Assembly (NCBI RefSeq): GCF_000011385.1
Contig: NC_005125.1
Coordinates: 744,001 to 808,000 of the forward strand
Direction of reading: 5' to 3'
Length of the DNA: 64,000 bases
Source of the DNA: Gloeobacter violaceus PCC 7421
GTDB lineage: Bacteria > Cyanobacteriota > Cyanobacteriia > Gloeobacterales > Gloeobacteraceae
A model generated the notes under the pieces. It was not told the DNA's origin. It saw only the letters and a program-made list of their open reading frames with translations, and ran no database searches. The translations under genes and the position numbers were made by a program. Positions 1 to 64,000 of this stretch are shown piece after piece. Positions within the stretch are counted from its first letter, which is position 1, and the number at the start of each line of letters is the position of its first letter.

Positions 1-48
1 GGTCCGCTCCTTCCGTGACTGGGTTCGGCAAATGAAAATGCGCAGGAT

Positions 49-368
49 TTAAGCGACGGTCAAAATTTCCACACCCGTTTCGGTAACCAGCACTGTGTGC
101 TCCCACTGGGCAGAGAGCTTGCGGTCTTTGGTCAATACCGTCCAGCCGTCGGGGGCTACTTCAGCGTCCAGCGCTCCGCCTCGTTGTTAATGGCAAGAGT
201 GTGGATACCGGGGTGCACCATCGGCTCCAGATGTGCGAGCAACTGGGCTGCAAGCTGTCCCGCCCGGCGCATCTTCTCGATCTCGCGCCCGGAAAGCAGC
301 ACGATCCCCCGATGGGCATCGGGACGCAACCAGGGCGCGCCGGATAGACGAGAGCCTAGACCGTTCAC
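49..368 (-). pseudogene. map: Methionine aminopeptidase remnant, internal deletion
   Basis: The GTG-initiated frame from 368 gives the N-terminus of a type I methionine aminopeptidase (REIEKMRRAGQLAAQ, then NNEAERW) and stops at 156. One frame over, from about 165 to 49, the same strand encodes a typical extreme C-terminus of the family ([18 protein letters not shown], then [13 protein letters not shown]). A normal enzyme is about 250-280 residues, so roughly 150-170 residues carrying all metal ligands are missing, and the join is out of frame. A Shine-Dalgarno (GGAGG) still precedes the start. The product cannot be active; an intact copy must exist elsewhere because the activity is normally essential (inference). 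Confidence 0.85.
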
Positions 369-393
369 AATAGTACCTCCTGTGTCACTGCTA

Positions 394-421
394 TGCTATG
401 CTGTGCCAGCACAGCATAGCA
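394..421. promoter_or_regulatory. Perfect 12-bp inverted repeat between divergent genes
   Basis: Arm TGCTATGCTGTG (394-405), spacer CCAG, then the exact reverse complement (410-421). It lies between the map remnant, transcribed leftward, and the ribbon-helix-helix gene, transcribed rightward. There is no T-run, so an operator is more likely than a terminator. TACAAT at 444-449 could be a -10 element for the rightward gene but overlaps its first possible start codon. Confidence 0.5.
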
Positions 422-447
422 CGCCGTAGGCCGCGCCGATCCGTACA

Positions 448-723
448 ATGTGTGCAAAGGCAAGCAAGTCACGATCGGACGGCGGTATGGGCGGCAAGAC
501 GGATCTCGACCGGGTGGTGGCCTACGTCCCCACCGAGCTGAAAAAAGAACTGGAGCAGTGGGCGGAAGCGGAGGAGCGCTCGGTTTCCTGGCTGGTCGCC
601 AAGCTCATCGACCGGGCCCTGCAGCAGCGCCGGGAGCGCGGCACGCTACCCGGCGAGGACGGATTTGTACTGGCTTTTACAAAAACTGGCCCCGGTAAAA
701 CGGCCATCGAGCAGACCGGATAA
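448..723 (+). CDS. Ribbon-helix-helix (CopG/Arc-like) small protein
   Basis: The 91-residue protein carries a short beta strand (RVVAYVPTEL) followed by two helices (LKKELEQWAEAEERSVSWL and VAKLIDRALQQR), the pattern of an Arc/CopG/MetJ DNA-binding fold that dimerises through the strand. The C-terminal 25 residues have no recognised domain. Start choice is uncertain: ATG 448 is the longest frame, but a TACAAT hexamer overlaps it, so ATG 487 (MGGKTDLD) is a reasonable alternative. The perfect palindrome upstream at 394-421 could be its own operator (inference). No toxin partner follows; the next gene is a peptidase. Confidence 0.6.
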   Translation: MCAKASKSRSDGGMGGKTDLDRVVAYVPTELKKELEQWAEAEERSVSWLVAKLIDRALQQRRERGTLPGEDGFVLAFTKTGPGKTAIEQTG

Positions 724-744
724 AGCCGCATACAGATTCTGGGG

Positions 745-1632
745 TTGAGCCGGGTGATTCAGCGGGTTGCCACAGCCACGGGACACACCGATGCGTGCGG
801 CGGTCCTGCGCGCAAACGGTGCCGCCAGTTTCACCTGAAAGCTGCGATAGTCGCCTTTCAAGCCGTCTTGGGGCTTTTGGCGCCAAGTCCGTCCCAAGCG
901 CAGCCGGAGCCGCCGATTCTGGCTGTGCCTGTGTCGACCTCGCCTGAAACCTTGCCCACCCAGTCCGAAGTCGAATTGCCCCCGGTGGATTTGTTGCCCG
1001 CTCCCGAACCGCTGTCCCAACCCGAACCGCAACTGGAAACTCCGCCGCTTTTACTCCCACCCGAGCCTCAGCCCCCGCCCACCCCCAAGCGCGCCCAACC
1101 GGACAAAACGGCCCCCAGCATCGCCTATCCGCCGTACGAAGAAGCAGCTCGTCGCGATTTGCGTTTGGTGGCAAGCCACAGTACTATTCGCGGACGCAAA
1201 GAATATCTGAGCAACGAAGCCGCGTGGGCGTTCACCCGGATGCGGGCTGCCGCCGCTAAAGCGGGTGTGAGGCTCATTTTGATCTCCGGTTTTCGCGACC
1301 GCACCAGGCAAGCGAGGATTTTCGCCAAACAGATAGCCAGAAAGGGATCCCTAGCCGCCGCGCTCAAATTGGTTGCCCCTCCCGGCTTCAGCGAGCACCA
1401 CACGGGCTACGCCATGGATCTGGGCGATGCGCTCTATCCGAAAACGCATCTGGAGACCACTTTTGAAAACACCCCCGCCTTTCGCTGGCTCAGCCGCAAC
1501 GCCGCCCGCTTCGGGTTCGAACTTTCTTACCCGCCAGGCAACGCCGTGGGTGTCGGCTACGAACCCTGGCACTGGCGGTGGGTTGGATCTAAAAAGGGAA
1601 AGATACTTTTCTCTGCAGCCAAGGGTGAATAG
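745..1632 (+). CDS. M15B (VanY/LdcB-like) D,D- or L,D-carboxypeptidase
   Basis: Predicted to trim the C-terminal D-alanine of peptidoglycan stem peptides in the periplasm. A basic stretch and a hydrophobic segment ending in SPSQAQ (residues 25-53) look like a signal peptide. A proline-rich linker of about 70 residues follows, then the catalytic domain from about residue 145: SGFRDRTRQ, the zinc-binding SEHHTGYAMDLGD and EPWHWRW near the C-terminus give the H, D and H ligands plus the general base Glu. The start is weak: TTG 745 is the longest frame and GTG 754 is possible. The gene ends 3 bases before the convergent trmL. Confidence 0.85.
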   Translation: MSRVIQRVATATGHTDACGGPARKRCRQFHLKAAIVAFQAVLGLLAPSPSQAQPEPPILAVPVSTSPETLPTQSEVELPPVDLLPAPEPLSQPEPQLETPPLLLPPEPQPPPTPKRAQPDKTAPSIAYPPYEEAARRDLRLVASHSTIRGRKEYLSNEAAWAFTRMRAAAAKAGVRLILISGFRDRTRQARIFAKQIARKGSLAAALKLVAPPGFSEHHTGYAMDLGDALYPKTHLETTFENTPAFRWLSRNAARFGFELSYPPGNAVGVGYEPWHWRWVGSKKGKILFSAAKGE

Positions 1633-1635
1633 GCT

Positions 1636-2124
1636 TTAGCTTGAAGGCGGGTCCAACTGGCGAAGCGATTCAAAAAGGACCACAGCCACGGCGTTGGAGA
1701 GATTCAAACTGCGTACCGCCGGTTCGGCGAGGGGAATGGTCACCACCGGATGGCGTTCGTCTGACAGTAGACCCTCGGGCAGGCCGCGGCTCTCGGAGCC
1801 AAAGACCAGCCAGTCGCCGGGCTGAAAAGCAAAGTCCCACAGGCACACTCCCCGGCGGGCACTGGTGAGCACGAAGCGCTGCGCGGATTGCTGTTCCAGC
1901 AACGCGCCCAGATCCGGATGGTAATGCAAATCGACGTGTTCCCAGTAGTCGAGCCCGGCACGCTTGAGGTATTTGTCGCTCAGTTGAAAGCCCAAAGTCC
2001 CTACCAGATGCAGGCTGGTGCCGGTGGCGGCACAGGTGCGCGCCACATTGCCGGTGTTGGGAGGGATCTCCGGATCCACCAGCACGACATGGAAAGCTTC
2101 ACGGCCCATTGCTGCTGGGGGCAT
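1636..2124 (-). CDS. trmL: tRNA (cytidine/uridine-2'-O-)-methyltransferase, TrmL family
   Basis: The 162-residue SpoU-class (SPOUT) enzyme should methylate the ribose of the wobble nucleotide 34 in certain leucine tRNAs. It shows the short TrmL-type length and all three SPOUT motifs: VDPEIPPNTGNVARTC (motif 1), VFGSESRGLPEGLL (motif 2) and IPLAEPAVRSLNLSNAVAVV (motif 3, part of the SAM-binding knot). ATG 2124 overlaps the end of the upstream glycosyltransferase by 26 bases; a second ATG at 2109 is equally plausible. The two genes are probably co-transcribed leftward. Confidence 0.93.
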   Translation of the reverse strand: MPPAAMGREAFHVVLVDPEIPPNTGNVARTCAATGTSLHLVGTLGFQLSDKYLKRAGLDYWEHVDLHYHPDLGALLEQQSAQRFVLTSARRGVCLWDFAFQPGDWLVFGSESRGLPEGLLSDERHPVVTIPLAEPAVRSLNLSNAVAVVLFESLRQLDPPSS

Positions 2125-3079
2125 TGCCCACCCGCCCCGGTACCGGGCGCTCGAACCCCTGGGCGTCCTTGAGGATATAGAGCGGCCGGTTTTTGATCTC
2201 TTCGTAGATGCGGCCCACGTACTCGCCCAGGATGCCGACGGTAATGAGCTGCACCGCCCCGATAAAAAATACCGCCGCCGCGAGAGCGCCGAAGCCGTTG
2301 AGGGGAGAGGCCGTAAAAAAGCGCCAGTAGATGACCAGACCCACCATGATCAGGGCCAGAAAACCCGTGAAAAATCCGAGCCAGGTGGCCAGGCGCAACG
2401 GCAGTCGCGAGAAGGAGACCAACCCATCGAGGGCGAGGGCGAGGGACTTGGTGAAGGTGTACTTGGGTTCGCCCGCGAGGCGCGCGGGCCGCTCGAAGGT
2501 CACCTCCGCCTGGTCAAAACCCACCCACGAGCGCAGGCCCCGCAAGTAGCGGTTGCGCTCGGGCATCGCGTTGAGCAGGTCCACGATCTGGCGGTCGAGC
2601 AGGCAAAAATCGCCGCTGTCCACCGGCATCTGCACCTCCGCCAGCCGCTGCAAAAGGCGGTAGTACAGAAAGGCGAACAATCGCTTGGAAGCAGGTTCCC
2701 GGCCGCGCTGGGTGCGCCTGGCAAAGACCACTTTGAAGCCCGCTCGCCATTGGTCCAACAGTCGCGGCAGCAGTTCGGGCGGATCTTGCAGGTCGCCGTC
2801 CATGATCACGACCGCTTCGCCGCCGGTGAAGTTGAGCCCGGCGGTGACCGCCACCTGGTGGCCGAAGTTGCGCGAAAAACTCAAAAGCCGCACGCGCGGA
2901 TCGGCCTGGATGAACTGGCGGACGAGGTGGGGCGTGCGGTCGCTGCTCGCATCGTCGACAAAAATAATTTCGTAGGAGCCGCCCAGGCCGCTCAGCACCG
3001 CCGTAAGCCGCCGGTACAGCTGCGGCAGATTTTCTTGTTCGTTGAAGACAGGAACGACAACAGAAATCGACTGAGGCAT
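2099..3079 (-). CDS. GT2 polyprenyl-phosphate glycosyltransferase (GtrB/DPM1-like)
   Basis: The protein has a cytosolic GT-A domain (about residues 1-225) and two membrane helices (about 230-255 and 265-290), the architecture of GtrB/ArnC-type enzymes that transfer a sugar from a nucleotide donor to undecaprenyl phosphate. Motifs seen: VVPVFNEQENLPQL, FVDDASSDRT, the metal-binding IMDGDLQDPPE and a late EIKNRPLYIL tail. Divergent from wecB, so both could serve surface polysaccharide assembly. The sugar donor cannot be told from the sequence. Confidence 0.9.
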   Translation of the reverse strand: MPQSISVVVPVFNEQENLPQLYRRLTAVLSGLGGSYEIIFVDDASSDRTPHLVRQFIQADPRVRLLSFSRNFGHQVAVTAGLNFTGGEAVVIMDGDLQDPPELLPRLLDQWRAGFKVVFARRTQRGREPASKRLFAFLYYRLLQRLAEVQMPVDSGDFCLLDRQIVDLLNAMPERNRYLRGLRSWVGFDQAEVTFERPARLAGEPKYTFTKSLALALDGLVSFSRLPLRLATWLGFFTGFLALIMVGLVIYWRFFTASPLNGFGALAAAVFFIGAVQLITVGILGEYVGRIYEEIKNRPLYILKDAQGFERPVPGRVGNAPSSNGP

Positions 3080-3207
3080 CGCTATATCTTAATTGGGAAG
3101 CGCCGTCGGGGCCGCTCACAAAGCTTCAATCAGCTTACAACGGCGCATAGGTGCAATACCTGGATCGAACGAGGGAAGGTGCCCGCCTGGAGGGTTACAC
3201 TGTCGCC

Positions 3208-4320
3208 ATGAGCAAAGTTGCCATTGTCCTGGGAACCCGGCCGGAGGCGGTGAAACTGGCCCCGGTGATCCTGGGCTTTCGAAACTGTCCGCACCTGCAC
3301 ACCCGGGTGATCCTCACCGGCCAACACCGGGAGATGCTCTACCAGACCCTGGCTTGGTTCGGGATCGAGGCGGACGCCGACTTGCAGATTATGACGCCGC
3401 GCCAGAGCCTGGCCGACATTACCTGTCGGGCGCTGGTGGGCCTCGAAGCCGTCCTCACCGACGAACGCCCCGACCTGGTGCTGGTGCAGGGAGACACCAC
3501 GACCACCTTCGCCGCCGCCCTCGCCGCCTTCTACCAAAAAATTGCCCTGGGCCACGTCGAAGCGGGCCTGCGCACAGGGGTCGCAGACGACCCGTACCCC
3601 GAGGAGATGAACCGCCGCCTCACCTCGCGCCTGGCAGCCCTGCACTTTGCCCCGACGATGCGCGCGGCGGAGAACCTCAAGCGCGAAGGCATCCTCGATC
3701 ACGTCTATCTCACCGGCAACACCGTGATCGACGCGCTGCACACCATCGCCAGCCGCAAGCCCGAGTGCCCGGTGGCGGGCCTCGACTGGGAAAAGTCGCG
3801 GGTGATGCTGGTCACCGCCCACCGCCGCGAGAACTGGGGCCAACCGCTCGAAAACATCGCCCACGCCCTGATCGATATTCTCGAAGCGCACCCGGACACC
3901 GCCCTGGTGCTGCCTTTGCACAAAAATCCGACCGTGCGCGAACCGCTCCAGGGCATCCTCGGTGCGCACCCGCGCGCCTTTTTGGACGAACCGTTCGACT
4001 ACCCGCAGCTGGTGGGTGCCCTGCAGCGCTCCACCCTGGTCCTCACCGACTCGGGCGGACTGCAGGAGGAGGCGCCCGCCTTCGGCAAACCCGTGCTGGT
4101 GCTGCGCGAGACCACCGAGCGGCCCGAGGCGATCGAGGCGGGGGTAGCCCTCAAAGTCGGCACCGACCGCACCGCCATCGCCCGGGCCGCCCACGCTCTG
4201 CTCACCGACGATGCCCTCTATGGGCAGATGGCCCGGGCGGTCAACCCCTTCGGCGACGGCCACGCGACCGGGCGCATTTTGCGCTCGACCCTTGCCTTTT
4301 TGGGGTTGCCCTCAGATTGA
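3208..4320 (+). CDS. wecB: UDP-N-acetylglucosamine 2-epimerase (non-hydrolysing)
   Basis: Interconverts UDP-GlcNAc and UDP-ManNAc for surface polysaccharide synthesis. The 370-residue protein begins at the family N-terminus (VAIVLGTRPEAVKLAPV) and contains QGDTTTTFAAALAAFY, GHVEAGLRTG, VTAHRRENWGQ and TDSGGLQEEAPAFGKPVLVL, which form the GT-B cleft. ATG 3208 is preferred over ATG 3151 because the conserved N-terminus begins there and a GGAGG lies upstream. It is divergent from the GT2 gene at 3079, leaving about 130 bases for promoters. Confidence 0.95.
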   Translation: MSKVAIVLGTRPEAVKLAPVILGFRNCPHLHTRVILTGQHREMLYQTLAWFGIEADADLQIMTPRQSLADITCRALVGLEAVLTDERPDLVLVQGDTTTTFAAALAAFYQKIALGHVEAGLRTGVADDPYPEEMNRRLTSRLAALHFAPTMRAAENLKREGILDHVYLTGNTVIDALHTIASRKPECPVAGLDWEKSRVMLVTAHRRENWGQPLENIAHALIDILEAHPDTALVLPLHKNPTVREPLQGILGAHPRAFLDEPFDYPQLVGALQRSTLVLTDSGGLQEEAPAFGKPVLVLRETTERPEAIEAGVALKVGTDRTAIARAAHALLTDDALYGQMARAVNPFGDGHATGRILRSTLAFLGLPSD

Positions 4321-4537
4321 CGGGCCGCGGATCGACCCGCATCGATGCGATGGCCAGTCCAGATATGTGGTGTTTCAGCGGGCAAATAGCCGCTTTTCTG
4401 AGGTCGGCCCCCCAGATGTAGAGTTTTTTTCCTCAAACCCACCACTATTCGATTTTTTTTTGGTACAGTTTGACTGACCCAAATTCTCGTTTTACGGGAG
4501 TTTATCGAACCGACCATGTTAGTTTCGCCTGAACATT
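4321..4537. other. Intergenic region with weak hairpin and candidate promoter
   Basis: No gene is visible. A 5-bp stem (AGCGG/CCGCT, 4377-4394) followed by TTTT could weakly terminate wecB. TTGACT at 4470-4475 is a plausible -35 for yggS-sepF, but no good -10 lies 17 bases on. A run of nine T lies at 4452-4460. Confidence 0.35.
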
Positions 4538-5236
4538 GTGGGAGTTGCTGAGCGGATCGAATGGCTTCGGGGGCAACTGCCCGCCGCGGTGCGGCTGGTG
4601 GCTGTGACCAAGCAGGTGCCCGTCGAGCGCATTCGTGAAGCTTACGATTGTGGCCTTCGGGATTTTGGTGAAAGCCGAATTCAGGAAGTCCAACAAAAAA
4701 TTCCGCAATTGACGGACCTTCAAGGAGTGTCCTGGCACTTGATTGGCAGTCTGCAGCGCAACAAAGCCCGTCCGGCCCTGGAAGTATTCGACTGGATCCA
4801 CTCCGTCGACAGCCTTCCGCTCGCCGAGCGGCTGGCGTCGCTGATGGACAGCGTCGGTCGCCGACCGCGGCTGCTCCTGCAGGTCAAGCTTGCCGCCGAT
4901 CCGACCAAATCGGGTTGGTCGCAGGCCGAACTGGAGGCGGCCCTGCCGCGGCTTGCCGCTTTGCCGCAGCTCGATATCCGGGGGTTGACGGCGATTGCGC
5001 CGTTGGGACTCGGCGAGCAGGGCAACCGGACGCTCTTTGGCCAGGTTGCAGCCCTCGCCCGCGACCTCGGCCGCCGCGCCGGGGAAGCCGGTTGGCAGCA
5101 TATCCGCATGGAGGAATTGTCCATGGGCATGTCCGGCGACTATCCGCAGGCGATCGCGGCCGGGGCGACGATGGTACGCCTCGGTCAAGTCCTGTTCGGT
5201 TCACGTCTACCGCTACGGAGGAATGGTGATGAGTAG
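4538..5236 (+). CDS. yggS: YggS/PLPBP-family pyridoxal-phosphate-binding protein
   Basis: Single-domain PLP carrier (232 residues) thought to buffer the PLP pool; no enzyme activity is established for the family. The cofactor lysine lies in LVAVTKQVP, and [29 protein letters not shown] and [21 protein letters not shown] are signature segments. GTG 4538 is taken as the start because the ATG at 4516 is in another frame. The stop overlaps the start of sepF; yggS next to sepF and proC is a widespread gene order, so these three probably form one operon. Confidence 0.92.
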
Positions 5237-5807
5237 CTTCTGGTCGAAGGTCAAGGACTTCGTCGGCTTCGGCGATCCCCTTGAGTACGAGGAGGACGGC
5301 GAAGAGTACGAGCAGGTGTATCGCGAAGAAAATAAGCGCGAGGAAGCGCGCAGGGCCACCGCCGGGACCGCCGCTGCCGCTACTCCCACCGCCGCCGCCC
5401 AGGCGTCCGACGCTGCCCCGATGGGCAGCGGACCGGCGCGCAAGCGGGTGCGTGCGGGCAACGTGATCGGCATGCCCAACAGCGGTGTCAACGAGGTGCT
5501 CGTCATCGAGCCGCGCTCGTTCGAGGAGGCCCCCCAGATCGTCCAGCACCTGCGCGATCGCAAGTCGGTCATCCTGAATCTGACCTTGATGGACAGCGAC
5601 CAGGCCCAGCGCAGCGTCGATTTTGTGGCCGGGGCCACCTTCGCCATCGACGGCCATCAGGAGCGCGTCGGCGACGGGATCTTCCTGTTTACGCCCAGCA
5701 GCGTCATGATCAGCACCGAAATGCCTTCGCAGCTGCGTCAGGCCAACCAGGCCTTCGGCGGCAACTTCCGGCTCAACCCGGAAGCCCCCCGCCGCGCCCA
5801 GGGCTAG
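5229..5807 (+). CDS. sepF: Cell division protein SepF
   Basis: The 192-residue FtsZ-tethering protein has an N-terminal amphipathic membrane-binding helix ([15 protein letters not shown]), an acidic and then alanine-rich linker (about 15-75), and the globular C-terminal domain that polymerises into rings ([55 protein letters not shown]). ATG 5229 sits 7 bases after GGAGG; in-frame ATG 5223 would be too close to it. It overlaps the end of yggS by 8 bases, indicating translational coupling. Confidence 0.95.
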
Positions 5808-5837
5808 AATAAGCGGGCACTCGCGTCCCCCTTGCCC

Positions 5838-6629
5838 ATGAACTTAGGCATTGTCGGCGGCGGTGCGATGGCCGAGGCTTTGATCGCCGGCCTGATCGCC
5901 GGCGCGGTTTATGCACCTTCGGAAATTGCCGTGAGCGACCCGGTGGCCGAGCGCGGCGAGTGGCTCCATCGCCGCTACGGCGTGGTGGCCGTCACCGACA
6001 ATCTGGTTCCCGCCGCTGCCCCGACGCTGCTTTTGGCTGTCAAGCCCCAGGCTTTTGCCGTGGTGAGCAACCAGGTTGCCGCCCATGTGCGCTCCGAACT
6101 GGTGGTGTCGATCCTGGCGGGCGTTCCGCTGGCCCGCCTGCAGGCGGCCTTTACCGGGCGGGCTGTCGTGCGGGCGATGCCCAACACCCCGGCGCTGGTG
6201 CGCTCCGGAATCACTGCCCTCAGCCGCTCGGAGCGCGTCACCCCGGAGCAGTTTGCCGTCGCGCGCACGCTCTTCGCCTGCGTGGGTGAAGTGGTCGAGG
6301 TGCCCGAATCCGCCATGGACGCGGTGACGGGCTTGTCGGGCTCCGGTCCCGGTTATCTGGCGCTCGTGGTCGAGGCGCTCATCGACGGCGGCGTGGCCGC
6401 CGGTCTGCCGCGGGCCACCGCCAGCCAGCTGGTGCTTGCCACCTTGCGCGGCAGCGCGGAGTTGTTGATCCAGGAGAAGCTGCACCCGGCGGTGCTCAAA
6501 GACCGCGTCACCAGCCCCGGCGGCACCACCATCGCCGGCATCGAGCAACTGGAGGGACGCTCGGTGCGCGGGGCGTTTATCGAGGCGGTCCAGGCCGCCA
6601 CCCGCCGCGCCCGGGAACTGTCCGGGTAG
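5838..6629 (+). CDS. proC: Pyrroline-5-carboxylate reductase
   Basis: Catalyses the last step of proline synthesis, NAD(P)H-dependent reduction of pyrroline-5-carboxylate, in the cytosol. The 263-residue protein shows an N-terminal Rossmann motif (GIVGGGAMAEALIAGL), VRAMPNTPALVRSGITAL and the C-terminal signature with GLSGSGPGYLALVVEAL and DRVTSPGGTTIAGI. ATG 5838 begins exactly at the family N-terminus, so the TTG at 5832 is not needed. Thirty bases downstream of sepF; ends 3 bases before the convergent protease gene. Confidence 0.95.
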   Translation: MNLGIVGGGAMAEALIAGLIAGAVYAPSEIAVSDPVAERGEWLHRRYGVVAVTDNLVPAAAPTLLLAVKPQAFAVVSNQVAAHVRSELVVSILAGVPLARLQAAFTGRAVVRAMPNTPALVRSGITALSRSERVTPEQFAVARTLFACVGEVVEVPESAMDAVTGLSGSGPGYLALVVEALIDGGVAAGLPRATASQLVLATLRGSAELLIQEKLHPAVLKDRVTSPGGTTIAGIEQLEGRSVRGAFIEAVQAATRRARELSG

Positions 6630-6632
6630 CGG

Positions 6633-7163
6633 CTAGTTGGGTTCCGTCGGCACCGGTCCCTGTTCGAGCCAGAGCGAGCGCCGGTCGTAATCGATAGTCA
6701 GGCGGTAATGTTTCAAGAATGTGTAACCCAGCACTCCCGCCAGGGGACGCTTGAGGATGGCCTCGAAGGTGCCCAGATTCTGAACGATGGCCGCCTGACG
6801 GCGGGCGACGACCGGACCGATCTGAATGGTGTCGAGGTCCATGGTGGCGGCGCTCTGGGAACGCGCCGAGCCGATCCCCGACAGTTGCACCCGCTGAGCG
6901 CGCACCGGCAGCCGGCGCTCGCGCACGAAGCGGTCGCTGAGCAGACTGACGCTCGCACCGGTGTCGACGATAAAGGCGGCGGGAGGCCCTTGATTGATGC
7001 GCGCCTGGACGACGATCAGCCCGGCGGTGCTCTCAAAGGGCACCTGGGCGGTCTGGCAAAAGGCGGGAGCAGCGGCCAGAGCCCAGCAGCAGGCCGGAAG
7101 CGGCCACCCTTGCCGCCTTACCATAGAAAAAATCCAGCCCAGCCGGTTGCGCATCGCTCCCAT
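6633..7163 (-). CDS. Secreted retropepsin-like aspartic protease
   Basis: The 176-residue protein carries an N-terminal hydrophobic segment ending in APAFCQ (about residues 18-36), likely a signal peptide or anchor, and one aspartyl protease domain. Its active-site motif FIVDTGASVSLLS (about residues 63-75) matches single-domain retropepsin-like proteins that must dimerise. A second hydrophobic motif, LAGVLGYTFLKHYRLTIDY, fits the C-terminal flap-side signature. The substrate is unknown. Start at ATG 7163, with a second ATG three codons in. Confidence 0.8.
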   Translation of the reverse strand: MGAMRNRLGWIFSMVRRQGWPLPACCWALAAAPAFCQTAQVPFESTAGLIVVQARINQGPPAAFIVDTGASVSLLSDRFVRERRLPVRAQRVQLSGIGSARSQSAATMDLDTIQIGPVVARRQAAIVQNLGTFEAILKRPLAGVLGYTFLKHYRLTIDYDRRSLWLEQGPVPTEPN

Positions 7164-7220
7164 TTAACATTAGTTTTCGGGGATTGCTGCGGGCCGGGGC
7201 AACGGCCAATAATGTGAGCC

Positions 7221-7988
7221 ATGGATATTATTCCTGCGATTGACATACTCGACGGCCGCTGCGTGCGCCTCTACCAGGGCAACTACCAGCTTGCTGAGAC
7301 CTACGGGGAGGACCCGGTGGCCGTTGCCTGCAACTGGGCGAAACTGGGGGCGCCGCGGCTGCACGTGGTCGACCTGGACGGTGCGCGCCAGGGGATGCCC
7401 GTGCACCTCGACGCCCTCGAAGCGATCGTCACCCAGGTGCCCTGCCCGGTACAGTTCGGGGGTGGCCTGCGCAGCATCGAGGCGGTCAGTGCCGTGCTCG
7501 ATCGCGGTGTGGACCGGGTGATCCTGGGCACCGCCGCGGTCGAAAATCCGGCGCTTATCCGCGAGTGCTGCGAGCGCTTCGGCGGCAGAATCGCCGTCGG
7601 CCTCGACGCGCGCGGCGGGCAGGTGGCGGTGCGCGGCTGGCGGGAAACCTCGGAAGTGGAGGTGACCGAACTGGCCGGCGAGATGGAAAAGCTCGGCGTC
7701 AGCGCCATCGTCTACACCGACATCCTCAAAGACGGTACCCTCACCGGTCCGAACCTGGTGGAGCTGCAGCGGCTCACCGACGCGGTCAAAGTGCCGATCA
7801 TCGCCTCCGGCGGCGTGGGCACCCTGGCGGATGTGCTCTACCTGCTGGCGCTGGAGCCGCGCGGATTGCAAGGAGTGATTATCGGCCGGGCCCTCTACAC
7901 GGGCGATGTCGATCTGGCCGAGGCGCTCAGGGCGGCCGGGCCGAGCCGCTGGCAGGATCTTCCCCCGGACGATGTGGCCTTCGCCTGA
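7221..7988 (+). CDS. hisA: Phosphoribosylformimino-5-aminoimidazole carboxamide ribotide isomerase
   Basis: Fourth step of histidine synthesis, an Amadori rearrangement on a TIM barrel. The 255-residue protein starts with IIPAIDILDGRCVRLYQG (general-base Asp) and retains VVDLDGARQG, VQFGGGLRSIEAV, VGLDARGGQVAVRGW, YTDILKDGTLTGPN (general-acid Asp) and IIASGGVGTLAD. Its stop overlaps an ATG of the next frame (ATGA-type junction at 7986-7990), so the downstream TonB-like gene may be co-transcribed. Confidence 0.96.
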   Translation: MDIIPAIDILDGRCVRLYQGNYQLAETYGEDPVAVACNWAKLGAPRLHVVDLDGARQGMPVHLDALEAIVTQVPCPVQFGGGLRSIEAVSAVLDRGVDRVILGTAAVENPALIRECCERFGGRIAVGLDARGGQVAVRGWRETSEVEVTELAGEMEKLGVSAIVYTDILKDGTLTGPNLVELQRLTDAVKVPIIASGGVGTLADVLYLLALEPRGLQGVIIGRALYTGDVDLAEALRAAGPSRWQDLPPDDVAFA

Positions 7989-8026
7989 TGGTGGGTGATA
8001 CCCTAGAGCAGCTTTTGCCGCATTGG

Positions 8027-8946
8027 ATGCTCTCTATGGTCCGGTTGCTCTTTTGTTCGATGCTTGCTTTGTCGCTTGCGGGTCCTTTGGCGCCGCCGCT
8101 CTTGGCCCAGGAGCCGAAGGCGGCTTCCAACCCCGAATTGAAGGCTTATCAAGTCAAAGTGCGCGACCGGGTGTTGGAGTACTGGCAGCCGCCCGATATC
8201 GACAGCGACACCCGTCTGCAAGTGCTCGTGCGGGTCGACCGCGACGGCAAGGTGAGCAAACGCGAGGTCAAGACCCTGGGAGATGCTCCTCCTTCCAAGG
8301 CGGCCGAAGAAGCGGTGCTCGACGCCATCGGCCGCGCCCAGCCGTTCCCGACGGTACCGCCGAACGTGGCGCCCTTCTATGTCGAGGTGCGCTTCAACCT
8401 CAAAGTGGCCGCCAAGACCCTGCCCACCCCCAGGTGCTACCCGGTGGCGACGTTCATCGATCTGCCCGCCGAGCAGCAACCCGCCGTCAAATCGGCCATC
8501 ACCAACCTCACCGGGTTACTGCGCGACAGTGTCGGCGAGAAAGAAATTTTTAGCATCGTAGACGATCGCGCCAAGGCGGACTTGCTGATCGAAGCGTCGA
8601 GCGATCCAACGATGGCGCGCAACGACAAGACCAGCTTCATCGGCAGCTACACCGTCAACGAAGCCCTCACCACCGGCACCGCGCGTCTCGGCCTAAAAAT
8701 AGAGCGGGCGCAGATCTCAGTTCTGAGCAACTCAGCCTCAATGCGATGCAGCTGTTGGGCCGCAGTCTGGGCCTACCCAGCGCGGGAGGCACTGCCGATT
8801 CGATCATGTCGGAGGCGCGGCTGGCGCCGCGGCTGACCCCGGAGCAACTGCGCATCGCCTCCGACACGGTCAAGGGAGCAGGTTGCACCCCCCAGACTGC
8901 CCAGCGCGGCTTCCAGATAAAAACCGCCGACGCGGGAACCAAGTAA
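8027..8946 (+). pseudogene. TonB-like / degenerate matrixin protein, frameshifted
   Basis: The first frame encodes a signal peptide (MVRLLFCSMLALSLA) and a TonB C-terminal-like domain (YQVKVRDRVLEYWQPPD, VLVRVDRDGKVSKREVK, FPTVPPNVAPFYVEVRFNL). It then becomes nonsense after A5 at 8695-8699 and runs to 8836. Reading on in the -1 frame (8700-8946) gives a sensible tail: DLSSEQLSLNAMQLLGRSLG and GLPSAGGTADSIMS, ending at 8946. One extra A would restore a single frame of about 306 residues. The tail lines up with a matrixin zinc-protease domain but has lost every active-site residue. Start is ATG 8027 or 8036; ATG 7988 is also in frame. A sequencing error is possible. Confidence 0.65.
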
Positions 8947-8952
8947 TACCCC

Positions 8953-9708
8953 ATGGACTCCGGGGCGCTCTGGCAGGATCTGGGCTGGCAGCCGGATACG
9001 CTCCAAGCCCGCAGCTTCGAGCGGCTCTACGCACTGGTGCTCGCGGGCAACACCCGGCTCAACCTCACCCGCATCACAGGGCGCGAGGAATTCTGGGAGA
9101 AGCACCTGTTCGACTCCCTGCGCGGGCTCGCCGCATTTCAAGATCAAAAAGAACCGAGCCTCATCGACATCGGCACCGGCGCCGGCTTTCCAGGGCTGCC
9201 TATCGCGATCGCCCACCCCGACTGGTACGTGGTGCTCGTCGATTCGGTGCGCAAAAAAATTGCCTTTGTGCTCTCAACCATCCAGGCTCTGGGACTCACC
9301 AACGCCCAGGCCCTCACCGGTCGGGCCGAGGATCTGGCCCATCGGCGCGAGCACCGCGAAAGTTACGATCTGGCGGTGCTCAGGGCCGTGGCCCAGGCCA
9401 ACGTTTGTGCGGAGTACGCTCTGCCGTTTGTCAAGCTGGGCGGTGCGGCGGTGCTTTACCGGGGCAACTGGGAGGTGCAGGAGGAGGTGGAACTGGCCCG
9501 GGCCTGCCGGGCGCTGGGCGGGGAGATTGTCGAAGTGGACGCCTTCGAGCTGCCGGTGAGCCGGGCGGTGCGCCACTGCGTCGTGATTCGCAAAACCGGC
9601 CCGGGGCTCAGGGTATTCCCGCGCCCGGCGGGCTTGCCCACACAACATCCCCTCGGAGCCATCGAAGGGGCCCCGAGGGTCGAATCGGAGGAGCCGGAGG
9701 AGCCTTAG
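8953..9708 (+). CDS. rsmG: 16S rRNA (guanine527-N7)-methyltransferase
   Basis: Methylates G527 in the 530 loop of 16S rRNA using SAM. The 251-residue protein has the RsmG N-terminal helical part (LYALVLAGNTRLNLTRI), the Rossmann motif LIDIGTGAGFPGLPIAIA, DSVRKKIAFVLSTI and AVLRAVAQANV. The C-terminal 20 residues are acidic and variable. It overlaps the end of the convergent lexA by 4 bases. Loss of rsmG gives low-level streptomycin resistance in other bacteria. Confidence 0.93.
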   Translation: MDSGALWQDLGWQPDTLQARSFERLYALVLAGNTRLNLTRITGREEFWEKHLFDSLRGLAAFQDQKEPSLIDIGTGAGFPGLPIAIAHPDWYVVLVDSVRKKIAFVLSTIQALGLTNAQALTGRAEDLAHRREHRESYDLAVLRAVAQANVCAEYALPFVKLGGAAVLYRGNWEVQEEVELARACRALGGEIVEVDAFELPVSRAVRHCVVIRKTGPGLRVFPRPAGLPTQHPLGAIEGAPRVESEEPEEP

Positions 9709-10280
9709 TACTTGCGCACCAGGCCGACGACTACCCCCAACACCTCCAGGCCGCTGGCCGGGTGGATGGGGGAGTAGCGGCTGTTGGCGGGCTCCAGCCA
9801 GGTCTGCTGGTTGCGGCGGCGCAAGGTTTTGAGGGTCATCTCGCCGTCGACCCGGGCGATGACCACATCGCCGTCGGCCGCCCGCCGGTTCTGGTTGACC
9901 ACGACGATGTCGCCCTCGAAGATGCCCGCTTCTATCATCGAGTCGCCCTTGACCCGCAGCAAAAAAGTGCCGGTGCGCTCTTCGACCAGGTATTCGTCGA
10001 GGGACATGCGGCTGTTGAGCAAGTCCTCTTCGACGGTCACCGGCGAACCGGCAGGAACCCGGTTTTCGAGGAGTGGAATTCCCAACAGGTCGGGGTCGAT
10101 GTAGTAGCGATTGCCCTGGGCCTTGAGATAACCCATCTGTTCGAGCAACTGCAACCAGCGGTAGACCGTGGTGCGGTGCTGGTCAAGCTCTTGGGCGAGG
10201 GTGCGAATTGGGGGCAGCGGCGTCGAGCCGTAGGTTTCGATCAGTTGCTGCAGAAATTCTTTCTGGCGGAGCGTAATCAT
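9705..10280 (-). CDS. lexA: LexA repressor
   Basis: SOS-type transcriptional repressor. From ATG 10280 (MITLRQKEFLQQL) the 191-residue protein has a winged helix-turn-helix (TLAQELDQHRTTVYRWLQLL, residues 28-47) and an S24 autocleavage domain with scissile Ala77-Gly78 (RVPAGSP), Ser114 in KGDSMIEAG and Lys151 in EMTLKTL, so the self-cleavage machinery is complete. ATG 10334 would add 18 atypical residues and is rejected. A candidate operator, GAAC-N4-GTCC, lies at 10292-10303, directly before the start, and suggests autoregulation. Confidence 0.93.
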   Translation of the reverse strand: MITLRQKEFLQQLIETYGSTPLPPIRTLAQELDQHRTTVYRWLQLLEQMGYLKAQGNRYYIDPDLLGIPLLENRVPAGSPVTVEEDLLNSRMSLDEYLVEERTGTFLLRVKGDSMIEAGIFEGDIVVVNQNRRAADGDVVIARVDGEMTLKTLRRRNQQTWLEPANSRYSPIHPASGLEVLGVVVGLVRKY

Positions 10281-10291
10281 GGTTGTACGAT

Positions 10292-10303
10292 GAACACCTG
10301 TCC
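10292..10303. promoter_or_regulatory. Candidate LexA box upstream of lexA
   Basis: Reads GAAC-ACCT-GTCC on the + strand, an imperfect GWAC-N4-GTWC palindrome like the LexA boxes known from other cyanobacteria. The same layout (GTAC-N4-GTCC) recurs over the -35 of the Rad52-like gene at 11190-11201. Confidence 0.5.
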
Positions 10304-10447
10304 ACAGTTTGGCATTGTCCGGGCACAGGCGCAAGTGTTCACCCGAACTTCAGCTCTATACCCGTTCTTCGAGTCAGGATCGCCGCCTCGACAGACCGGT
10401 CAAACCCCTAAAATGGCCCTTGGCCTATTACACATCGGAGAGCCCAA

Positions 10448-10897
10448 GTGGAACGGACATTCATTGCCATCAAACCCGACGGTGTCCAGCGCGGTCTGGT
10501 GGGAGAAATTTTGCAGCGCTTCGAGCGGCGCGGTTTTAAACTGGTCGGCCTCAAATTGATGCAGGTGAGCGAAGCCTTGGCCCAAAAACACTACGCCGAA
10601 CACAAAGAACGCCCCTTTTTTGGGGGGCTGGTGGCGTTTATCACGTCCTCGCCGGTGGTGGCGGTGGTGCTCGAAGGCAAAGGGGTGGTGGCGACGGCCC
10701 GGGCGATGATGGGTGTCACCAACCCGCTCAATTCTCCCCTGGGCACTATCCGGGGCGACTACGGCATCGACATCGGCCGCAATATCATCCATGGCTCCGA
10801 CAGCCTCGAATCGGCCGAGCGCGAAATCGCCCTCTGGTTTGCCCCCGCAGAATTGCTCGAATGGCAGGCCACCCTCGGAAGCTGGGTCTACGAATAG
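10448..10897 (+). CDS. ndk: Nucleoside diphosphate kinase
   Basis: Transfers the gamma-phosphate of ATP to other NDPs through a phosphohistidine. The 149-residue protein has the normal length and the signature [19 protein letters not shown], the active-site [16 protein letters not shown] with the catalytic His, and the C-terminal WVYE. Initiates at GTG 10448 with a GGAGAG 6 bases upstream. Ends 5 bases before the convergent tatA. Confidence 0.97.
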
Positions 10898-10902
10898 CGC
10901 CT

Positions 10903-11121
10903 CTACGAGTCCTTGCCCGAGGGCAGGCTCTGGGGAGGATTGGGGGCGGTTTCTTTGGAGGCGCTCTGCTGTGGGGCCGGTTCGTCGCTCACGCCGCTTT
11001 TGAAGCCGCGGATCGCCTTGCCCAGAGCGCTCCCCATCTCCGGCAGCTTCTTGGGGCCAAAAATCAACAGGGCAATCACGCCAATCACCAGAATTTCCGG
11101 CAGACCGAGACCAAAAGGCAT
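10903..11121 (-). CDS. tatA: Sec-independent translocase protein TatA
   Basis: Pore-forming subunit of the twin-arginine export system in the cytoplasmic membrane. The 72-residue protein has one N-terminal transmembrane helix (LPEILVIGVIALLIF), the hinge FGPKKLPEMG, an amphipathic helix (SALGKAIRGFKSGV) and a charged, proline-rich tail. No tatC is in the window. Confidence 0.95.
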   Translation of the reverse strand: MPFGLGLPEILVIGVIALLIFGPKKLPEMGSALGKAIRGFKSGVSDEPAPQQSASKETAPNPPQSLPSGKDS

Positions 11122-11187
11122 AAAACACTCTTTGATTCGACGCCCTTATTCTGGCATGTCCCCCCGACGTCGCGATCCATCGCCAGG

Positions 11188-11216
11188 TTGTACAAAGGTC
11201 CACAATGCGCTACAAT
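11188..11216 (+). promoter_or_regulatory. Promoter with overlapping LexA-like box
   Basis: TTGTAC at 11188-11193 and TACAAT at 11211-11216 are spaced by exactly 17 bases, a good sigma-70 promoter 28 bases ahead of the Rad52-like gene. GTAC-AAAG-GTCC (11190-11201) overlaps the -35 and matches the box in front of lexA in form. Confidence 0.6.
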
Positions 11217-11243
11217 ATGGACAAGTGAACACAGCGTGATCCT

Positions 11244-12011
11244 ATGGAACGCGAAATTGCCAGTCTTGCTTTGGTCGAACCGTTGATCGACAAGGTGCAG
11301 ATCAAGGCCCAGGCCCTCAGCAGCGACCAGAGCCGGGCGATGGCCGTGGCTTACCTCGAAGCGCGCGATGTCGCCCAGCGCCTCGACGATGTGTGCGGTC
11401 CGCAAAGCTGGTCGGATACTTATCAGTTGTTGCAGGCGGGGCCGTCGGAGTGGGTGGTGGAGTGCCGCCTGAGCGTCCACCCGCCGGGCGAGGGCGCCCG
11501 CCCGGTGACCAAGTGCGACGTGGGCCTGGGCGAAGATGCCAAGGCCGCCTACTCCGACGCCTTCAAGCGGGCGGCGGTCAAATTCGGCCTCGGCCGATTT
11601 CTCTACACCCTGCCCAAAGTCTGGGGCGATTACGACAGCGCCAAGCGCCGCTTCAGCGAGCCCGCGGCGGTGCGTGCCCAGATGCTTGCCGCTTTTAGCG
11701 GTCGGCCGGAAGGGGGGGCTTCTCCCAGTACCGTCGCCAAAGAATCCCCCCACCTGAGCGAGAAGCAACTCCACTGGCTCAGCGAGGATCTGCTGCGTCG
11801 TCCGGGCGTTGAGGCGTTGTTTGTCGAGCACTTCGAGAAGATCGAAAGCCTCTCCAAGGCAAAGCGCGCCCTGGGCTACTTGCTCAGCGAGACCAAAGGC
11901 GACCTGCGCCCGCGCTTCGAGCGGGTCGGCACCACCGAGGAGTGGCGCAAATACATCGACGCGGCCAAGCAGCTACCCATAGCACTACCGGTAGCCGCTA
12001 CCGGCGTGTGA
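11244..12011 (+). CDS. Rad52/Rad22-family (DdrA/Sak-like) strand-annealing protein
   Basis: The N-terminal half of this 255-residue protein has the Rad52/22 fold signature: AVAYLEARDVAQRLDDVCGP, WVVECRLSV, VTKCDVGLGEDAKAAYSDAF and KRAAVKFGLGRFLYTLPK. Members bind single-stranded DNA ends and promote annealing in DNA repair. The C-terminal part (about 165-255) is a variable extension with no recognised domain. The LexA-like box on its promoter suggests damage induction (inference). It is a lone chromosomal gene, not flanked by phage genes. Confidence 0.85.
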   Translation: MEREIASLALVEPLIDKVQIKAQALSSDQSRAMAVAYLEARDVAQRLDDVCGPQSWSDTYQLLQAGPSEWVVECRLSVHPPGEGARPVTKCDVGLGEDAKAAYSDAFKRAAVKFGLGRFLYTLPKVWGDYDSAKRRFSEPAAVRAQMLAAFSGRPEGGASPSTVAKESPHLSEKQLHWLSEDLLRRPGVEALFVEHFEKIESLSKAKRALGYLLSETKGDLRPRFERVGTTEEWRKYIDAAKQLPIALPVAATGV

Positions 12012-12047
12012 GATCTCGTACTTTTACGCCTTTATGAGGTCAATGCC

Positions 12048-12458
12048 ATGTTCAAAAAACTGAGTCCCAACCTGTTTGTCGAGGACGTGGGCCGCGCGCT
12101 CGATTTTTACGAGACGGTGCTTGGCTTCAAGCGCCTGATGACGCTTCCCGAGCAGGCCCCCTTCGCCTGGGGGCTGGTGCAGGCAGGCGGCGTCGAGCTG
12201 ATGTTCCAGTCCTTCGGGAGCCTGGAGGAAGACCCGCTGCCCATCGAAGGCCGACAGGCGGGCGGGACGCTCAACCTCTACATCGAAGTCGAAGATATCG
12301 ATGCACTCTACGAGAAATTGCGCACGCAAGTCTCGGTTGTGCGCGAACCGAACACAACTTTTTACGGCATGCGCGAATTTTTGATGCTCGACCCCAACGG
12401 CTATCTGCTTACCTTCGCCCAGCCGGTCGAACCGGCTGGCGCCCCGGCCGGGGGGTAA
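12048..12458 (+). CDS. Glyoxalase/bleomycin-resistance (VOC) fold protein
   Basis: The 136-residue protein consists of two beta-alpha-beta-beta-beta units typical of the vicinal oxygen chelate superfamily: NLFVEDVGRALDFYETVLGF, GGVELMFQSFGSL, LNLYIEVEDIDALYEKL and [20 protein letters not shown]. The late Glu of the usual metal site is not obvious, so the reaction cannot be named. Its 3' end overlaps the convergent FG-GAP gene by 50 bases. Confidence 0.85.
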   Translation: MFKKLSPNLFVEDVGRALDFYETVLGFKRLMTLPEQAPFAWGLVQAGGVELMFQSFGSLEEDPLPIEGRQAGGTLNLYIEVEDIDALYEKLRTQVSVVREPNTTFYGMREFLMLDPNGYLLTFAQPVEPAGAPAGG

Positions 12459-13800
12459 CCGTAAAGTTGCCCGCACTGGTGGCATTGCCCGCCGGGGTGG
12501 TGACCACGATCTTGCCGGTGGTCGCCCCCCGGGGTACGCGCACCTGGATCTGGGTGGCGGAGAGCACCGCAAAGGAGCGGGCGCCCGCTCCGCCAAAAGT
12601 CACGGCGCTCGCGCCGGTGAAGTTGGTGCCGGTGATCGTGACGAGCGTGCCCACTGGACCGGAGGTGGGGCTAAAGCCGGCGATGGTCGGTAGGGCCACC
12701 TCGGTGTTGATCAGCACCGAGACGTTGTCGGAGTCGCTGTTGGCGGTGAGCAACTCCAGGTCGCCGTCGCCGTCGAGATCCCCGGCAGTGATCGAGCGCG
12801 GCTCGCTACCGACGGCGAAGTTGACCGCCGGGCTCAGCACGGCGTTGCCGTTGTTGAGGAGCACCGAGACGGTTCCAGATTCCTGATTGGCCGTCGCCAC
12901 GTCCAGGTCGCCGTCGCCGTCGAGATCGCCCGCGACAACCGCGCGCGGGTTGACATCGACCGTCACGGTCTGGCTGACGGCGAAGGTGCCGTTCCCGGCG
13001 TTCTTGAGTACGGAGAGGTTGGTGGCAAAGCGGTTGGCCACCGCCAGATCCAGGTCGCCGTCACCGTCGAGGTCGGCGGGAGTCAGGGCTCTGGCCCCCT
13101 CGCCGGTGGCGATCGTCTGGTTGAGGGTGAAGCTTGCCGCCCCATTGTTGAAAAGTACCGATACGTCGTTCGAGAAGCGGTTGGAGGTGGCTAGGTCCAG
13201 ATCGCCGTCGCCGTCGAAATCCCCGCGGGTGAGGCCAAACGGGCCGTCTCCAACGCCAAATTCACTACCGACTGTGAAGTTGGCGCTGCCGTTGTTGGGC
13301 AAAATGGTGACGCTGTCGTCGAAGCGGTTGGCGATGGCGAGGTCCAGATCGCCGTCATCGTCAAAGTCGCCTGTCACCATAAAAAACGGATCCTCGCGCA
13401 AGCTCACGACCTGCGAAGCGGTAAAAATGGCGCTGCCGTTGTTTTTGAGGATCGTCAAGTCGTCGGAGAGGCGATTGGCCGCGGCGATATCCAGATCGCC
13501 GTCGCCGTCCAGATCGCCCACGGCGATGGTCTCCGGTGAATCGCCCACCGGCACGAAGCGGGCCGGGGCAAAAGTCGCGTCGCCGTTGTTGATGAGAATC
13601 GAGACGTCGTCGGAATCCTGGGTGGCTGCTACTACATCGAGATCGCCGTCGCCATCGAGATCGCCCGTCAAAGCGGTCCCCGGGTACAGCCCCACCGGAA
13701 TGTTGCGGGCCGGGGCAAAATTCACCTGGGCGCGCAAAGCCGGGGCTTGGATCACCAGCGAAGCCGCGAGTCCCAGTCCCATCCACCAGAGGTTTCTCAT
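12409..13800 (-). CDS. Secreted FG-GAP (VCBS) seven-repeat protein with IPT/TIG domain
   Basis: The 463-residue protein has a signal peptide (ending PALRAQ, about residue 25) and seven repeats of about 57 residues, each with the calcium-binding core [10 protein letters not shown] and a following VSVLLNNG-type strand. Seven such repeats make an integrin-alpha-like beta-propeller. A C-terminal IPT/TIG Ig-like domain follows (about 372-455: [20 protein letters not shown]). It probably acts at the cell surface or outside the cell as a binding or adhesive protein; the ligand is unknown. The repeats are close at nucleotide level, implying recent duplication or conversion. Confidence 0.88.
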
Positions 13801-14076
13801 AACGGTATCTCCAGGAAGCGAATAGCTATAGACAGTACAGGCAACGTTTTCGCTTACCGTGTATCATTCAACACACAAATCCGCTTGGCCGACGGTATAC
13901 CCACACCACGTACCGCGGACGTTAAAGTTGCCGCAGTGCCGGACCCGTGCACTGGATCTGGATGTCAAAAAGCGGACATCGATTGGGTGTTTGCCGAGCA
14001 CCGGCCCGCTATCCCGGACTGCATAGCGGTCGGCGGCGGGTGCTATCTTGAAGGCAAGCCGTTCAAGCGACCCGCG
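13801..14076. other. Intergenic region, nothing recognised
   Basis: 276 bases between the divergent FG-GAP and ycf3 genes. Open frames run through it but start at no plausible site. Both promoters must lie here; none stands out. Confidence 0.4.
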
Positions 14077-14592
14077 ATGCCCAGAAATCAGCGCAACGAC
14101 AACTTTATCGACAAGAGCTTTACGGTCATGGCCGACATGATCTTGCAGATGATGCCGGTCAAGCGTCAGGCCAAAGAGGCGTTCGCCTACTACCGCGACG
14201 GGATGGCGGCCCAGGCCGACGGCGACTATGCCGAGGCGCTCGAATATTACAACGAAGCGCTCAAGCTCGAAGAGGACGCCTACGACCGCTCGTTTATTCA
14301 CTACAACATCGGGCTCATCCACGCCGCCAACGGTGCCCACGACGTGGCACTGGACTACTACGACAAGGCCCTCGAAGAAAACCCGCGCCTGCCGCAGGCC
14401 CTCAACAACATTGCGGTCATCCACCATTTTCGCGGCGCCAAGGTCGAAGAAGAGGGGCAGCCCGAGCAGGCGGAGGAGCACTACGCCAAAGCCGCCGCCG
14501 CCTGGATCCGCGCGGTGCGCCTCGCTCCCGACAACTACATCGAAGCGCAGAACTGGCTGAAGACCACCGGCCGCTTCGAGCTGCTCTACTAG
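14077..14592 (+). CDS. ycf3: Photosystem I assembly protein Ycf3
   Basis: The 171-residue TPR protein is needed to assemble PSI subunits at the photosynthetic membrane. ATG 14077 gives the typical N-terminus ([20 protein letters not shown]). Three TPRs follow at about 36-69, 73-106 and 120-153 ([59 protein letters not shown]). In frame the ORF stays open 330 bases further upstream, but that part looks non-coding. serS starts 13 bases downstream, so the two are likely co-transcribed. Confidence 0.95.
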
Positions 14593-14605
14593 ACGGATCT
14601 GCGCG

Positions 14606-15895
14606 GTGCTCGACCCCAAACTGTTGCGCGACGATCCCGCCAAGCTCATCGAACGGCTCAACACCCGCGGCGGCGACTTTACCGAAGTGATTGAACAACT
14701 GGTGGCCCTGGATTCCCAGCGGCGGGCCAGCCAGACCGCATTCAACCGCGCCCAGGCCGAGGGCAACCAGATTGGCAAGCAGGTGGGCGAACGGCTGCGC
14801 CGGGGTACTGCCGTCGGCGACCCCGAGGTGCTCGCCCTCAAGCAGCGGGGAATCGATCTCAAAGCCACCCTCGCCCTACTGCAGGATCAAGAGCGCGAGC
14901 TTGCCGAGCGCTTCGCGGCACTGTTGCCGACTTTGCCCAACGTGCCCCGCCCCGAGGTACCGATCGGCAAAGACGAAAACGACAACCGCGAGATGCGCTT
15001 CTGGGGCACCCCCCCTATCTTCGATTTTGAGCCGGCGGCCCACTGGGATCTGGGCGAACGGTTGGGACTGATGAATTTCGCGCGGGCAACCCTGGTGGCC
15101 CAGGCCCGCTTTGTGACCCTGATGGGCGACGGGGCGCTGCTGGAGCGCGCTTTGATCGCTTTTATGCTCGATCGCCACCGCGCCCACGGCTATATCGAAA
15201 TTCTGCCTCCATACCTGGTCAACACCGCTTCGATGACTGGGACCGGACAGTTGCCCAAATTTGCCGAGGACAGCTTCCGCTGCCGGGACGACGATCTGTG
15301 GCTGATTCCAACGGCGGAGGTGCCGGTCACCAACCTCTACCGAGACGAAATCCTGACAGACATGCAGTTGCCCATTCACCACTGCGCCTTTACCCCCTGC
15401 TTCCGGCGCGAGGCGGGCAGCTACGGCCGCGACACCCGGGGACTTATTCGCCTGCATCAGTTTCACAAAGTCGAACTGGTCAAATTCTGCCGCCCGGAGC
15501 ATTCGCCCACCGAGCACGAAAAACTGGTGGCCGACGCCGAGGATGTGCTGCAGCAACTGGAACTGCCCTACCGGGTCATCGAGCTGTGTACCGGGGATCT
15601 GGGCTTTGGCGCCGCCCGTTGCTTCGATCTGGAGGTGTGGCTACCCAGCCAGAACCGCTACCGCGAAATTTCCTCCTGCTCGAACTTCGAAGATTTTCAG
15701 GCCCGCCGCGCCAATCTGCGCTTCAAAGCGCCCGACAAAAAAGGCACCGAGTTCGTCCACACCCTCAACGGCTCGGGATTGGCCGTCGGGCGTACCTTCG
15801 CCGCCATTCTCGAAAATTACCAGAACCGCGACGGCACAGTGCGCGTGCCCGAAGCCCTGAAACCTTACGTGCGCAGGGACGTGCTCAGCCGGTAA
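14606..15895 (+). CDS. serS: Seryl-tRNA synthetase
   Basis: Class II aminoacyl-tRNA synthetase of normal length (429 residues). Starts at GTG 14606 ([14 protein letters not shown]). The N-terminal coiled-coil arm spans about 35-100. Class II motifs: [33 protein letters not shown] (motif 2) and [20 protein letters not shown] (motif 3). Serine-site residues TAEVPVTN and [15 protein letters not shown] are present, so the enzyme looks fully functional. Confidence 0.97.
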
Positions 15896-16000
15896 GCCAA
15901 GGAACGACTGCCCGCTCACCCCGGCTGTCGCCGCACTCTAGAATCCAGCCCCTCCTGATCGATACAATCGTCGGTATTGTCCGGGAGTGCTGTCTTGTCA

Positions 16001-16591
16001 ATGCCGGTGCTGGTCTTCGACTTGATGGATACGGTGATTGTCGATCCGTTCTACCGGGAGGTGCCGGTTTATCTGGGCACCAGCCTCGACGAGCTCATTC
16101 AAGTCAAACACCCCACCAGCTGGCTCGAGTTCGAGACGGGGCTGACCGACGAAATGAGCTTTCTGGCGCGCTTCTACCGGGAGGACACGGGCTTGAAGTT
16201 ATTCTCTCCGGAAGAATTTAAGCAAATATTTTTCTCTGCCTACCGGTTTGTGGACGGCATCGAAACGTTGTTGGCCACTCTCAAAGCGAACGACCAAAAG
16301 CTCTGGGTGCTCTCCAATTACAGCAACTGGGTTTTGCAGGCGCGCGAACTGCTGCAACTGGACCGCTTCTTCGAGGGCTACTGCGTCTCCTGCGACACAG
16401 GCCACCGCAAACCCAGTCCGGGGGCGTACCGGGCTTTGATGGCAAGTACCGGTGCTGCGCAGCATCTGCTCATCGACGACCGGCCCGCCAACGTCGAGGG
16501 TGCCCTCCAGGCGGGCATGGACGCCATCTTGTTCACCGACACTGACGCTCTGCGCCGCCAGTTGCACTCCCGCGGCATCCTGGGGGGATAA
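16001..16591 (+). CDS. HAD-superfamily (subfamily IA) hydrolase
   Basis: The 196-residue protein carries HAD motif I in an altered form (VFDLMDTV, nucleophile Asp then Asp three on), motif II VLSNYSN, motif III Lys in HRKPSPGAYR and motif IV IDDRPANVEGA. Haloacid dehalogenase-like phosphatases of this size act on small phosphorylated metabolites; the substrate cannot be read. ATG 16001 begins at the conserved strand and has GGGAG upstream. Confidence 0.85.
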   Translation: MPVLVFDLMDTVIVDPFYREVPVYLGTSLDELIQVKHPTSWLEFETGLTDEMSFLARFYREDTGLKLFSPEEFKQIFFSAYRFVDGIETLLATLKANDQKLWVLSNYSNWVLQARELLQLDRFFEGYCVSCDTGHRKPSPGAYRALMASTGAAQHLLIDDRPANVEGALQAGMDAILFTDTDALRRQLHSRGILGG

Positions 16592-16720
16592 ATCACTGCT
16601 TGACGGTGTGCTTCTCCGGCCGGCACCCGCATTGCAGGGTAAGCTGAGGAGTCGATAGACAGTCTCTTCCCCGCTGCCGTCTCCAGATCCAACGTCTGTT
16701 CCGCTCGTGTTCTAGATAGC

Positions 16721-19291
16721 ATGGCTGTCGGTTTTTCCCTGCGTGTATTGGTTGTTGCGGCGAACGGGCCGCTGGTCCACGCTCTCGAAAAAACGCTCCT
16801 GTCGGGAGGCTACGACCTGGCCCTGCGGTGGGCCGCCGGAACTGCGTCGCTGCACCAGGCGCTCATGTCCGAGCGGCCTGAGATGATCCTGGCGGCGGAC
16901 GGGCCGGGGGAAATCGATGCGTTGTTGCTCCTGCGCTCGCTCACGGTCCACAACTGCTGCGAACTGCCCCTGGTCTGGATTGGCGATGCTCCTTCGACGC
17001 CGGAGGGCGGCTATCTCAACGGGGCGGATCTGCACCTGCTGGTACTCACGGTGGAGCGGGCATTGCACCAGGCTCAGCAGCGGCGCGAAACCGGGGTGGC
17101 CCGCGCTGCGCTTCGGCGCAGCGAGCAACGATTGGATCTGTTTTTTTCCCAGTCTCTGGATGGCTTCTTTTTTATGATGCTCGACCGGCCGGTGCGCTGG
17201 GACGCCACCGTCGATAAGGAGCGCACGCTCGATTATGTCTTTGCCCACCAGCGGCTCACCCGGGTCAACGACGCGCTGCTTGCTCAGTACCGCGCCAGCG
17301 GCGAGCAACTTCTCGGGCGGACACCCGCGGATCTGTTTGCCCACGACCTGGAGCTTGGCCGACGCCTCTGGCGGGAATTTTTCGACCGGGGCAAGTTGCA
17401 CGTCGAGACCGACGAGCGCCGCTTCGACGGTTCGCCGATGTGGGTAGAGGGCGATTATAGCTGCCTGTACGACGAGCAGGGGCGCATCACCGGTCACTTT
17501 GGCATCCAGCGCGATGTGACGGTGCGCAAATTGGCGCAAGAAGCTCTCAGAACCAGCGAAGCGGCTTTGCAGGAGCAGTTGCAGCGCACGCTGCTGTTGC
17601 AGCGCATCTGCGAACAGATTCGCTCCAGCCTCGAGAGCCGTCAGATTTTTCAGGCCACGGTCGATCAGGTGGGTCAGGCGTTGGGGGTCAACTGCGTGCG
17701 CATACTGGTCTATTCGCCCACCCCCAAGCCCGAGTTGCACTTTGCCGCGGAGTATCTGGAAGCGGGATACCCACCGGTGCACCACGGCAGCGTGCCGGTG
17801 GCGGGCGACCCCCACGCCCAGCGGGTACTCGAGTGCGATCGGGCGGTCTGCTCGCCCGATGTCTACGCCGATCCGCAATTGGCCCCGGTCCACGAGCTGT
17901 GCCGCAGCGTCGGCCTCAAGTCGCTGTTGGCGGTGCGCACGTCCTACCAGGGCAAACCGAACGGGGTGATCACCGTCCAACAGCGCGACCGCTTTCGCCG
18001 CTGGACCCCGGAGGAGATTGCTCTGCTGGAGGCCGTGGCCGCCCAGGTGGGTATCGCCCTCAACCAGGCGAAGCTTCTGGAGCAAGAAAAAGCCCAGAGT
18101 TTGCTGCTTGCCGAGCAAAACGCCGCCCTGGCGCGGGCACGACAGGCGGCGGAGGCCGCAAGCCGCACCAAGAACGAATTTCTGGCCACGATGAGTCACG
18201 AAATCCGCACGCCCATGAACGGCGTGATCGGGCTTGCGGATGTGTTGCTCGCGGACGGGGGGCTCACCCACCGGCAGCGCGACTCCATCGAGACCATCCG
18301 TGCCAGCGGCGAGACGCTGCTGACGATCATCAACGACATTCTCGATTTTTCGAAGGCCGAATCGGGGTGCATCGAACTGGAGACCAAGCGCTTCGATCTG
18401 CACGCTTTGCTTGCCGGCTGCGTCGATTTGCTGAGGCCCGAGGCCACGCAAAAACACCTGCAGCTCTGCTGCACCCTCCATGGGCAGGTGCCGCAGGCGG
18501 TGGTCGGCGACGCGGCCCGGCTGCGGCAGATTCTGGTGAACTTGATCGGCAATGCCGTCAAATTCACCACCAGCGGTGCGGTGTCGGTGAACGTGACAGC
18601 CGCTCGACCGGCCGCAGAGCCGCCCCAAAAGTGGGAGTTGCACTTTGCCGTCCGCGACACCGGCATCGGCATCCCGGCTGAGCGGATGGACCGTCTTTTC
18701 AAACCCTTCAGCCAGGTGGACGCCTCGACCACCCGCCGCTACGGCGGTACCGGTCTGGGACTGGCGATCTGCAAGCGCCTTGCGGAGCTGATGGACGGGC
18801 GCATCTGGGTGGAGAGCGAACCCGGCCGGGGTTCGACTTTCTCCTTTACGATCGTGGCGGCGGCGGCAACGGATGCCCCGGCACCTGCCCCACCGGTGGA
18901 AGCCTCCTGGTCAAAGCCGCTGCCTCTGCGCATCTTGCTGGCCGAGGACAACCCCCTGAACCAGAAAGTGGCCCTGCAGCTGCTGCGGCGGCTGGGCTAT
19001 CGGGCGAATGTCGCCACCGACGGCGAGGAAGTGCTGCGCGCCCTGCGCCGCCAGCGCTACGATCTGGTGCTGATGGATGTGCAGATGCCCATGATCGACG
19101 GGCTGGAAGCTACCCGGCGCATCGCAAGCGAGTTCGCCGCCGCCGAGCGGCCCCGGATCATCGCCCTGACGGCCGGGGCGACCCTGCAGGACGAGCAGGC
19201 CTGCCTGCGCGCCGGCATGGACGGCTTTATCAGCAAACCGATTCGCATCGGCGAACTGCGCCGTGCCCTCGAACGCTGGGGAACCGGCTGA
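16721..19291 (+). CDS. Hybrid sensor histidine kinase (PAS-GAF-HisKA-HATPase-REC)
   Basis: The 856-residue signalling protein has no membrane helix. Domains in order: a receiver-like N-terminus lacking a phospho-acceptor pattern (about 1-115), PAS (about 127-265, ending [11 protein letters not shown]), GAF (about 290-450), HisKA with His493 in [16 protein letters not shown], HATPase with DTGIGIP and [16 protein letters not shown], and a receiver with Asp786 in [12 protein letters not shown]. The GAF lacks an obvious bilin-binding Cys-His pair, so it is probably not a phytochrome. No partner regulator is adjacent; output presumably goes by phosphorelay to a distant protein. Confidence 0.93.
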
Positions 19292-19293
19292 TC

Positions 19294-19316
19294 GCCTGTG
19301 GCTTCTCGGCACAGGC
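19294..19316 (+). terminator. Hairpin after the hybrid kinase gene
   Basis: GCCTGTG / CACAGGC, 7-bp perfect stem with a 9-base loop, starting 3 bases after the stop codon. No T-run follows, so termination would be inefficient. Confidence 0.4.
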
Positions 19317-19327
19317 AAGTACGCATT

Positions 19328-19356
19328 TTGACTGCGATCCATTTGAGAACTAACCT
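19328..19356 (+). promoter_or_regulatory. Candidate promoter of the flavoprotein gene
   Basis: TTGACT (19328-19333), 17-base spacer, TAACCT (19351-19356). It stands 38 bases before ATG 19395, which is also preceded by GGGAGGGAG. Confidence 0.5.
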
Positions 19357-19394
19357 GAGGGGTAGGCCAACAGGCCAGTCGGGAGGGAGCGGCG

Positions 19395-20348
19395 ATGGAA
19401 CAGTTCGATTTTGACGTGGTAATCGTAGGCGGTGGTCCGGCCGGTTGTACGTGTGCGCTGTACACTGCCCGCTCCGAACTCAAGACGGTCATTCTGGACA
19501 AGAACCCGGCGGCCGGCGCCCTTGCCATCACCCACAAGATTGCCAATTACCCCGGGGTGCCCGGGGAGATGAGCGGCGATCACCTGCTTGAAGTGATGCG
19601 CGATCAGGCCGTCGAATTCGGAACTGTTTACCGGCGCGCCCAGGTCTACGGCCTCGACCTCAGCGAACCGGTCAAAAAAGTCTATACCCCAGAAGGGATC
19701 TTCACCGGTCGTGCCCTGGTGCTCGCCACCGGGGCGATGGGCCGCATCGCGTCGATTCCCGGCGAGGCGGAGTACCTGGGGCGGGGGGTGAGCTACTGCG
19801 CCACCTGCGACGGGGCCTTTTACCGCAACCGCGAGGTGGTGGTGGTCGGCCTCAACCCCGAGGCCGTCGAAGAGGCCCAGGTGCTCACCAAATTTGCTTC
19901 GACGGTGCACTGGATCACCCCCAAAGACCCCCACACTCTGGACGGCCACGCCGACGAGCTGCTGGCCCACCCGTCGGTCAAGCTCTGGGAGAAGACGCGC
20001 CTGATTCGCATCAAGGGCGAGGAGGCGGGGGTGACCGCCGTCGAGGTGCGCCATCCGGGCGAATCCGATAGCCAGGAGTTGCTGGCGGAAGGGGTGTTTG
20101 TCTACCTGCAAGGCTCGAAGCCGATCACCGACTTCGTGGCGGGCCAGGTCGAAATGAAACCCGACGGCGGCGTCTGGGTAGATGAAATGATGCAGACTTC
20201 GGTACCCGGCGTCTGGGGCATCGGCGACATTCGCAACACGCCCTTTAAGCAGGCGGTGGTGGCGGCGGGGGACGGCTGCATCGCGGCGATGGCCATCGAC
20301 CGCTTCCTCAATAGCCGCAAGGCGATCAAGCCCGACTGGGCGCACTAA
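19395..20348 (+). CDS. Thioredoxin reductase-like flavoprotein lacking NADPH motifs
   Basis: The 317-residue protein has the thioredoxin reductase fold: FAD-binding VGGGPAG (residues 11-17), redox pair Cys135/Cys138 in SYCATCDGAF, and the second FAD motif GVWGIGDIR. The pyridine-nucleotide domain is unusual. The usual GxGxxA loop reads VGLNPEA (151-157), and the HRRxxxR motif that binds the NADPH 2'-phosphate is absent (WITPKDP instead). From family knowledge this matches the NADPH-independent thioredoxin reductases (ferredoxin-dependent FFTR / DTR types) reported in clostridia and Gloeobacter. The natural electron donor and the thioredoxin partner cannot be read here. Confidence 0.85.
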   Translation: MEQFDFDVVIVGGGPAGCTCALYTARSELKTVILDKNPAAGALAITHKIANYPGVPGEMSGDHLLEVMRDQAVEFGTVYRRAQVYGLDLSEPVKKVYTPEGIFTGRALVLATGAMGRIASIPGEAEYLGRGVSYCATCDGAFYRNREVVVVGLNPEAVEEAQVLTKFASTVHWITPKDPHTLDGHADELLAHPSVKLWEKTRLIRIKGEEAGVTAVEVRHPGESDSQELLAEGVFVYLQGSKPITDFVAGQVEMKPDGGVWVDEMMQTSVPGVWGIGDIRNTPFKQAVVAAGDGCIAAMAIDRFLNSRKAIKPDWAH

Positions 20349-20353
20349 CCAGC

Positions 20354-21367
20354 TCAGGCAAAGCGCACCCCGGCGGCTTCGACGACGGCACCTATACGCA
20401 ATACCTGTTCGCCCTGCTTGGCCAGATAGGCTTGAAGCGCATCCGCCTGTTCTGTCGGACAGGCAAGGACAAGGCCCAATCCGAGATTGAAAGTCTGATC
20501 CATGTCCTGTCGGCCGACACCGCCGGTGCGCTCAAGCCAGGTAAAAACGGGCGGCACCGGCCAGCTGTTTCGCTCCAGGCAGGCACCGAGCCCGCCCAGG
20601 GCGCGCGGAACGTTCTCGATGAGCCCGCCCCCGGTGATGTGGGCAATTCCCCGAATGTCAAAACCGGCTTCCAGGGCGGCGCGCACCGGTTTAACGTAAA
20701 TGCGGGTGGGGGTGAGCAGCACTTCACCCAATGATGCTGGGAAATCCTCGGGTCTGTGGTGCCAGTCCAGTCCCGCCAGCTCGACGATTCGCCGCACCAG
20801 GCTGAAACCGTTGCTGTGCACGCCGCTGCTAGAGAGTCCCAACAACGCATCTCCCACCTGCACGCGATTGCCGTCGATGATTTGGCTTCTCTCGACGATC
20901 CCGACGCAGAATCCGGCCACGTCGTACTCGCCCGCCGCGTAAAATCCGGGCATCTCCGCCGTCTCACCGCCCAACAGCGTGCAGCCGGCCTCCAGGCAGC
21001 CCGCTGCGATCCCTTCGACCACCCCGGCAAGCTGTGCCGGAGAAAGTTTGCCCGTAGCCAGGTAATCGAGAAAAAACAGCGGCTCCGCCCCCTGGGCGAG
21101 CACGTCGTTGACGCACATCGCCACACAGTCGATGCCGATCGTGTCGTGGCGATCGAGGGCGAAGGCGAGTTTGAGCTTGGTGCCCACCCCGTCGGTGCCC
21201 GCCACCAACACCGGCTCGCGGTAGCCCGCGGGTAGAGCGAAAAGTCCCCCGAAGCCGCCCAACCCACCCAGTTGCTCCGGCCTACGGGTGCGCTCCACCG
21301 CTCCCCGGATGCGGGCGACAAATTCGTACCCCGCCTCGACATCCACCCCCGCCGATTTGTAATCCAT
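20354..21367 (-). CDS. purM: Phosphoribosylformylglycinamidine cyclo-ligase (AIR synthetase)
   Basis: Fifth step of purine synthesis: ATP-dependent closure of the imidazole ring. The 337-residue protein shows [13 protein letters not shown] at the start, [64 protein letters not shown] and [15 protein letters not shown]. Length and motifs are normal. It converges with the flavoprotein gene 5 bases away. Confidence 0.97.
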
Positions 21368-21417
21368 GGGTTTCCTGGACCTCTTAGGTAATCCCCATTC
21401 TGAAGCAAGCTTCAGCG

Positions 21418-21843
21418 CTACGAATAGTTACCCAGATACCGCACGAACTTCAAAATTGGATAGACCGCATTGTACAGGCGCAGATCGGCGGTCACAAACT
21501 CCGCTTCCAACTGTTCTGCCAGAGCCAGGTAGAGCGCATCGTACACTGTCCGCTGAAAAATGGCAGCCAGTTGATAGGCTCTTGGCAACAAGTTCTGCGC
21601 CTCCACCAGAGGCAGCTCAAGCACCAGCAGATCGCAGACAATCTGTGCTCCTTCTTCATAGGTCACAAATGCGTTGCGTTGCTTCTTCCAGATGACGTTG
21701 CCGACTTCAGTCAGCAGGAGTGTCGGTGCGATCAGTTCTACATCCGAGCTTTCCCAGGCCCGGCGAATGGCCAGAGCCTGCTCGGTCAGAACCTCCGGGA
21801 AAAACCACTTCACCACGGTGCTGCTGTCGACGACCAGCCACAT
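21418..21843 (-). CDS. vapC: PIN-domain ribonuclease toxin (VapC family)
   Basis: The 141-residue PIN protein has the acidic residues of the metal site: Asp6 in [14 protein letters not shown], Glu in [11 protein letters not shown], Asp in [13 protein letters not shown] and Asp in [10 protein letters not shown]. Such toxins cut RNA, commonly tRNA, when freed from the antitoxin. Its ATG overlaps the antitoxin stop by one base (TGATG), the usual coupled arrangement. Confidence 0.88.
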
Positions 21844-22088
21844 CAGCGCTCTCGATCTTCAGCGATATCTTCAGTGGAATCAGGCAACAAGCCAACGCGG
21901 GCGAAAATCGCTTCGCGCTGACGATCGATTTGTTCCAGCACACCGGCGGCTGGTCGACGATGCCGGCGGGTGGCTTGCTCCAGCAACACCAGGATTTGTT
22001 GGTTGATCGAGCGGCGCTCGCGACCGGCCATCTGTTTGATCTGCTCGTAGACATCGTCGGGTATGTCGCGCAGGCTGATGTTGACCAT
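21843..22088 (-). CDS. vapB: VapB/FitA-type ribbon-helix-helix antitoxin
   Basis: The 81-residue antitoxin has an N-terminal FitA-like RHH domain (MVNISLRDIPDDVYEQIK, then RRSINQQILVLLEQAT) that binds DNA as a dimer, and a C-terminal arm ending TEDIAEDRER that should wrap the toxin. ATG 22088 is chosen; the frame stays open to a TTG at 22097. A palindrome at 22118-22127, 30 bases upstream, is a likely autoregulatory site. Confidence 0.87.
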   Translation of the reverse strand: MVNISLRDIPDDVYEQIKQMAGRERRSINQQILVLLEQATRRHRRPAAGVLEQIDRQREAIFARVGLLPDSTEDIAEDRER

Positions 22089-22117
22089 CGGGACCAATCC
22101 AAAGGCATTTCACTGCA

Positions 22118-22127
22118 ATAGTACTAT
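22118..22127. promoter_or_regulatory. Candidate vapBC operator
   Basis: Perfect palindrome ATAGTACTAT, located 30 bases ahead of the antitoxin start, where VapB/FitA complexes usually bind. Confidence 0.45.
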
Positions 22128-22292
22128 CAATACACCAAAACGCTACCGCAGGCCATCGGGGCGTCCGCGTGCAAGCAGTTGAGCGCGCTGCTTTTCGCCC
22201 CATTTGTCAGGGGAACAACACACTGCGGTGGAGAGATCCTCGATACAAAGCGATCCCCTGTCGGCGAATTTGACAGAGCTTGAATTTGTGAA

Positions 22293-23573
22293 ATGGATCA
22301 ACCATTTTCCAGTAAAGTGTCACTCAAGCCCTTACCTCGCAGTCGAAGGTCCATGCCGCCATCGCATCCCCCGAAAAGGCAAGACGTTCTGAGCGTATTT
22401 TCAACTTTTTTAGACATTTCTCCGGAAACCGCCGCTTTGTGGGTGCCGGACCACCGGTTGCGCCGCAGTGCCCAAATACTGCTGGCCGAGGACTTGACGA
22501 AGCGCGCGGGTGCCGACGGCCTCGCGCGCGCTTTGCTTTCCCAGTGGCAGCGGCAGCCTTGCCCGGGACTGACGCGCCTGCATCTAATCGCCTACCTGCA
22601 AGAATCGTGCTACTGGGCGGCCTGGAAAGTCTGCGAAAGTCGGCCGGCAACCCGCTCGCAGCTGACGGATTTGTTTCAGGCGGGAATTGTCAAAGTCGAT
22701 GTCATCCTCACCAAGTTCAACGTCGAACTGGGCTTTGGGCTCGACAGCTACGCATTCAACAGTTTCAAAAACACGATCCGTCACGAATTGAACCGGCGCG
22801 AGTTGAGTTCGGCCAACTGCAGCAGCGATTGGTCACTTTTGCGCCACACCGGACGCGAGTCGCTCGGCACCGCCCTGCGCCACGCCAACCACCCGGATGC
22901 GGAAATTGATCGCTACGTGCTGGCCTGGCTGAGTTACCAGCGCCTGTATGTTCCTGCCGATGCGTCGCGCACCCGCCGCCTGAGCGGCCCGGACGCCGCC
23001 ACCTGGGATTTGATTGCCCAGGATTTTAACCGCCAACGCCCGCTGCACCTGCCGCCGTCGAGCCCGGCTGCCGAAGCGGCCGATATCGCCCGATGGATGC
23101 GCCTGTGTGCCGAGGCGCTGCGCGCCTACCGTCCGCGCTTTGTGTCCATCGACGCTCCTCGGACGGATCTGGAGGGAACCGCCGAGCCGCTCGCCATTCC
23201 CACCGAATCGGCCTTCGACGCGGTGCAGCGCCAGGAGGAGCGCGAGTATGCAGAAGCGATCAACCGGGTGCTGTGCCTTGCCCTCGACGGGCTCGACCCT
23301 CCCAAGCGTCGCCTGCTCGACCTTTACCATGGGGAGGAGCTGGGCCAGAAGCAAATCGCCCAGCAAATCGGCAAAGATCAAGGAACAGTGTCCAGACAAC
23401 TCACGCGCTGCCGGGGGGAGTTGGTGGTCGCCCTTGCAAAATGGAGTCAGGAAAAATTGAATATTTCCCTCACCTGTGAGGTATTAAAAAGATTAGAAGC
23501 GGTAGTGGACGAGTGGTTGTGCGAGCACTACGGTCAAACCCGCTGCTGGCAACAGGAGAGTGCCTCCGAATGA
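22293..23573 (+). CDS. Cyanobacterial sigma-70-like factor
   Basis: The 426-residue protein is a divergent sigma factor. Region 2-like segment at about 124-170 (QLTDLFQAGIVKVDVILTKF, then YAFNSFKNTIRHELNRRE) and region 4 helix-turn-helix at about 321-385 (LDPPKRRLLDLYHGEELGQK, QIAQQIGKDQGTVSRQLTRC). The middle, about 180-310, is unlike housekeeping sigma region 3. ATG 22293 has no Shine-Dalgarno; ATG 22353 (MPPSHPPKRQ) is an alternative, because TTGACA at 22270-22275 would place a promoter over the first ATG. The stop overlaps the next start (ATGA), so the DUF1822 gene is translationally coupled. From memory, this pairing recurs in other cyanobacteria. Confidence 0.8.
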   Translation: MDQPFSSKVSLKPLPRSRRSMPPSHPPKRQDVLSVFSTFLDISPETAALWVPDHRLRRSAQILLAEDLTKRAGADGLARALLSQWQRQPCPGLTRLHLIAYLQESCYWAAWKVCESRPATRSQLTDLFQAGIVKVDVILTKFNVELGFGLDSYAFNSFKNTIRHELNRRELSSANCSSDWSLLRHTGRESLGTALRHANHPDAEIDRYVLAWLSYQRLYVPADASRTRRLSGPDAATWDLIAQDFNRQRPLHLPPSSPAAEAADIARWMRLCAEALRAYRPRFVSIDAPRTDLEGTAEPLAIPTESAFDAVQRQEEREYAEAINRVLCLALDGLDPPKRRLLDLYHGEELGQKQIAQQIGKDQGTVSRQLTRCRGELVVALAKWSQEKLNISLTCEVLKRLEAVVDEWLCEHYGQTRCWQQESASE

Positions 23574-24730
23574 CCCAAGAAAACAGCCCTCTGCTGTTCG
23601 ACGATCCGACTGCCCTGTGTCTGGAAATTTCCGAAGCGGACCAGGAGCGGGCCTGGCGCGAGTGCGCCAATGTTACCCATCCGGTTTCCCACTGGCGGGC
23701 ATTTCGCAATCGCCTGGCCCTCGCGGTACTGCTGCCCTGGATCCGCGAGGATATCGATCCCCACGCGGCGGTCTGGCCCGCGCCCATGGCCCTGTCGGCC
23801 TTCTGGGATCTCGTCGGCGGTACGGCCTTGACAGCGAACGGCAAGCGTTGGGTGATCTGTCTCGACGAGGCCGACGGGACTGCTCCTGTGCACATCCCTC
23901 AGGAATGGCTCGACATCCCGGCCTGGGCGGCAGACTATTACCTGCTGGTCCATTTCGACCTCGCAGGCCAGTGGCTGCGGGTATCGGGTTGGACGACCCA
24001 CCGGCAAATCAAAACCCTGGGCCGCTTCGACCCGCGCGATCGCACCTATTACCTGGACGAAACGTTCATTCAGACTGGGCTCGGTGGCCTCTGGGCAATC
24101 ACTACCGGAGAACTCCTCCTTACAGAACCTACTCGCGCTTCTCAGTCCGAGTTGCCTGGACTGACTGTACCCCAAGCCCGCGCACTCATCGAACGGCTGG
24201 GTAACCCTGAAATTTCCGAACCTCGCCTGGAAGTCCCCTTTGAGCAGTGGGCCGCCCTGGTTTCCTACGACGGCTGGTGCCAGGAACTCTACGCCCGCCG
24301 CCAGGGCCTACCGCCTCAATGGTCGGTTCTAGAGTGGATTAAAAACGGCGTATCAGAATTGGCGCGCGAAGCTGGTTGGTCGGTCTCAAACCCCATTGGC
24401 GCCGAAGCTAGGAGTGCTGGATCTAATCTGGTGTTTTTCACTCGCGTCCTCTCGATCGCAGACAAGACCTGCGAACTATGTATTGAGCAGATTACCCCTG
24501 GCGTCTGGCGCTTCTGCCTGCGCACTACACTCTGGAACAGCCGCTTGCCGGCTGGCACGACGTTGCGGCTTTTGACTGAGAATCTGCAGAGCTTTGAAAA
24601 TAACGAAGTACATGCACATACCGCAGTTGAAGAACTAGCGATAGACTTGACACTCGAAGAAGGAGAAGGAATTGTCTGGGAAATTGAAACAGCTCCCAAA
24701 CATTTCCAACGGGAGATTCTACAGTTTTAG
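23570..24730 (+). CDS. DUF1822 family protein
   Basis: A 386-residue soluble protein with no signal peptide or membrane helix. It resembles the cyanobacterial DUF1822 family (LPWIREDIDPHAAVWPAPMA, VHIPQEWLDIPAWAADYYLL, RTYYLDETFIQT), often found directly behind a sigma factor and near caspase-like (CHAT or C14) genes. No enzyme motif is evident; a regulator or partner of the sigma factor is possible (inference). ATG 23570 overlaps the sigma stop and has AGGAGA upstream. G+C content falls toward its 3' end. Confidence 0.75.
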   Translation: MTQENSPLLFDDPTALCLEISEADQERAWRECANVTHPVSHWRAFRNRLALAVLLPWIREDIDPHAAVWPAPMALSAFWDLVGGTALTANGKRWVICLDEADGTAPVHIPQEWLDIPAWAADYYLLVHFDLAGQWLRVSGWTTHRQIKTLGRFDPRDRTYYLDETFIQTGLGGLWAITTGELLLTEPTRASQSELPGLTVPQARALIERLGNPEISEPRLEVPFEQWAALVSYDGWCQELYARRQGLPPQWSVLEWIKNGVSELAREAGWSVSNPIGAEARSAGSNLVFFTRVLSIADKTCELCIEQITPGVWRFCLRTTLWNSRLPAGTTLRLLTENLQSFENNEVHAHTAVEELAIDLTLEEGEGIVWEIETAPKHFQREILQF

Positions 24731-24889
24731 GGCTCTCTGCGCCGGCATCCCGGAAAGAAAGCGCCTTGCCATACTTAGCAAAATCACTGCCCTCTGGGTC
24801 AAAAAATCGACATTCTCTCCTGGGCTGCATAAAGTGCCTGCCAGCAGGTATTTAGTTACAGATCCTCCGGTCAACACCGTGCTGGATTG

Positions 24890-24905
24890 TAAACACTAGT
24901 GTTTA
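24890..24905. promoter_or_regulatory. 16-bp perfect palindrome before the orphan gene
   Basis: TAAACACTAGTGTTTA, with the Shine-Dalgarno AAAGGAGAG starting at its last base and ATG 24919 following. Its position allows an operator at the promoter or an mRNA stem that hides the ribosome binding site. The rest of 24731-24918 holds no gene. Confidence 0.5.
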
Positions 24906-24918
24906 AAGGAGAGTCGAA

Positions 24919-25839
24919 ATGACACGGTTTACCTTTAGTACTGCTGACAATTCCGTTGGCTCTTTACCCGAATGGAAAATCACAAAAATATATACTCCAA
25001 TTGGCAAGCAAGCTCCGGTCTTTAATGCGGAGGGCTTCAATGAAGACTTTGTTCCCAAGAATGACTGCACAGGTTCAAATGGAAATAGCAACTGCCACCC
25101 TGCTGAAATTCATCAATCAATTGAAATCGATAAAACGGTTTGTTTTACTCGTCAGGGCTTTATTAAGTTGACGAGATTTCCCGAACACCCATCTTTTATT
25201 ATTAAGGTTGGTCCGGGAGCAGTAGTGTGCTTTGGGCGCCCCACAGATTACCCGAATCCCACTTTAATCATTGCTAAAGAAATAAATACATCTGAGCGTT
25301 TGTGCTATCTTGTGGAGGAAGGAGGAAATTTCGACCTCTCAAAAATTGAAACTTATTGTTCGCGAGAAATTCCAATCGATGATCTACTTAATTTTGTTGA
25401 AGATATAGTTTCTAAAAGATTAGTTGTGCCAGAGATTGAGAGATTGCACGATAATTTAATATTGAAGGAACCTATCAATACTTTTTACTCAGCGTTGAAA
25501 GCTGTATTCCCTGCTGCCGCTAAGCGTCCGGACTGCTCGGACATACACGGCAATAAGGTTTACATCGAAGAGAGCTCCGCAATCGGTGTTACCGGAAGTT
25601 CCGACCCTCTTTCTCAAATACCCCCACCCTTTGAGTGTTGGTCACTCTTAGGATTCGCCTCCATTGTAACCTATTTTAAAAAGGAACCTATTCCCCGCGG
25701 CATTGCTGTGATCCCACAAGGATATGGTCAGACAGTTATGCCTAGAGACCGTCTTCGGTATGGATGTCTTTCCTCTGGCATAAGGAGAATCGATGAAGAT
25801 GTGAAAAAGAGGATTATGGAGTTTGAGCATCTGAATTAA
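24919..25839 (+). CDS. AT-rich orphan protein, unknown function
   Basis: A 306-residue protein that I do not recognise. No signal peptide, membrane helix or repeat is visible; it holds nine cysteines without a zinc-finger spacing. G+C is near 40% (24 of 60 bases in 24961-25020), far below the neighbours, suggesting recent acquisition. A strong ribosome site (AAAGGAGAG) and the palindrome at 24890-24905 precede it. Its 3' end overlaps the convergent caspase-WD40 gene by 26 bases. It lies downstream of sigma-DUF1822 on the same strand and could belong to that unit, or be an effector or target of the caspase (inference). Confidence 0.6.
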   Translation: MTRFTFSTADNSVGSLPEWKITKIYTPIGKQAPVFNAEGFNEDFVPKNDCTGSNGNSNCHPAEIHQSIEIDKTVCFTRQGFIKLTRFPEHPSFIIKVGPGAVVCFGRPTDYPNPTLIIAKEINTSERLCYLVEEGGNFDLSKIETYCSREIPIDDLLNFVEDIVSKRLVVPEIERLHDNLILKEPINTFYSALKAVFPAAAKRPDCSDIHGNKVYIEESSAIGVTGSSDPLSQIPPPFECWSLLGFASIVTYFKKEPIPRGIAVIPQGYGQTVMPRDRLRYGCLSSGIRRIDEDVKKRIMEFEHLN

Positions 25840-28800
25840 TGCGATGAATAGATACTGAGCAGAGATCTTGAATGAAGCTTTGAGCTGTAATATTGCTGCG
25901 AAGATAGCTTTGCAATTGCTTACAACTTTCATTCAGTAGCCAGTTCGCCTCAGTTCGCCAGGCTTGCCACAGAAAGACACTACCATCCGCAGCGCCGGAT
26001 AGAAGGATTTTGCTGTCCGGGCTGAAGCGAACGGCTCCGACACTATCTTTGTGTCCGTAAAGCACAGCCACAGATTCACCTACCGGACCCCAAAGTCGAA
26101 CGGTTCCATCAGCGCCGGCGGAAGCAACAGTTTTGCCATCTGCGCTGAAATCGATACTTGTGACACGGTTACTGTGGGCATTAATAGTCTTGAGAAGCTG
26201 TCCTGCGATTGTCCAGTAACGAAGTGTACCGTCGCGGCTGGCGCTCACCAATACCTGGTTGTCAGGACTGAAAGTAAGGTCGGTGATCAGATCAGGGTGC
26301 CCACGCAAAGTGCGGAGCAGTGTACCCGTCTGGCTCCAGATGCGAATTGTTCTATCCACTCCACCGGCCGTTGCCAGAAATAGTCCTCGCGGGCCGAACC
26401 GCACTACAGCTAACTCAGCGTGACCAGTAGAAATTTTTTTAAATAATTTACCTTTGTGGCCCCATAACCAAACCAAGCCGTCAGGTCCTCCAGCGGCAAT
26501 TAGGTTTCCATTGGGGCTAAAGCTCAGGCTAGTAACAGCTGCCCCTTGCTTGTCGAATTGGCTTAAATAGGATCCGTGCCGAGTCCATAAACGTACAGCA
26601 CGATCATTGCCTCCTGAGGCGATGATCGTGCCGTCAGGGCTGTAGGCCAGTGCAAAGATAGTTGCAGGAGGAATGACTCTATTCTCAAGTCTGCCCTGGC
26701 GATCCCATAGATCCAGAGTGCCGTCTCCCCCCGCCGTTGCAAACGCCTGACTATCAGGGCTGAAACCTACACAGCTCACCCATTGCCCATGGCCCCGGAA
26801 AGCGGTAAGGGGTGGACCATACAGTCTCCAAAGCAGCAGTGTCTTGTCGTCACTGGCGGAGGCTAGGATTCTACCATCCGCGCTAAAGTCCAAGCTGTTG
26901 ACCCGGCCTGTATGTCCGTGCAGACTGGAGAGCAAAACTCCCTCCCGACTCCAGAGACGAACGGTCTTGTCGACACTACCGGAAGCGAGGATGGATCCAT
27001 CGGGACTAAAGCGAACACTTAGAAAAGGAGTGGTGTTGTCCGAAAGAGTGTGCAGTAGCTGCCCATGAACATTCCATAAGCGCAAGGTTTTATCCTGGCC
27101 TGCGGAAGCAAGGCGTTGGCCATCTGGGCTGAAAGCGACGCTCCAAATACCGTCTTTATGCTCTTTCAGGATACTTATCAGGTTACCTTGAATGCCCCAC
27201 ATGCGGACCGTTCCGTCCCAACTTGCGGATGCCAATGTTTGGCCGTCCGGGCTAAAATCGACACTCATCACTTCATCCTGATGTCCCATAAGTGTTCTGA
27301 GAATCTTCCCGTTACGATTCCATAGACGAACGGTTTTATCTTGAGAAGCCGAAGCGAGCAGTTTACTGTCGGGACTGAAGCGTAGACTCCAAATAGTTGC
27401 ATTGTGTCCTCGAATGACTGTGCGTAACTCGCCTTTAGATGTCCATAAATAAATGCTTCCCCGATCATCTGCTGAAGCCATAAACTCTCCATCTGGGCTG
27501 AAGCAAATGCTTGTGATGTTGTTCGCATGGCCCTTCAAAATTTTGATTGGCATTCCGTCAAGCTGCCACAATCGGATAGTTCTATCCCAACTTGCAGATG
27601 CCATCAGCTTTCTGCTGGAGCTGAAGCTGACCTGACTGATAAAGTCACTATGCCCTTCCAAACGATTTATTTGACGGTTGCTATACACGGATTGCTGCAG
27701 GGCAATACGAGTTTTCTCTCGAAGCTGCAGAGAACTAGTCCAAGTTTGCTGCACCAAGCTTTGCGCTCTCATGAGCTCAACGAGTGCCTCCAGGTGCTGG
27801 TGATTTGCAAACCGCAACTGAGCAGAGTTTATTAATGCATCAATTTCGCGCTCTTGTGACTTCAACGATTGCCAGTAGGCTGTGATCCCGAAACCCATGG
27901 CGACGACGGCAAGCAGGGCCAAAACACCTGCAAGGCGACGCAGTTGGTGGGTGCGCTTGCGCTCGAGTTGCAGTTGTTGAGCTCGAAGTTGCAGACTAAT
28001 TTCAATAAAGGCCGTTTCCTTTGGGGAGAGCATGTCCTCATCGCGCAAAAATAGTTGCTCAGCTTCAGTTAGATCACTGCCGCGCAGCAAGTAATCGGTT
28101 TCACGATTTTTACTCTGCCAGTGGTCTGCGGCTTGTTCAATCTGTCGCTGGGTGCGCAGGCGGGAACGGTTGTCGGCCAGCCACTCGCGCAGCCTTCCCC
28201 AACTGCGGATGAGCACTTCATGAGCCACTTCTACCGTCGCTGTCGAGGAACCGGACTCCTCTTCTTCGGCCGCATCGACCACCAACAATTTGGCTTTGAG
28301 AAAGGCGTTCAACACCCTCTCCACCAGTTTGGAAGAATAGCGGCGGCTGATTAGACGATTGCGGGGCAGGTGGCGGCGGCTGTCCTCGGTGCCCTCCCCC
28401 AATTGCACGAGATTCAACATTAACCAGCGGGCGCACTCGCGTGCATCCAGTTCTTTGAGCGATTCGTAAACTTCATCGGCTTTGCGTTCAAGTGCTCCTC
28501 TTAGCCCGCCGATATCCCCCTCGTAAGCCCGGCGGGTGAGTAACGGCCCGGAGCGCTGTTTCCACAACTGCTCTAATACAAACTCCAACAGGGGCAGCTC
28601 CCCTGCGGAGTGGTTCAGTTCGTCGAGTAGTATCTCCACTAGTTCCGCTTCCACCTGTAAACCAACTTTGGATGCGGGCTCCAGGATGACGGCGCGATAG
28701 TCCTCGCGGCTGAGGCGTGGAGGGACCAGCACGCTCGAACGCTGTAGGGCGGCGGCCAGGATTGGATACTCCAGGCAGGGGGTAATGCTGTCGGCCCGAA

Positions 28801-30829
28801 GCGTAATGACCAGCTTGAAGCGGTCCGGGGCGTAACGGAGCGCCCCTTCCAACAGTTCGACAAAACGGTCGCGCTCCTCGGCGGCAGCCAGGGTAAACAA
28901 TTCCTCGAACTGATCGACCACCAGCAGGACGATGGGTTCTGGGCGCTCGCGCAGTCGGCGCACAAAGTCTTCCACCCCCAGCGCCATCTCGTCTTCCTCT
29001 GCGGTCCGGCCTTCGAACAGAAGCCGGGCCAGGGCGGCGAAAGGATAGCTGCCCGGAAGCAGAGTCTTGATCCACCAGCCCTCGCTACCAAGCACCTGTT
29101 TTCCCTGGCGCAACTGGGCCACCAGCCCGGCCTGGACCAATGAGGACTTGCCGCTGCCGGAAGCGCCGATCACCGCCACAAAAGGCTGGGAACGTACCGC
29201 CGCCACCAGTTTGCCGACTAGCGCGTCCCGGCCGCAAAAAAAGGCACTGTCGGCCTCTTGAAAGGGGCGCAGGCCCTTGTAGGGCGAAACGCCCAGATCG
29301 ACTGTGGCGGCGGTGGGGCTCTGTCCGGCTGTACCGGGTAAGACTTCGATCACCCCCTGGCTGCCGGCAAGCCACAGGTGCAGCCGGATGCCTCCAGGGG
29401 CAAGCTCGCGATCGATAAGCTTGATCCACTCGGTGACAGCAAGGCCCGAGCGCGCATCGCCGCTCGACTCAAGCGTGTGTACCAGGACTCGGGTGAAGCG
29501 ATCCGGATCGGACAGGGGGGCGGCGGCGGCGATGAGACACTGGCTTTGGTCGCCTTCGAGCCGCAGTTCGCCTACCCAATCGTCGAGATCGCAAGCCCCC
29601 GGACAATCGAGCACCACGATCTGACGGCTTGCCGCTGCCCGGCGCAGTTCCAACCGCAGCGCGGAGCGGCTGAGGCGGACTCCTTCGCGCAAGACCAGCC
29701 ACGATTCGCCGTCGGCGGAAGCTTCGATGCGCCCGTGCAGATAAATCAGCACCGTCTGGAGTGGAGGCACCGAGGCGTCGTAGGCCAGGGCACGGGACAA
29801 CGCTTCGCGTAGCGAAAGTCCCTGGTGCGCCGGTGACCAGTACTGCGTCTGGTCGCGGTAGCCCGAGGCGCCGAGCAGCAACCGCCCAAAAGCAAGCACC
29901 GCCTCGCTGCCGACGGAGCCGTCCACCACCAACGCCCGGCCCACCGGCCCACCTGGAGCTGGGCCGGGAATGCTGCCGATGAGCAGTTCCCCGACGACAT
30001 TGACGATTTTTTGAGGAGTCTGCAGGCGGTACTCAGGCAGCGGAGCGCCGCCGCGGCGCTGCTGGCTGATCAGCCGCTGCTGCTGGTTGAGGCGGTCTAC
30101 ATAGCGCAGCGTCCGGTGGTAGACGTAGCGGTAGAGAGCGTCCGCCTCGATGCGGCCCTGGGCGTCCGCCGCCGCACCTTCGAGTCCCTTGAGCAAAAAG
30201 TGGGTGAATACCCCGTGGCCCAACTCCGGGAAAGCCCAGGAGACCTGCTGACGATCACACGAGAGTAAAGCGTAAAAGCAGCGGCTGCGCGCAGCGCGCT
30301 GACGCAGCGCCTCGACCAGCGGGCCGGTCGGATCGGCGCTTTGTGCCTCGGTGACTCCCAGGTCAATCCCGCCGCTGTGGCAGGCGTCGAGCCAGACCAG
30401 CTGCCGCTCCGCCCGGCAGCGCTCAAAGCCAGCCATCAATTCCGCAAACCTTAGCCCGGTGCCTTCGAGATCCGCAAGGCGCGTGTTGGCCAGACAAAGC
30501 ACCGCCTGTCCACGGTGCAGCAGACCGTGGCCCGAGAAGTAGAACAGTACTGTGTCCTCGGCCCCGGCCGCATCGACGATCTGCCGGAGGCTGGCGCGCA
30601 CCCGCTCAAGGCTTGCCCCGGCGTCGGTGCCGTCGTGGTGGACGAACAGCATCGGGGAGATCGTTTCACAGCAGACGGCCTGCAAAGCCCCGGCGAGCGC
30701 TTCGCAGTCAGCCACGCAGTAACGCAAATCCGCCAGGCCAGGGTCGAGGTAACCGTCGACCCCAACCAGCAACATCCAGAAGCGCGACGCTTCACCATTG
30801 GGCGAGACACGCAGGGCAAGGGGGGACAT
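25814..30829 (-). CDS. Caspase-STAND NTPase-WD40 protein (orthocaspase, NLR-like)
   Basis: The 1671-residue protein has, in order: a C14 caspase domain (1-270) with the catalytic dyad His101 (FYFSGHG) and Cys150 (LVWLDACHSGG); a second caspase-like domain (about 297-498) with LIYLHGR and IVVLDCPGA at equivalent places; a STAND NTPase (about 513-950) introduced by SPYKGLRPFQEADSAFFCGR, Walker A GASGSGKS (555-562), Walker B LLVVDQFEEL; one membrane helix (about 961-983); and 14 WD40 repeats (about 1055-1640), enough for two seven-bladed propellers. The layout is that of a ligand-sensing signalling NTPase with a protease effector. The WD40 half is clearly lower in G+C than the front half. No obvious Shine-Dalgarno is well spaced from ATG 30829. 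Confidence 0.92.
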   Translation of the reverse strand: MSPLALRVSPNGEASRFWMLLVGVDGYLDPGLADLRYCVADCEALAGALQAVCCETISPMLFVHHDGTDAGASLERVRASLRQIVDAAGAEDTVLFYFSGHGLLHRGQAVLCLANTRLADLEGTGLRFAELMAGFERCRAERQLVWLDACHSGGIDLGVTEAQSADPTGPLVEALRQRAARSRCFYALLSCDRQQVSWAFPELGHGVFTHFLLKGLEGAAADAQGRIEADALYRYVYHRTLRYVDRLNQQQRLISQQRRGGAPLPEYRLQTPQKIVNVVGELLIGSIPGPAPGGPVGRALVVDGSVGSEAVLAFGRLLLGASGYRDQTQYWSPAHQGLSLREALSRALAYDASVPPLQTVLIYLHGRIEASADGESWLVLREGVRLSRSALRLELRRAAASRQIVVLDCPGACDLDDWVGELRLEGDQSQCLIAAAAPLSDPDRFTRVLVHTLESSGDARSGLAVTEWIKLIDRELAPGGIRLHLWLAGSQGVIEVLPGTAGQSPTAATVDLGVSPYKGLRPFQEADSAFFCGRDALVGKLVAAVRSQPFVAVIGASGSGKSSLVQAGLVAQLRQGKQVLGSEGWWIKTLLPGSYPFAALARLLFEGRTAEEDEMALGVEDFVRRLRERPEPIVLLVVDQFEELFTLAAAEERDRFVELLEGALRYAPDRFKLVITLRADSITPCLEYPILAAALQRSSVLVPPRLSREDYRAVILEPASKVGLQVEAELVEILLDELNHSAGELPLLEFVLEQLWKQRSGPLLTRRAYEGDIGGLRGALERKADEVYESLKELDARECARWLMLNLVQLGEGTEDSRRHLPRNRLISRRYSSKLVERVLNAFLKAKLLVVDAAEEEESGSSTATVEVAHEVLIRSWGRLREWLADNRSRLRTQRQIEQAADHWQSKNRETDYLLRGSDLTEAEQLFLRDEDMLSPKETAFIEISLQLRAQQLQLERKRTHQLRRLAGVLALLAVVAMGFGITAYWQSLKSQEREIDALINSAQLRFANHQHLEALVELMRAQSLVQQTWTSSLQLREKTRIALQQSVYSNRQINRLEGHSDFISQVSFSSSRKLMASASWDRTIRLWQLDGMPIKILKGHANNITSICFSPDGEFMASADDRGSIYLWTSKGELRTVIRGHNATIWSLRFSPDSKLLASASQDKTVRLWNRNGKILRTLMGHQDEVMSVDFSPDGQTLASASWDGTVRMWGIQGNLISILKEHKDGIWSVAFSPDGQRLASAGQDKTLRLWNVHGQLLHTLSDNTTPFLSVRFSPDGSILASGSVDKTVRLWSREGVLLSSLHGHTGRVNSLDFSADGRILASASDDKTLLLWRLYGPPLTAFRGHGQWVSCVGFSPDSQAFATAGGDGTLDLWDRQGRLENRVIPPATIFALAYSPDGTIIASGGNDRAVRLWTRHGSYLSQFDKQGAAVTSLSFSPNGNLIAAGGPDGLVWLWGHKGKLFKKISTGHAELAVVRFGPRGLFLATAGGVDRTIRIWSQTGTLLRTLRGHPDLITDLTFSPDNQVLVSASRDGTLRYWTIAGQLLKTINAHSNRVTSIDFSADGKTVASAGADGTVRLWGPVGESVAVLYGHKDSVGAVRFSPDSKILLSGAADGSVFLWQAWRTEANWLLNESCKQLQSYLRSNITAQSFIQDLCSVSIHRINSDAQTP

Positions 30830-30918
30830 GCCTCAATTCCGCCAGTCGCATTTAGCGGACAGAATATTCGATTCCACCAAGAAACGGTGCCTTTGACAGG
30901 AAATATTGACAGACCGGA

Positions 30919-31638
30919 TCAGAGCTGGTCGGGATCGACCCCCTGGCTGCGCAGGTAGGAGGCAAGTTGCTCGGCGCGTTGCTGAGCAGCGTCAGCCCGC
31001 TGCCCTTCTTGATCAGCCCGTTGTTTTTCTTGCTCCTCGGCCAGCAGTACCAGTTGACCGTCCGGTGTAAAAAAGCGTAGCCAACCTTCATAGACACCCA
31101 GGTACAACTCCAATTGCCGACTCCACAACCGGCCGCGCTCGTCGGGGGAAAGTTCCTCATACCGGCCGTCGACAAGATGAAAACCTCGAAATTCAGTGCC
31201 CTCCGGGTCGAACCAGAAATAATCGGGCGTGCGAAAAGTGTCCTGGTAGATCTGCTTTTTGAGACCGCGATCAACGGCGGCGGTCGAAGCGGACAGCAAC
31301 TCGACGATCACATTGGGGTATTTGCCGTCCTCGTGCCAGACAATCCAGCTTCGGCGGTCCCGGCGCTCGGTGCCCAGCACCACAAAAAAGTCGGGACCGC
31401 GAAAATCCTCCGATTTGCTCTGGTGTGGGCTGAAGTAAATCGTCAGATTGCCGGTGGCATAAAAATCCTGCCGGGACTGCCACCCGGATTCGAGCGAGCG
31501 AATGAGCAGATCCATCTGCTTGCGGTGCCGGTCGCTTTCCATGGGAGGCTCGTCGCTCCATAAATCGGCGGGAGGAAGGGCGATCTCCGCTGGAAAGTCA
31601 GTAGGACGAGAAAGATCTGTGGTGGTGAATTCGGGCAT
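30919..31638 (-). CDS. Uma2-family (PD-(D/E)XK fold) putative endonuclease
   Basis: A 239-residue member of the Uma2 family, greatly expanded in cyanobacteria. The nuclease-like core includes YATGNLTIYFSPHQ, FRGPDFFVVLGTERR and NVIVELLSAST, with PD, E and S/T placed as in the restriction-endonuclease-like fold. The C-terminal 45 residues form a charged coiled coil (QEKQRADQEGQRADAAQQRA) ending RSQGVDPDQL. ATG 31638 is chosen; the longer frame to 31941 looks non-coding. It lies 89 bases upstream of the caspase gene in the same direction, so co-transcription is possible. Confidence 0.88.
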   Translation of the reverse strand: MPEFTTTDLSRPTDFPAEIALPPADLWSDEPPMESDRHRKQMDLLIRSLESGWQSRQDFYATGNLTIYFSPHQSKSEDFRGPDFFVVLGTERRDRRSWIVWHEDGKYPNVIVELLSASTAAVDRGLKKQIYQDTFRTPDYFWFDPEGTEFRGFHLVDGRYEELSPDERGRLWSRQLELYLGVYEGWLRFFTPDGQLVLLAEEQEKQRADQEGQRADAAQQRAEQLASYLRSQGVDPDQL

Positions 31639-31782
31639 AACAATTCGCCTCTCGATGCTTTTGATCTTACCGATTCCCGCTTCGGGGTCGATGCTTCCCA
31701 ACCAAAGCATTCCCAGGCACACCGAAAAGATATCTCTAAGCGCGACATCCGGGGAAGGCTCCCCACAACCCCGGGCGCGTAA

Positions 31783-33819
<2,037 letters not shown>

Positions 33820-33906
33820 TCCTAGTTGACGACGTCTGGGAACCGCCCGCTGTCGGTATGCTGAGAAGATGCCGAGCGTGCCTCCCGTTCCGGCTCCACA
33901 ATCGAC

Positions 33907-34560
33907 ATGAAGCAATTGCTTTACTGGGCCGCAGAAGCCCTGGCCGCCCTCAGCAGAAACCTGCGCTGGATGGGATGGAACCTCTTTCTGGCGCTGGTGC
34001 CCCTGGCGTTGAGTTTCTGGCTGTTCGATCCGAAGCGGCGGCGCTCACCGCTATGGTGGGGGGTGGCGGCGGTCTGGCTCGCCTTTTTGCCCAACGCCCC
34101 CTATGTTCTTACCGACGTCATTCACCTTATCGAGCAGATCCGCGGCCGAGGTTACTCCGCGTGGGTGATCACTTTGGCGCTCATTCCCCAGTACTTGTTA
34201 TTTATCCTGGGGGGATTTGAAGCTTATGTACTGTCGCTGGTCCTGATGGGCCGCTACCTGCGGCGGCAGGGTTTGGCCCGGTTCATTCTGCCGGTTGAAC
34301 TGGCCATCCACGCCCTCAGTGCAGTGGGCATCTACCTGGGCCGCTTCCAGCGCTTCAACAGCTGGGACATCATCACCCAGCCCGACGCCATCGTGGATGA
34401 CCTGTTCAACGATCTCATCGACAAAGAGCCGCTACTGGTAATGGGGATCAGCTTTGCCGTGGTGGCGGGGCTTTACTACTTGCTCAAGGTCGTGAGCCTG
34501 GCGCTTATTTACTACTGGCGCAGGGGGCGTACCCCGGACGGCGCCGAGTGGACTGCGTAG
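33907..34560 (+). CDS. DUF1361 integral membrane protein
   Basis: The 217-residue protein has about six hydrophobic helices and the family signature WLAFLPNAPYVLTDVIHL (residues 58-75), followed by FQRFNSWDII. DUF1361 proteins have no assigned function. Basic residues between helices (DPKRRRS, RYLRRQG) agree with cytoplasmic loops. The gene has its own leader of 87 bases after ligA. Confidence 0.8.
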   Translation: MKQLLYWAAEALAALSRNLRWMGWNLFLALVPLALSFWLFDPKRRRSPLWWGVAAVWLAFLPNAPYVLTDVIHLIEQIRGRGYSAWVITLALIPQYLLFILGGFEAYVLSLVLMGRYLRRQGLARFILPVELAIHALSAVGIYLGRFQRFNSWDIITQPDAIVDDLFNDLIDKEPLLVMGISFAVVAGLYYLLKVVSLALIYYWRRGRTPDGAEWTA

Positions 34561-34709
34561 GCTGTGGAAAAAGCAGTGCGACGGCCGTTCGCAACCGTGC
34601 TTATCGCCCTGCACAAACTGCTGTGGGGTATGGCCCTGGCAGCTGACAGCGACAGGCAAGCCGACTGAAAACTTTGGTAGCCAACTAGCTTGGCACGAAA
34701 GTCTGTGGA

Positions 34710-34745
34710 GCGAGAGGCGGAACCCCCTTCGGGTTCCCCTCTCGC
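34710..34745. terminator. Long stem-loop in convergent intergenic region
   Basis: GCGAGAGG pairs with CCTCTCGC and, after a one-base bulge, GGAACCC pairs with GGGTTCC around a CCTTC loop, giving 15 bp. The position between two convergent genes suggests a bidirectional terminator, though no long T-run follows. A processed RNA stem is an alternative. Confidence 0.55.
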
Positions 34746-34811
34746 GCTCTCCTCCTCCCCGCGTCGAGGGGCTGCCGGCCCCCCGACACCCCCCGGACTC
34801 AATGGCGAGGT

Positions 34812-34839
34812 GGGCGGGCGGGTCGGCGGGTGGGATGGG
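34812..34839 (+). repeat. Six GGG runs in 28 bases (G-quadruplex motif)
   Basis: GGG triplets at 34812, 34816, 34820, 34828, 34832 and 34837 with loops of 1, 1, 5, 1 and 2 bases satisfy the G3+N1-7 quadruplex rule on the + strand. Confidence 0.6.
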
Positions 34840-34966
34840 CTTATCTTTCCGGTGCGTGCACGACGCGTGTCGACTGCGGCGATGGGGCCGGCTTGTCGTT
34901 GGGCTGCGAATGGATTGGGGAGCGAAGCGGTGGAGGCAACGGCCCTACGGTCTTAAACCTGACCCC

Positions 34967-37639
34967 TCAGTTCACCCCCAGGCAGAACTGGGTGCCTTTG
35001 CCGCCTTCGATTTTGGTCCTGCTGCAGGCCCAGCTGTCGACTTCGCCCATCTGTTGCTCCTTGATCCCGGCGGAAGCGCGGACGAACTCGGCACCCTTGC
35101 TCACCTCCGGCAGCGCCTCCGCCGGGAGGTTGGCCTTGGCGAACGCCTCGAATTCCTGGGCGCGCTCCGGCTCGGTGAAGTTGGCCACCAGTCCCGGCAG
35201 GTACTTGTAGCGGTTGAAAAAGGCACGCTTGTCGAGCAGGGCTTTATAGTTTTGCTTGGCGAACTCCCAGGCCATCTCCCGGTGCTCGCCGCTGCCGGCC
35301 ACCTGCAGCACCAGGTTGGTGGACAGGTTGGGCTCCTCCTCGCTCTTGAGCGAAAGCGCCAATGTCTGCTGAGCGAGTTTCGGGTCGAGCGCCCCGGCCA
35401 GCGCCGCGTAGTAGTTGCGCTTCTCTTCGGTGCTCTGGGTTTTGCGAGCCAGCGAAAGCAACTGATCGTAGGTGGCCTGGTCGGCGTAACGACCCACGAC
35501 GCTCAGCACCGGCGGACGCAGGTTGGGGGCAAGCGACTCGGGGGCGCGCACAAAAGCTTCGAAGCGGCGGCGCGCCTCGGCGACGACGGCTTCGTCTTTG
35601 AACTTGCCCAGGGAAGCGAGCACGCTGCTCCTGAGCAGGCCGGTCGTCTCGAGCTCGCCGGGTTGGGCGTCCCAACCGACGCGCTGGTAGACCGGTTGCA
35701 ACAGCGCCCGGGCATAGGTCTGGAAAGGCTCGCGGCCCGGCTGGCCGATTTGCAGCCGGTCGATTTCACCCAGGGTGGCGAGGATCTGCTGCCAGACCGC
35801 CAGGTTGGTATCCGCTTTGGCCGCCTCCGCCAGGCTCAGGTAGTCGCGCGCCCCCGCCTGCTTCGCCTGCACCAATGCCCAGGTGTCGCTGAGCAAATTC
35901 ACCCGGTCCGCCGTCTGCAGGCGCGAGAAATTTTGCTTGAGCTGATTGAACAGGTCGCCCTCATACTTCACCCGGTAGTAGCCCGTGTCGCCCCGGTTGA
36001 GCTTGACTGGCGCTCCGCAACCCTCGGCGGTGGTGGTGGCCGTCTTATCGGCGAGCAAAAAAGATTCCACTTTGTCGCTGCCCACTTCGCCGTAGGTGAT
36101 GGGCACCTTCCACAACAGCGCCTTGGCGTTCGGGTCGTTGACGGTGAAGCGGTCCTGCCTGAGGGCGAGCCGTTGCTTGCCCCCCTCGCAGCGCGAGGAC
36201 ACCGTCACCACCGGAAAGCCCGGCTGCTCGGTCCAGCCGGCGGCGATCGCCTGCACCGGCTGGCCGGAAGCCTCTTCGAGCGCCGCCCACAGATCGGCGG
36301 TGGTGGTGTTCGAGAGGGTGTGGGCCTTCATGTAGCGGCGGATGCCGTCACGAAATTTGGCTTCGCCCAGGTAGGCTTCGAGCATGCGGATGAACGCTTC
36401 GCCCTTTTGATAGGTGATCTCGTCGAAGGCGCTCGCCGCCTGGGCCGGATCGGTGACCGGCTGCTGGATGGGATGGGTGGTGGAGCGGGCGTCGGACTGC
36501 ATGGCGACATTTTTGGCGGCGTTCGCCCGCAGCCAGACTTCCCACTCGGGGTTGAAGTGGTCGGTGGCCTTGGTGTCCATCCAGGAGGCGAAGCCTTCGT
36601 TGAGCCAGAGATTGTCCCACCAGGCCATCGTCACCAGGTTGCCGAACCACTGGTGCGCCACTTCGTGGGCGACGACGTTGAAGATCGCTTCTTTGGTGCT
36701 CTGGGAGGAGCGGGCCGGGTCGTAGAGCAAAATCGCTTCGTTGTAGGTGATGCCGCCCCAGTTTTCCATCGCGCCGCCAAATCCGCCGGGGACGGCTATC
36801 TGGTCGAGCTTGGGCAGGGCGTAACCCACGCCGAAGTAGTCGTTGTAGTAGGGCAGAAGCTTTTTAAGCGCCTCCTGGGCGTAGCGGCCGTTCTGGCTTT
36901 TGCCTTCGGTGGTGACCACGCCGATTTTGACCCCCGACGCCTGGTCATCGAGGGATTCCAATTCACCCGCGCACAGCACCAGCAGATAACTGGGCATCTT
37001 CGGGGTAGGGGCGAAGGCAATCGATTTGAGGCCGCCCCCCAGGCGCTTCTCGCTCGCCACGGGCATGTTGGAGACCGCCTTGAAGTTCTCGGGCAGATTG
37101 ACCGTGAGGGCAAAGGGCGTGCGGAAGACCGGCTCGTCCCACAGCGGAAACATCCGCCGCGCGTCGGTGGGCTCCATTTGGGTGCCGAACATCAGCTTCT
37201 CGCCTTTGTCGGTTTTGTAGCGCACGTAGTAGAGCCCCTCGGCCTGGGCGTTCACCTGGCCCACAAAGGCCAGGGAAAGTTTGTGGGGACCGGTCGCAAT
37301 CGGCCGGGCAAAGGTGATGGTGGCGGTCTGCTTCGCCGGATCGATTTTGACGGTGCCGGGTAGTTGGCCGTCGAGGCGGGCTTTGTCGACTTTGAGGTTG
37401 AGGGCGTTGAGCACCACGGTGCGGGTGGGCTTGCGCACCTCGATGTCGATCACTTCGGTGCCGATCGTGGTCAAACTTTTGGGGTCCGGGGTGATCTCGA
37501 CCGCGTAGCGTGTCGGAATCACATCGCGCGGCAGCTGCCCGGGGGTGGTCGCAAACGAAAATTTTGGCTCGGCCTGTGCCGGCACTGCCAGCACAGCGAT
37601 GATGGCCAGCCCCGTAAGACCCGTCAGTTGGCGAAACAT
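34967..37639 (-). CDS. M1-family zinc aminopeptidase, secreted
   Basis: The 890-residue protein starts at ATG 37639 with a signal peptide (LTGLTGLAIIAVLAVPAQA). The N-terminal beta domain is followed by the exopeptidase motif GGAMENWGG and the zinc site HEVAHQWFGN with the downstream ligand in NEGFASW (about residues 325-355), then the C-terminal alpha-helical ERAP1-like domain (about 560-870). It should remove N-terminal residues from peptides in the periplasm. The frame upstream to 37774 looks non-coding. Confidence 0.95.
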   Translation of the reverse strand: MFRQLTGLTGLAIIAVLAVPAQAEPKFSFATTPGQLPRDVIPTRYAVEITPDPKSLTTIGTEVIDIEVRKPTRTVVLNALNLKVDKARLDGQLPGTVKIDPAKQTATITFARPIATGPHKLSLAFVGQVNAQAEGLYYVRYKTDKGEKLMFGTQMEPTDARRMFPLWDEPVFRTPFALTVNLPENFKAVSNMPVASEKRLGGGLKSIAFAPTPKMPSYLLVLCAGELESLDDQASGVKIGVVTTEGKSQNGRYAQEALKKLLPYYNDYFGVGYALPKLDQIAVPGGFGGAMENWGGITYNEAILLYDPARSSQSTKEAIFNVVAHEVAHQWFGNLVTMAWWDNLWLNEGFASWMDTKATDHFNPEWEVWLRANAAKNVAMQSDARSTTHPIQQPVTDPAQAASAFDEITYQKGEAFIRMLEAYLGEAKFRDGIRRYMKAHTLSNTTTADLWAALEEASGQPVQAIAAGWTEQPGFPVVTVSSRCEGGKQRLALRQDRFTVNDPNAKALLWKVPITYGEVGSDKVESFLLADKTATTTAEGCGAPVKLNRGDTGYYRVKYEGDLFNQLKQNFSRLQTADRVNLLSDTWALVQAKQAGARDYLSLAEAAKADTNLAVWQQILATLGEIDRLQIGQPGREPFQTYARALLQPVYQRVGWDAQPGELETTGLLRSSVLASLGKFKDEAVVAEARRRFEAFVRAPESLAPNLRPPVLSVVGRYADQATYDQLLSLARKTQSTEEKRNYYAALAGALDPKLAQQTLALSLKSEEEPNLSTNLVLQVAGSGEHREMAWEFAKQNYKALLDKRAFFNRYKYLPGLVANFTEPERAQEFEAFAKANLPAEALPEVSKGAEFVRASAGIKEQQMGEVDSWACSRTKIEGGKGTQFCLGVN

Positions 37640-37742
37640 GGATACCTGCACCTTTTCACGGAATACTCGCACGGCCGACCGACCGCGCCCAAAGTCAGTA
37701 TGCAGTCGAGCGGCAGGGCAATTTGGTTCCCCATGACCCGAA

Positions 37743-40412
37743 TCAATCGCCCGAACGTCCTGAACCGGGCTCAATCAGTGCTGTGATGCGGGCCAGGGAT
37801 GCGTCGAGATGGGCGCGGGTGAGCGCGTCGAGCTTGCCCGCTGCGAGCGCTCTGCGGATCTGGGTGCGCAGGGCCGTCAGATCGGCGCGCGCCAGGCTCG
37901 CGGCATCCTCGGGAGGGGCTGACGCTCCGCTCGCCGCGGCAATCCCGAGGGCGGACCAGAGCGCTGCCTGGGGATTCGGCCCGACCAGGGCGAGCAGTTG
38001 GGCGAGGTGGGCACGCTGAAGATTGCGCCGGAAGCTGCTGATGCTTTGGTGGCGGGCGACTTCTTCCCAGATGACCGAGCGCACGTTGCTGAACATATCG
38101 GCCAGGGTGAAGCGCGGCTGGCCTTTTGGGTAGTGCAGCGGCAGATCCGCCAGCCGCTGCAGGGCGATCGGATGGTAGAGCCGCCCCAGGGCGCGCTTTT
38201 GGATGTCGAGCACCTGATCGTGCACCGGATAGTCGATGCGGGCGATGTAAAAAGGCGTGTTGCTGAAGTCCTCGAAGCGCTCCGGCGGCAGCTGATTGAG
38301 CAGGCTGGGCGAAAAGGCGAAAGCCCGGGCGCCAAAGATATAGCGGCCTAAAAAGGCGAGTGCCTCGTGCTGGCGGGCAGCACTCACCGGCTCGAAGGGC
38401 AACTGGTCGCCCGCGTCGCCCCGGTGGTGGCGGCGGTGGTAGAGGCCGCCCACGAACTTGGGCACCGAGGCGGCGGCGGTGGCGTGGGCGCGCAACGCCT
38501 GGGAAAAGAGCCGGCGCATCTTCTGGTAGCGCTCGCCCTTGCGCAGGTAGCCGCGCTCGGCGGTGGCGAGCAACTCGCCCGCCATCTCGATGCGCTCGCG
38601 ATAAAAGCGAATCGGGTCGGAACCGAGATCGAAGGGACTGGTCACCGGGTCGATGCCCCGTGCGTCGAAGCCGAAGGCGTCCTCGTCGGTGCCGTAGGGT
38701 AGGTTGCGCTCGGCGATGCGCGCGAGCCCCACGGATTCTTCGGTCGCTTCGAAGGGCTTATAGGCGTAGGCGATCGCCCAGTAGTCGTACTCGCCCAGGC
38801 CGCTGTTCCAGAATTCGCCCTGGGGTTTGCCCCGCGGGGCAAGGTTGACCGGGTTGTAGTCCATGACTGAGGCGGATACCCCAGTTTTTTGGGTGCGGGA
38901 GCGATCGTGCAGGTGGGTGTGGGTGTGGGCGGCGCTGGCGCGGAAATTGTGCCTGAGACCCAGGGTGTGACCGACTTCGTGGGCGACCAGGGCGCGAATG
39001 GCATCGTGGATGTACGCTTTGGCTTCCCGTGCGCTGGGATCGAGCCCTCCTAAGCGCGCCGCAAGCACGCTCCAGCCGAAGGCCGCCTCCGAGGCAAGCC
39101 CCGCCTGAAACTGGCACAGCTGCGAAACGGGTAAGCGGGTGAGCAGGGGCGTGAGGGCGGCGGGACCGGCCAGCGGGGCGACATAATCCTCCCGCTCGCG
39201 CACCAGGTAGCGCACCAGATCGGCGCTGATGCGGATATCGGCGTCGTAGATCTGGCCGGTGAAAGGGTTGGCGCGGGCGGGACCGACGGCGTAGGCGCCC
39301 CCCGGATTGACAATCCAGCGCACGGTGTTGTAGCGCACGTCGGCTGGATCCCACTCGGCATCGTCGGGTTGCTGACGCACTTCGAGGGCGCCCTGGATGC
39401 CGATGCCCTCGAAGGCGCGGTTCCAGAGGAGCACCCCCTCGCGCACCGCCTCGCGGTACTCCAGCGGCACGGTGCGCTCCAGCCAGAAGACGATGGGCTG
39501 TTTGGGGGGCGAGAGGGCCGCGCTCGGGTCGGCCTTTTCGAGGTGCCAGCGGTTGATATAGCGAACGTAAGGGGTCTCGGCGGTCGGGTCGGTGTAGTCC
39601 TGGTGCAGCGTCAAAAAGTGACCCACCCGGTCGTCGGCCGGCCTCGGCCGGTAGCTCCCGCCGCTTTCATTCAATGTCGAGAGGCTGTAGCGGTAGCGGT
39701 GCTGCATGCTGCGCCCATCGGCGATCCGCCCGTCGGTCCCGCGCGGGCGATTGTTCTTGAAGTGCAGCACCGCCTCGATCTCGACGTTGAGCGGGAAGGC
39801 GCTCACCGGCCCCAGATAGCTCTCGTTCCGATCGAATGCAAAGTCGATCTTGTGGCGGCCTAGGGCGTTGGCCACCCCCGCATAGTCCTGCACAAAAAAA
39901 CTCGACAGATCCACCAGAACGCTTTTGCGCTCGGGGTGCGGTCGACTCTCGATCTTGGCTGAACCGACAATCGAACTGGAGACCGCCCGCTCGACGGCGC
40001 GGCCAATCGGGGTGCCGGTCTCGGCGCGGTAGTAGACGTTTTTGTGAATCAGTTGAATCCGTTTGCCGACGCGCTTGAAAATAAATGGAAAGTTGTCGAG
40101 CATTGCCCCCGAGTCGAAGTACAACCCGTCGCCCGCTTCCAAAGTGACATTGCACAAGAACAACCGCTCAAACTGCTCCGGGGCGATTTCAATGAGCACC
40201 CGGTTCTCTTCGAGGTTGGTGTAGACCGTGAACAGTCCCTGGCTGGCGCGGTAGCCGCGCACCACCTCGTCGAAGGATTTTTCGTCCTCCCGGACGGCCG
40301 CAGCAAGCAACCCACCCCCGGAAGCGCTCAAAGCAGGCGTCTGGGCGGCGGCAGGTACAGCAAGCAGCAGGAAATGGCCAAGAACAGCCAGAATACACAG
40401 GTGAGATTGCAT
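37743..40412 (-). CDS. Secreted zinc metalloprotease, DUF5117/DUF4953 type
   Basis: The 889-residue protein starts at ATG 40412 (MQSHLCILAVLGHFLLLAVP, signal peptide ending AAAQ). A long N-terminal region (FDEVVRGYRASQGLFTVYTN, VYYRAETGTPIGRAVERAVS) resembles DUF5118/DUF5117. It precedes a metzincin catalytic site HEVGHTLGLRHNFRAS (about 476-491), with three His ligands and the catalytic Glu, and SVMDYNPVN as a likely Met-turn. Probably a periplasmic or outer-membrane-associated endopeptidase. It lies 103 bases upstream of the M1 gene in the same direction, so the two may form a peptide-degrading pair (inference). Confidence 0.88.
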   Translation of the reverse strand: MQSHLCILAVLGHFLLLAVPAAAQTPALSASGGGLLAAAVREDEKSFDEVVRGYRASQGLFTVYTNLEENRVLIEIAPEQFERLFLCNVTLEAGDGLYFDSGAMLDNFPFIFKRVGKRIQLIHKNVYYRAETGTPIGRAVERAVSSSIVGSAKIESRPHPERKSVLVDLSSFFVQDYAGVANALGRHKIDFAFDRNESYLGPVSAFPLNVEIEAVLHFKNNRPRGTDGRIADGRSMQHRYRYSLSTLNESGGSYRPRPADDRVGHFLTLHQDYTDPTAETPYVRYINRWHLEKADPSAALSPPKQPIVFWLERTVPLEYREAVREGVLLWNRAFEGIGIQGALEVRQQPDDAEWDPADVRYNTVRWIVNPGGAYAVGPARANPFTGQIYDADIRISADLVRYLVREREDYVAPLAGPAALTPLLTRLPVSQLCQFQAGLASEAAFGWSVLAARLGGLDPSAREAKAYIHDAIRALVAHEVGHTLGLRHNFRASAAHTHTHLHDRSRTQKTGVSASVMDYNPVNLAPRGKPQGEFWNSGLGEYDYWAIAYAYKPFEATEESVGLARIAERNLPYGTDEDAFGFDARGIDPVTSPFDLGSDPIRFYRERIEMAGELLATAERGYLRKGERYQKMRRLFSQALRAHATAAASVPKFVGGLYHRRHHRGDAGDQLPFEPVSAARQHEALAFLGRYIFGARAFAFSPSLLNQLPPERFEDFSNTPFYIARIDYPVHDQVLDIQKRALGRLYHPIALQRLADLPLHYPKGQPRFTLADMFSNVRSVIWEEVARHQSISSFRRNLQRAHLAQLLALVGPNPQAALWSALGIAAASGASAPPEDAASLARADLTALRTQIRRALAAGKLDALTRAHLDASLARITALIEPGSGRSGD

Positions 40413-40485
40413 TTGCGTTTTTACATCGGATGGATGGGAGATATCCGGTAAACTTCCAGACAACCGCAGCGCTCGCAGCTTTGTG

Positions 40486-40842
40486 CTAAAGACTAGCACA
40501 GCCAGAATCAGCTACATCGCCTACCCCATTCAGATGAAATATTTCGTTTGATTGCTGGAGCCCTGGGCCGGTGGGCGGGGCGAGGGTGACCAACCTTTCG
40601 GGCTGGCGGACGAGGGCTTCTTTGGTCGCCTTGTCAAGGCGTTTGATAGCCGCCTCCAGGCGCAAAGCGGCGCTGCGATCGGCCACCGGCCAGCTGGCGG
40701 CGAGGCGGTCGAAACCCGCCATGCGTACAGAGCGTGCCCCTTTGCCGCTCGCGTGCAGGCGCAGGCGCGCTTCGAGATCGGCCGTCTGGCCGCAGTAGAG
40801 CGCACCGTTGCGGCAGCGCACCAGGTAGACCCAACAGCTCAT
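40486..40842 (-). CDS. GIY-YIG domain protein (YhbQ-like)
   Basis: The 118-residue protein contains one compact GIY-YIG nuclease module: WVYLVRCRNGALYCGQT (a VYL/LYC version of GIY...YIG), the catalytic Arg in LEARLRLHASGKGARSVR, and EAAIKRLDKATKEALV. Stand-alone proteins of this size have no settled role; some act in DNA repair. The C-terminal 30 residues are variable. Confidence 0.88.
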   Translation of the reverse strand: MSCWVYLVRCRNGALYCGQTADLEARLRLHASGKGARSVRMAGFDRLAASWPVADRSAALRLEAAIKRLDKATKEALVRQPERLVTLAPPTGPGLQQSNEIFHLNGVGDVADSGCASL

Positions 40843-40940
40843 CCGCCCTCCGGCACAATCGATCGACGCGCCGAGGGCCTACACTGAACAAACCCCGGTC
40901 GGCGATCCCACCGGCGGTACACACTATTCTGCGGTGGCCG

Positions 40941-41195
40941 ATGCCCATTGTGTTCGGACCGCCGCCCAGCGGCGTGATCGCTGTGCTGCTGTGGCTGGCG
41001 CTCGTTTATGGACTGTTGCAGCTGGTGCGCGGCACCAACCGCGGCCTGCGGCGCGTTCAACGCTTCCATGCGATCCCCTGTACCCGCTGCCGCTACTTTA
41101 CTGGGGAAACGGTACTCAAATGCCCGGTCAATCCCAAGGCTGCCCTCACCGAACAGGCGATCGGCTGCACCGACTTTGTCGGCGAAGTCGACTGA
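40941..41195 (+). CDS. Small conserved membrane protein with Cys-rich tail
   Basis: The 84-residue protein has one transmembrane helix (about residues 9-27, VIAVLLWLALVYGLLQL) followed by a cytosolic tail with four cysteines (CTRCRYF, LKCPVNP, AIGCTDF). I recall similar proteins in many cyanobacteria, but no function is known to me. The ORF is open upstream to 40734; ATG 40941 is chosen because it begins just before the helix. Confidence 0.65.
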   Translation: MPIVFGPPPSGVIAVLLWLALVYGLLQLVRGTNRGLRRVQRFHAIPCTRCRYFTGETVLKCPVNPKAALTEQAIGCTDFVGEVD

Positions 41196-41612
41196 GAAGT
41201 ACCCGGCTGTGAGAAAATTGCGATGCCCTTGAACCACAACGGTCTCTCTATAGATTGCGCCTGATACCCCGCCTTAGAAGTGGCGAACGCTAATTCTGGA
41301 AATTGACCGCTTCTGAGATCAGTAGGCACCAGACGATGGACACCGGCGGAATGGTTGGGGGGCTAGCCAGGATTTCGGGCTGCTGTATAATTATCCCGGC
41401 CCACCTCGGGATCGGCTGCTCAAGATTACTCCAAACTGGGTAGCAATCGCTGAAAGCCCCTCCATAATTGGGTTGCATTGCGCGGCCTTTGGCCCGACCT
41501 TGACTGAGGATCCTCCATTCCTTTCCACGATGTCAATGCTTGACGGAGGTGCAGCGCGGAACCCCCGGCCACCGACGCTAAGCTACGCTCTAGTGAAATG
41601 TGAGTACTATCT
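41196..41612. other. Intergenic region, nothing recognised
   Basis: 417 bases with no convincing gene or RNA. Short frames on both strands lack start signals and protein-like content. Confidence 0.4.
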
Positions 41613-41789
41613 ATGACCTTAGAAGAACTGATTCAGCAGCAGACAACTGTAGAAGAGCTGGTCCAGCAACTGCGGGCAACGCTGTTGCGGCTGGCGGATG
41701 CGGGTATGGATGTGACTATGCACTTCCGATCGGATGGGTTTGTCGCTGAGGTGGATTACAACGGGTTGTTTCCTCCGTTCGACAACTAG
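41613..41789 (+). CDS. Small protein of 58 residues, unknown
   Basis: ATG 41613 to TAG 41787-41789. The first half is an amphipathic helix (LEELIQQQTTVEELVQQL) and the second a short mixed segment (VTMHFRSDGFVAEVDYNGLF). The smooth helix-strand pattern looks protein-like, but no clear Shine-Dalgarno is present. It precedes the DAHP synthase gene by 83 bases on the same strand. I do not recognise a family. Confidence 0.4.
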   Translation: MTLEELIQQQTTVEELVQQLRATLLRLADAGMDVTMHFRSDGFVAEVDYNGLFPPFDN

Positions 41790-41872
41790 ATCCGGGCGAG
41801 AAAGCGTCGCGATTTACCGCTTGAGGTGCCACAATCTGGGAGGTTGTCAACCAGAGCAGGTAGCACACGGCC

Positions 41873-43018
41873 ATGCCCGATTTGGACCAGCGGACGATAG
41901 TGCCCGGCGGCTCTCGCGATGTCGGCGAGTTCGCCTTTGAGCCGCTCGACGATTTGCGGATCGTCTCGGTGAGTGAGATTCCTCCTCCAGTGCAACTGCG
42001 CGAGCAATTGCCTCTGGATGCGGCTGCCCAGAATACAGTGCGCCGGGGCCGCTCGCAGATTCGCGCTGTATTGGGCGGCTTTGATTCACGCCTGTTGGTG
42101 GTGGTCGGCCCCTGTTCGGTGCACGACGCCGATGCGGCGCGCGAGTACGCCCAGAGGCTGGCCGAGTGCGCCCGCCGCTATGCGGACGAACTGCTCATCG
42201 CCATGCGCGTTTACTTCGAGAAACCGCGCACCACGGTCGGCTGGAAAGGACTCATCAACGATCCCGGCCTCGACGGCAGCTGTCGTATCGGTGAGGGACT
42301 GACCACCGCCCGCGCGTTGCTGCTCGACATTGCCCGGCTCGGACTGCCGGCGGCCACCGAATTTCTCGACCCGATCACCCCCGAGTACATCGTCGATCTG
42401 ATCAGTTGGGGGGCGATTGGGGCGCGCACGGTCGAAAGTCAGGTGCACAGGCAAGTGGCTTCGGCGCTTTCCTGTCCGGTGGGTTTTAAAAACGGCTCCT
42501 CCGGCGACATCGCCGTTGCCGTCGAAGCGGTGCTCTCGGCGCGCAACGCCCATCAGTTCCTTTCGCACACCCGCGAGGGTCGCACGGCTATCGTGCTGAC
42601 CAGCGGCAATCCCGATTGCCATGTCGTGTTGCGCGGCGGCAAAAACGGCCCCAACCACTCGGCTGAACATCTCGCGCAGGCAGGGCGGTTGTTGCGCGAG
42701 GCGGGCTTGCCGGAGCGGGTGATGGTCGACTGCAGCCACGCCAACAGCTCCAAAGATCACCGCCGCCAGGGGGAAGTCTGCAAACAGTTGGCGGCACGGA
42801 TTGCCGAGGGGGATATGCGGATGATGGGCCTGATGATCGAAAGTCACCTAGTCGAAGGGCGGCAGGAGTTAGGCGACGGCTGCAACTTGCGCCACGGTCA
42901 GAGCATCACCGATGCGTGCATCGGCTGGGAACAGACAGAGCAATTGCTTACCGGCCTACACGAGGCGGCCGGCGCTAGACGGTGTAAGCCGGCCGTCCGC
43001 GCCGAGTTGCTGGTTTGA
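41873..43018 (+). CDS. 3-deoxy-7-phosphoheptulonate synthase (DAHP synthase, AroG/F/H type)
   Basis: First step of the shikimate pathway: phosphoenolpyruvate plus erythrose 4-phosphate. The 381-residue class I-alpha enzyme shows VVVGPCSVHDADAAREYAQR, MRVYFEKPRTTVGWKGLIND, AATEFLDP, GARTVESQVHRQVAS, GFKNGSSGDIAVAVEA, HVVLRGGKNGPNH and VDCSHANSSKDHRRQ, covering the metal and substrate sites. Which aromatic amino acid inhibits it cannot be told from these motifs, so no gene letter is assigned. Converges with the dehydrogenase gene 9 bases away. Confidence 0.95.
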   Translation: MPDLDQRTIVPGGSRDVGEFAFEPLDDLRIVSVSEIPPPVQLREQLPLDAAAQNTVRRGRSQIRAVLGGFDSRLLVVVGPCSVHDADAAREYAQRLAECARRYADELLIAMRVYFEKPRTTVGWKGLINDPGLDGSCRIGEGLTTARALLLDIARLGLPAATEFLDPITPEYIVDLISWGAIGARTVESQVHRQVASALSCPVGFKNGSSGDIAVAVEAVLSARNAHQFLSHTREGRTAIVLTSGNPDCHVVLRGGKNGPNHSAEHLAQAGRLLREAGLPERVMVDCSHANSSKDHRRQGEVCKQLAARIAEGDMRMMGLMIESHLVEGRQELGDGCNLRHGQSITDACIGWEQTEQLLTGLHEAAGARRCKPAVRAELLV

Positions 43019-43027
43019 TGCCACAAG

Positions 43028-44200
43028 TCAAGGCTTGAGCACAACCTTGATACAGTCGTCTTTTTGATCGCGGAAGGTCCGGTAGCCTTCCGGTGCGTCG
43101 TCGAGTTTGAGGCGGTGGGTGATCACGAAAGTCGGATCGAGTTCGCCCTGCACGATGCGTTCCAACAGTGGTTGCAAGTAGCGGTGGACATGGGTCTGGC
43201 CCATCTTGAAGGTAAGCCCCTTGGCAAACGCCGCCCCCATGGGCATCTTGTCGAGTAGGCCGCCGTAGACGCCGGGGATCGAGACTGTGCCGCCTTTGCG
43301 GCAGGCGACGATTGCCTGGCGCAGGGCGGCGGGCTTGTCGGTCTCCAGCTTCAAGGCGTTCATGACGTTGTCGTAAATCCCTTCGATGCCGCTGCCGTGG
43401 GCTTCCAGACCCACCGCGTCGATGCAGTGGCTCGGCCCCCAACCGCCGGTCATTTCTTTAAGGGCCTCACCCACCTCTACCTCGTCGAGGTTGAGCACCT
43501 CGGCACCCCCCTGCTCCTTGGCCATTTTGAGGCGCTTGGGATGGCGGTCGATACCGATCACCCGGTCCGCCCCGAGCATGTAGGCACTTTTAATCGCAAA
43601 CTGCCCAACCGGCCCGCAACCCCAGACCGCCACCGTGTCCCCCGGCTGGATGTTGCAGTTCTCCGCCGCCATATAACCGGTCGGAAAGATGTCGGTCAAG
43701 AACAACACTTGCTCGTCCGTCAGGCTTTCGGGTACCTTCATCGGTCCGGTATCCGCGAAGGGAACCCGCACGTACTCCGCCTGTCCGCCCGCGTAGCCTC
43801 CGAACAGGTGCGAATACCCAAAAAGCCCGGAACCGGAGGTAGATCCGTAGACTTTCTCGGCCATCCAGGCATTGGGGTTGGAGTTGTCGCACAGCGACCA
43901 CAGCGTCCGCTCGCAGAAGTGGCAGTGGCCGCAGGCGATGGTGAAGGGCACCACCACGCGATCGCCCTTGCGCAGGTTCTTGACGGCCGCCCCGACTTCG
44001 ACCACTTCGCCCATGAATTCGTGGCCAAGAATGTCGCCTTTTTGCATCGTCGGGATCACCCCGTCATAGAGGTGCAAATCCGAGCCGCAGATGGCCGTGG
44101 AGGTTACTTTGATAATGGCGTCGCGAGGATAAAGAATGGCCGGATCCGGGACGGTCTCAACCCGCACATCGCCCGCACCGTGCCAGCAAACCGCTTTCAT
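43028..44200 (-). CDS. Zinc-dependent alcohol dehydrogenase, formaldehyde-dehydrogenase-like
   Basis: The 390-residue MDR-family enzyme starts at ATG 44200 behind AGGAG. Catalytic zinc ligands are Cys in [13 protein letters not shown] and His/Glu in GHEFMGEV; structural zinc cysteines are in [15 protein letters not shown]. The NAD-binding loop reads [17 protein letters not shown], followed by the acidic [10 protein letters not shown], which favours NAD over NADP. The closest type is glutathione-independent formaldehyde dehydrogenase, but substrate is not certain. It follows the SRPBCC gene by 19 bases and is probably co-transcribed. Confidence 0.9.
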
Positions 44201-44219
44201 AATCGCTCCTATGGGTGGA

Positions 44220-44972
44220 TTAGCGCTGACCGGTGGGTTGGCCGTCGGTGGAAATAAGCTCGCCCGCTTCCATAAGTTGTTTGAAGCGGCGCAGATCGTC
44301 GTAAAGCTGCTGCGAAGTTTCCTCACCGGCGAACCAGGCTAGGACCGTTCCCAATTTTCCGGCAGGTGGATCGTAGGTGATCGTCACCTGCACCTGCGTG
44401 CCACCGTCCGGAGCCGGGCTGAACCGCACCAAACCGGCGTTTGCAACATCCGATCCTTCGAGCGAGCGCCAGGCTATCCGCTCGTTTTCTTTTTCTTCGA
44501 CAATCTCTGCCAACCACTCAGCAGTGCCACCGCCCGGAGACTTTACAGCCCACCGCGAACGCCGCTCATCGACGATCTGCACCGACTGCAAATGGCCCAT
44601 AAAGCGAGGCAGATTCTCAAAGTCGCGCCAAAAGCGGTAAAGATCCTCCGGCGAGCGGTTGACAGTCACGGCCTTTGCGATTTGGACGTTGCGCTCGTCC
44701 GGCAGGTTGCGCCCGTCGCCCCGCCCGGAGTGCGCGGTGTCGATATCGAGCGCTTTGTAGACGATGGATTTGCCCGTGACGCCCCGCAAAACCAGGCCTC
44801 CCCCCAGCAGCGCCAGGGCAAAGCCGCCCAGATTGTTGCGCGATAGACCGTAGAAGGCCACCAAACTGCCGCTGATCATCGAAATCAGCCTTTCTGTGCT
44901 GCCTACGTTCATCTCTTCGGTGCCGGGACCGCTCAAACCTGCCCGAGACCCCACTGAATCGCTTGTTGCCAT
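44220..44972 (-). CDS. SRPBCC (cyclase/dehydrase-like) protein with membrane anchor
   Basis: The 250-residue protein has an N-terminal DUF2892-like hydrophobic part (about 20-65: [34 protein letters not shown]) and a START-like SRPBCC domain (about 95-235: [47 protein letters not shown]). Such domains bind hydrophobic ligands in a helix-grip pocket. ATG 44972 is chosen over the longer frame to 45002. Likely first gene of a two-gene unit with the dehydrogenase. Confidence 0.85.
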
Positions 44973-45532
44973 CGGCTTGTCTCCATCGATTTGCGTACAC
45001 ACCGCTCGCTGACGCCTATGATCAATCCTGGTCTGCCTGTAGGTGTCGATTCACATTGAACGCGAACGATCCCGAAATAGCTCACTGTCCAACGGTAGAT
45101 CCTGTTTGTGAAGGCTCCCATAGTTCGCAAGGTGTAACTTCGGGCGTTTAGCGCTATACCCGAAGATTGAACGCTGCCAAAGGAAATAAGTAATGTAAGT
45201 AATGTCGGAATAAATCATCAAATCTTGTGTGGCTTTTCCACCACACAATCGGGAATTTGCCAACGGGCTCTGCAACAACGTGAAGTAGCAACTGGATTTA
45301 ATTTTGCAGAGCGATCTACCAAAAGATAGATTTCAAAGTTTCTCAGCCCCTGCTAGGGTCAAGTCGCATTAATGGGTTCCTGCTTTTAGAACAATTGTTG
45401 GCAAATACAAACAATGTCAATATAAAGCTTTCATTTCAATAGATTGGCTCAATGGATGGAGTAAAGCTTTGAGTCTCGTTTTGTTGAAACAACTGTTCCA
45501 AGCACTCTGCGCACTTATCGTCGGAGAATCCT
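44973..45532. other. Divergent AT-richer intergenic region
   Basis: 560 bases between the SRPBCC gene and the DUF2231-cox operon. Contents: a tandem pair of AAGTAATGT (45188-45205); an 8-bp stem TTGTGTGG/CCACACAA (45225-45248, loop CTTTTCCA); and the promoter listed at 45398-45426. No ORF is convincing. Confidence 0.55.
45390..45426 (+). promoter_or_regulatory. Candidate promoter/operator of the DUF2231-cox operon
   Basis: TTGGCA (45398-45403) and TATAAA (45421-45426) are 17 bases apart. The perfect palindrome AACAATTGTT (45390-45399) overlaps the -35. The first gene starts 107 bases after the -10. Confidence 0.6.
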
Positions 45533-46039
45533 GTGTTTGACATCAAGCTCAACGAATACGGTCTACCCTACCCAGAGATCATCGGAAGCGCAATACATCC
45601 TATCATTGTGCACTTTGTGATAGCCACGGTAATCGCTTCGGTGCTGTTTGACTTTATCGGTTATTTTGGTCGCAAACCCAGCTTTCACAACGTTGGGTGG
45701 TACAACCTGGTAGTCGCCTGTGCCGCCGTCATCGGCGCCATTATTTTCGGTCAGATTGAAGCCGGACTCGCGCACCAATCCAATGCAATGCAACCGGTGC
45801 TAGCCTGGCACACAATTATCGGATGGTCCCTGGGAGCCTTGATCTTGATCATGGCTGCCTGGAGGGGTGTGGCGCGTTATCGTGATCCCAATCGGCTCAA
45901 CCCTGCTTACCTCGGTCTCTCGCTGCTGGTGGTCGGCACCGTGTTCTATCAAGTTTTCCTTGGGACACAACTGGTGTGGACTTACGGTATCCACGTCAAA
46001 CCGGTGGTCGAAGCCACGACGGCCCGCACCCAGCCGTAA
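45533..46039 (+). CDS. DUF2231 membrane protein, first gene of cox operon
   Basis: The 168-residue protein has four membrane helices (around 24-44, 57-76, 91-110 and 125-146). The conserved family feature IHPIIVHFVIATVIASVLFD has the paired His that suggest a heme or metal ligand; a third His is at AWHTIIGWS. It initiates at GTG 45533. It is the first of four genes that run through coxA; similar pairs of DUF2231 genes ahead of coxB occur in other cyanobacteria as far as I recall. Function is unproven. Confidence 0.8.
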   Translation: MFDIKLNEYGLPYPEIIGSAIHPIIVHFVIATVIASVLFDFIGYFGRKPSFHNVGWYNLVVACAAVIGAIIFGQIEAGLAHQSNAMQPVLAWHTIIGWSLGALILIMAAWRGVARYRDPNRLNPAYLGLSLLVVGTVFYQVFLGTQLVWTYGIHVKPVVEATTARTQP

Positions 46040-46069
46040 TTCCACAACTACAACCCGCGGAATGCCGGA

Positions 46070-46663
46070 ATGGATTTCAACAATTTGCCTTATCTGGTTC
46101 CTCTCCATCCGACCTTTGTGCACTTTACGATTGGACTGTTTATCATTGCCGTTTTCTTCGACGCGGCCGGGGCATTCTACGATTTTCGCAAGCGCCTCGG
46201 TCTGACCTTGCCCATTGGCCGGTCGAGTTTGTTCGACATCGGCTGGTGGAACCTGGTGGCGGCAGCGGTGATTTCGTTCGTGACCGTGGCTTTTGGAATG
46301 TTCGAGACTTTGCTGATTGAAATTTCGCCGGCGGAAGCAAATATTCTGAGCCGCTGGGGTTTCTCCCTTGAACAGACCCGATTGCTGCACGCGGTCGGTG
46401 GGGTGACCATGCTGGCGGTGATTGTGCTGATGAGCGTCTGGCGTGGATTTCAGCGCTATTTTTGGCGCAAGCACGAGGAGCGCCAAGTGCAATGGGGATA
46501 TGTATTTACCGGGGTGATTGCCGTCGGTCTTTTGTACGTGCAGGGAGAACTGGGTGCCCAGATGGCCAATGACTTTGGTGTACACAACACGGCGGTGCAA
46601 CTGCTGCGCAATCCGGCCGCCGATCCGTCGGAGCGTTGTCGCGTTACGGGGGTGTGCGAATGA
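46070..46663 (+). CDS. DUF2231 membrane protein, second copy
   Basis: The 197-residue paralogue of the preceding gene has LHPTFVHFTIGLFIIAVFFD at the same place and four helices. It differs by a longer charged loop (WRGFQRYFWRKHEERQVQWG) and a C-terminal tail. The stop overlaps the coxB start (ATGA), so translation is coupled. Two diverged copies side by side suggest a heterodimer that serves the oxidase, for example in heme or redox handling (inference). Confidence 0.8.
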   Translation: MDFNNLPYLVPLHPTFVHFTIGLFIIAVFFDAAGAFYDFRKRLGLTLPIGRSSLFDIGWWNLVAAAVISFVTVAFGMFETLLIEISPAEANILSRWGFSLEQTRLLHAVGGVTMLAVIVLMSVWRGFQRYFWRKHEERQVQWGYVFTGVIAVGLLYVQGELGAQMANDFGVHNTAVQLLRNPAADPSERCRVTGVCE

Positions 46664-47619
46664 ACCGGTTCGATCGGCTCCCACGGGCCTCCACGATCTT
46701 CAAAGTGGTGCTGCTCGTCGTCGCTGTTGTCGTGATCACCCTGGCCTCTTTTTTAATTGGCGGCAACATCGACTGGCTGCTGCCCCTGGCCGGTTCGGCG
46801 GAGGCGAAGTCGGTAGACCAGCTTTTTCGGTTCATGGCGATCGTCGGCACGATGATCACCCTGGCCATCGTGGCACTTCTGGTTTATTCGGGTTTCGCCT
46901 TTAAGCGCGCCCCGGACGACTACTCCGACGGCCCGCCCATCGAGGGCAGCCTGCAATTGGAGATTCTTTGGACGATCCTGCCCATCGTGCTGGTGACGTT
47001 TCTGGGGGTCTACAGTTACGACGTGTACCTGAAACTGATACGCAGCAATCCCCAGACCGGCGCAAGCCATCATCTGGGGCCGAAGTCGCAGTTGCGCGAA
47101 GTGGCTCAGGTGACCGACTCCCCCGAGTTGGGTCCCAAACGGGAAGGGCAGACCGAACTCACCGTCGCGGTTGAATCGGTGCAGTGGGCCTGGGTATTTA
47201 CCTACCCCCAGAGCGGCGGGCTCACCACCGCCGAGTTGCACCTGCCGGTCAACCGGCCCGTGGTGCTGAAGATGACCGCCAAGGACGTCATTCACGGCTT
47301 CTGGGTGCCCGAATTTCGCCTCAAGCAGGACATTATCCCGGGCCGGACTACGGAGATCCGGCTTTTGCCCGACCGGGTGGGCGAGTACGTGCTGCATTGT
47401 ACACAACTGTGCGGCACTTACCACGGGGCGATGCGGGCCACCGTCTATGTGCAGACGGCTGCCGAATTTGAGAAGTGGCGCACTACCCAGGTGGCCGCCG
47501 GGGAGCGTGACGCTGCTGTGGCGACCGTCGTTGACCCTGTGCCTTTGCTGACGCCTGTGCGCTCGCCCCAGACGGCCCGGCTTCTCGAACACCTCCAGCA
47601 ACCCAACAGAGGATCGTAA
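46660..47619 (+). CDS. coxB: Cytochrome c oxidase subunit II
   Basis: The 319-residue subunit carries the binuclear CuA centre that accepts electrons from cytochrome c or plastocyanin. Helices at about 17-37, 57-79 and 97-118 precede the cupredoxin domain. CuA ligands are complete: His212 (VIHGFWVPEF), Cys247, Cys251, His255 and Met258 in CTQLCGTYHGAM, with the bridging carbonyl residue between. This makes it a cytochrome c oxidase rather than a quinol oxidase. A loop of about 30 residues after the third helix (SNPQTGASHHLGPKSQLREV) is longer than usual. Confidence 0.95.
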   Translation: MNRFDRLPRASTIFKVVLLVVAVVVITLASFLIGGNIDWLLPLAGSAEAKSVDQLFRFMAIVGTMITLAIVALLVYSGFAFKRAPDDYSDGPPIEGSLQLEILWTILPIVLVTFLGVYSYDVYLKLIRSNPQTGASHHLGPKSQLREVAQVTDSPELGPKREGQTELTVAVESVQWAWVFTYPQSGGLTTAELHLPVNRPVVLKMTAKDVIHGFWVPEFRLKQDIIPGRTTEIRLLPDRVGEYVLHCTQLCGTYHGAMRATVYVQTAAEFEKWRTTQVAAGERDAAVATVVDPVPLLTPVRSPQTARLLEHLQQPNRGS

Positions 47620-47624
47620 TAGTC

Positions 47625-49289
47625 ATGGTCGATGTTTCTGCTTCCCAGACCGCTTCCAACCGGGCGACCGGCGATTGGCGGCGCTATTTCACCTTCAACA
47701 CCGACCACAAGGTGATCGGCATCCAGTATCTGGTCACCGCCTTTACCTTCTACCTGATAGGCGGGTTGCAGGCGATGATTATCCGGGCGGAACTGGCTAC
47801 ACCTGAGTCGAACGTCGTCAGCCAGGACGCCTACAACGGCCTGTTCACCCTGCACGCCACGATCATGATTTTTTTGTGGATCATCCCGATGTCGGCCGGG
47901 CTCGGCAACTACTTGGTGCCACTGATGATCGGCGCACGGGATATGGCTTTTCCGCGGTTGAATGCTGCGAGCTTCTGGCTCATTCCCCCGGCGGGACTGG
48001 TGCTGCTCTCGTGCTATCTGGTCCCGAGCGGCCCGCCCCAGGCAGGTTGGTGGTCCTATCCGCCCCTGAGCCTGCAGGCGATTCAGGTGGGTGAGCAGAC
48101 GTTCTTCAACTACGGCCAGTCGCTGTGGTGTATCGGCGTCGGCATCCTTGGGATCTCCTCGATTTTGGCGGCGGTCAACTTTATCGCCACGATCCTGGCG
48201 ATGCGCACCGAGGGAATGACCCTCTTCCGCATGCCGATCTTTATCTGGAATACCCTGGTCACTTCGGTGATCACGCTGTTGGGAGTACCGGTGCTCACCG
48301 CCGCCGTGGTGCTGCTGTGGTCGGATTTGGCTTTGGGGACCGCCTTTTTTGACCCGGCCAGAGGCGGCGACCCGGTGGTCTACCAGCACATGTTCTGGTT
48401 CTACTCGCACCCGGCCGTCTACATCATGATCCTGCCCGCGATGGGCGCGGTCTCGGAGATCCTGCCCACCTTCGCACGCAAGCCGCTGTTCGGTTACCGG
48501 GTGGTGGCCATCTCGACGGTGGCCATCGGGGTGATCGGCTTTACGGTCTGGGCGCACCACATGTTCACCTCCGGCACCCCCGACTGGTTGCGGCTGTTTT
48601 TTATGATCACCTCGATGACGATCGCCGTACCGACCGGGATCAAAGTCTTTAACTGGGTAGCCACCATCTGGGGAGGCAAACTCTGGCTCACCACGCCGAT
48701 GCTCTTTGCCATGGGTTTCGTGGGTATGTTCGTGGCGGGGGGGGTGACCGGGGTGATGCTCGCCTCCGTGCCGGTGGATATCCACGTAAGCAACACCTAC
48801 TTCGTGGTCGCCCATCTGCACTACGTGCTGTTCGGAGGCAGCGTGCTCGGTCTGTACGCCGCGGTATACTACTGGTTTCCGAAGATGACCGGACGGTTTC
48901 TCAACGAAACCCTGGGCAAAGTCCACTTCTGGACCACGATCATCGGCCTGAACCTTGCCTTTCTGCCGATGCACCAGGTGGGACTGTTGGGCATGCCGCG
49001 TCGGGTGGCGGAATATCTGCCGCAGTTCACTCTCCTCAATCAAATCGTTTCGCTCGGGGCGGCGGTGCTGGGTATCTCGACACTGCCGTTTCTGCTCAAT
49101 GTGCTCATCAGTTGGCTTGCCGGCACTAAGGCAGAGAATGACCCCTGGCGCTCCCACGGTCTAGAGTGGACCATCTCCTCGCCGCCGCCGCTCGAAAATT
49201 TTGGTCAGCTGCCCGTGATCACCGCCGGGCCTTACGAATACGGCATCATCGGCAAAGGTGCTGGCCCGGAGGATCCTTCAGAGACCTAG
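47625..49289 (+). CDS. coxA: Cytochrome c oxidase subunit I, A2-type
   Basis: The 554-residue catalytic subunit has twelve predicted helices. Heme and CuB ligands are present: LFTLHATIMIF, YSHPAVY (His262, cross-link partner Tyr266), WAHHMF and VVAHLHYVLFGGS. The K-channel lysine is in PTGIKVFNW and the D-channel entry Asp in GARDMAFPR. In place of the usual HPEVY glutamate it has Tyr260-Ser261-His-Pro-Ala264, the A2-type motif. The gene follows coxB by 5 bases and is the last gene of the operon; no subunit III follows. Confidence 0.95.
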   Translation: MVDVSASQTASNRATGDWRRYFTFNTDHKVIGIQYLVTAFTFYLIGGLQAMIIRAELATPESNVVSQDAYNGLFTLHATIMIFLWIIPMSAGLGNYLVPLMIGARDMAFPRLNAASFWLIPPAGLVLLSCYLVPSGPPQAGWWSYPPLSLQAIQVGEQTFFNYGQSLWCIGVGILGISSILAAVNFIATILAMRTEGMTLFRMPIFIWNTLVTSVITLLGVPVLTAAVVLLWSDLALGTAFFDPARGGDPVVYQHMFWFYSHPAVYIMILPAMGAVSEILPTFARKPLFGYRVVAISTVAIGVIGFTVWAHHMFTSGTPDWLRLFFMITSMTIAVPTGIKVFNWVATIWGGKLWLTTPMLFAMGFVGMFVAGGVTGVMLASVPVDIHVSNTYFVVAHLHYVLFGGSVLGLYAAVYYWFPKMTGRFLNETLGKVHFWTTIIGLNLAFLPMHQVGLLGMPRRVAEYLPQFTLLNQIVSLGAAVLGISTLPFLLNVLISWLAGTKAENDPWRSHGLEWTISSPPPLENFGQLPVITAGPYEYGIIGKGAGPEDPSET

Positions 49290-49343
49290 CTGTTAGCCGG
49301 GCATGGAAGAAGCGCATCGTTTTACTTGGCACTAAACGGCTGC

Positions 49344-49616
49344 TTAAGCACTTTCAAGCCGCTCGCTCAACACAGGTTCGTGCATGGCCAGGGACGTCGG
49401 CACTAGCGACCAGCCCGCCCGGAGCAACTTTTGGTAACAGGCCCACCCTTTCGAGCCGTCCGGTTCGTTGTAATCGGAAACGACGTATTCTGGACGCTGA
49501 TTATAAGGCACCCAAGGTTGAGAGGGATGGGTTCTCAGGTGCAGCACCTGCATGCCTCCGGTTTCGGTCATGGGCAACCAGCACATTTGTCGAATCATAC
49601 CAAAGCTCCTGTGCAA
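49344..49616 (-). CDS. Small conserved hypothetical protein
   Basis: The 90-residue frame (M at 49616; further starts at 49598 and 49583) reads like a genuine protein, with many aromatic residues (HLRTHPSQPWVPYNQRPEYV, YNEPDGSKGWACYQKLLRAG, WSLVPT). The product is probably soluble; no motif or function is recognised. It is convergent with coxA, about 55 bases from its stop. Confidence 0.55.
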   Translation of the reverse strand: MHRSFGMIRQMCWLPMTETGGMQVLHLRTHPSQPWVPYNQRPEYVVSDYNEPDGSKGWACYQKLLRAGWSLVPTSLAMHEPVLSERLESA

Positions 49617-50669
49617 GACAACGAATTTTGTCCTTCTCCGGCTGAGCGAGTGGACCTTGCGGATATGCAGTTCAGGGTCTCAATCGGGCACTTATGCAAG
49701 AATTGCAAGAACCCTCACAAGAACAAGGGGCTCAAAAGACGAGCCCTACCCGCAGCTCGAGAGAAAGCCGCCAGAGTGAGCTTGGCGGCTGTTGACTCCC
49801 GTGACTTTGCTGTGCTGACCACCGGTCTAGGGCTAAGCATTCAATCGTCAGCAATGCTAAACTTGGAGAACTAAGCAAATGCCATAGCCCGCATCAACCT
49901 ATGGCACTAACTTAGACACTCACTAGAAGAATCGGTTCTATCTTTAGAAGGATTTGTGGTACTAGCCCTAGAGGTGAATCCCGCGAAAACCCTTTCTGCT
50001 AAGTGTGACTCGGTTTGCGCTTGTGTGCGGTTCCCAAACGAGCCCTTCGGCTTTGCCGGAGATGGCTACGGTGATTCGCACAAAACTCCAGACTGCGCAG
50101 TATGTCAGCAATAACGAAGCGATGAGCAAACCACTATACACTCTTGGTCTCTAGACAGAGTTCCCGCAGAACCTCATGTTTTAACAGAGGATTTGTTTGC
50201 ACCTGTGCTGTTAGTATAAGGCAGGTATTGCAACAATAATAGCGGAGACTGAATTGGGATCACAACACAGTTAGGAATTGCACTCGAGCCCTATACTACC
50301 GTTTGGAATTGGCACAGTTAAACCGAACGGCAAATTTGAAATGGAGCGATTGGCAGGCGGGTCTTGTCCACGTCGATCTTTACTATAACTATAGGGCATG
50401 CCCTGAGGTATACCTGCGCAGGCGGCAACACGAATATCGGTTGCAGCTGTGCGTCCAGCTGAGCAATTTTGGGGTTGACAGTCTTGAAGTAAGGTCAAAA
50501 ATTCCGAATGTTGTAGGGTGTTTCTAAAGTTGTTTGCTTTTTTTAGGTTTATTTTGATTCACAGTTAGGCCATTAGCAAATAGGTTGAAGTAGGTTACTC
50601 CTTTCGGGAGATGGGAACATTTGGATGTTTGCTTAGCCTGTTGTTACAAGCCGATTTTGGATTTTGATT
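49617..50669. other. Long non-coding stretch upstream of the HLIP gene
   Basis: About 1.05 kb with only short frames that do not look coding. From about 50017 to 50086 GTGTGCG pairs partly with CGCACA and encloses small hairpins (CGGC-TTT-GCCG), so a structured RNA is possible. The HLIP promoter should lie near its right end, where TGTTACAA at 50642 resembles a half-site of a high-light element. Nothing can be named with confidence. Confidence 0.35.
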
Positions 50670-50894
50670 ATGATGTCAGGGCAGGATAATAAAGATAAAA
50701 CGATTACCGCCGATCCCCTGGATCCGGCTCGCGATCGCAATGAATTTCGCCTCGGTTGGACGCCCCAGGCCGAGATTTGGAATGGTCGCTTTGCGATGAT
50801 TGGTTTTGTGGCTTATTTGCTTTGGGATCTCGCGGGCTACAGTGTGGTTCGCGATGTTCTCAACATTGCCTCCGGCACCGGCTTTCCCCGCTAA
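50670..50894 (+). CDS. High-light-inducible protein (HLIP/SCP)
   Basis: The 74-residue one-helix protein has the chlorophyll-binding motif EIWNGRFAMIGF (residues about 34-45) and one membrane helix continuing to LLWDLAG. HLIPs bind chlorophyll and carotenoid and quench excess energy or serve photosystem assembly. Start ATG 50670 or the next codon ATG 50673. The N-terminal 25 residues are hydrophilic, typical of the family. Probably light-induced, but no complete HLR1 element is visible. Confidence 0.9.
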   Translation: MMSGQDNKDKTITADPLDPARDRNEFRLGWTPQAEIWNGRFAMIGFVAYLLWDLAGYSVVRDVLNIASGTGFPR

Positions 50895-51039
50895 GGCAGG
50901 TGAACGCTTTCACATTGAGAACCAATTTCTCTCGCCGCCAGACTCTGGATTATCCAATCCGGGGCCTGGTTTTTTATGGCATTGCATAAAAAACCGAATC
51001 CTTGTTGTTTTTGCATCTTCCCTGTCATCAGGAGTCACC

Positions 51040-52068
51040 ATGAACCTCAAACCGATCGAACAGCAGGTGGTCGTAGTGTTTGGAGCATCGAGCGGCATCG
51101 GCCGGGCGAGTGCCCTGCAATTTGCCGGCCGGGGTGCAAGCCTTGTGGTAGCTGCCCGCAGCGAGGGAGGATTGGCTTCACTGGTCGCCGAAGTTCGACG
51201 GTTCGGAACTCAGGTGGTGCCGATCGTCGCCGATGCCGCGGATTTTGCGCAGGTGTCGCGGGTGGCCGACCTGGCGGTCGAGAGCTATGGTCACCTCGAC
51301 ACCTGGGTGCACGCAGCCGCTACGGCGGTGATTGGCCGCTTCGAGGAAACTACCGCCGAAGAGTTTCGGCGGGTGGTGGATGTCAGTTTACTCGGGCAGG
51401 TCTATGGGGCGATGGCGGCCCTGCCGCACCTCAAGCGGACCGGCGGCGGCGCCCTGATTCATGTTTCCTCGGTAGAGGGGCGGCGGGCTATGCCGCTGAT
51501 GGCCGCCTACGCCGCCGCTAAACACGGCGTCGAAGGTTTTCTCGAATCGCTGCGGCTTGAACTGCGCAAAGACGGAGTTCCTGTGAGCGTCACCAGCATT
51601 CTCCCCTCAGTGATCAACACACCCTTCTACAACAAAGCGCGCAGCAAACTGGGCGTCAAACCCTCCGGGGTACCACCCTACTACCAACCGGAACTGGTGG
51701 CGGACGCTATCGTGTTCGCCGCCCAGCATCCCGTGCGCGAATTGATCGTGGGCGATTCCGGTCGGGTGCTCGATTGGCTTCAGCGGCTCTCGCCGCCTTT
51801 GCTGGATAAGCTGCTGGAGTGGACCGCTTTCGATTTGCAGCGCACCCAGCAACCCAAATCCCCAGGCGATCCCGATAACCTGTTCACTCCCATAGACAGC
51901 GAACAGGGATACGACCGCTCTCGGGGAGATTTTAGTCATCTGGCCATCCCCAGTTTGCTCGATTGGACCGATCGCTATCCGGCGGTTGCCGCCGCGTTGG
52001 GGGCGTTCGCTTTGTTGGGCCTAGTCGGGCTTTTGCGGCCACGGGTAAACGAACAAGTCAGCAAGTAA
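51040..52068 (+). CDS. Short-chain dehydrogenase/reductase with C-terminal membrane tail
   Basis: The 342-residue SDR has the NAD(P)-binding motif VFGASSGIGRAS, catalytic Ser in ALIHVSSVEG and Tyr-Lys in AAYAAAKHG. Arg in VVAARSEGG after strand 2 suggests NADPH. An extra 90 residues follow the catalytic domain and end in a hydrophobic helix (about 318-336, LGAFALLGLVGLL), so it is probably membrane-tethered. ATG 51040 has AGGAG 5 bases upstream. Substrate unknown. Confidence 0.88.
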   Translation: MNLKPIEQQVVVVFGASSGIGRASALQFAGRGASLVVAARSEGGLASLVAEVRRFGTQVVPIVADAADFAQVSRVADLAVESYGHLDTWVHAAATAVIGRFEETTAEEFRRVVDVSLLGQVYGAMAALPHLKRTGGGALIHVSSVEGRRAMPLMAAYAAAKHGVEGFLESLRLELRKDGVPVSVTSILPSVINTPFYNKARSKLGVKPSGVPPYYQPELVADAIVFAAQHPVRELIVGDSGRVLDWLQRLSPPLLDKLLEWTAFDLQRTQQPKSPGDPDNLFTPIDSEQGYDRSRGDFSHLAIPSLLDWTDRYPAVAAALGAFALLGLVGLLRPRVNEQVSK

Positions 52069-52212
52069 ACGCATCTACTTTTGATTGAGGGAGCAACCGG
52101 TGCAACCCAAAGCAATCCACACTCAAGTCTTGCCTGAATACGGACTTGCGCTTTGGGCTCGAGCAGAGGAGGAGCCGCAGTGATACGCTGAGGAAAATCC
52201 CTCAACACCCCT

Positions 52213-52866
52213 ATGGCACTGCGCTTCATCATTGTCGAAGATCATCCCGAAGTGGCCAAGAACAACTGCGAGTGGTTGCAGAAGCTCGAAGCCGACGCCT
52301 ACTGCGAGACTTTGAGCGACCCGGTCGCCGCCATCAAGCGCCTCAAAGAATTCCAACCGGATTTGCTGGTGATCGATTTGCTCTACGGTCAGACCAGCGG
52401 CCAGCAGTCGGCAGAGCCGGGCCTCAATTTGCTGCGCGACGTCTTCAAGCACTTTCCGCACCAGTGCGTGATGGTCTATTCGAGTGAGCCCCTGTTGCTC
52501 ACCCCCCTAGGCGATGCGATCGGTCGCCATGAGGGCGGTTTTGCCGCCGTCAACAAGATGGACCGGCGCACCCAGTTTCTCGAAGGTGCCAAAAGTGCTC
52601 TGAGCGGCGAGCTGAAGATCCCCCGCGAGCTGCGCGGTCTGTTGCAGCTGACCGAGCGGGAGGTCGAGGTGCTCGGCCTTATCTGCAAAGAAGCGCTTAC
52701 CGATCAGGCCGTGGCCGATCGCATCTATACCAGCAAAAAAACGGTACAAAACCACGTCCAGCGCCTTAAAGAAAAGCTGGGGATCGCTCTGGAGGATACC
52801 AACGAAACCAACGGCCGGGTGGCGCTGTGTATCGAGGCGGTGCGGCGCAAGCTGGTGCAGTTTTAG
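52213..52866 (+). CDS. LuxR/NarL-type response regulator
   Basis: The 217-residue protein has an N-terminal receiver domain (FIIVEDHPEVAKN with the acidic pocket, phospho-acceptor Asp55 in LLVIDLLYG) and a C-terminal helix-turn-helix (about 147-210: LTEREVEVLGLICKEALTDQ, TSKKTVQNHVQRLKEKLG). An insert after Asp55 (GQTSGQQSAEPG) is unusual for the family. No kinase is adjacent. It is followed after 2 bases by csaB, so it may control or simply share the csaB transcript. Confidence 0.9.
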   Translation: MALRFIIVEDHPEVAKNNCEWLQKLEADAYCETLSDPVAAIKRLKEFQPDLLVIDLLYGQTSGQQSAEPGLNLLRDVFKHFPHQCVMVYSSEPLLLTPLGDAIGRHEGGFAAVNKMDRRTQFLEGAKSALSGELKIPRELRGLLQLTEREVEVLGLICKEALTDQAVADRIYTSKKTVQNHVQRLKEKLGIALEDTNETNGRVALCIEAVRRKLVQF

Positions 52867-52868
52867 AA

Positions 52869-53912
52869 ATGCGGGCCGTTCTGTGCGGCTACTACGGCTT
52901 TGGCAACTGCGGCGACGAAGCGTTGCTGTCCACTCTGCTGCAGATGCTGCCCGCCCACGTCCAGCCGGTGGTGCTCGCGGCCAACCCCCGACAAATGCAA
53001 AAACGCTACGCCGTCGAATGCCGGGATCGCTGGAACTTGTTTGCAGTCAGCAGCACCATTGCCCGCGCCGATGCCTTTATCTGGGGCGGCGGCAGTCTGA
53101 TGCAGGATGTCACCGGCCGCAAAAGCGTGCTCTACTACGGTTCGCTGATGCAGCTGGCCCAGAGTTTCGGCAAGCGCACCGTCGCCTGGGCGCAGGGCAT
53201 CGGGCCGTTGCGCGATCCCTGGTGCCGCGATTACACCCGCAGACTGCTGGCGGGCTGCCGGGCGGTGAGTGTGCGCGATGCGGCTTCTGCCCGGTTACTC
53301 GATAGCTGGAGTATCCCCCACGAACAGACCTGCGATCCGGTCTGGGCACTGGAACCGGCTTCTAACCCGACGGCCGGGGCGCTCGCGCCGCCGCGCGTGG
53401 CGGTGGTCCTCAGACCCCACCCGGACCTCGACGTGCGGCGGCAGGCCGTGATCATCGCGGCCCTCGACCAACTGCAGCGCGACATCGGTGCAAGCGTTCT
53501 GTGTGTTCCTTTTCAGATTCCCGGGGATGAACCCCTTGCCCGCACGGTTGCCGAAAGTCTCGAAAAACCCGGCCTGGTGGTGAGCGAGGGCGATCCCCGT
53601 CGATTGATGGGCCTGTTCGCCTCGGTGCAGCTTACTGTCGCCATGCGCCTGCACGGTGTGCTGATGGCCGCCGCCGGGGGTAATCCGGTCTGGGGCCTCA
53701 GCTACGATCCGAAAGTGACCCAACTGCTCAGCGAGATCCAGGCTCCCGGCTGCGAACTCAACCGGCTTCCCGACGACCCGGCGGTGCTCGCCCGCGCCTG
53801 GGGTGAAGCCTACAGGCAGGGCAGCGGTCTCAATGCCGAGGCGCGCCAAAGCTGGGTGCAGAGAGCACGCGCCAACGCTCGGGTACTTACCCGGGTGCTT
53901 GCCCCGGCTTAG
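52869..53912 (+). CDS. csaB: Polysaccharide pyruvyl transferase CsaB
   Basis: Adds ketal-linked pyruvate from phosphoenolpyruvate to cell-wall polysaccharide, which creates the ligand for SLH-domain proteins. The 347-residue protein begins VLCGYYGFGNCGDEALL and has FIWGGGSLMQDVTGRKSVLY, VAWAQGIGPL, SVRDAASARLL, MRLHGVLMAAA and GLSYDPKVTQL. ATG 52869 is chosen. The presence of csaB implies SLH-anchored envelope proteins. Its end overlaps convergent clpS by 4 bases. Confidence 0.93.
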   Translation: MRAVLCGYYGFGNCGDEALLSTLLQMLPAHVQPVVLAANPRQMQKRYAVECRDRWNLFAVSSTIARADAFIWGGGSLMQDVTGRKSVLYYGSLMQLAQSFGKRTVAWAQGIGPLRDPWCRDYTRRLLAGCRAVSVRDAASARLLDSWSIPHEQTCDPVWALEPASNPTAGALAPPRVAVVLRPHPDLDVRRQAVIIAALDQLQRDIGASVLCVPFQIPGDEPLARTVAESLEKPGLVVSEGDPRRLMGLFASVQLTVAMRLHGVLMAAAGGNPVWGLSYDPKVTQLLSEIQAPGCELNRLPDDPAVLARAWGEAYRQGSGLNAEARQSWVQRARANARVLTRVLAPA

Positions 53913-54190
53913 CAGTCCGGTTCGTAGGTGCTAGTCAAGTTGTGGCGGTTGAGGCTTTCGCTATAAAATTCGGCGTGTTCAAGGGCACAGACAATCACCA
54001 CCGCCACCCCGCCATTGTGGGCTTCGAGCATGATCTTGCGCGCCTTGGAAGGCTGCATCTTTGGAATGGTCTTCATCAACACCTCGATCACATAGTTCAT
54101 CGGCGTGTGATCGTCGTTGTGCAGCAGAACTTTGTACAGCGGCATGGGTTTGCGCTGTACACTTTTCCTCTCAAGGGTCTCGGTGCTCAT
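53909..54190 (-). CDS. clpS: ATP-dependent Clp protease adaptor ClpS
   Basis: The 93-residue adaptor delivers N-degron proteins to ClpAP/ClpCP. Core motifs LYKVLLHNDDHTPMNYVIEV, MLEAHNGGVAVV and CALEHAEFYSESL form the N-end-rule pocket and the Clp contact. N-terminal 15 residues are the flexible tail that enters the Clp pore. Starts at ATG 54190. Confidence 0.95.
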   Translation of the reverse strand: MSTETLERKSVQRKPMPLYKVLLHNDDHTPMNYVIEVLMKTIPKMQPSKARKIMLEAHNGGVAVVIVCALEHAEFYSESLNRHNLTSTYEPDC

Positions 54191-54300
54191 AAAAAATTCG
54201 GGTGGATGCGCAAAAATACTCAGCTACTTATTCTGCCTGCCGGTAGAGGCGTTGGCAATACTAAATATATCCACTGGCCGAGCAATTGGAAGGGGTGGCG

Positions 54301-54855
54301 GTGAAACTGATCCTGGTAAGCGGCCCCGCCCGTAGCGGCAAAAGCCAGCTGGCCGAACGACTGGCGGTGTCCTCTGCCCGGGTCACTTATGTCGCCACAG
54401 GCTGGAGCGTCCCCGACGATGCGGACTGGCAGGGACGCCTCGCGCGTCACCGCAAGCGCCGTCCCGCCTGCTGGAGTCTGGTTGAGACCGGTGCGCCCGG
54501 TGGGCCGGCCCTCGAAGCGGTACTCGCAGAAGCCGAAGCGGACGAATGCTTGCTGATCGATTCGCTCGGGGGCTGGCTGGGTGCGAGGCTGCTCGCAGAT
54601 TTGGCGGAGGAGTCGCTCGCCCAGGAGGTGGCGGCCTTGCCTGGCCAGCTGCACCGGTGTGCGGCACGGGTGATTGCCGTGAGCGAGGAGGTCGGCTGGG
54701 GCGTGATCCCCGTCTATCCCCTGGGTCGGCGTTTTCGAGACTTGCTTGGTGAACTCAACCGCAATGTGGCCCGCGAGGCCGACGCCGCTTACCTGGTCGC
54801 CAACGGCTACGCCCTCGACCTGAAGGTGGTGGGGCGGCCGATCGATCAATTTTGA
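54301..54855 (+). CDS. cobU: Adenosylcobinamide kinase/guanylyltransferase
   Basis: Phosphorylates adenosylcobinamide and attaches GMP in cobalamin synthesis. The 184-residue protein has the P-loop LVSGPARSGKSQLAE, the HRKRRPACW segment with the expected guanylylation His, LIDSLGGWLGARLL (Walker B-like) and VSEEVGWGVIPVYPLGRRFR. GTG 54301 is placed after GGAAGGGG; TTG 54286 is an in-frame alternative. No cobalamin riboswitch is seen upstream. Confidence 0.9.
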   Translation: MKLILVSGPARSGKSQLAERLAVSSARVTYVATGWSVPDDADWQGRLARHRKRRPACWSLVETGAPGGPALEAVLAEAEADECLLIDSLGGWLGARLLADLAEESLAQEVAALPGQLHRCAARVIAVSEEVGWGVIPVYPLGRRFRDLLGELNRNVAREADAAYLVANGYALDLKVVGRPIDQF

Positions 54856-54865
54856 ATCACTTATC

Positions 54866-54937
54866 CTCGGGCGGATGGATTCGAACCACCGAGTGCCTGG
54901 ACCAAAACCAGGTGCCTTACCGCTTGGCGACGCCCGA
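54866..54937 (-). tRNA. tRNA-Gln (UUG)
   Basis: 72 nt from 54937 to 54866 fold as a cloverleaf: acceptor TCGGGCG/CGCCCGA, D arm GCC-AAGCGGTAA-GGC, anticodon arm CCTGG-TTTTGGT-CCAGG with anticodon TTG, T arm GGTGG-TTCGAAT-CCATC, discriminator G. CCA is not encoded. Located between cobU and ndhC, transcribed leftward. Confidence 0.95.
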
Positions 54938-55053
54938 ACGCTTTGCCAATCGTAACCCACGCGCTCGCAAGCCTGTCAAGGCGAGGTCCGCTCGGGCCTC
55001 GGCCGTACAGCTGCGTTACACTGAAGGACACAACCGTTACTTCACAAAACGCA

Positions 55054-55416
55054 GTGTTTGTTCTTTCCGGTTACGACGCCCTGCTCATCTTTTTGTTGTT
55101 GAGCGCCCTGGTCCCGGTACTGGCCCTCACCATCTCCTATCTCATCCGTCCCAAAGGTTCCGGCGCCTTCCGCACCACCACCTACGAATCGGGGGTCGAT
55201 CCGCGCGGCGACAGCTGGATCCAGTTCAACATCCGCTATTACATGTTCGCCCTGGTTTTCGTCGTCTTCGACGTGGAGACGGTGTTTCTCTATCCCTGGG
55301 CCGTGGCGTTCAACCAGCTGGGACTGCTCGCGTTTATCGAAGCGCTGATCTTTATCGCCATTCTGGTGGTCGCCCTGGTCTACGCCTGGCGCAAGGGCGC
55401 CCTCGAGTGGACCTGA
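55054..55416 (+). CDS. ndhC: NAD(P)H-quinone oxidoreductase subunit 3
   Basis: The 120-residue membrane subunit of photosynthetic NDH-1 (NuoA homologue) has three helices and the conserved loop [20 protein letters not shown], followed by [18 protein letters not shown] 55054 ([11 protein letters not shown]) is chosen because it matches the family length; no Shine-Dalgarno is visible. First gene of the ndhCKJ operon; 61 bases to ndhK. Confidence 0.95.
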
Positions 55417-55477
55417 TTCGACCCGACTGTATATTCTGCATCCACCCACCCCGCACGGGCGCAAGCCCCAAGACGCC

Positions 55478-56176
55478 ATGGACATCAAGAACCTGCTCAA
55501 CCCGATCGAGCGCCCCGAAGTCACCAGCGAACTGACCAACAACGTGGTGCTCACGACGCTCAACGATCTGTACAACTGGGCGCGGCTTTCGAGCGTCTGG
55601 CCTCTGATGTACGGCACGAGCTGCTGCTTTATCGAATTTGCCGGACTGATCGGCTCGCGCTTCGACTTCGACCGCTTCGGGCTGGTGCCCCGCGCCTCAC
55701 CGCGCCAGGCGGACCTGATCATCACCGCCGGTACGGTCACCATGAAGATGGCCCCGGCGCTGGTGACCCTCTACGAACAGATGCCCGAGCCCAAGTACGT
55801 GATCGCCATGGGCGCGTGCACGATCACCGGCGGTATGTTCTCCACCGACTCCTACACCACCGTGCGGGGTGTCGATAAGCTCATACCGGTGGACGTGTAC
55901 ATTCCGGGTTGCCCGCCCAGGCCCGAGGCGATCTTCGATGCGATCGTCAAGTTGCGCAAGAAAATGGCCACCGAGGACGTGCGCGACCGCTACGAGCAAA
56001 TCCGCCAGACCCATCGCTACCACACTACTGCCCACACGCTCAAAGCGGTCCCGGAGTCACTCTCGAGCAAGTATCTCGAGAGCCCGACCCGCCAGGCGCC
56101 CCCACCGGGGCTGGCGGCGGCCATGGAGATGCCTCTGGTGCTGCCCGAAGTCGTCAAGCAAAACGAACAGGTCTGA
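55478..56176 (+). CDS. ndhK: NAD(P)H-quinone oxidoreductase subunit K
   Basis: The 232-residue NuoB/PSST homologue binds iron-sulfur cluster N2. Ligands: adjacent cysteines in [11 protein letters not shown], Cys in [11 protein letters not shown] and Cys in [14 protein letters not shown]. The N-terminal 35 residues are the usual family extension. Sits between ndhC and ndhJ, 4 bases before the latter. Confidence 0.97.
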
Positions 56177-56180
56177 TCCG

Positions 56181-56711
56181 ATGGAAGAGCAAACCACCCA
56201 ATCCGCGGCCGATGGGCAGACTGCCATCGAGCTTGTCACCGGTCCTATTTCCGACGCGCTCAAGGCGCGCGGTTTACCCCACGAGTTGACGGGTCTCGAC
56301 AACCGCAAAATCGAGATCATCAAAGTGGAGCCCGAGCACCTGATCGCGGTGGCCAGGGCTCTCTACGACGACGGCTTCAACTATCTGGCCTGCCAGTGCG
56401 GCTTCGACGAAGGCCCTGGTGATTCCCTCGGGAGCATGTACCACCTCACCAAGCTGAGCGACAGTGCCGATCGGCCGCCGGAAGTGCGCATCAAAGTCTT
56501 TCTGCCCCGCGACAACCCGCGCGTCCCTTCGGTCTACTGGATCTGGAAGACGGCGGACTGGCAGGAGCGCGAGTCGTTCGACATGTACGGGATCATCTAC
56601 GAAGGCCATCCCAACCTCATCCGCATCCTGATGCCGGAGGACTGGGTGGGCTGGCCGATGCGCAAAGATTACGTGACGCCCGACTTTTACGAACTGCAGG
56701 ACGCCTACTGA
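56181..56711 (+). CDS. ndhJ: NAD(P)H-quinone oxidoreductase subunit J
   Basis: The 176-residue NuoC (30-kDa) homologue of the NDH-1 peripheral arm shows the signature [20 protein letters not shown] and a C-terminus [22 protein letters not shown] 56181 lies 4 bases after the ndhK stop. The IS fragment starts immediately after its stop codon. Confidence 0.96.
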
Positions 56712-56936
56712 GCCCTACACGGTCTATGGCACGACCGGGTGGGTGGTCGTGAGGTGTTGGCTGGTATCGGTAAGGCTTTTGCTCGCCTGCAACGGATTTG
56801 GGCGGCTCAAGGGTATGCGGGTCAGTGCGTCAAGTGGGCCCAGCCGCACGAAGGGGTGACAGTCGAGGTGGTGTATCCCTGGTGGCGTCAGCTCAAGCTT
56901 TATTCCAACAAAGGACAGATGATTGTCCGTAACTAG
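56712..56936 (+). pseudogene. IS5-like transposase fragment
   Basis: Directly after ndhJ an open frame reads HDRVGGREVLAGIGKAFARL, then QRIWAAQGYAGQCVKWAQ and VEVVYPW, resembling the central part of IS5-group DDE transposases (second Asp in HD, IWADxGYxG block). The flanking N- and C-terminal parts are missing, the final Glu motif is absent, and no terminal inverted repeats are visible. It is a relic about 225 bases long. Confidence 0.65.
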
Positions 56937-56949
56937 TTCACCGCAAGCG

Positions 56950-57450
56950 ATGGAACCGGAGACACCGCGCAACAACCCGCTCAGCCTGCTGCTGCCGACT
57001 GCACTGATCCTGGGGCTCGCCCTCCTTTTGAGCCTCGATGTCGCCCAGCCGGTCGTCGAAGGTGCGCTCGCCAATCCTCTGGAGCCCTGGCTGAAACTGA
57101 TCGTCGGTTACTTTGCGGCGGCAGCGGAGATCGCCGCCGCCCTGGTGATCGGCATCGCAGTATTGCGAGGCATCTTTGAGTACTTTCGGCGAGGGTTCTT
57201 GCCGCAGGGCGAGGGGTTCGATTCGATCGAGACGATCCGGCTGCAACTGGGCCGGATGCTGACGTTGGGCCTCGAATTTACCGTCGCCAGCGACATTCTG
57301 CGCACGGCGGTAGCGCCCACCCGCCAGGACATCTTGACTCTGGCGGCGATCGTGCTGCTGCGCACGCTGCTCAATTACTTTCTAGAGCAGGAAATTCGGC
57401 AAGCCGAAGGGCGGACCTCGGTGAAGGAAAGATCCACGTCGAAGGAGTAG
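56950..57450 (+). CDS. DUF1622 membrane protein
   Basis: The 166-residue protein has three or four membrane helices (about 12-30, 48-70, 100-115 and 125-145) and the family-like segment FDSIETIRLQLGRMLTLGLE, FTVASDILRTAVAPTRQDIL, AAIVLLRTLLNYFLEQEI. Function unknown; family members are small inner-membrane proteins. ATG 56950 is chosen; TTG 56923 is in frame but lies inside the transposase remnant. Confidence 0.8.
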   Translation: MEPETPRNNPLSLLLPTALILGLALLLSLDVAQPVVEGALANPLEPWLKLIVGYFAAAAEIAAALVIGIAVLRGIFEYFRRGFLPQGEGFDSIETIRLQLGRMLTLGLEFTVASDILRTAVAPTRQDILTLAAIVLLRTLLNYFLEQEIRQAEGRTSVKERSTSKE

Positions 57451-57546
57451 AGGGCGTCATGCGCAACTCAGCGAGTGCGTTGCACATTACCTAAGCCAAA
57501 GAAAATTGTAAATCAGAGTTGCGCTCTTGTTTTCAGGTGAGAGCCC

Positions 57547-57783
57547 CTAAATATCCGGCTCAACGCCTAACTGCCGCAATCGCTCGCGCAGGCGGGTTGC
57601 TTCCTGCTCGGCCCGCTCGGCTCTTTGCCTTTCTTGTTCGGCCCGTTCGGCCAAGGCCAGGAAGGTCTCGAACTTCTCGCCATTCGGTTGCCGGATCACC
57701 AATTCCCCAGTCTCCTCAAGGCTAAGCCGGACGCCCAGGTGCGGACTTACATACCGGCATTTTGTCGGCAGTACCGCAAACAA
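57547..57783 (-). pseudogene. C-terminal remnant of a Uma2-family gene
   Basis: The frame encodes RYVSPHLGVRLSLEETGELV, RQPNGEKF and a coiled coil (AERAEQERQRAERAEQEA) ending LRQLGVEPDI, the normal C-terminal third of Uma2 proteins (compare the intact one at 30919-31638). The nuclease core, about 150-170 residues, is missing and the fbaA terminator occupies its place. The only start is a TTG within the terminator stem, so expression is unlikely. Confidence 0.7.
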
Positions 57784-57810
57784 AAAGGGGCCGAGAATCA
57801 GCCCCTTTTT
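57782..57810. terminator. Bidirectional rho-independent terminator
   Basis: AAAAAGGGGC (57782-57791) pairs perfectly with GCCCCTTTTT (57801-57810) around a 9-base loop. It lies 21 bases after the fbaA stop, and the flanking A and T runs let it work on both strands. Confidence 0.9.
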
Positions 57811-57831
57811 GGTGCTTAAGTGGTACAGCTG

Positions 57832-58902
57832 TTAGACCGTGACGGCCTTTTTCATGGTGCTTGCGGCGATGTAGCGCTTGGCCATCTCATCGAGGGAGAC
57901 CTGCTTGATTTTGCTCGCCTGCTCGGCGGAGCCGAACTCGACGTAGCGGTCGCGGCAGACCTTCAGCATATACTTCATCGAAGGAATCAAGAACTTGCGC
58001 GGGTCGAACTCGGCGGGTTCTTTAGCGAGGGCTTCGCGCACCGCAGCGGTGATCGCCAGGCGGTTGTCGGTATCGACATTGACCTTGCGCACGCCGTTGC
58101 GGATGCCTTCTTGAATCTCGGTCACCGGTACTCCCCAGGTCTGGGGAATGGCGCCGCCGTGGGCATTAATCAGGTCTTGGAGATCCTGGGGCACGCTCGA
58201 AGAACCGTGCATGACCAGGTGGGTGTTGGGGAGCCTGCGGTGGATTTCGCGGATGCGGTCGATGGCGAGGATGGCGCCGTCGGGCTTGCGGCTGAACTTG
58301 TAGGCGCCGTGGCTGGTGCCGATGGCGATGGCGAGGGCGTCGACGCCGGTGCGCTCGACGAAATCGGCCGCCTCATCCGGGTCGGTCAAAAGCTGGTCGT
58401 GGGAGAGGGTGCCCTCGAAGCCGTGGCCGTCCTCTTTGTCGCCGGCGCCGGTCTCGAGCGAACCGAGGCAGCCGAGTTCACCTTCGACGCTCACACCCAG
58501 AGCGTGGGCCACCTCGGTCACCTTGGCGGTCACCTCGACGTTGTATTCGTAGCTCGCCGGGGTCTTTGCGTCTTCCATCAGCGAACCGTCCATCATCACG
58601 CTCGTAAAGCCGTTCTTGATGGCCGAGTAGCAGGTGGCCGGGCTGTTGCCGTGGTCCTGGTGCATGACGATCGGAATCTCGGGGTATTCTTCGACCGCCG
58701 CAAGCACCATGTGGCGCAGGAACGCTTCACCCGCGTATTTGCGGGCGCCGCGCGACGCCTGCAGGATGACGGGGCTGTTCACTTCGCGGGCGGCGTCCAT
58801 GATCGCCTTGATTTGTTCGAGGTTGTTGACGTTGAACGCCGGAATGCCATAGTTGTTTTCAGCGGCGTGATCCAGCAAAACCCTCAACGGTACAAGCGCC
58901 AT
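57832..58902 (-). CDS. fbaA: Fructose-bisphosphate aldolase, class II
   Basis: Zinc-dependent aldolase of glycolysis and the Calvin cycle (356 residues). Metal and substrate residues: [77 protein letters not shown] and [11 protein letters not shown]. The Calvin-cycle type of cyanobacteria has this length. Starts at ATG 58902 with GGAGG close upstream; followed by the strong terminator. Confidence 0.96.
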
Positions 58903-59019
58903 AATTTCCTCCTAGATGTGCCTTCCGGTTCCAACCAGAACCGCTGCGTGACCGTCCGTACTGGCCCCAATTTTAAGATAGATTTCGGATTCTGGCGAGG
59001 CCATTACAAACACGGCCCA

Positions 59020-59997
59020 TCAGTACAGCCGGCTGACGGTGTGTCCGACCAAATCTTTGAGCGCTTCGCGCGCCGGGGAGGGGGAGAGAGTGTCGAGAGA
59101 GGTCACCGCCCGGCGGGCGTGGGTTTCTGCAAGCTCGCGGGTGCGCTCCAGCGCACGGCTGGCATGGATCAGCGAAAGGGCCTTTTCAAGATCGCCCTTC
59201 TGCTCGAACTGGCGCTCGATGAGGCCGCTCAGGTGAGGCGACTCTTCGAGGGCGTAGAGCACCGGGGCGGTGAGATTGCCGTCGCGCAGGTCCGAACCGG
59301 CGGGTTTGCCCAGTTTGGCGGTCGAACCAGTGAAATCCAGCAGGTCGTCGATTACCTGAAAGGCGATGCCCAGGTGGCGACCGTACTCGTAGAGCGCTTC
59401 GCAGACGGCCGCTGGGCTCTCGGAGAGCACCGCCGCCGCCCTCGAAGTGCCTGCCATCAACGAAGCGGTCTTATAAAAGCTCTTGTCGATGTACTGCTCG
59501 AAGGTCAGGTCCGAGTCGAACTGCAGCGTGCTCTGCAACAGTTCGCCCTCGCCGAAGTGCGAGATGACAATTCCCAACAGCTCGACCACCTCCAGGCTGC
59601 CCAGGCGGGCCAGGTAGGCCGAGGCCATCCCGAACAAATAGTCCCCCGCCAGCACCGCCACCCGGTTGCCGAAGCGGGAATTGACCGTGTCGATGCCGCG
59701 GCGCACGGCGCTGGTGTCGATGACATCGTCGTGCACCAGCGACGCAGTGTGGATCATCTCGGTAATTTCAGCCAGACGGCGGTGCCGCTCGGTCGGCTCG
59801 CCGTAGGCCGCCGTCGCCCGCGAGACCAAAAGCACCAGCGCCGGGCGGATGCGCTTGCCGCCCGCGTTGAACAGGTGCTCAGCCGCTGCATACAGAACCG
59901 GATGCTTCGTCCCCAGCAGATTCTTCAAATTGCGCGTCATCTGGCTTAAGTCGTCTTCGACCAGGGCCGACCAGTTCGCTGCGGACACCACGCTCAT
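59020..59997 (-). CDS. Long-chain polyprenyl diphosphate synthase (solanesyl-PP type)
   Basis: Makes the isoprenoid side chain of plastoquinone. The 325-residue trans-prenyltransferase has both aspartate-rich motifs, LVHDDVIDTS (first DDxxD) and FQVIDDLLDFTG (second), plus GGKRIRPALVLLVSRA and FYKTASLMAGTSRAAAV. No large aromatic residue blocks the pocket immediately before the first motif (TASLVHDD), consistent with a long product. Product length is inference. Starts at ATG 59997; the stop is 117 bases from fbaA. Confidence 0.92.
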   Translation of the reverse strand: MSVVSAANWSALVEDDLSQMTRNLKNLLGTKHPVLYAAAEHLFNAGGKRIRPALVLLVSRATAAYGEPTERHRRLAEITEMIHTASLVHDDVIDTSAVRRGIDTVNSRFGNRVAVLAGDYLFGMASAYLARLGSLEVVELLGIVISHFGEGELLQSTLQFDSDLTFEQYIDKSFYKTASLMAGTSRAAAVLSESPAAVCEALYEYGRHLGIAFQVIDDLLDFTGSTAKLGKPAGSDLRDGNLTAPVLYALEESPHLSGLIERQFEQKGDLEKALSLIHASRALERTRELAETHARRAVTSLDTLSPSPAREALKDLVGHTVSRLY

Positions 59998-60079
59998 TTC
60001 TCCAGCTGCGCACTGAAATTAAGAAAGGTAACAGTGCCTTCATCATTAATCATAAACCGCCCGCGTCTATTCGCCGCAG

Positions 60080-60748
60080 TCACGTTCCATCGCAAAGGGG
60101 CGGTCGGCGTTGCCCGGTGTTGCCTTGGGCGATGTGCAAGATCTGAGTGATTTTGCTCAGATCTTTTTGTCCAGGTACCCCATTCTCGACGCCGCTCGAC
60201 AGGTCAACCGCATCGGGTGTCAGGATGTCCAGGGCTTGGGCCAGATTGTCGGCCCGCAGACCGCCCGAAAGCATCCACGGCAGCGCCGGGCAAAACCCCT
60301 GCAGCGCCTTCCAGTCGAGGGTTCGTCCTGTCCCGCCCGCCTGGGTGGGATGCCAGGCGTCGAGTAGGACCGCTTCGATGGCATCCACGTACAGTGCGAT
60401 CTTTTCGAGGTCCGCCGGTTCCCGGACGCGCAGAGCCTTGATCCGCAAAATCCCAGGAAGCGTCCGCGCCAGGTGAGCGCAGGTCTCGGGGCTCTCCTCG
60501 CCGTGGAGCTGGACCCCCTGCAGCTCGCCCGCTTCCACCGCGGCGCGCATCGCCTCAACGGGCGCATCCACGAAGACGCCGACTTTGAAGGTGAACGGCG
60601 GCAGGGCGGCGGCGATCTCGCGCAGGCGGGCCGCGTCCACATAGCGGGGGGTGCCGGGGACACAGACAAAGCCCAGGGCGTGCACTCCCAACCGGGCGGC
60701 GGCCTGGGCTTGGCCCGGGTCGGTGAAGCCGCAGATTTTTACGCGCAT
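60080..60748 (-). CDS. trpF: Phosphoribosylanthranilate isomerase
   Basis: Third step of tryptophan synthesis. The 222-residue TIM barrel shows VKICGFTDPGQAQAAARLGV (catalytic Cys7-equivalent in KICG), GFVCVPGTPRYV, GVFVDAP, VQLHGEESPETC, LLDAWHPTQAGGTGRTLDW (general-acid Asp) and LSGGLRADNLAQAL with DLSSGVENGVPGQKD. Complete. It does not sit next to the trpE-type gene at the right edge, so trp genes are dispersed. Confidence 0.95.
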   Translation of the reverse strand: MRVKICGFTDPGQAQAAARLGVHALGFVCVPGTPRYVDAARLREIAAALPPFTFKVGVFVDAPVEAMRAAVEAGELQGVQLHGEESPETCAHLARTLPGILRIKALRVREPADLEKIALYVDAIEAVLLDAWHPTQAGGTGRTLDWKALQGFCPALPWMLSGGLRADNLAQALDILTPDAVDLSSGVENGVPGQKDLSKITQILHIAQGNTGQRRPPLCDGT

Positions 60749-60823
60749 GGTAGACGGGTGTTTCTTGCCTACGATGCTAGCCGTGGGTTAGGGTTGCTGC
60801 GTACTTTTGGACGGCTCCAACCG

Positions 60824-61618
60824 ATGAAGCCCGGACCCGCCCTGCTGCTTTGGGTGTTGTTGCTCGCCTTTGCCGCTCCATTGCAGGCTTTTCCGCTTCG
60901 GGTACTGGTGGAAGGGCCGCAGTCTACGCTCAAAATCGTCGTCTCCGTTCCGGCCCAACTGCGCCAGGACAACGGCACGGCAGTCGACCTCGTTCCCGGT
61001 CAATGGTTTACTGTTCGGCGCGAAAGTAGCGGGGTCGTACAGTTGCCCCCCGAAGGATTGGTGCTGGTGGGGGATCGCTGGTATCCCGAGAGCGTGCAGT
61101 TTCGCCGGCTTCATGGGGGGCTTGTCGCTATCAACTTTGTCGATTCGGAGACCTATTTGCGCGGGGTGGTGCCCCGGGAGATGCCCTCAAGCTACGGCGA
61201 TCAGGCCCTGATGGCTCAGGCGGTGGCGGCGCGCACGTACGCACTCACCAGTTGGGTACGCCGCAAGCACGGTCCCCACTACGACCTGGTGGACACGGTC
61301 ACCGACCAGGTCTACGGCGGCTTTGCCAGATACAACCCCCGCACCGGCAAAAGCACCCTGCTCACTCACCCGCGCACCGACCGGGCCGTGGCCGCCACGC
61401 GCGATCAGTTTCTCGACTACTCGAAGGCCCAGGGTTTCTACCGCGCCGAGGGCATCGCCGGTTGGGTGCGCTACGGCGAATACTCGCTTCCCGTTCCCAA
61501 AGGCCTTCTGCTGAGCCAAAAGGTGTCCCAGATGATGGCCCAGGCGGGCTGGAACTACCACGACATCCTCGCCTACTGGTACAAAAGCCACGTCTACCAG
61601 ATCGCTTTTCCCAAATAA
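60824..61618 (+). CDS. SpoIID/LytB-domain protein, secreted
   Basis: The 264-residue protein begins at ATG 60824 with a signal peptide (LLLWVLLLAFAAPLQA) and has a SpoIID domain: VDSETYLRGVVPREMPSSYG, ALMAQAVAARTYALTSWVRR and a YDLVDTVTDQVYGG segment. SpoIID is a lytic transglycosylase acting on denuded glycan strands; Glu in PREMPS matches the proposed catalytic Glu. Cyanobacteria keep such proteins without sporulation, presumably for wall remodelling. Divergent from trpF. Confidence 0.9.
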   Translation: MKPGPALLLWVLLLAFAAPLQAFPLRVLVEGPQSTLKIVVSVPAQLRQDNGTAVDLVPGQWFTVRRESSGVVQLPPEGLVLVGDRWYPESVQFRRLHGGLVAINFVDSETYLRGVVPREMPSSYGDQALMAQAVAARTYALTSWVRRKHGPHYDLVDTVTDQVYGGFARYNPRTGKSTLLTHPRTDRAVAATRDQFLDYSKAQGFYRAEGIAGWVRYGEYSLPVPKGLLLSQKVSQMMAQAGWNYHDILAYWYKSHVYQIAFPK

Positions 61619-61816
61619 CGGCGCTGACCGTCCTGTTGCCTGGCGACCAGAGCCGCAGCGGAGCGAAGCGCTCGGCTCGCCCCTGTAAGCCATCTCGCAG
61701 TACAACTGTGATCGAAATCGCCAGTTCCTGAAGCGGCGATGTGACCAGTGTTCTGAAGCAAATTCACTTCTAGAATCCGCCGAGTAAAGCCGAGATTCTG
61801 GATGCGGGTTATGTTC

Positions 61817-63427
61817 TCACAGCCCCACGCGCAGAGGGCTGCGGGGGGTGCGGATCTCGATTTCACTTTCGCCCAACAGCGAGCGGCCGGTCATCTCGGC
61901 GGGCTGCGGGAGGCCCAAAATTTCGAGGATCGTCGGGGCAATGTCGCCGAGGCTGCCCCCGGCGCGCAACTGCACGTCCGTTCCCCAACCGGGAATTTTA
62001 AGACCCTCGCTCTCGATCAAAATAAACGGCACCGGGTTGGTGGTGTGGGCGGTCCAGGGATTGCCCTGTTCGTCCCACATCAGTTCGGCGTTGCCGTGGT
62101 CGGCGGTGAGCAGCATTGTGCCCCCGGCGCGCACGCACGCCTCCACCAGGCGGCCGATACAGGCGTCCACCGTCTCGACCGCCTTAACCGTAGCGTCGAA
62201 GTTGCCGGTATGGCCCACCATGTCCGGGTTGGCGTAGTTGATCACAATCAGCGAGTACTGGCGCGTTTCGATGGCGGCGACGGCGTGGTCGGTGACCTCG
62301 CGGGCGGCCATCTCGGGCTTCAGATCGTAAGTGGGCACCAGGGGGCTCTGGATCATCGAGCGCTCCTCGCCGGGCAGGGGCGTCTCGATGCCGCCGTTAA
62401 AGAAATAGGTGACGTGGGCGTACTTCTCGGTCTCGGCGATGCGGAACTGCCGCAGGCCATGGTGGGCAATCACCTGACCCAGGAGGTTGTCGAGGCTCTG
62501 GGGCGCAAAAGCCACTGCCACCGGCAAGGTTGCGTCGTACTGGGTGAAGGTGAGAAAGGCGAGCGGGTCGAGGTAGGGGCGCACGAAACCGTCGAAGTCC
62601 GCCTGCACGAAGGCGCGGGTGAGCTGGCGCGCCCGGTCGGGGCGGAAGTTGAAGTAGATCACCCCATCACCGGGTTCGACCGCACCGGCAGCCAGGCGCA
62701 CCGGCAATACGAATTCGTCGGTCTTGCCGGCGGCGTGGCTCTCGCGCAAGGTCTCGGAGGCGCGTTTACCCGTGCCGGGGCCGGTCTCGGTCATCACCCG
62801 GTACATCGCCTCGGTGCGATCCCAGCGGCGATCGCGGTCCATCCCAAAGTAACGGCCACCCAGAGTAGCAATCGTGCCGAAGCCCGTTTCGGCGATGCGG
62901 GCTTCGAGCTTCTCGAAGTACGCAACACCCGAAGTGGGAGGAGTGTCACGACCGTCACTCATCCCGTGGATAAACAGCGTTTCAAAACCCTCCCGCTTGG
63001 CAAGGTCCAATAGCCCAAACAGATGCTCGATGTGGGAGTGGACACCGCCGTCGGAGACGAGGCCCACCCCATGCAGCTTGCCGCCCCGCTCGCGCACCGT
63101 GCGGCAGAGACGCAGCAGTTCGGGGTTGGAAAGCAGCGTGCCTTCTTCGACCGCGTCGGAGATGCGCACGAGCTCCTGGGGGACCATCCGGCCCGCACCC
63201 AGGTTGAGGTGGCCGACTTCGGAGTTGCCCATCTGCCCGCGCGGCAGACCGACCGCCTTGCCGCTGGTGTGGATGAGTGTAAAAGGATAGCTGGCTTTGA
63301 GCGCGTCGAAGATCGGAGTTTTGGCGGCGGCGACGGCGTTGCCGTCGGTCTGCTCGCGGTAGCCCCAACCGTCGAGGATGACCAGAATCGCTGGATGGAC
63401 TGCGCTAGAAGTGCCCATAAATGCCAT
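61817..63427 (-). CDS. gpmI: 2,3-bisphosphoglycerate-independent phosphoglycerate mutase
   Basis: Interconverts 3- and 2-phosphoglycerate using two manganese ions. The 536-residue protein has the alkaline phosphatase-type core LVILDGWGYREQTDGNAV, nucleophile Ser in GQMGNSEVGHLNLGAGR, IHGMSDGRDTPPTSG, NFRPDRARQLTRAF, VINYANPDMVGHTGNFD and LTADHGNAELMWDEQGNPWT. Start ATG 63427, or ATG 63418 (MGTSS). Confidence 0.97.
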   Translation of the reverse strand: MAFMGTSSAVHPAILVILDGWGYREQTDGNAVAAAKTPIFDALKASYPFTLIHTSGKAVGLPRGQMGNSEVGHLNLGAGRMVPQELVRISDAVEEGTLLSNPELLRLCRTVRERGGKLHGVGLVSDGGVHSHIEHLFGLLDLAKREGFETLFIHGMSDGRDTPPTSGVAYFEKLEARIAETGFGTIATLGGRYFGMDRDRRWDRTEAMYRVMTETGPGTGKRASETLRESHAAGKTDEFVLPVRLAAGAVEPGDGVIYFNFRPDRARQLTRAFVQADFDGFVRPYLDPLAFLTFTQYDATLPVAVAFAPQSLDNLLGQVIAHHGLRQFRIAETEKYAHVTYFFNGGIETPLPGEERSMIQSPLVPTYDLKPEMAAREVTDHAVAAIETRQYSLIVINYANPDMVGHTGNFDATVKAVETVDACIGRLVEACVRAGGTMLLTADHGNAELMWDEQGNPWTAHTTNPVPFILIESEGLKIPGWGTDVQLRAGGSLGDIAPTILEILGLPQPAEMTGRSLLGESEIEIRTPRSPLRVGL

Positions 63428-63442
63428 GACCCTAAATGGTGC

Positions 63443-63469
63443 AGACTCCCTATTTTTTATAGGGAGTCT
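63443..63469. terminator. Strong stem-loop between trpE-type gene and gpmI
   Basis: AGACTCCCTAT and ATAGGGAGTCT form an 11-bp perfect stem with a TTTTT loop, 98 bases after the trpE/pabB stop and 16 bases before gpmI on the same strand. It may terminate the upstream transcript or act in the gpmI leader. Confidence 0.6.
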
Positions 63470-63566
63470 TGCTGACTACATCGGTCCGTATGTACCCAGT
63501 AAAAAACATCGGGGGCGGTTTGGGTACATTTACTATGAATTTTTTTAGATCGATTTGCCGCTCAAC

Positions 63567-64000
63567 TTATCGACTGTCTCCCAGGGCTTTCCAGAGGGCT
63601 TTGGCCTTGGCGAGCGATTCGAGGTATTCGCCCTGGGGATCAGAATCGGCGACGATGCCCGCCCCGACTTGCCCCCAAATCCGGGAGCCGGACTTGAGCA
63701 GCGTGCGGATCAAAATGTTGAGATCCAGGTCACCGGTGCAGTCGAGGTAACCCGCCGAGCCGTAAAAAAGCGAGCGGCGCACCGGTTCGAGCCTCTCGAT
63801 AATTTCCATGCAGCGCACCTTCGGACAGCCGGTGATCGTGCCGCCGGGATAGACGGCGCGCACCGCGTCCAGGGCGTCGCATCCGGGCTGCAGGCGGCCG
63901 ACGACGTTGGAGACAATGTGCATGACGTGGGAGTAGCGCTCGATGACCATCAGTTCGTCCACCTGCACGCTGCCCGGTTGTGAGACCCGCCCGAGATCGT
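63567..64000 (-). CDS. Anthranilate/aminodeoxychorismate synthase component I, C-terminal part
   Basis: Runs off the right edge; the last 144 residues are visible. VDELMVIERYSHVMHIVSNV, VYPGGTITGCPKVRCMEIIE and YGSAGYLDCTGDLDLNILIR are the chorismate-binding core shared by TrpE and PabB, including the magnesium-binding Glu in the EIIE segment. Which of the two it is cannot be decided without the N-terminus; the visible part is not diagnostic. Confidence 0.9.
   Translation of the reverse strand, partial: DLGRVSQPGSVQVDELMVIERYSHVMHIVSNVVGRLQPGCDALDAVRAVYPGGTITGCPKVRCMEIIERLEPVRRSLFYGSAGYLDCTGDLDLNILIRTLLKSGSRIWGQVGAGIVADSDPQGEYLESLAKAKALWKALGDSR

Follow-up and report, generated by a model that had tools for sequence, protein, structure and literature searches.

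A Gloeobacteraceae family joining a TonB_2 domain to a matrixin-like domain without a zinc site, with a private frame break in one Gloeobacter violaceus copy

What did the gene between hisA and rsmG of Gloeobacter violaceus PCC 7421 encode, and does its broken reading frame belong to the gene or to its record? The gene lies in a stretch of 64,000 nucleotides, hereafter the window (bases 744001-808000 of a genome of one contig, 4,659,019 bp), and its features are collected in Table 1. A first-pass annotation had described it as a TonB-like protein fused to a dead matrixin domain, in which catalysis was lost first and the frame broke later at a run of five A, unless the break was a sequencing or slippage event. 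The order hisA, gene, rsmG is also found in four relatives (G003, G001, G002 and G004); a fifth (G005) has hisA and the gene, and rsmG was not found on its piece, where the contig ends. Protein searches brought up Gloeobacterales MAGs and Aphanocapsa lilacina among the relatives. From the alignment of the orthologues, translation more likely starts at the second ATG (8036). Elsewhere in the window, the G+C content falls to 0.48-0.54 at 24001-28000 and 44001-46000, against about 0.62 nearby, and collinearity with the G003 stretch matching the first part of the window is lost from 34.7 kb on, so that this region may hold rearranged or acquired segments.

Table 1. Features of the locus and its neighbours, in window positions.
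Feature	Position	Strand	Remarks
hisA, conserved upstream neighbour	7221..7988	+	
ORF as it stands	8027-8836	+	269 aa; signal peptide, TonB_2 domain, first half of matrixin-like domain, 47 out-of-frame residues, stop
TonB_2 (TonB/TolA C-terminal) domain	8141..8395	+	residues 39-123
Matrixin-like fold, first half (strands and helix A)	8423..8694	+	in frame
Displaced frame	8692-8946	+	translation includes QLLGRSLGLPSAGGTADSIM
Frame break	8693..8699	+	one base (C) fewer before the five-A run than in the two nearest relatives
Matrixin-like domain, second half	8695..8946	+	displaced frame; ends 6 bases 5' of the rsmG start
Former zinc site QLLGRSLGLPS, for HExxHxxGxxH	8749..8781	+	displaced frame
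DSIM, Met-turn counterpart	8797..8808	+	
rsmG (gidB), conserved downstream neighbour	8953..9708	+	

The relatives carry the protein in one piece. Residues 1-222 of the ORF have an orthologous match in each of the five, and the tail in the displaced frame matches the five orthologues with E-values of 2.3e-47, 8.5e-47, 4.6e-25, 5.3e-19 and 1.1e-14. Both halves form a single open frame in all five cases, none of which ends at the position of the break. This bears out the earlier suggestion that the frame breaks near 8695 and that the other frame restores the tail.

The first domain was identified by its match to PF13103 (E 6.6e-15). We modelled the intact G003 orthologue with AlphaFold2 (mean pLDDT 75.7, weak at residues 1-33 and 253-267), and TolA domain III aligned structurally with residues 34-128 of the model (Z 10.2). 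The domain hence shares both sequence and predicted fold with the C-terminal domains of TonB and TolA. It is not C-terminal in this protein, where the matrixin-like domain comes after it. Unlike a working TonB, the protein lacks a Pro-rich spacer, and no lasting membrane anchor is evident: by inspection, the TonB_2 domain begins about 10 residues past a hydrophobic N-terminus, whose sequence gives the protein the look of an exported one. Because spacer and anchor are missing, docking onto a TonB-dependent receptor can only be a guess. The TonB genes listed for G. violaceus are glr1389, glr1815 and glr2404 (PMC2771747). For the paralogue L002 the Pfam search for TonB_2 gave no match, and its N-terminal domain was assigned from the alignment alone.

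The ancestry of the second domain is less apparent to standard searches. Pfam returned no match for it, the matrixin model (PF00413) included; Pfam and NCBIfam returned none for the tail; and a search of PDB sequences with the family profile gave just a chance-level match to MMP-12 (E 2.3), though correctly placed. The silence of Pfam and the missing zinc site would fit a chance likeness of an unrelated fold to matrixins. More sensitive comparisons contradict this. We built a family profile from orthologues and paralogues only, none with HExxH, and searched 291 cyanobacterial genomes with it: all matches with E < 0.01 outside Gloeobacteraceae were proteins with an intact HExxH, and so were two weak matches within Gloeobacteraceae (L074 and L075). 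Alignment of the family with ten active matrixins by hhalign gave a probability of 99.0 and a score of 115.6, against 15.2 for the reversed profile and no more than 16.7 in any of 100 column shuffles, which upholds the similarity that had been proposed for the restored protein.

The structural model agrees with the profiles. Its strands and helices follow one another as in metzincins, and the PDB structures that Foldseek ranked highest against it (E from 2.7e-5, probability 1.00) were MMPs and karilysin. Karilysin aligned with residues 130-284 of the model (Z 11.4), and this alignment sets the QLLGRSLGL segment on HELGHALGL. The second domain is thus predicted to have the metzincin/matrixin fold. 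It shares with the M10 family (MMPs, karilysin; PF00413) a predicted five-stranded sheet with helices A, B and C, the GxxxGL pattern of helix B, the position of the Met-turn and the AD[LIV].[IV] strand, but it has neither the zinc histidines nor the catalytic Glu at the site and goes unrecognised by the Pfam model. The profile matches, the hhalign scores with their shuffles and the tree described below establish common descent with active matrixins, and with these results and the predicted fold in agreement we consider a chance likeness barely credible. We hold the domain make-up and ancestry of the family with high confidence; profile, fold and tree all confirm the fusion of a TonB-like protein with a dead matrixin domain.

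The loss of the zinc site extends to the whole family. The window copy has the predicted replacements in the segment aligned with HELGHALGLPH (H to Q, E to L, H to R and H to S), and the HExxHxxGxxH/D site is absent from all 16 members compared. Among these, the first zinc His is replaced by Gln or Phe, the second by Arg (once by Lys), and the catalytic Glu by Leu, Gln or His, with a Glu retained in L083 alone. The G and L of helix B are largely retained, the second Gly being Asn or Ser in a few paralogues. The equation of DSIM with the Met-turn holds for its position; the Met itself is invariant in the five orthologues and replaced by Leu in most paralogues. In L006, Cys 137 and Cys 287 flank the dead domain; both are invariant in the five orthologues, the aligned paralogues have one at each end, and a disulphide between them is possible. 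Elsewhere the window genome encodes a matrixin in which HELGHALGLPH is intact and apparent ankyrin repeats come after it (L034, G000:C1:3079131-3079298, + strand).

Relatives that keep the zinc site place this loss in the tree. The dead members group together (support 89/86), with one origin as drawn, and they adjoin zinc-site matrixins that are themselves fused to TonB_2 (L074, L051 and L054; support 97/97 for the joint group), which supplies the relatives with intact HExxH that had been anticipated. L074 comes from G002, a member of the same genus; L051 and L054 belong to a neighbouring family. PF13103 and PF00413 both match L074 above the cut-off, whereas L054 has three TonB_2 stretches and a matrixin match just under the cut-off. 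These Gloeobacterales proteins are the nearest to the dead domain in the tree, yet they differ from the dead family in layout: the matrixin comes first, followed by one to three or more copies of TonB_2, whereas in the dead family TonB_2 comes first. Since the domain order differs, rearrangement must also have occurred. We searched for an active member nested within the dead clade and found none.

At least one member of the dead family occurs in each of the six Gloeobacteraceae genomes, with about four to six per complete Gloeobacter genome, and no dead member of the clade was found outside Gloeobacteraceae in the class or phylum samples. A search of the open literature, with subscription papers outside its scope, found nothing on the family. 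Given TonB-joined matrixins with a zinc site in the same order of bacteria and a dead site throughout the family, the loss of catalysis is old and shared, and the frame break alone is private. The proposed sequence of events, catalysis first and frame later, therefore stands: all compared orthologues and paralogues are dead, and one genome only has the break. Other damaged sites were seen in L088 and L089 (same phylum, another class) and in L094, namely REIGHSLGLRGH, with the first His lost, and QAVGRALGVGY, with all zinc-site residues lost and again an Arg at the second His; judged from these motifs, the zinc site may have been lost several times in the phylum. A 127-aa frame of the window genome (L004, G000:C1:1281655-1281852, - strand) starts like a paralogue, with a signal peptide and the start of a TonB_2 domain, and ends like the terminus of an S41/CtpA-type protease, perhaps through a deletion fusion.

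The break itself can be placed to the base. At this place the window has CTAAAAAT and the two nearest relatives (94% and 92% identity over the first part) have CTCAAAAAT; the A-run is five long in each of the three sequences, and the relatives' additional C sits directly before it. The change of frame at this place is thus as first described, but its location within the A-run is not. The aligned DNA points to the loss of a single base, private to the G. violaceus lineage, or to a sequence error. Loss of an A from a run of six is less parsimonious and less likely than loss of the C, because it needs an additional silent change beforehand.

Slippage at the A-run, ribosomal (programmed) or transcriptional, would yield a full-length protein from the gene as recorded, and both the presence of the run at the break and the continued constraint on the tail would suit it. 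Relatives with the same five A, however, read through in one frame and need no frameshift, and the five orthologues keep no such site. The window copy offers no usable -1 slippery heptamer, a -1 slip would leave the two codons poorly paired, and the predicted RNA fold of the 101 bases from 8690 is nothing unusual (z 0.38). Five A is also a short run for polymerase slippage. The relatives' DNA and the absence of RNA structure in effect rule slippage out, and we give it very little credence.

There remain a single-base loss in the living strain and a base missing from the record, and the tail bears on both. The dN/dS ratio between the window genome and G003 is 0.135 before the break and 0.059 after it (range given for the latter, 0.06-0.07), and no part of the gene shows signs of relaxed selection. 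Ten of the 12 tail changes private to the window genome are silent, two alter an amino acid, and the tail has no further lesion. A long-broken gene would show more amino-acid changes and more lesions; since the tail has evolved on like coding sequence, the break is either of very recent date or not real. If the gene is intact in the living strain and the old genome sequence is in error, private changes like those of a working gene are accounted for directly; this reading has a precedent in another older bacterial genome, where resequencing showed 75 of 82 suspect loci to be errors, mostly frameshifts (PMC2330054). Against it, 72 kb of DNA aligned with G003 contain only this gene broken here and open there, with three flagged in reverse; this count, limited to 72 kb by synteny, is a small sample; it does not suggest a record rich in errors throughout and is not decisive between error and mutation. 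One break in the reverse direction is a 750-aa frame at about G000:C1 292496, open in the window genome and interrupted by a single-base gap in G003.

A real and very recent break would take the simplest path, the loss of one base, and the new pseudogene might be tolerated since paralogues remain: the genome has three further members of the family, all intact. The lack of any relaxed selection speaks against it. We put error and mutation on about equal terms, each a little short of an even chance. If the break is real, the truncated product would lack helix B, the Met-turn and helix C and would probably be unfolded. Either way, with the window copy lost very recently or a base missing from the record only, the break has little import beyond a warning on this gene's record.

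What remains to be explained is a protein on which purifying selection acts, its two folds recognisable and its zinc site gone. We consider it probable that it belongs to a family confined, among the genomes searched, to Gloeobacteraceae, of exported proteins that combine a TonB/TolA-C-like domain with a dead matrixin and serve as non-catalytic binding or scaffold proteins in the periplasm. The mechanism can be drawn more tentatively: the protein would bind instead of cutting, the dead cleft might still hold a peptide or protein, with a candidate ligand site at the conserved Arg, and the TolA/TonB-like domain would dock onto a partner in the envelope. That dead metallopeptidases are recruited for binding or as scaffolds is known from other cases (PMC11266112). 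Pseudopeptidases such as the inactive ADAMs and FtsHi likewise retain their fold after loss of the zinc site, but they belong to other metallopeptidase families and are described mainly from eukaryotes, whereas the family described here is bacterial and M10-like.

Dead members of metallopeptidase families being mostly known from eukaryotes, the Gloeobacteraceae offer a case in early-branching cyanobacteria. A possible reading, on which we would not insist, is that of an expanded set of periplasmic dead matrixins, derived once from active ones fused to TonB and acting in the envelope as a module for binding or regulation. If true, the Arg conserved in place of the second zinc His would suggest that the old cleft took on a new role in ligand binding. 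The family presents an ordered series, from active TonB_2 matrixins to a zinc-less sister clade, its expansion to about four to six copies and then strong constraint, and the role of a zinc-free matrixin fold therefore becomes testable.
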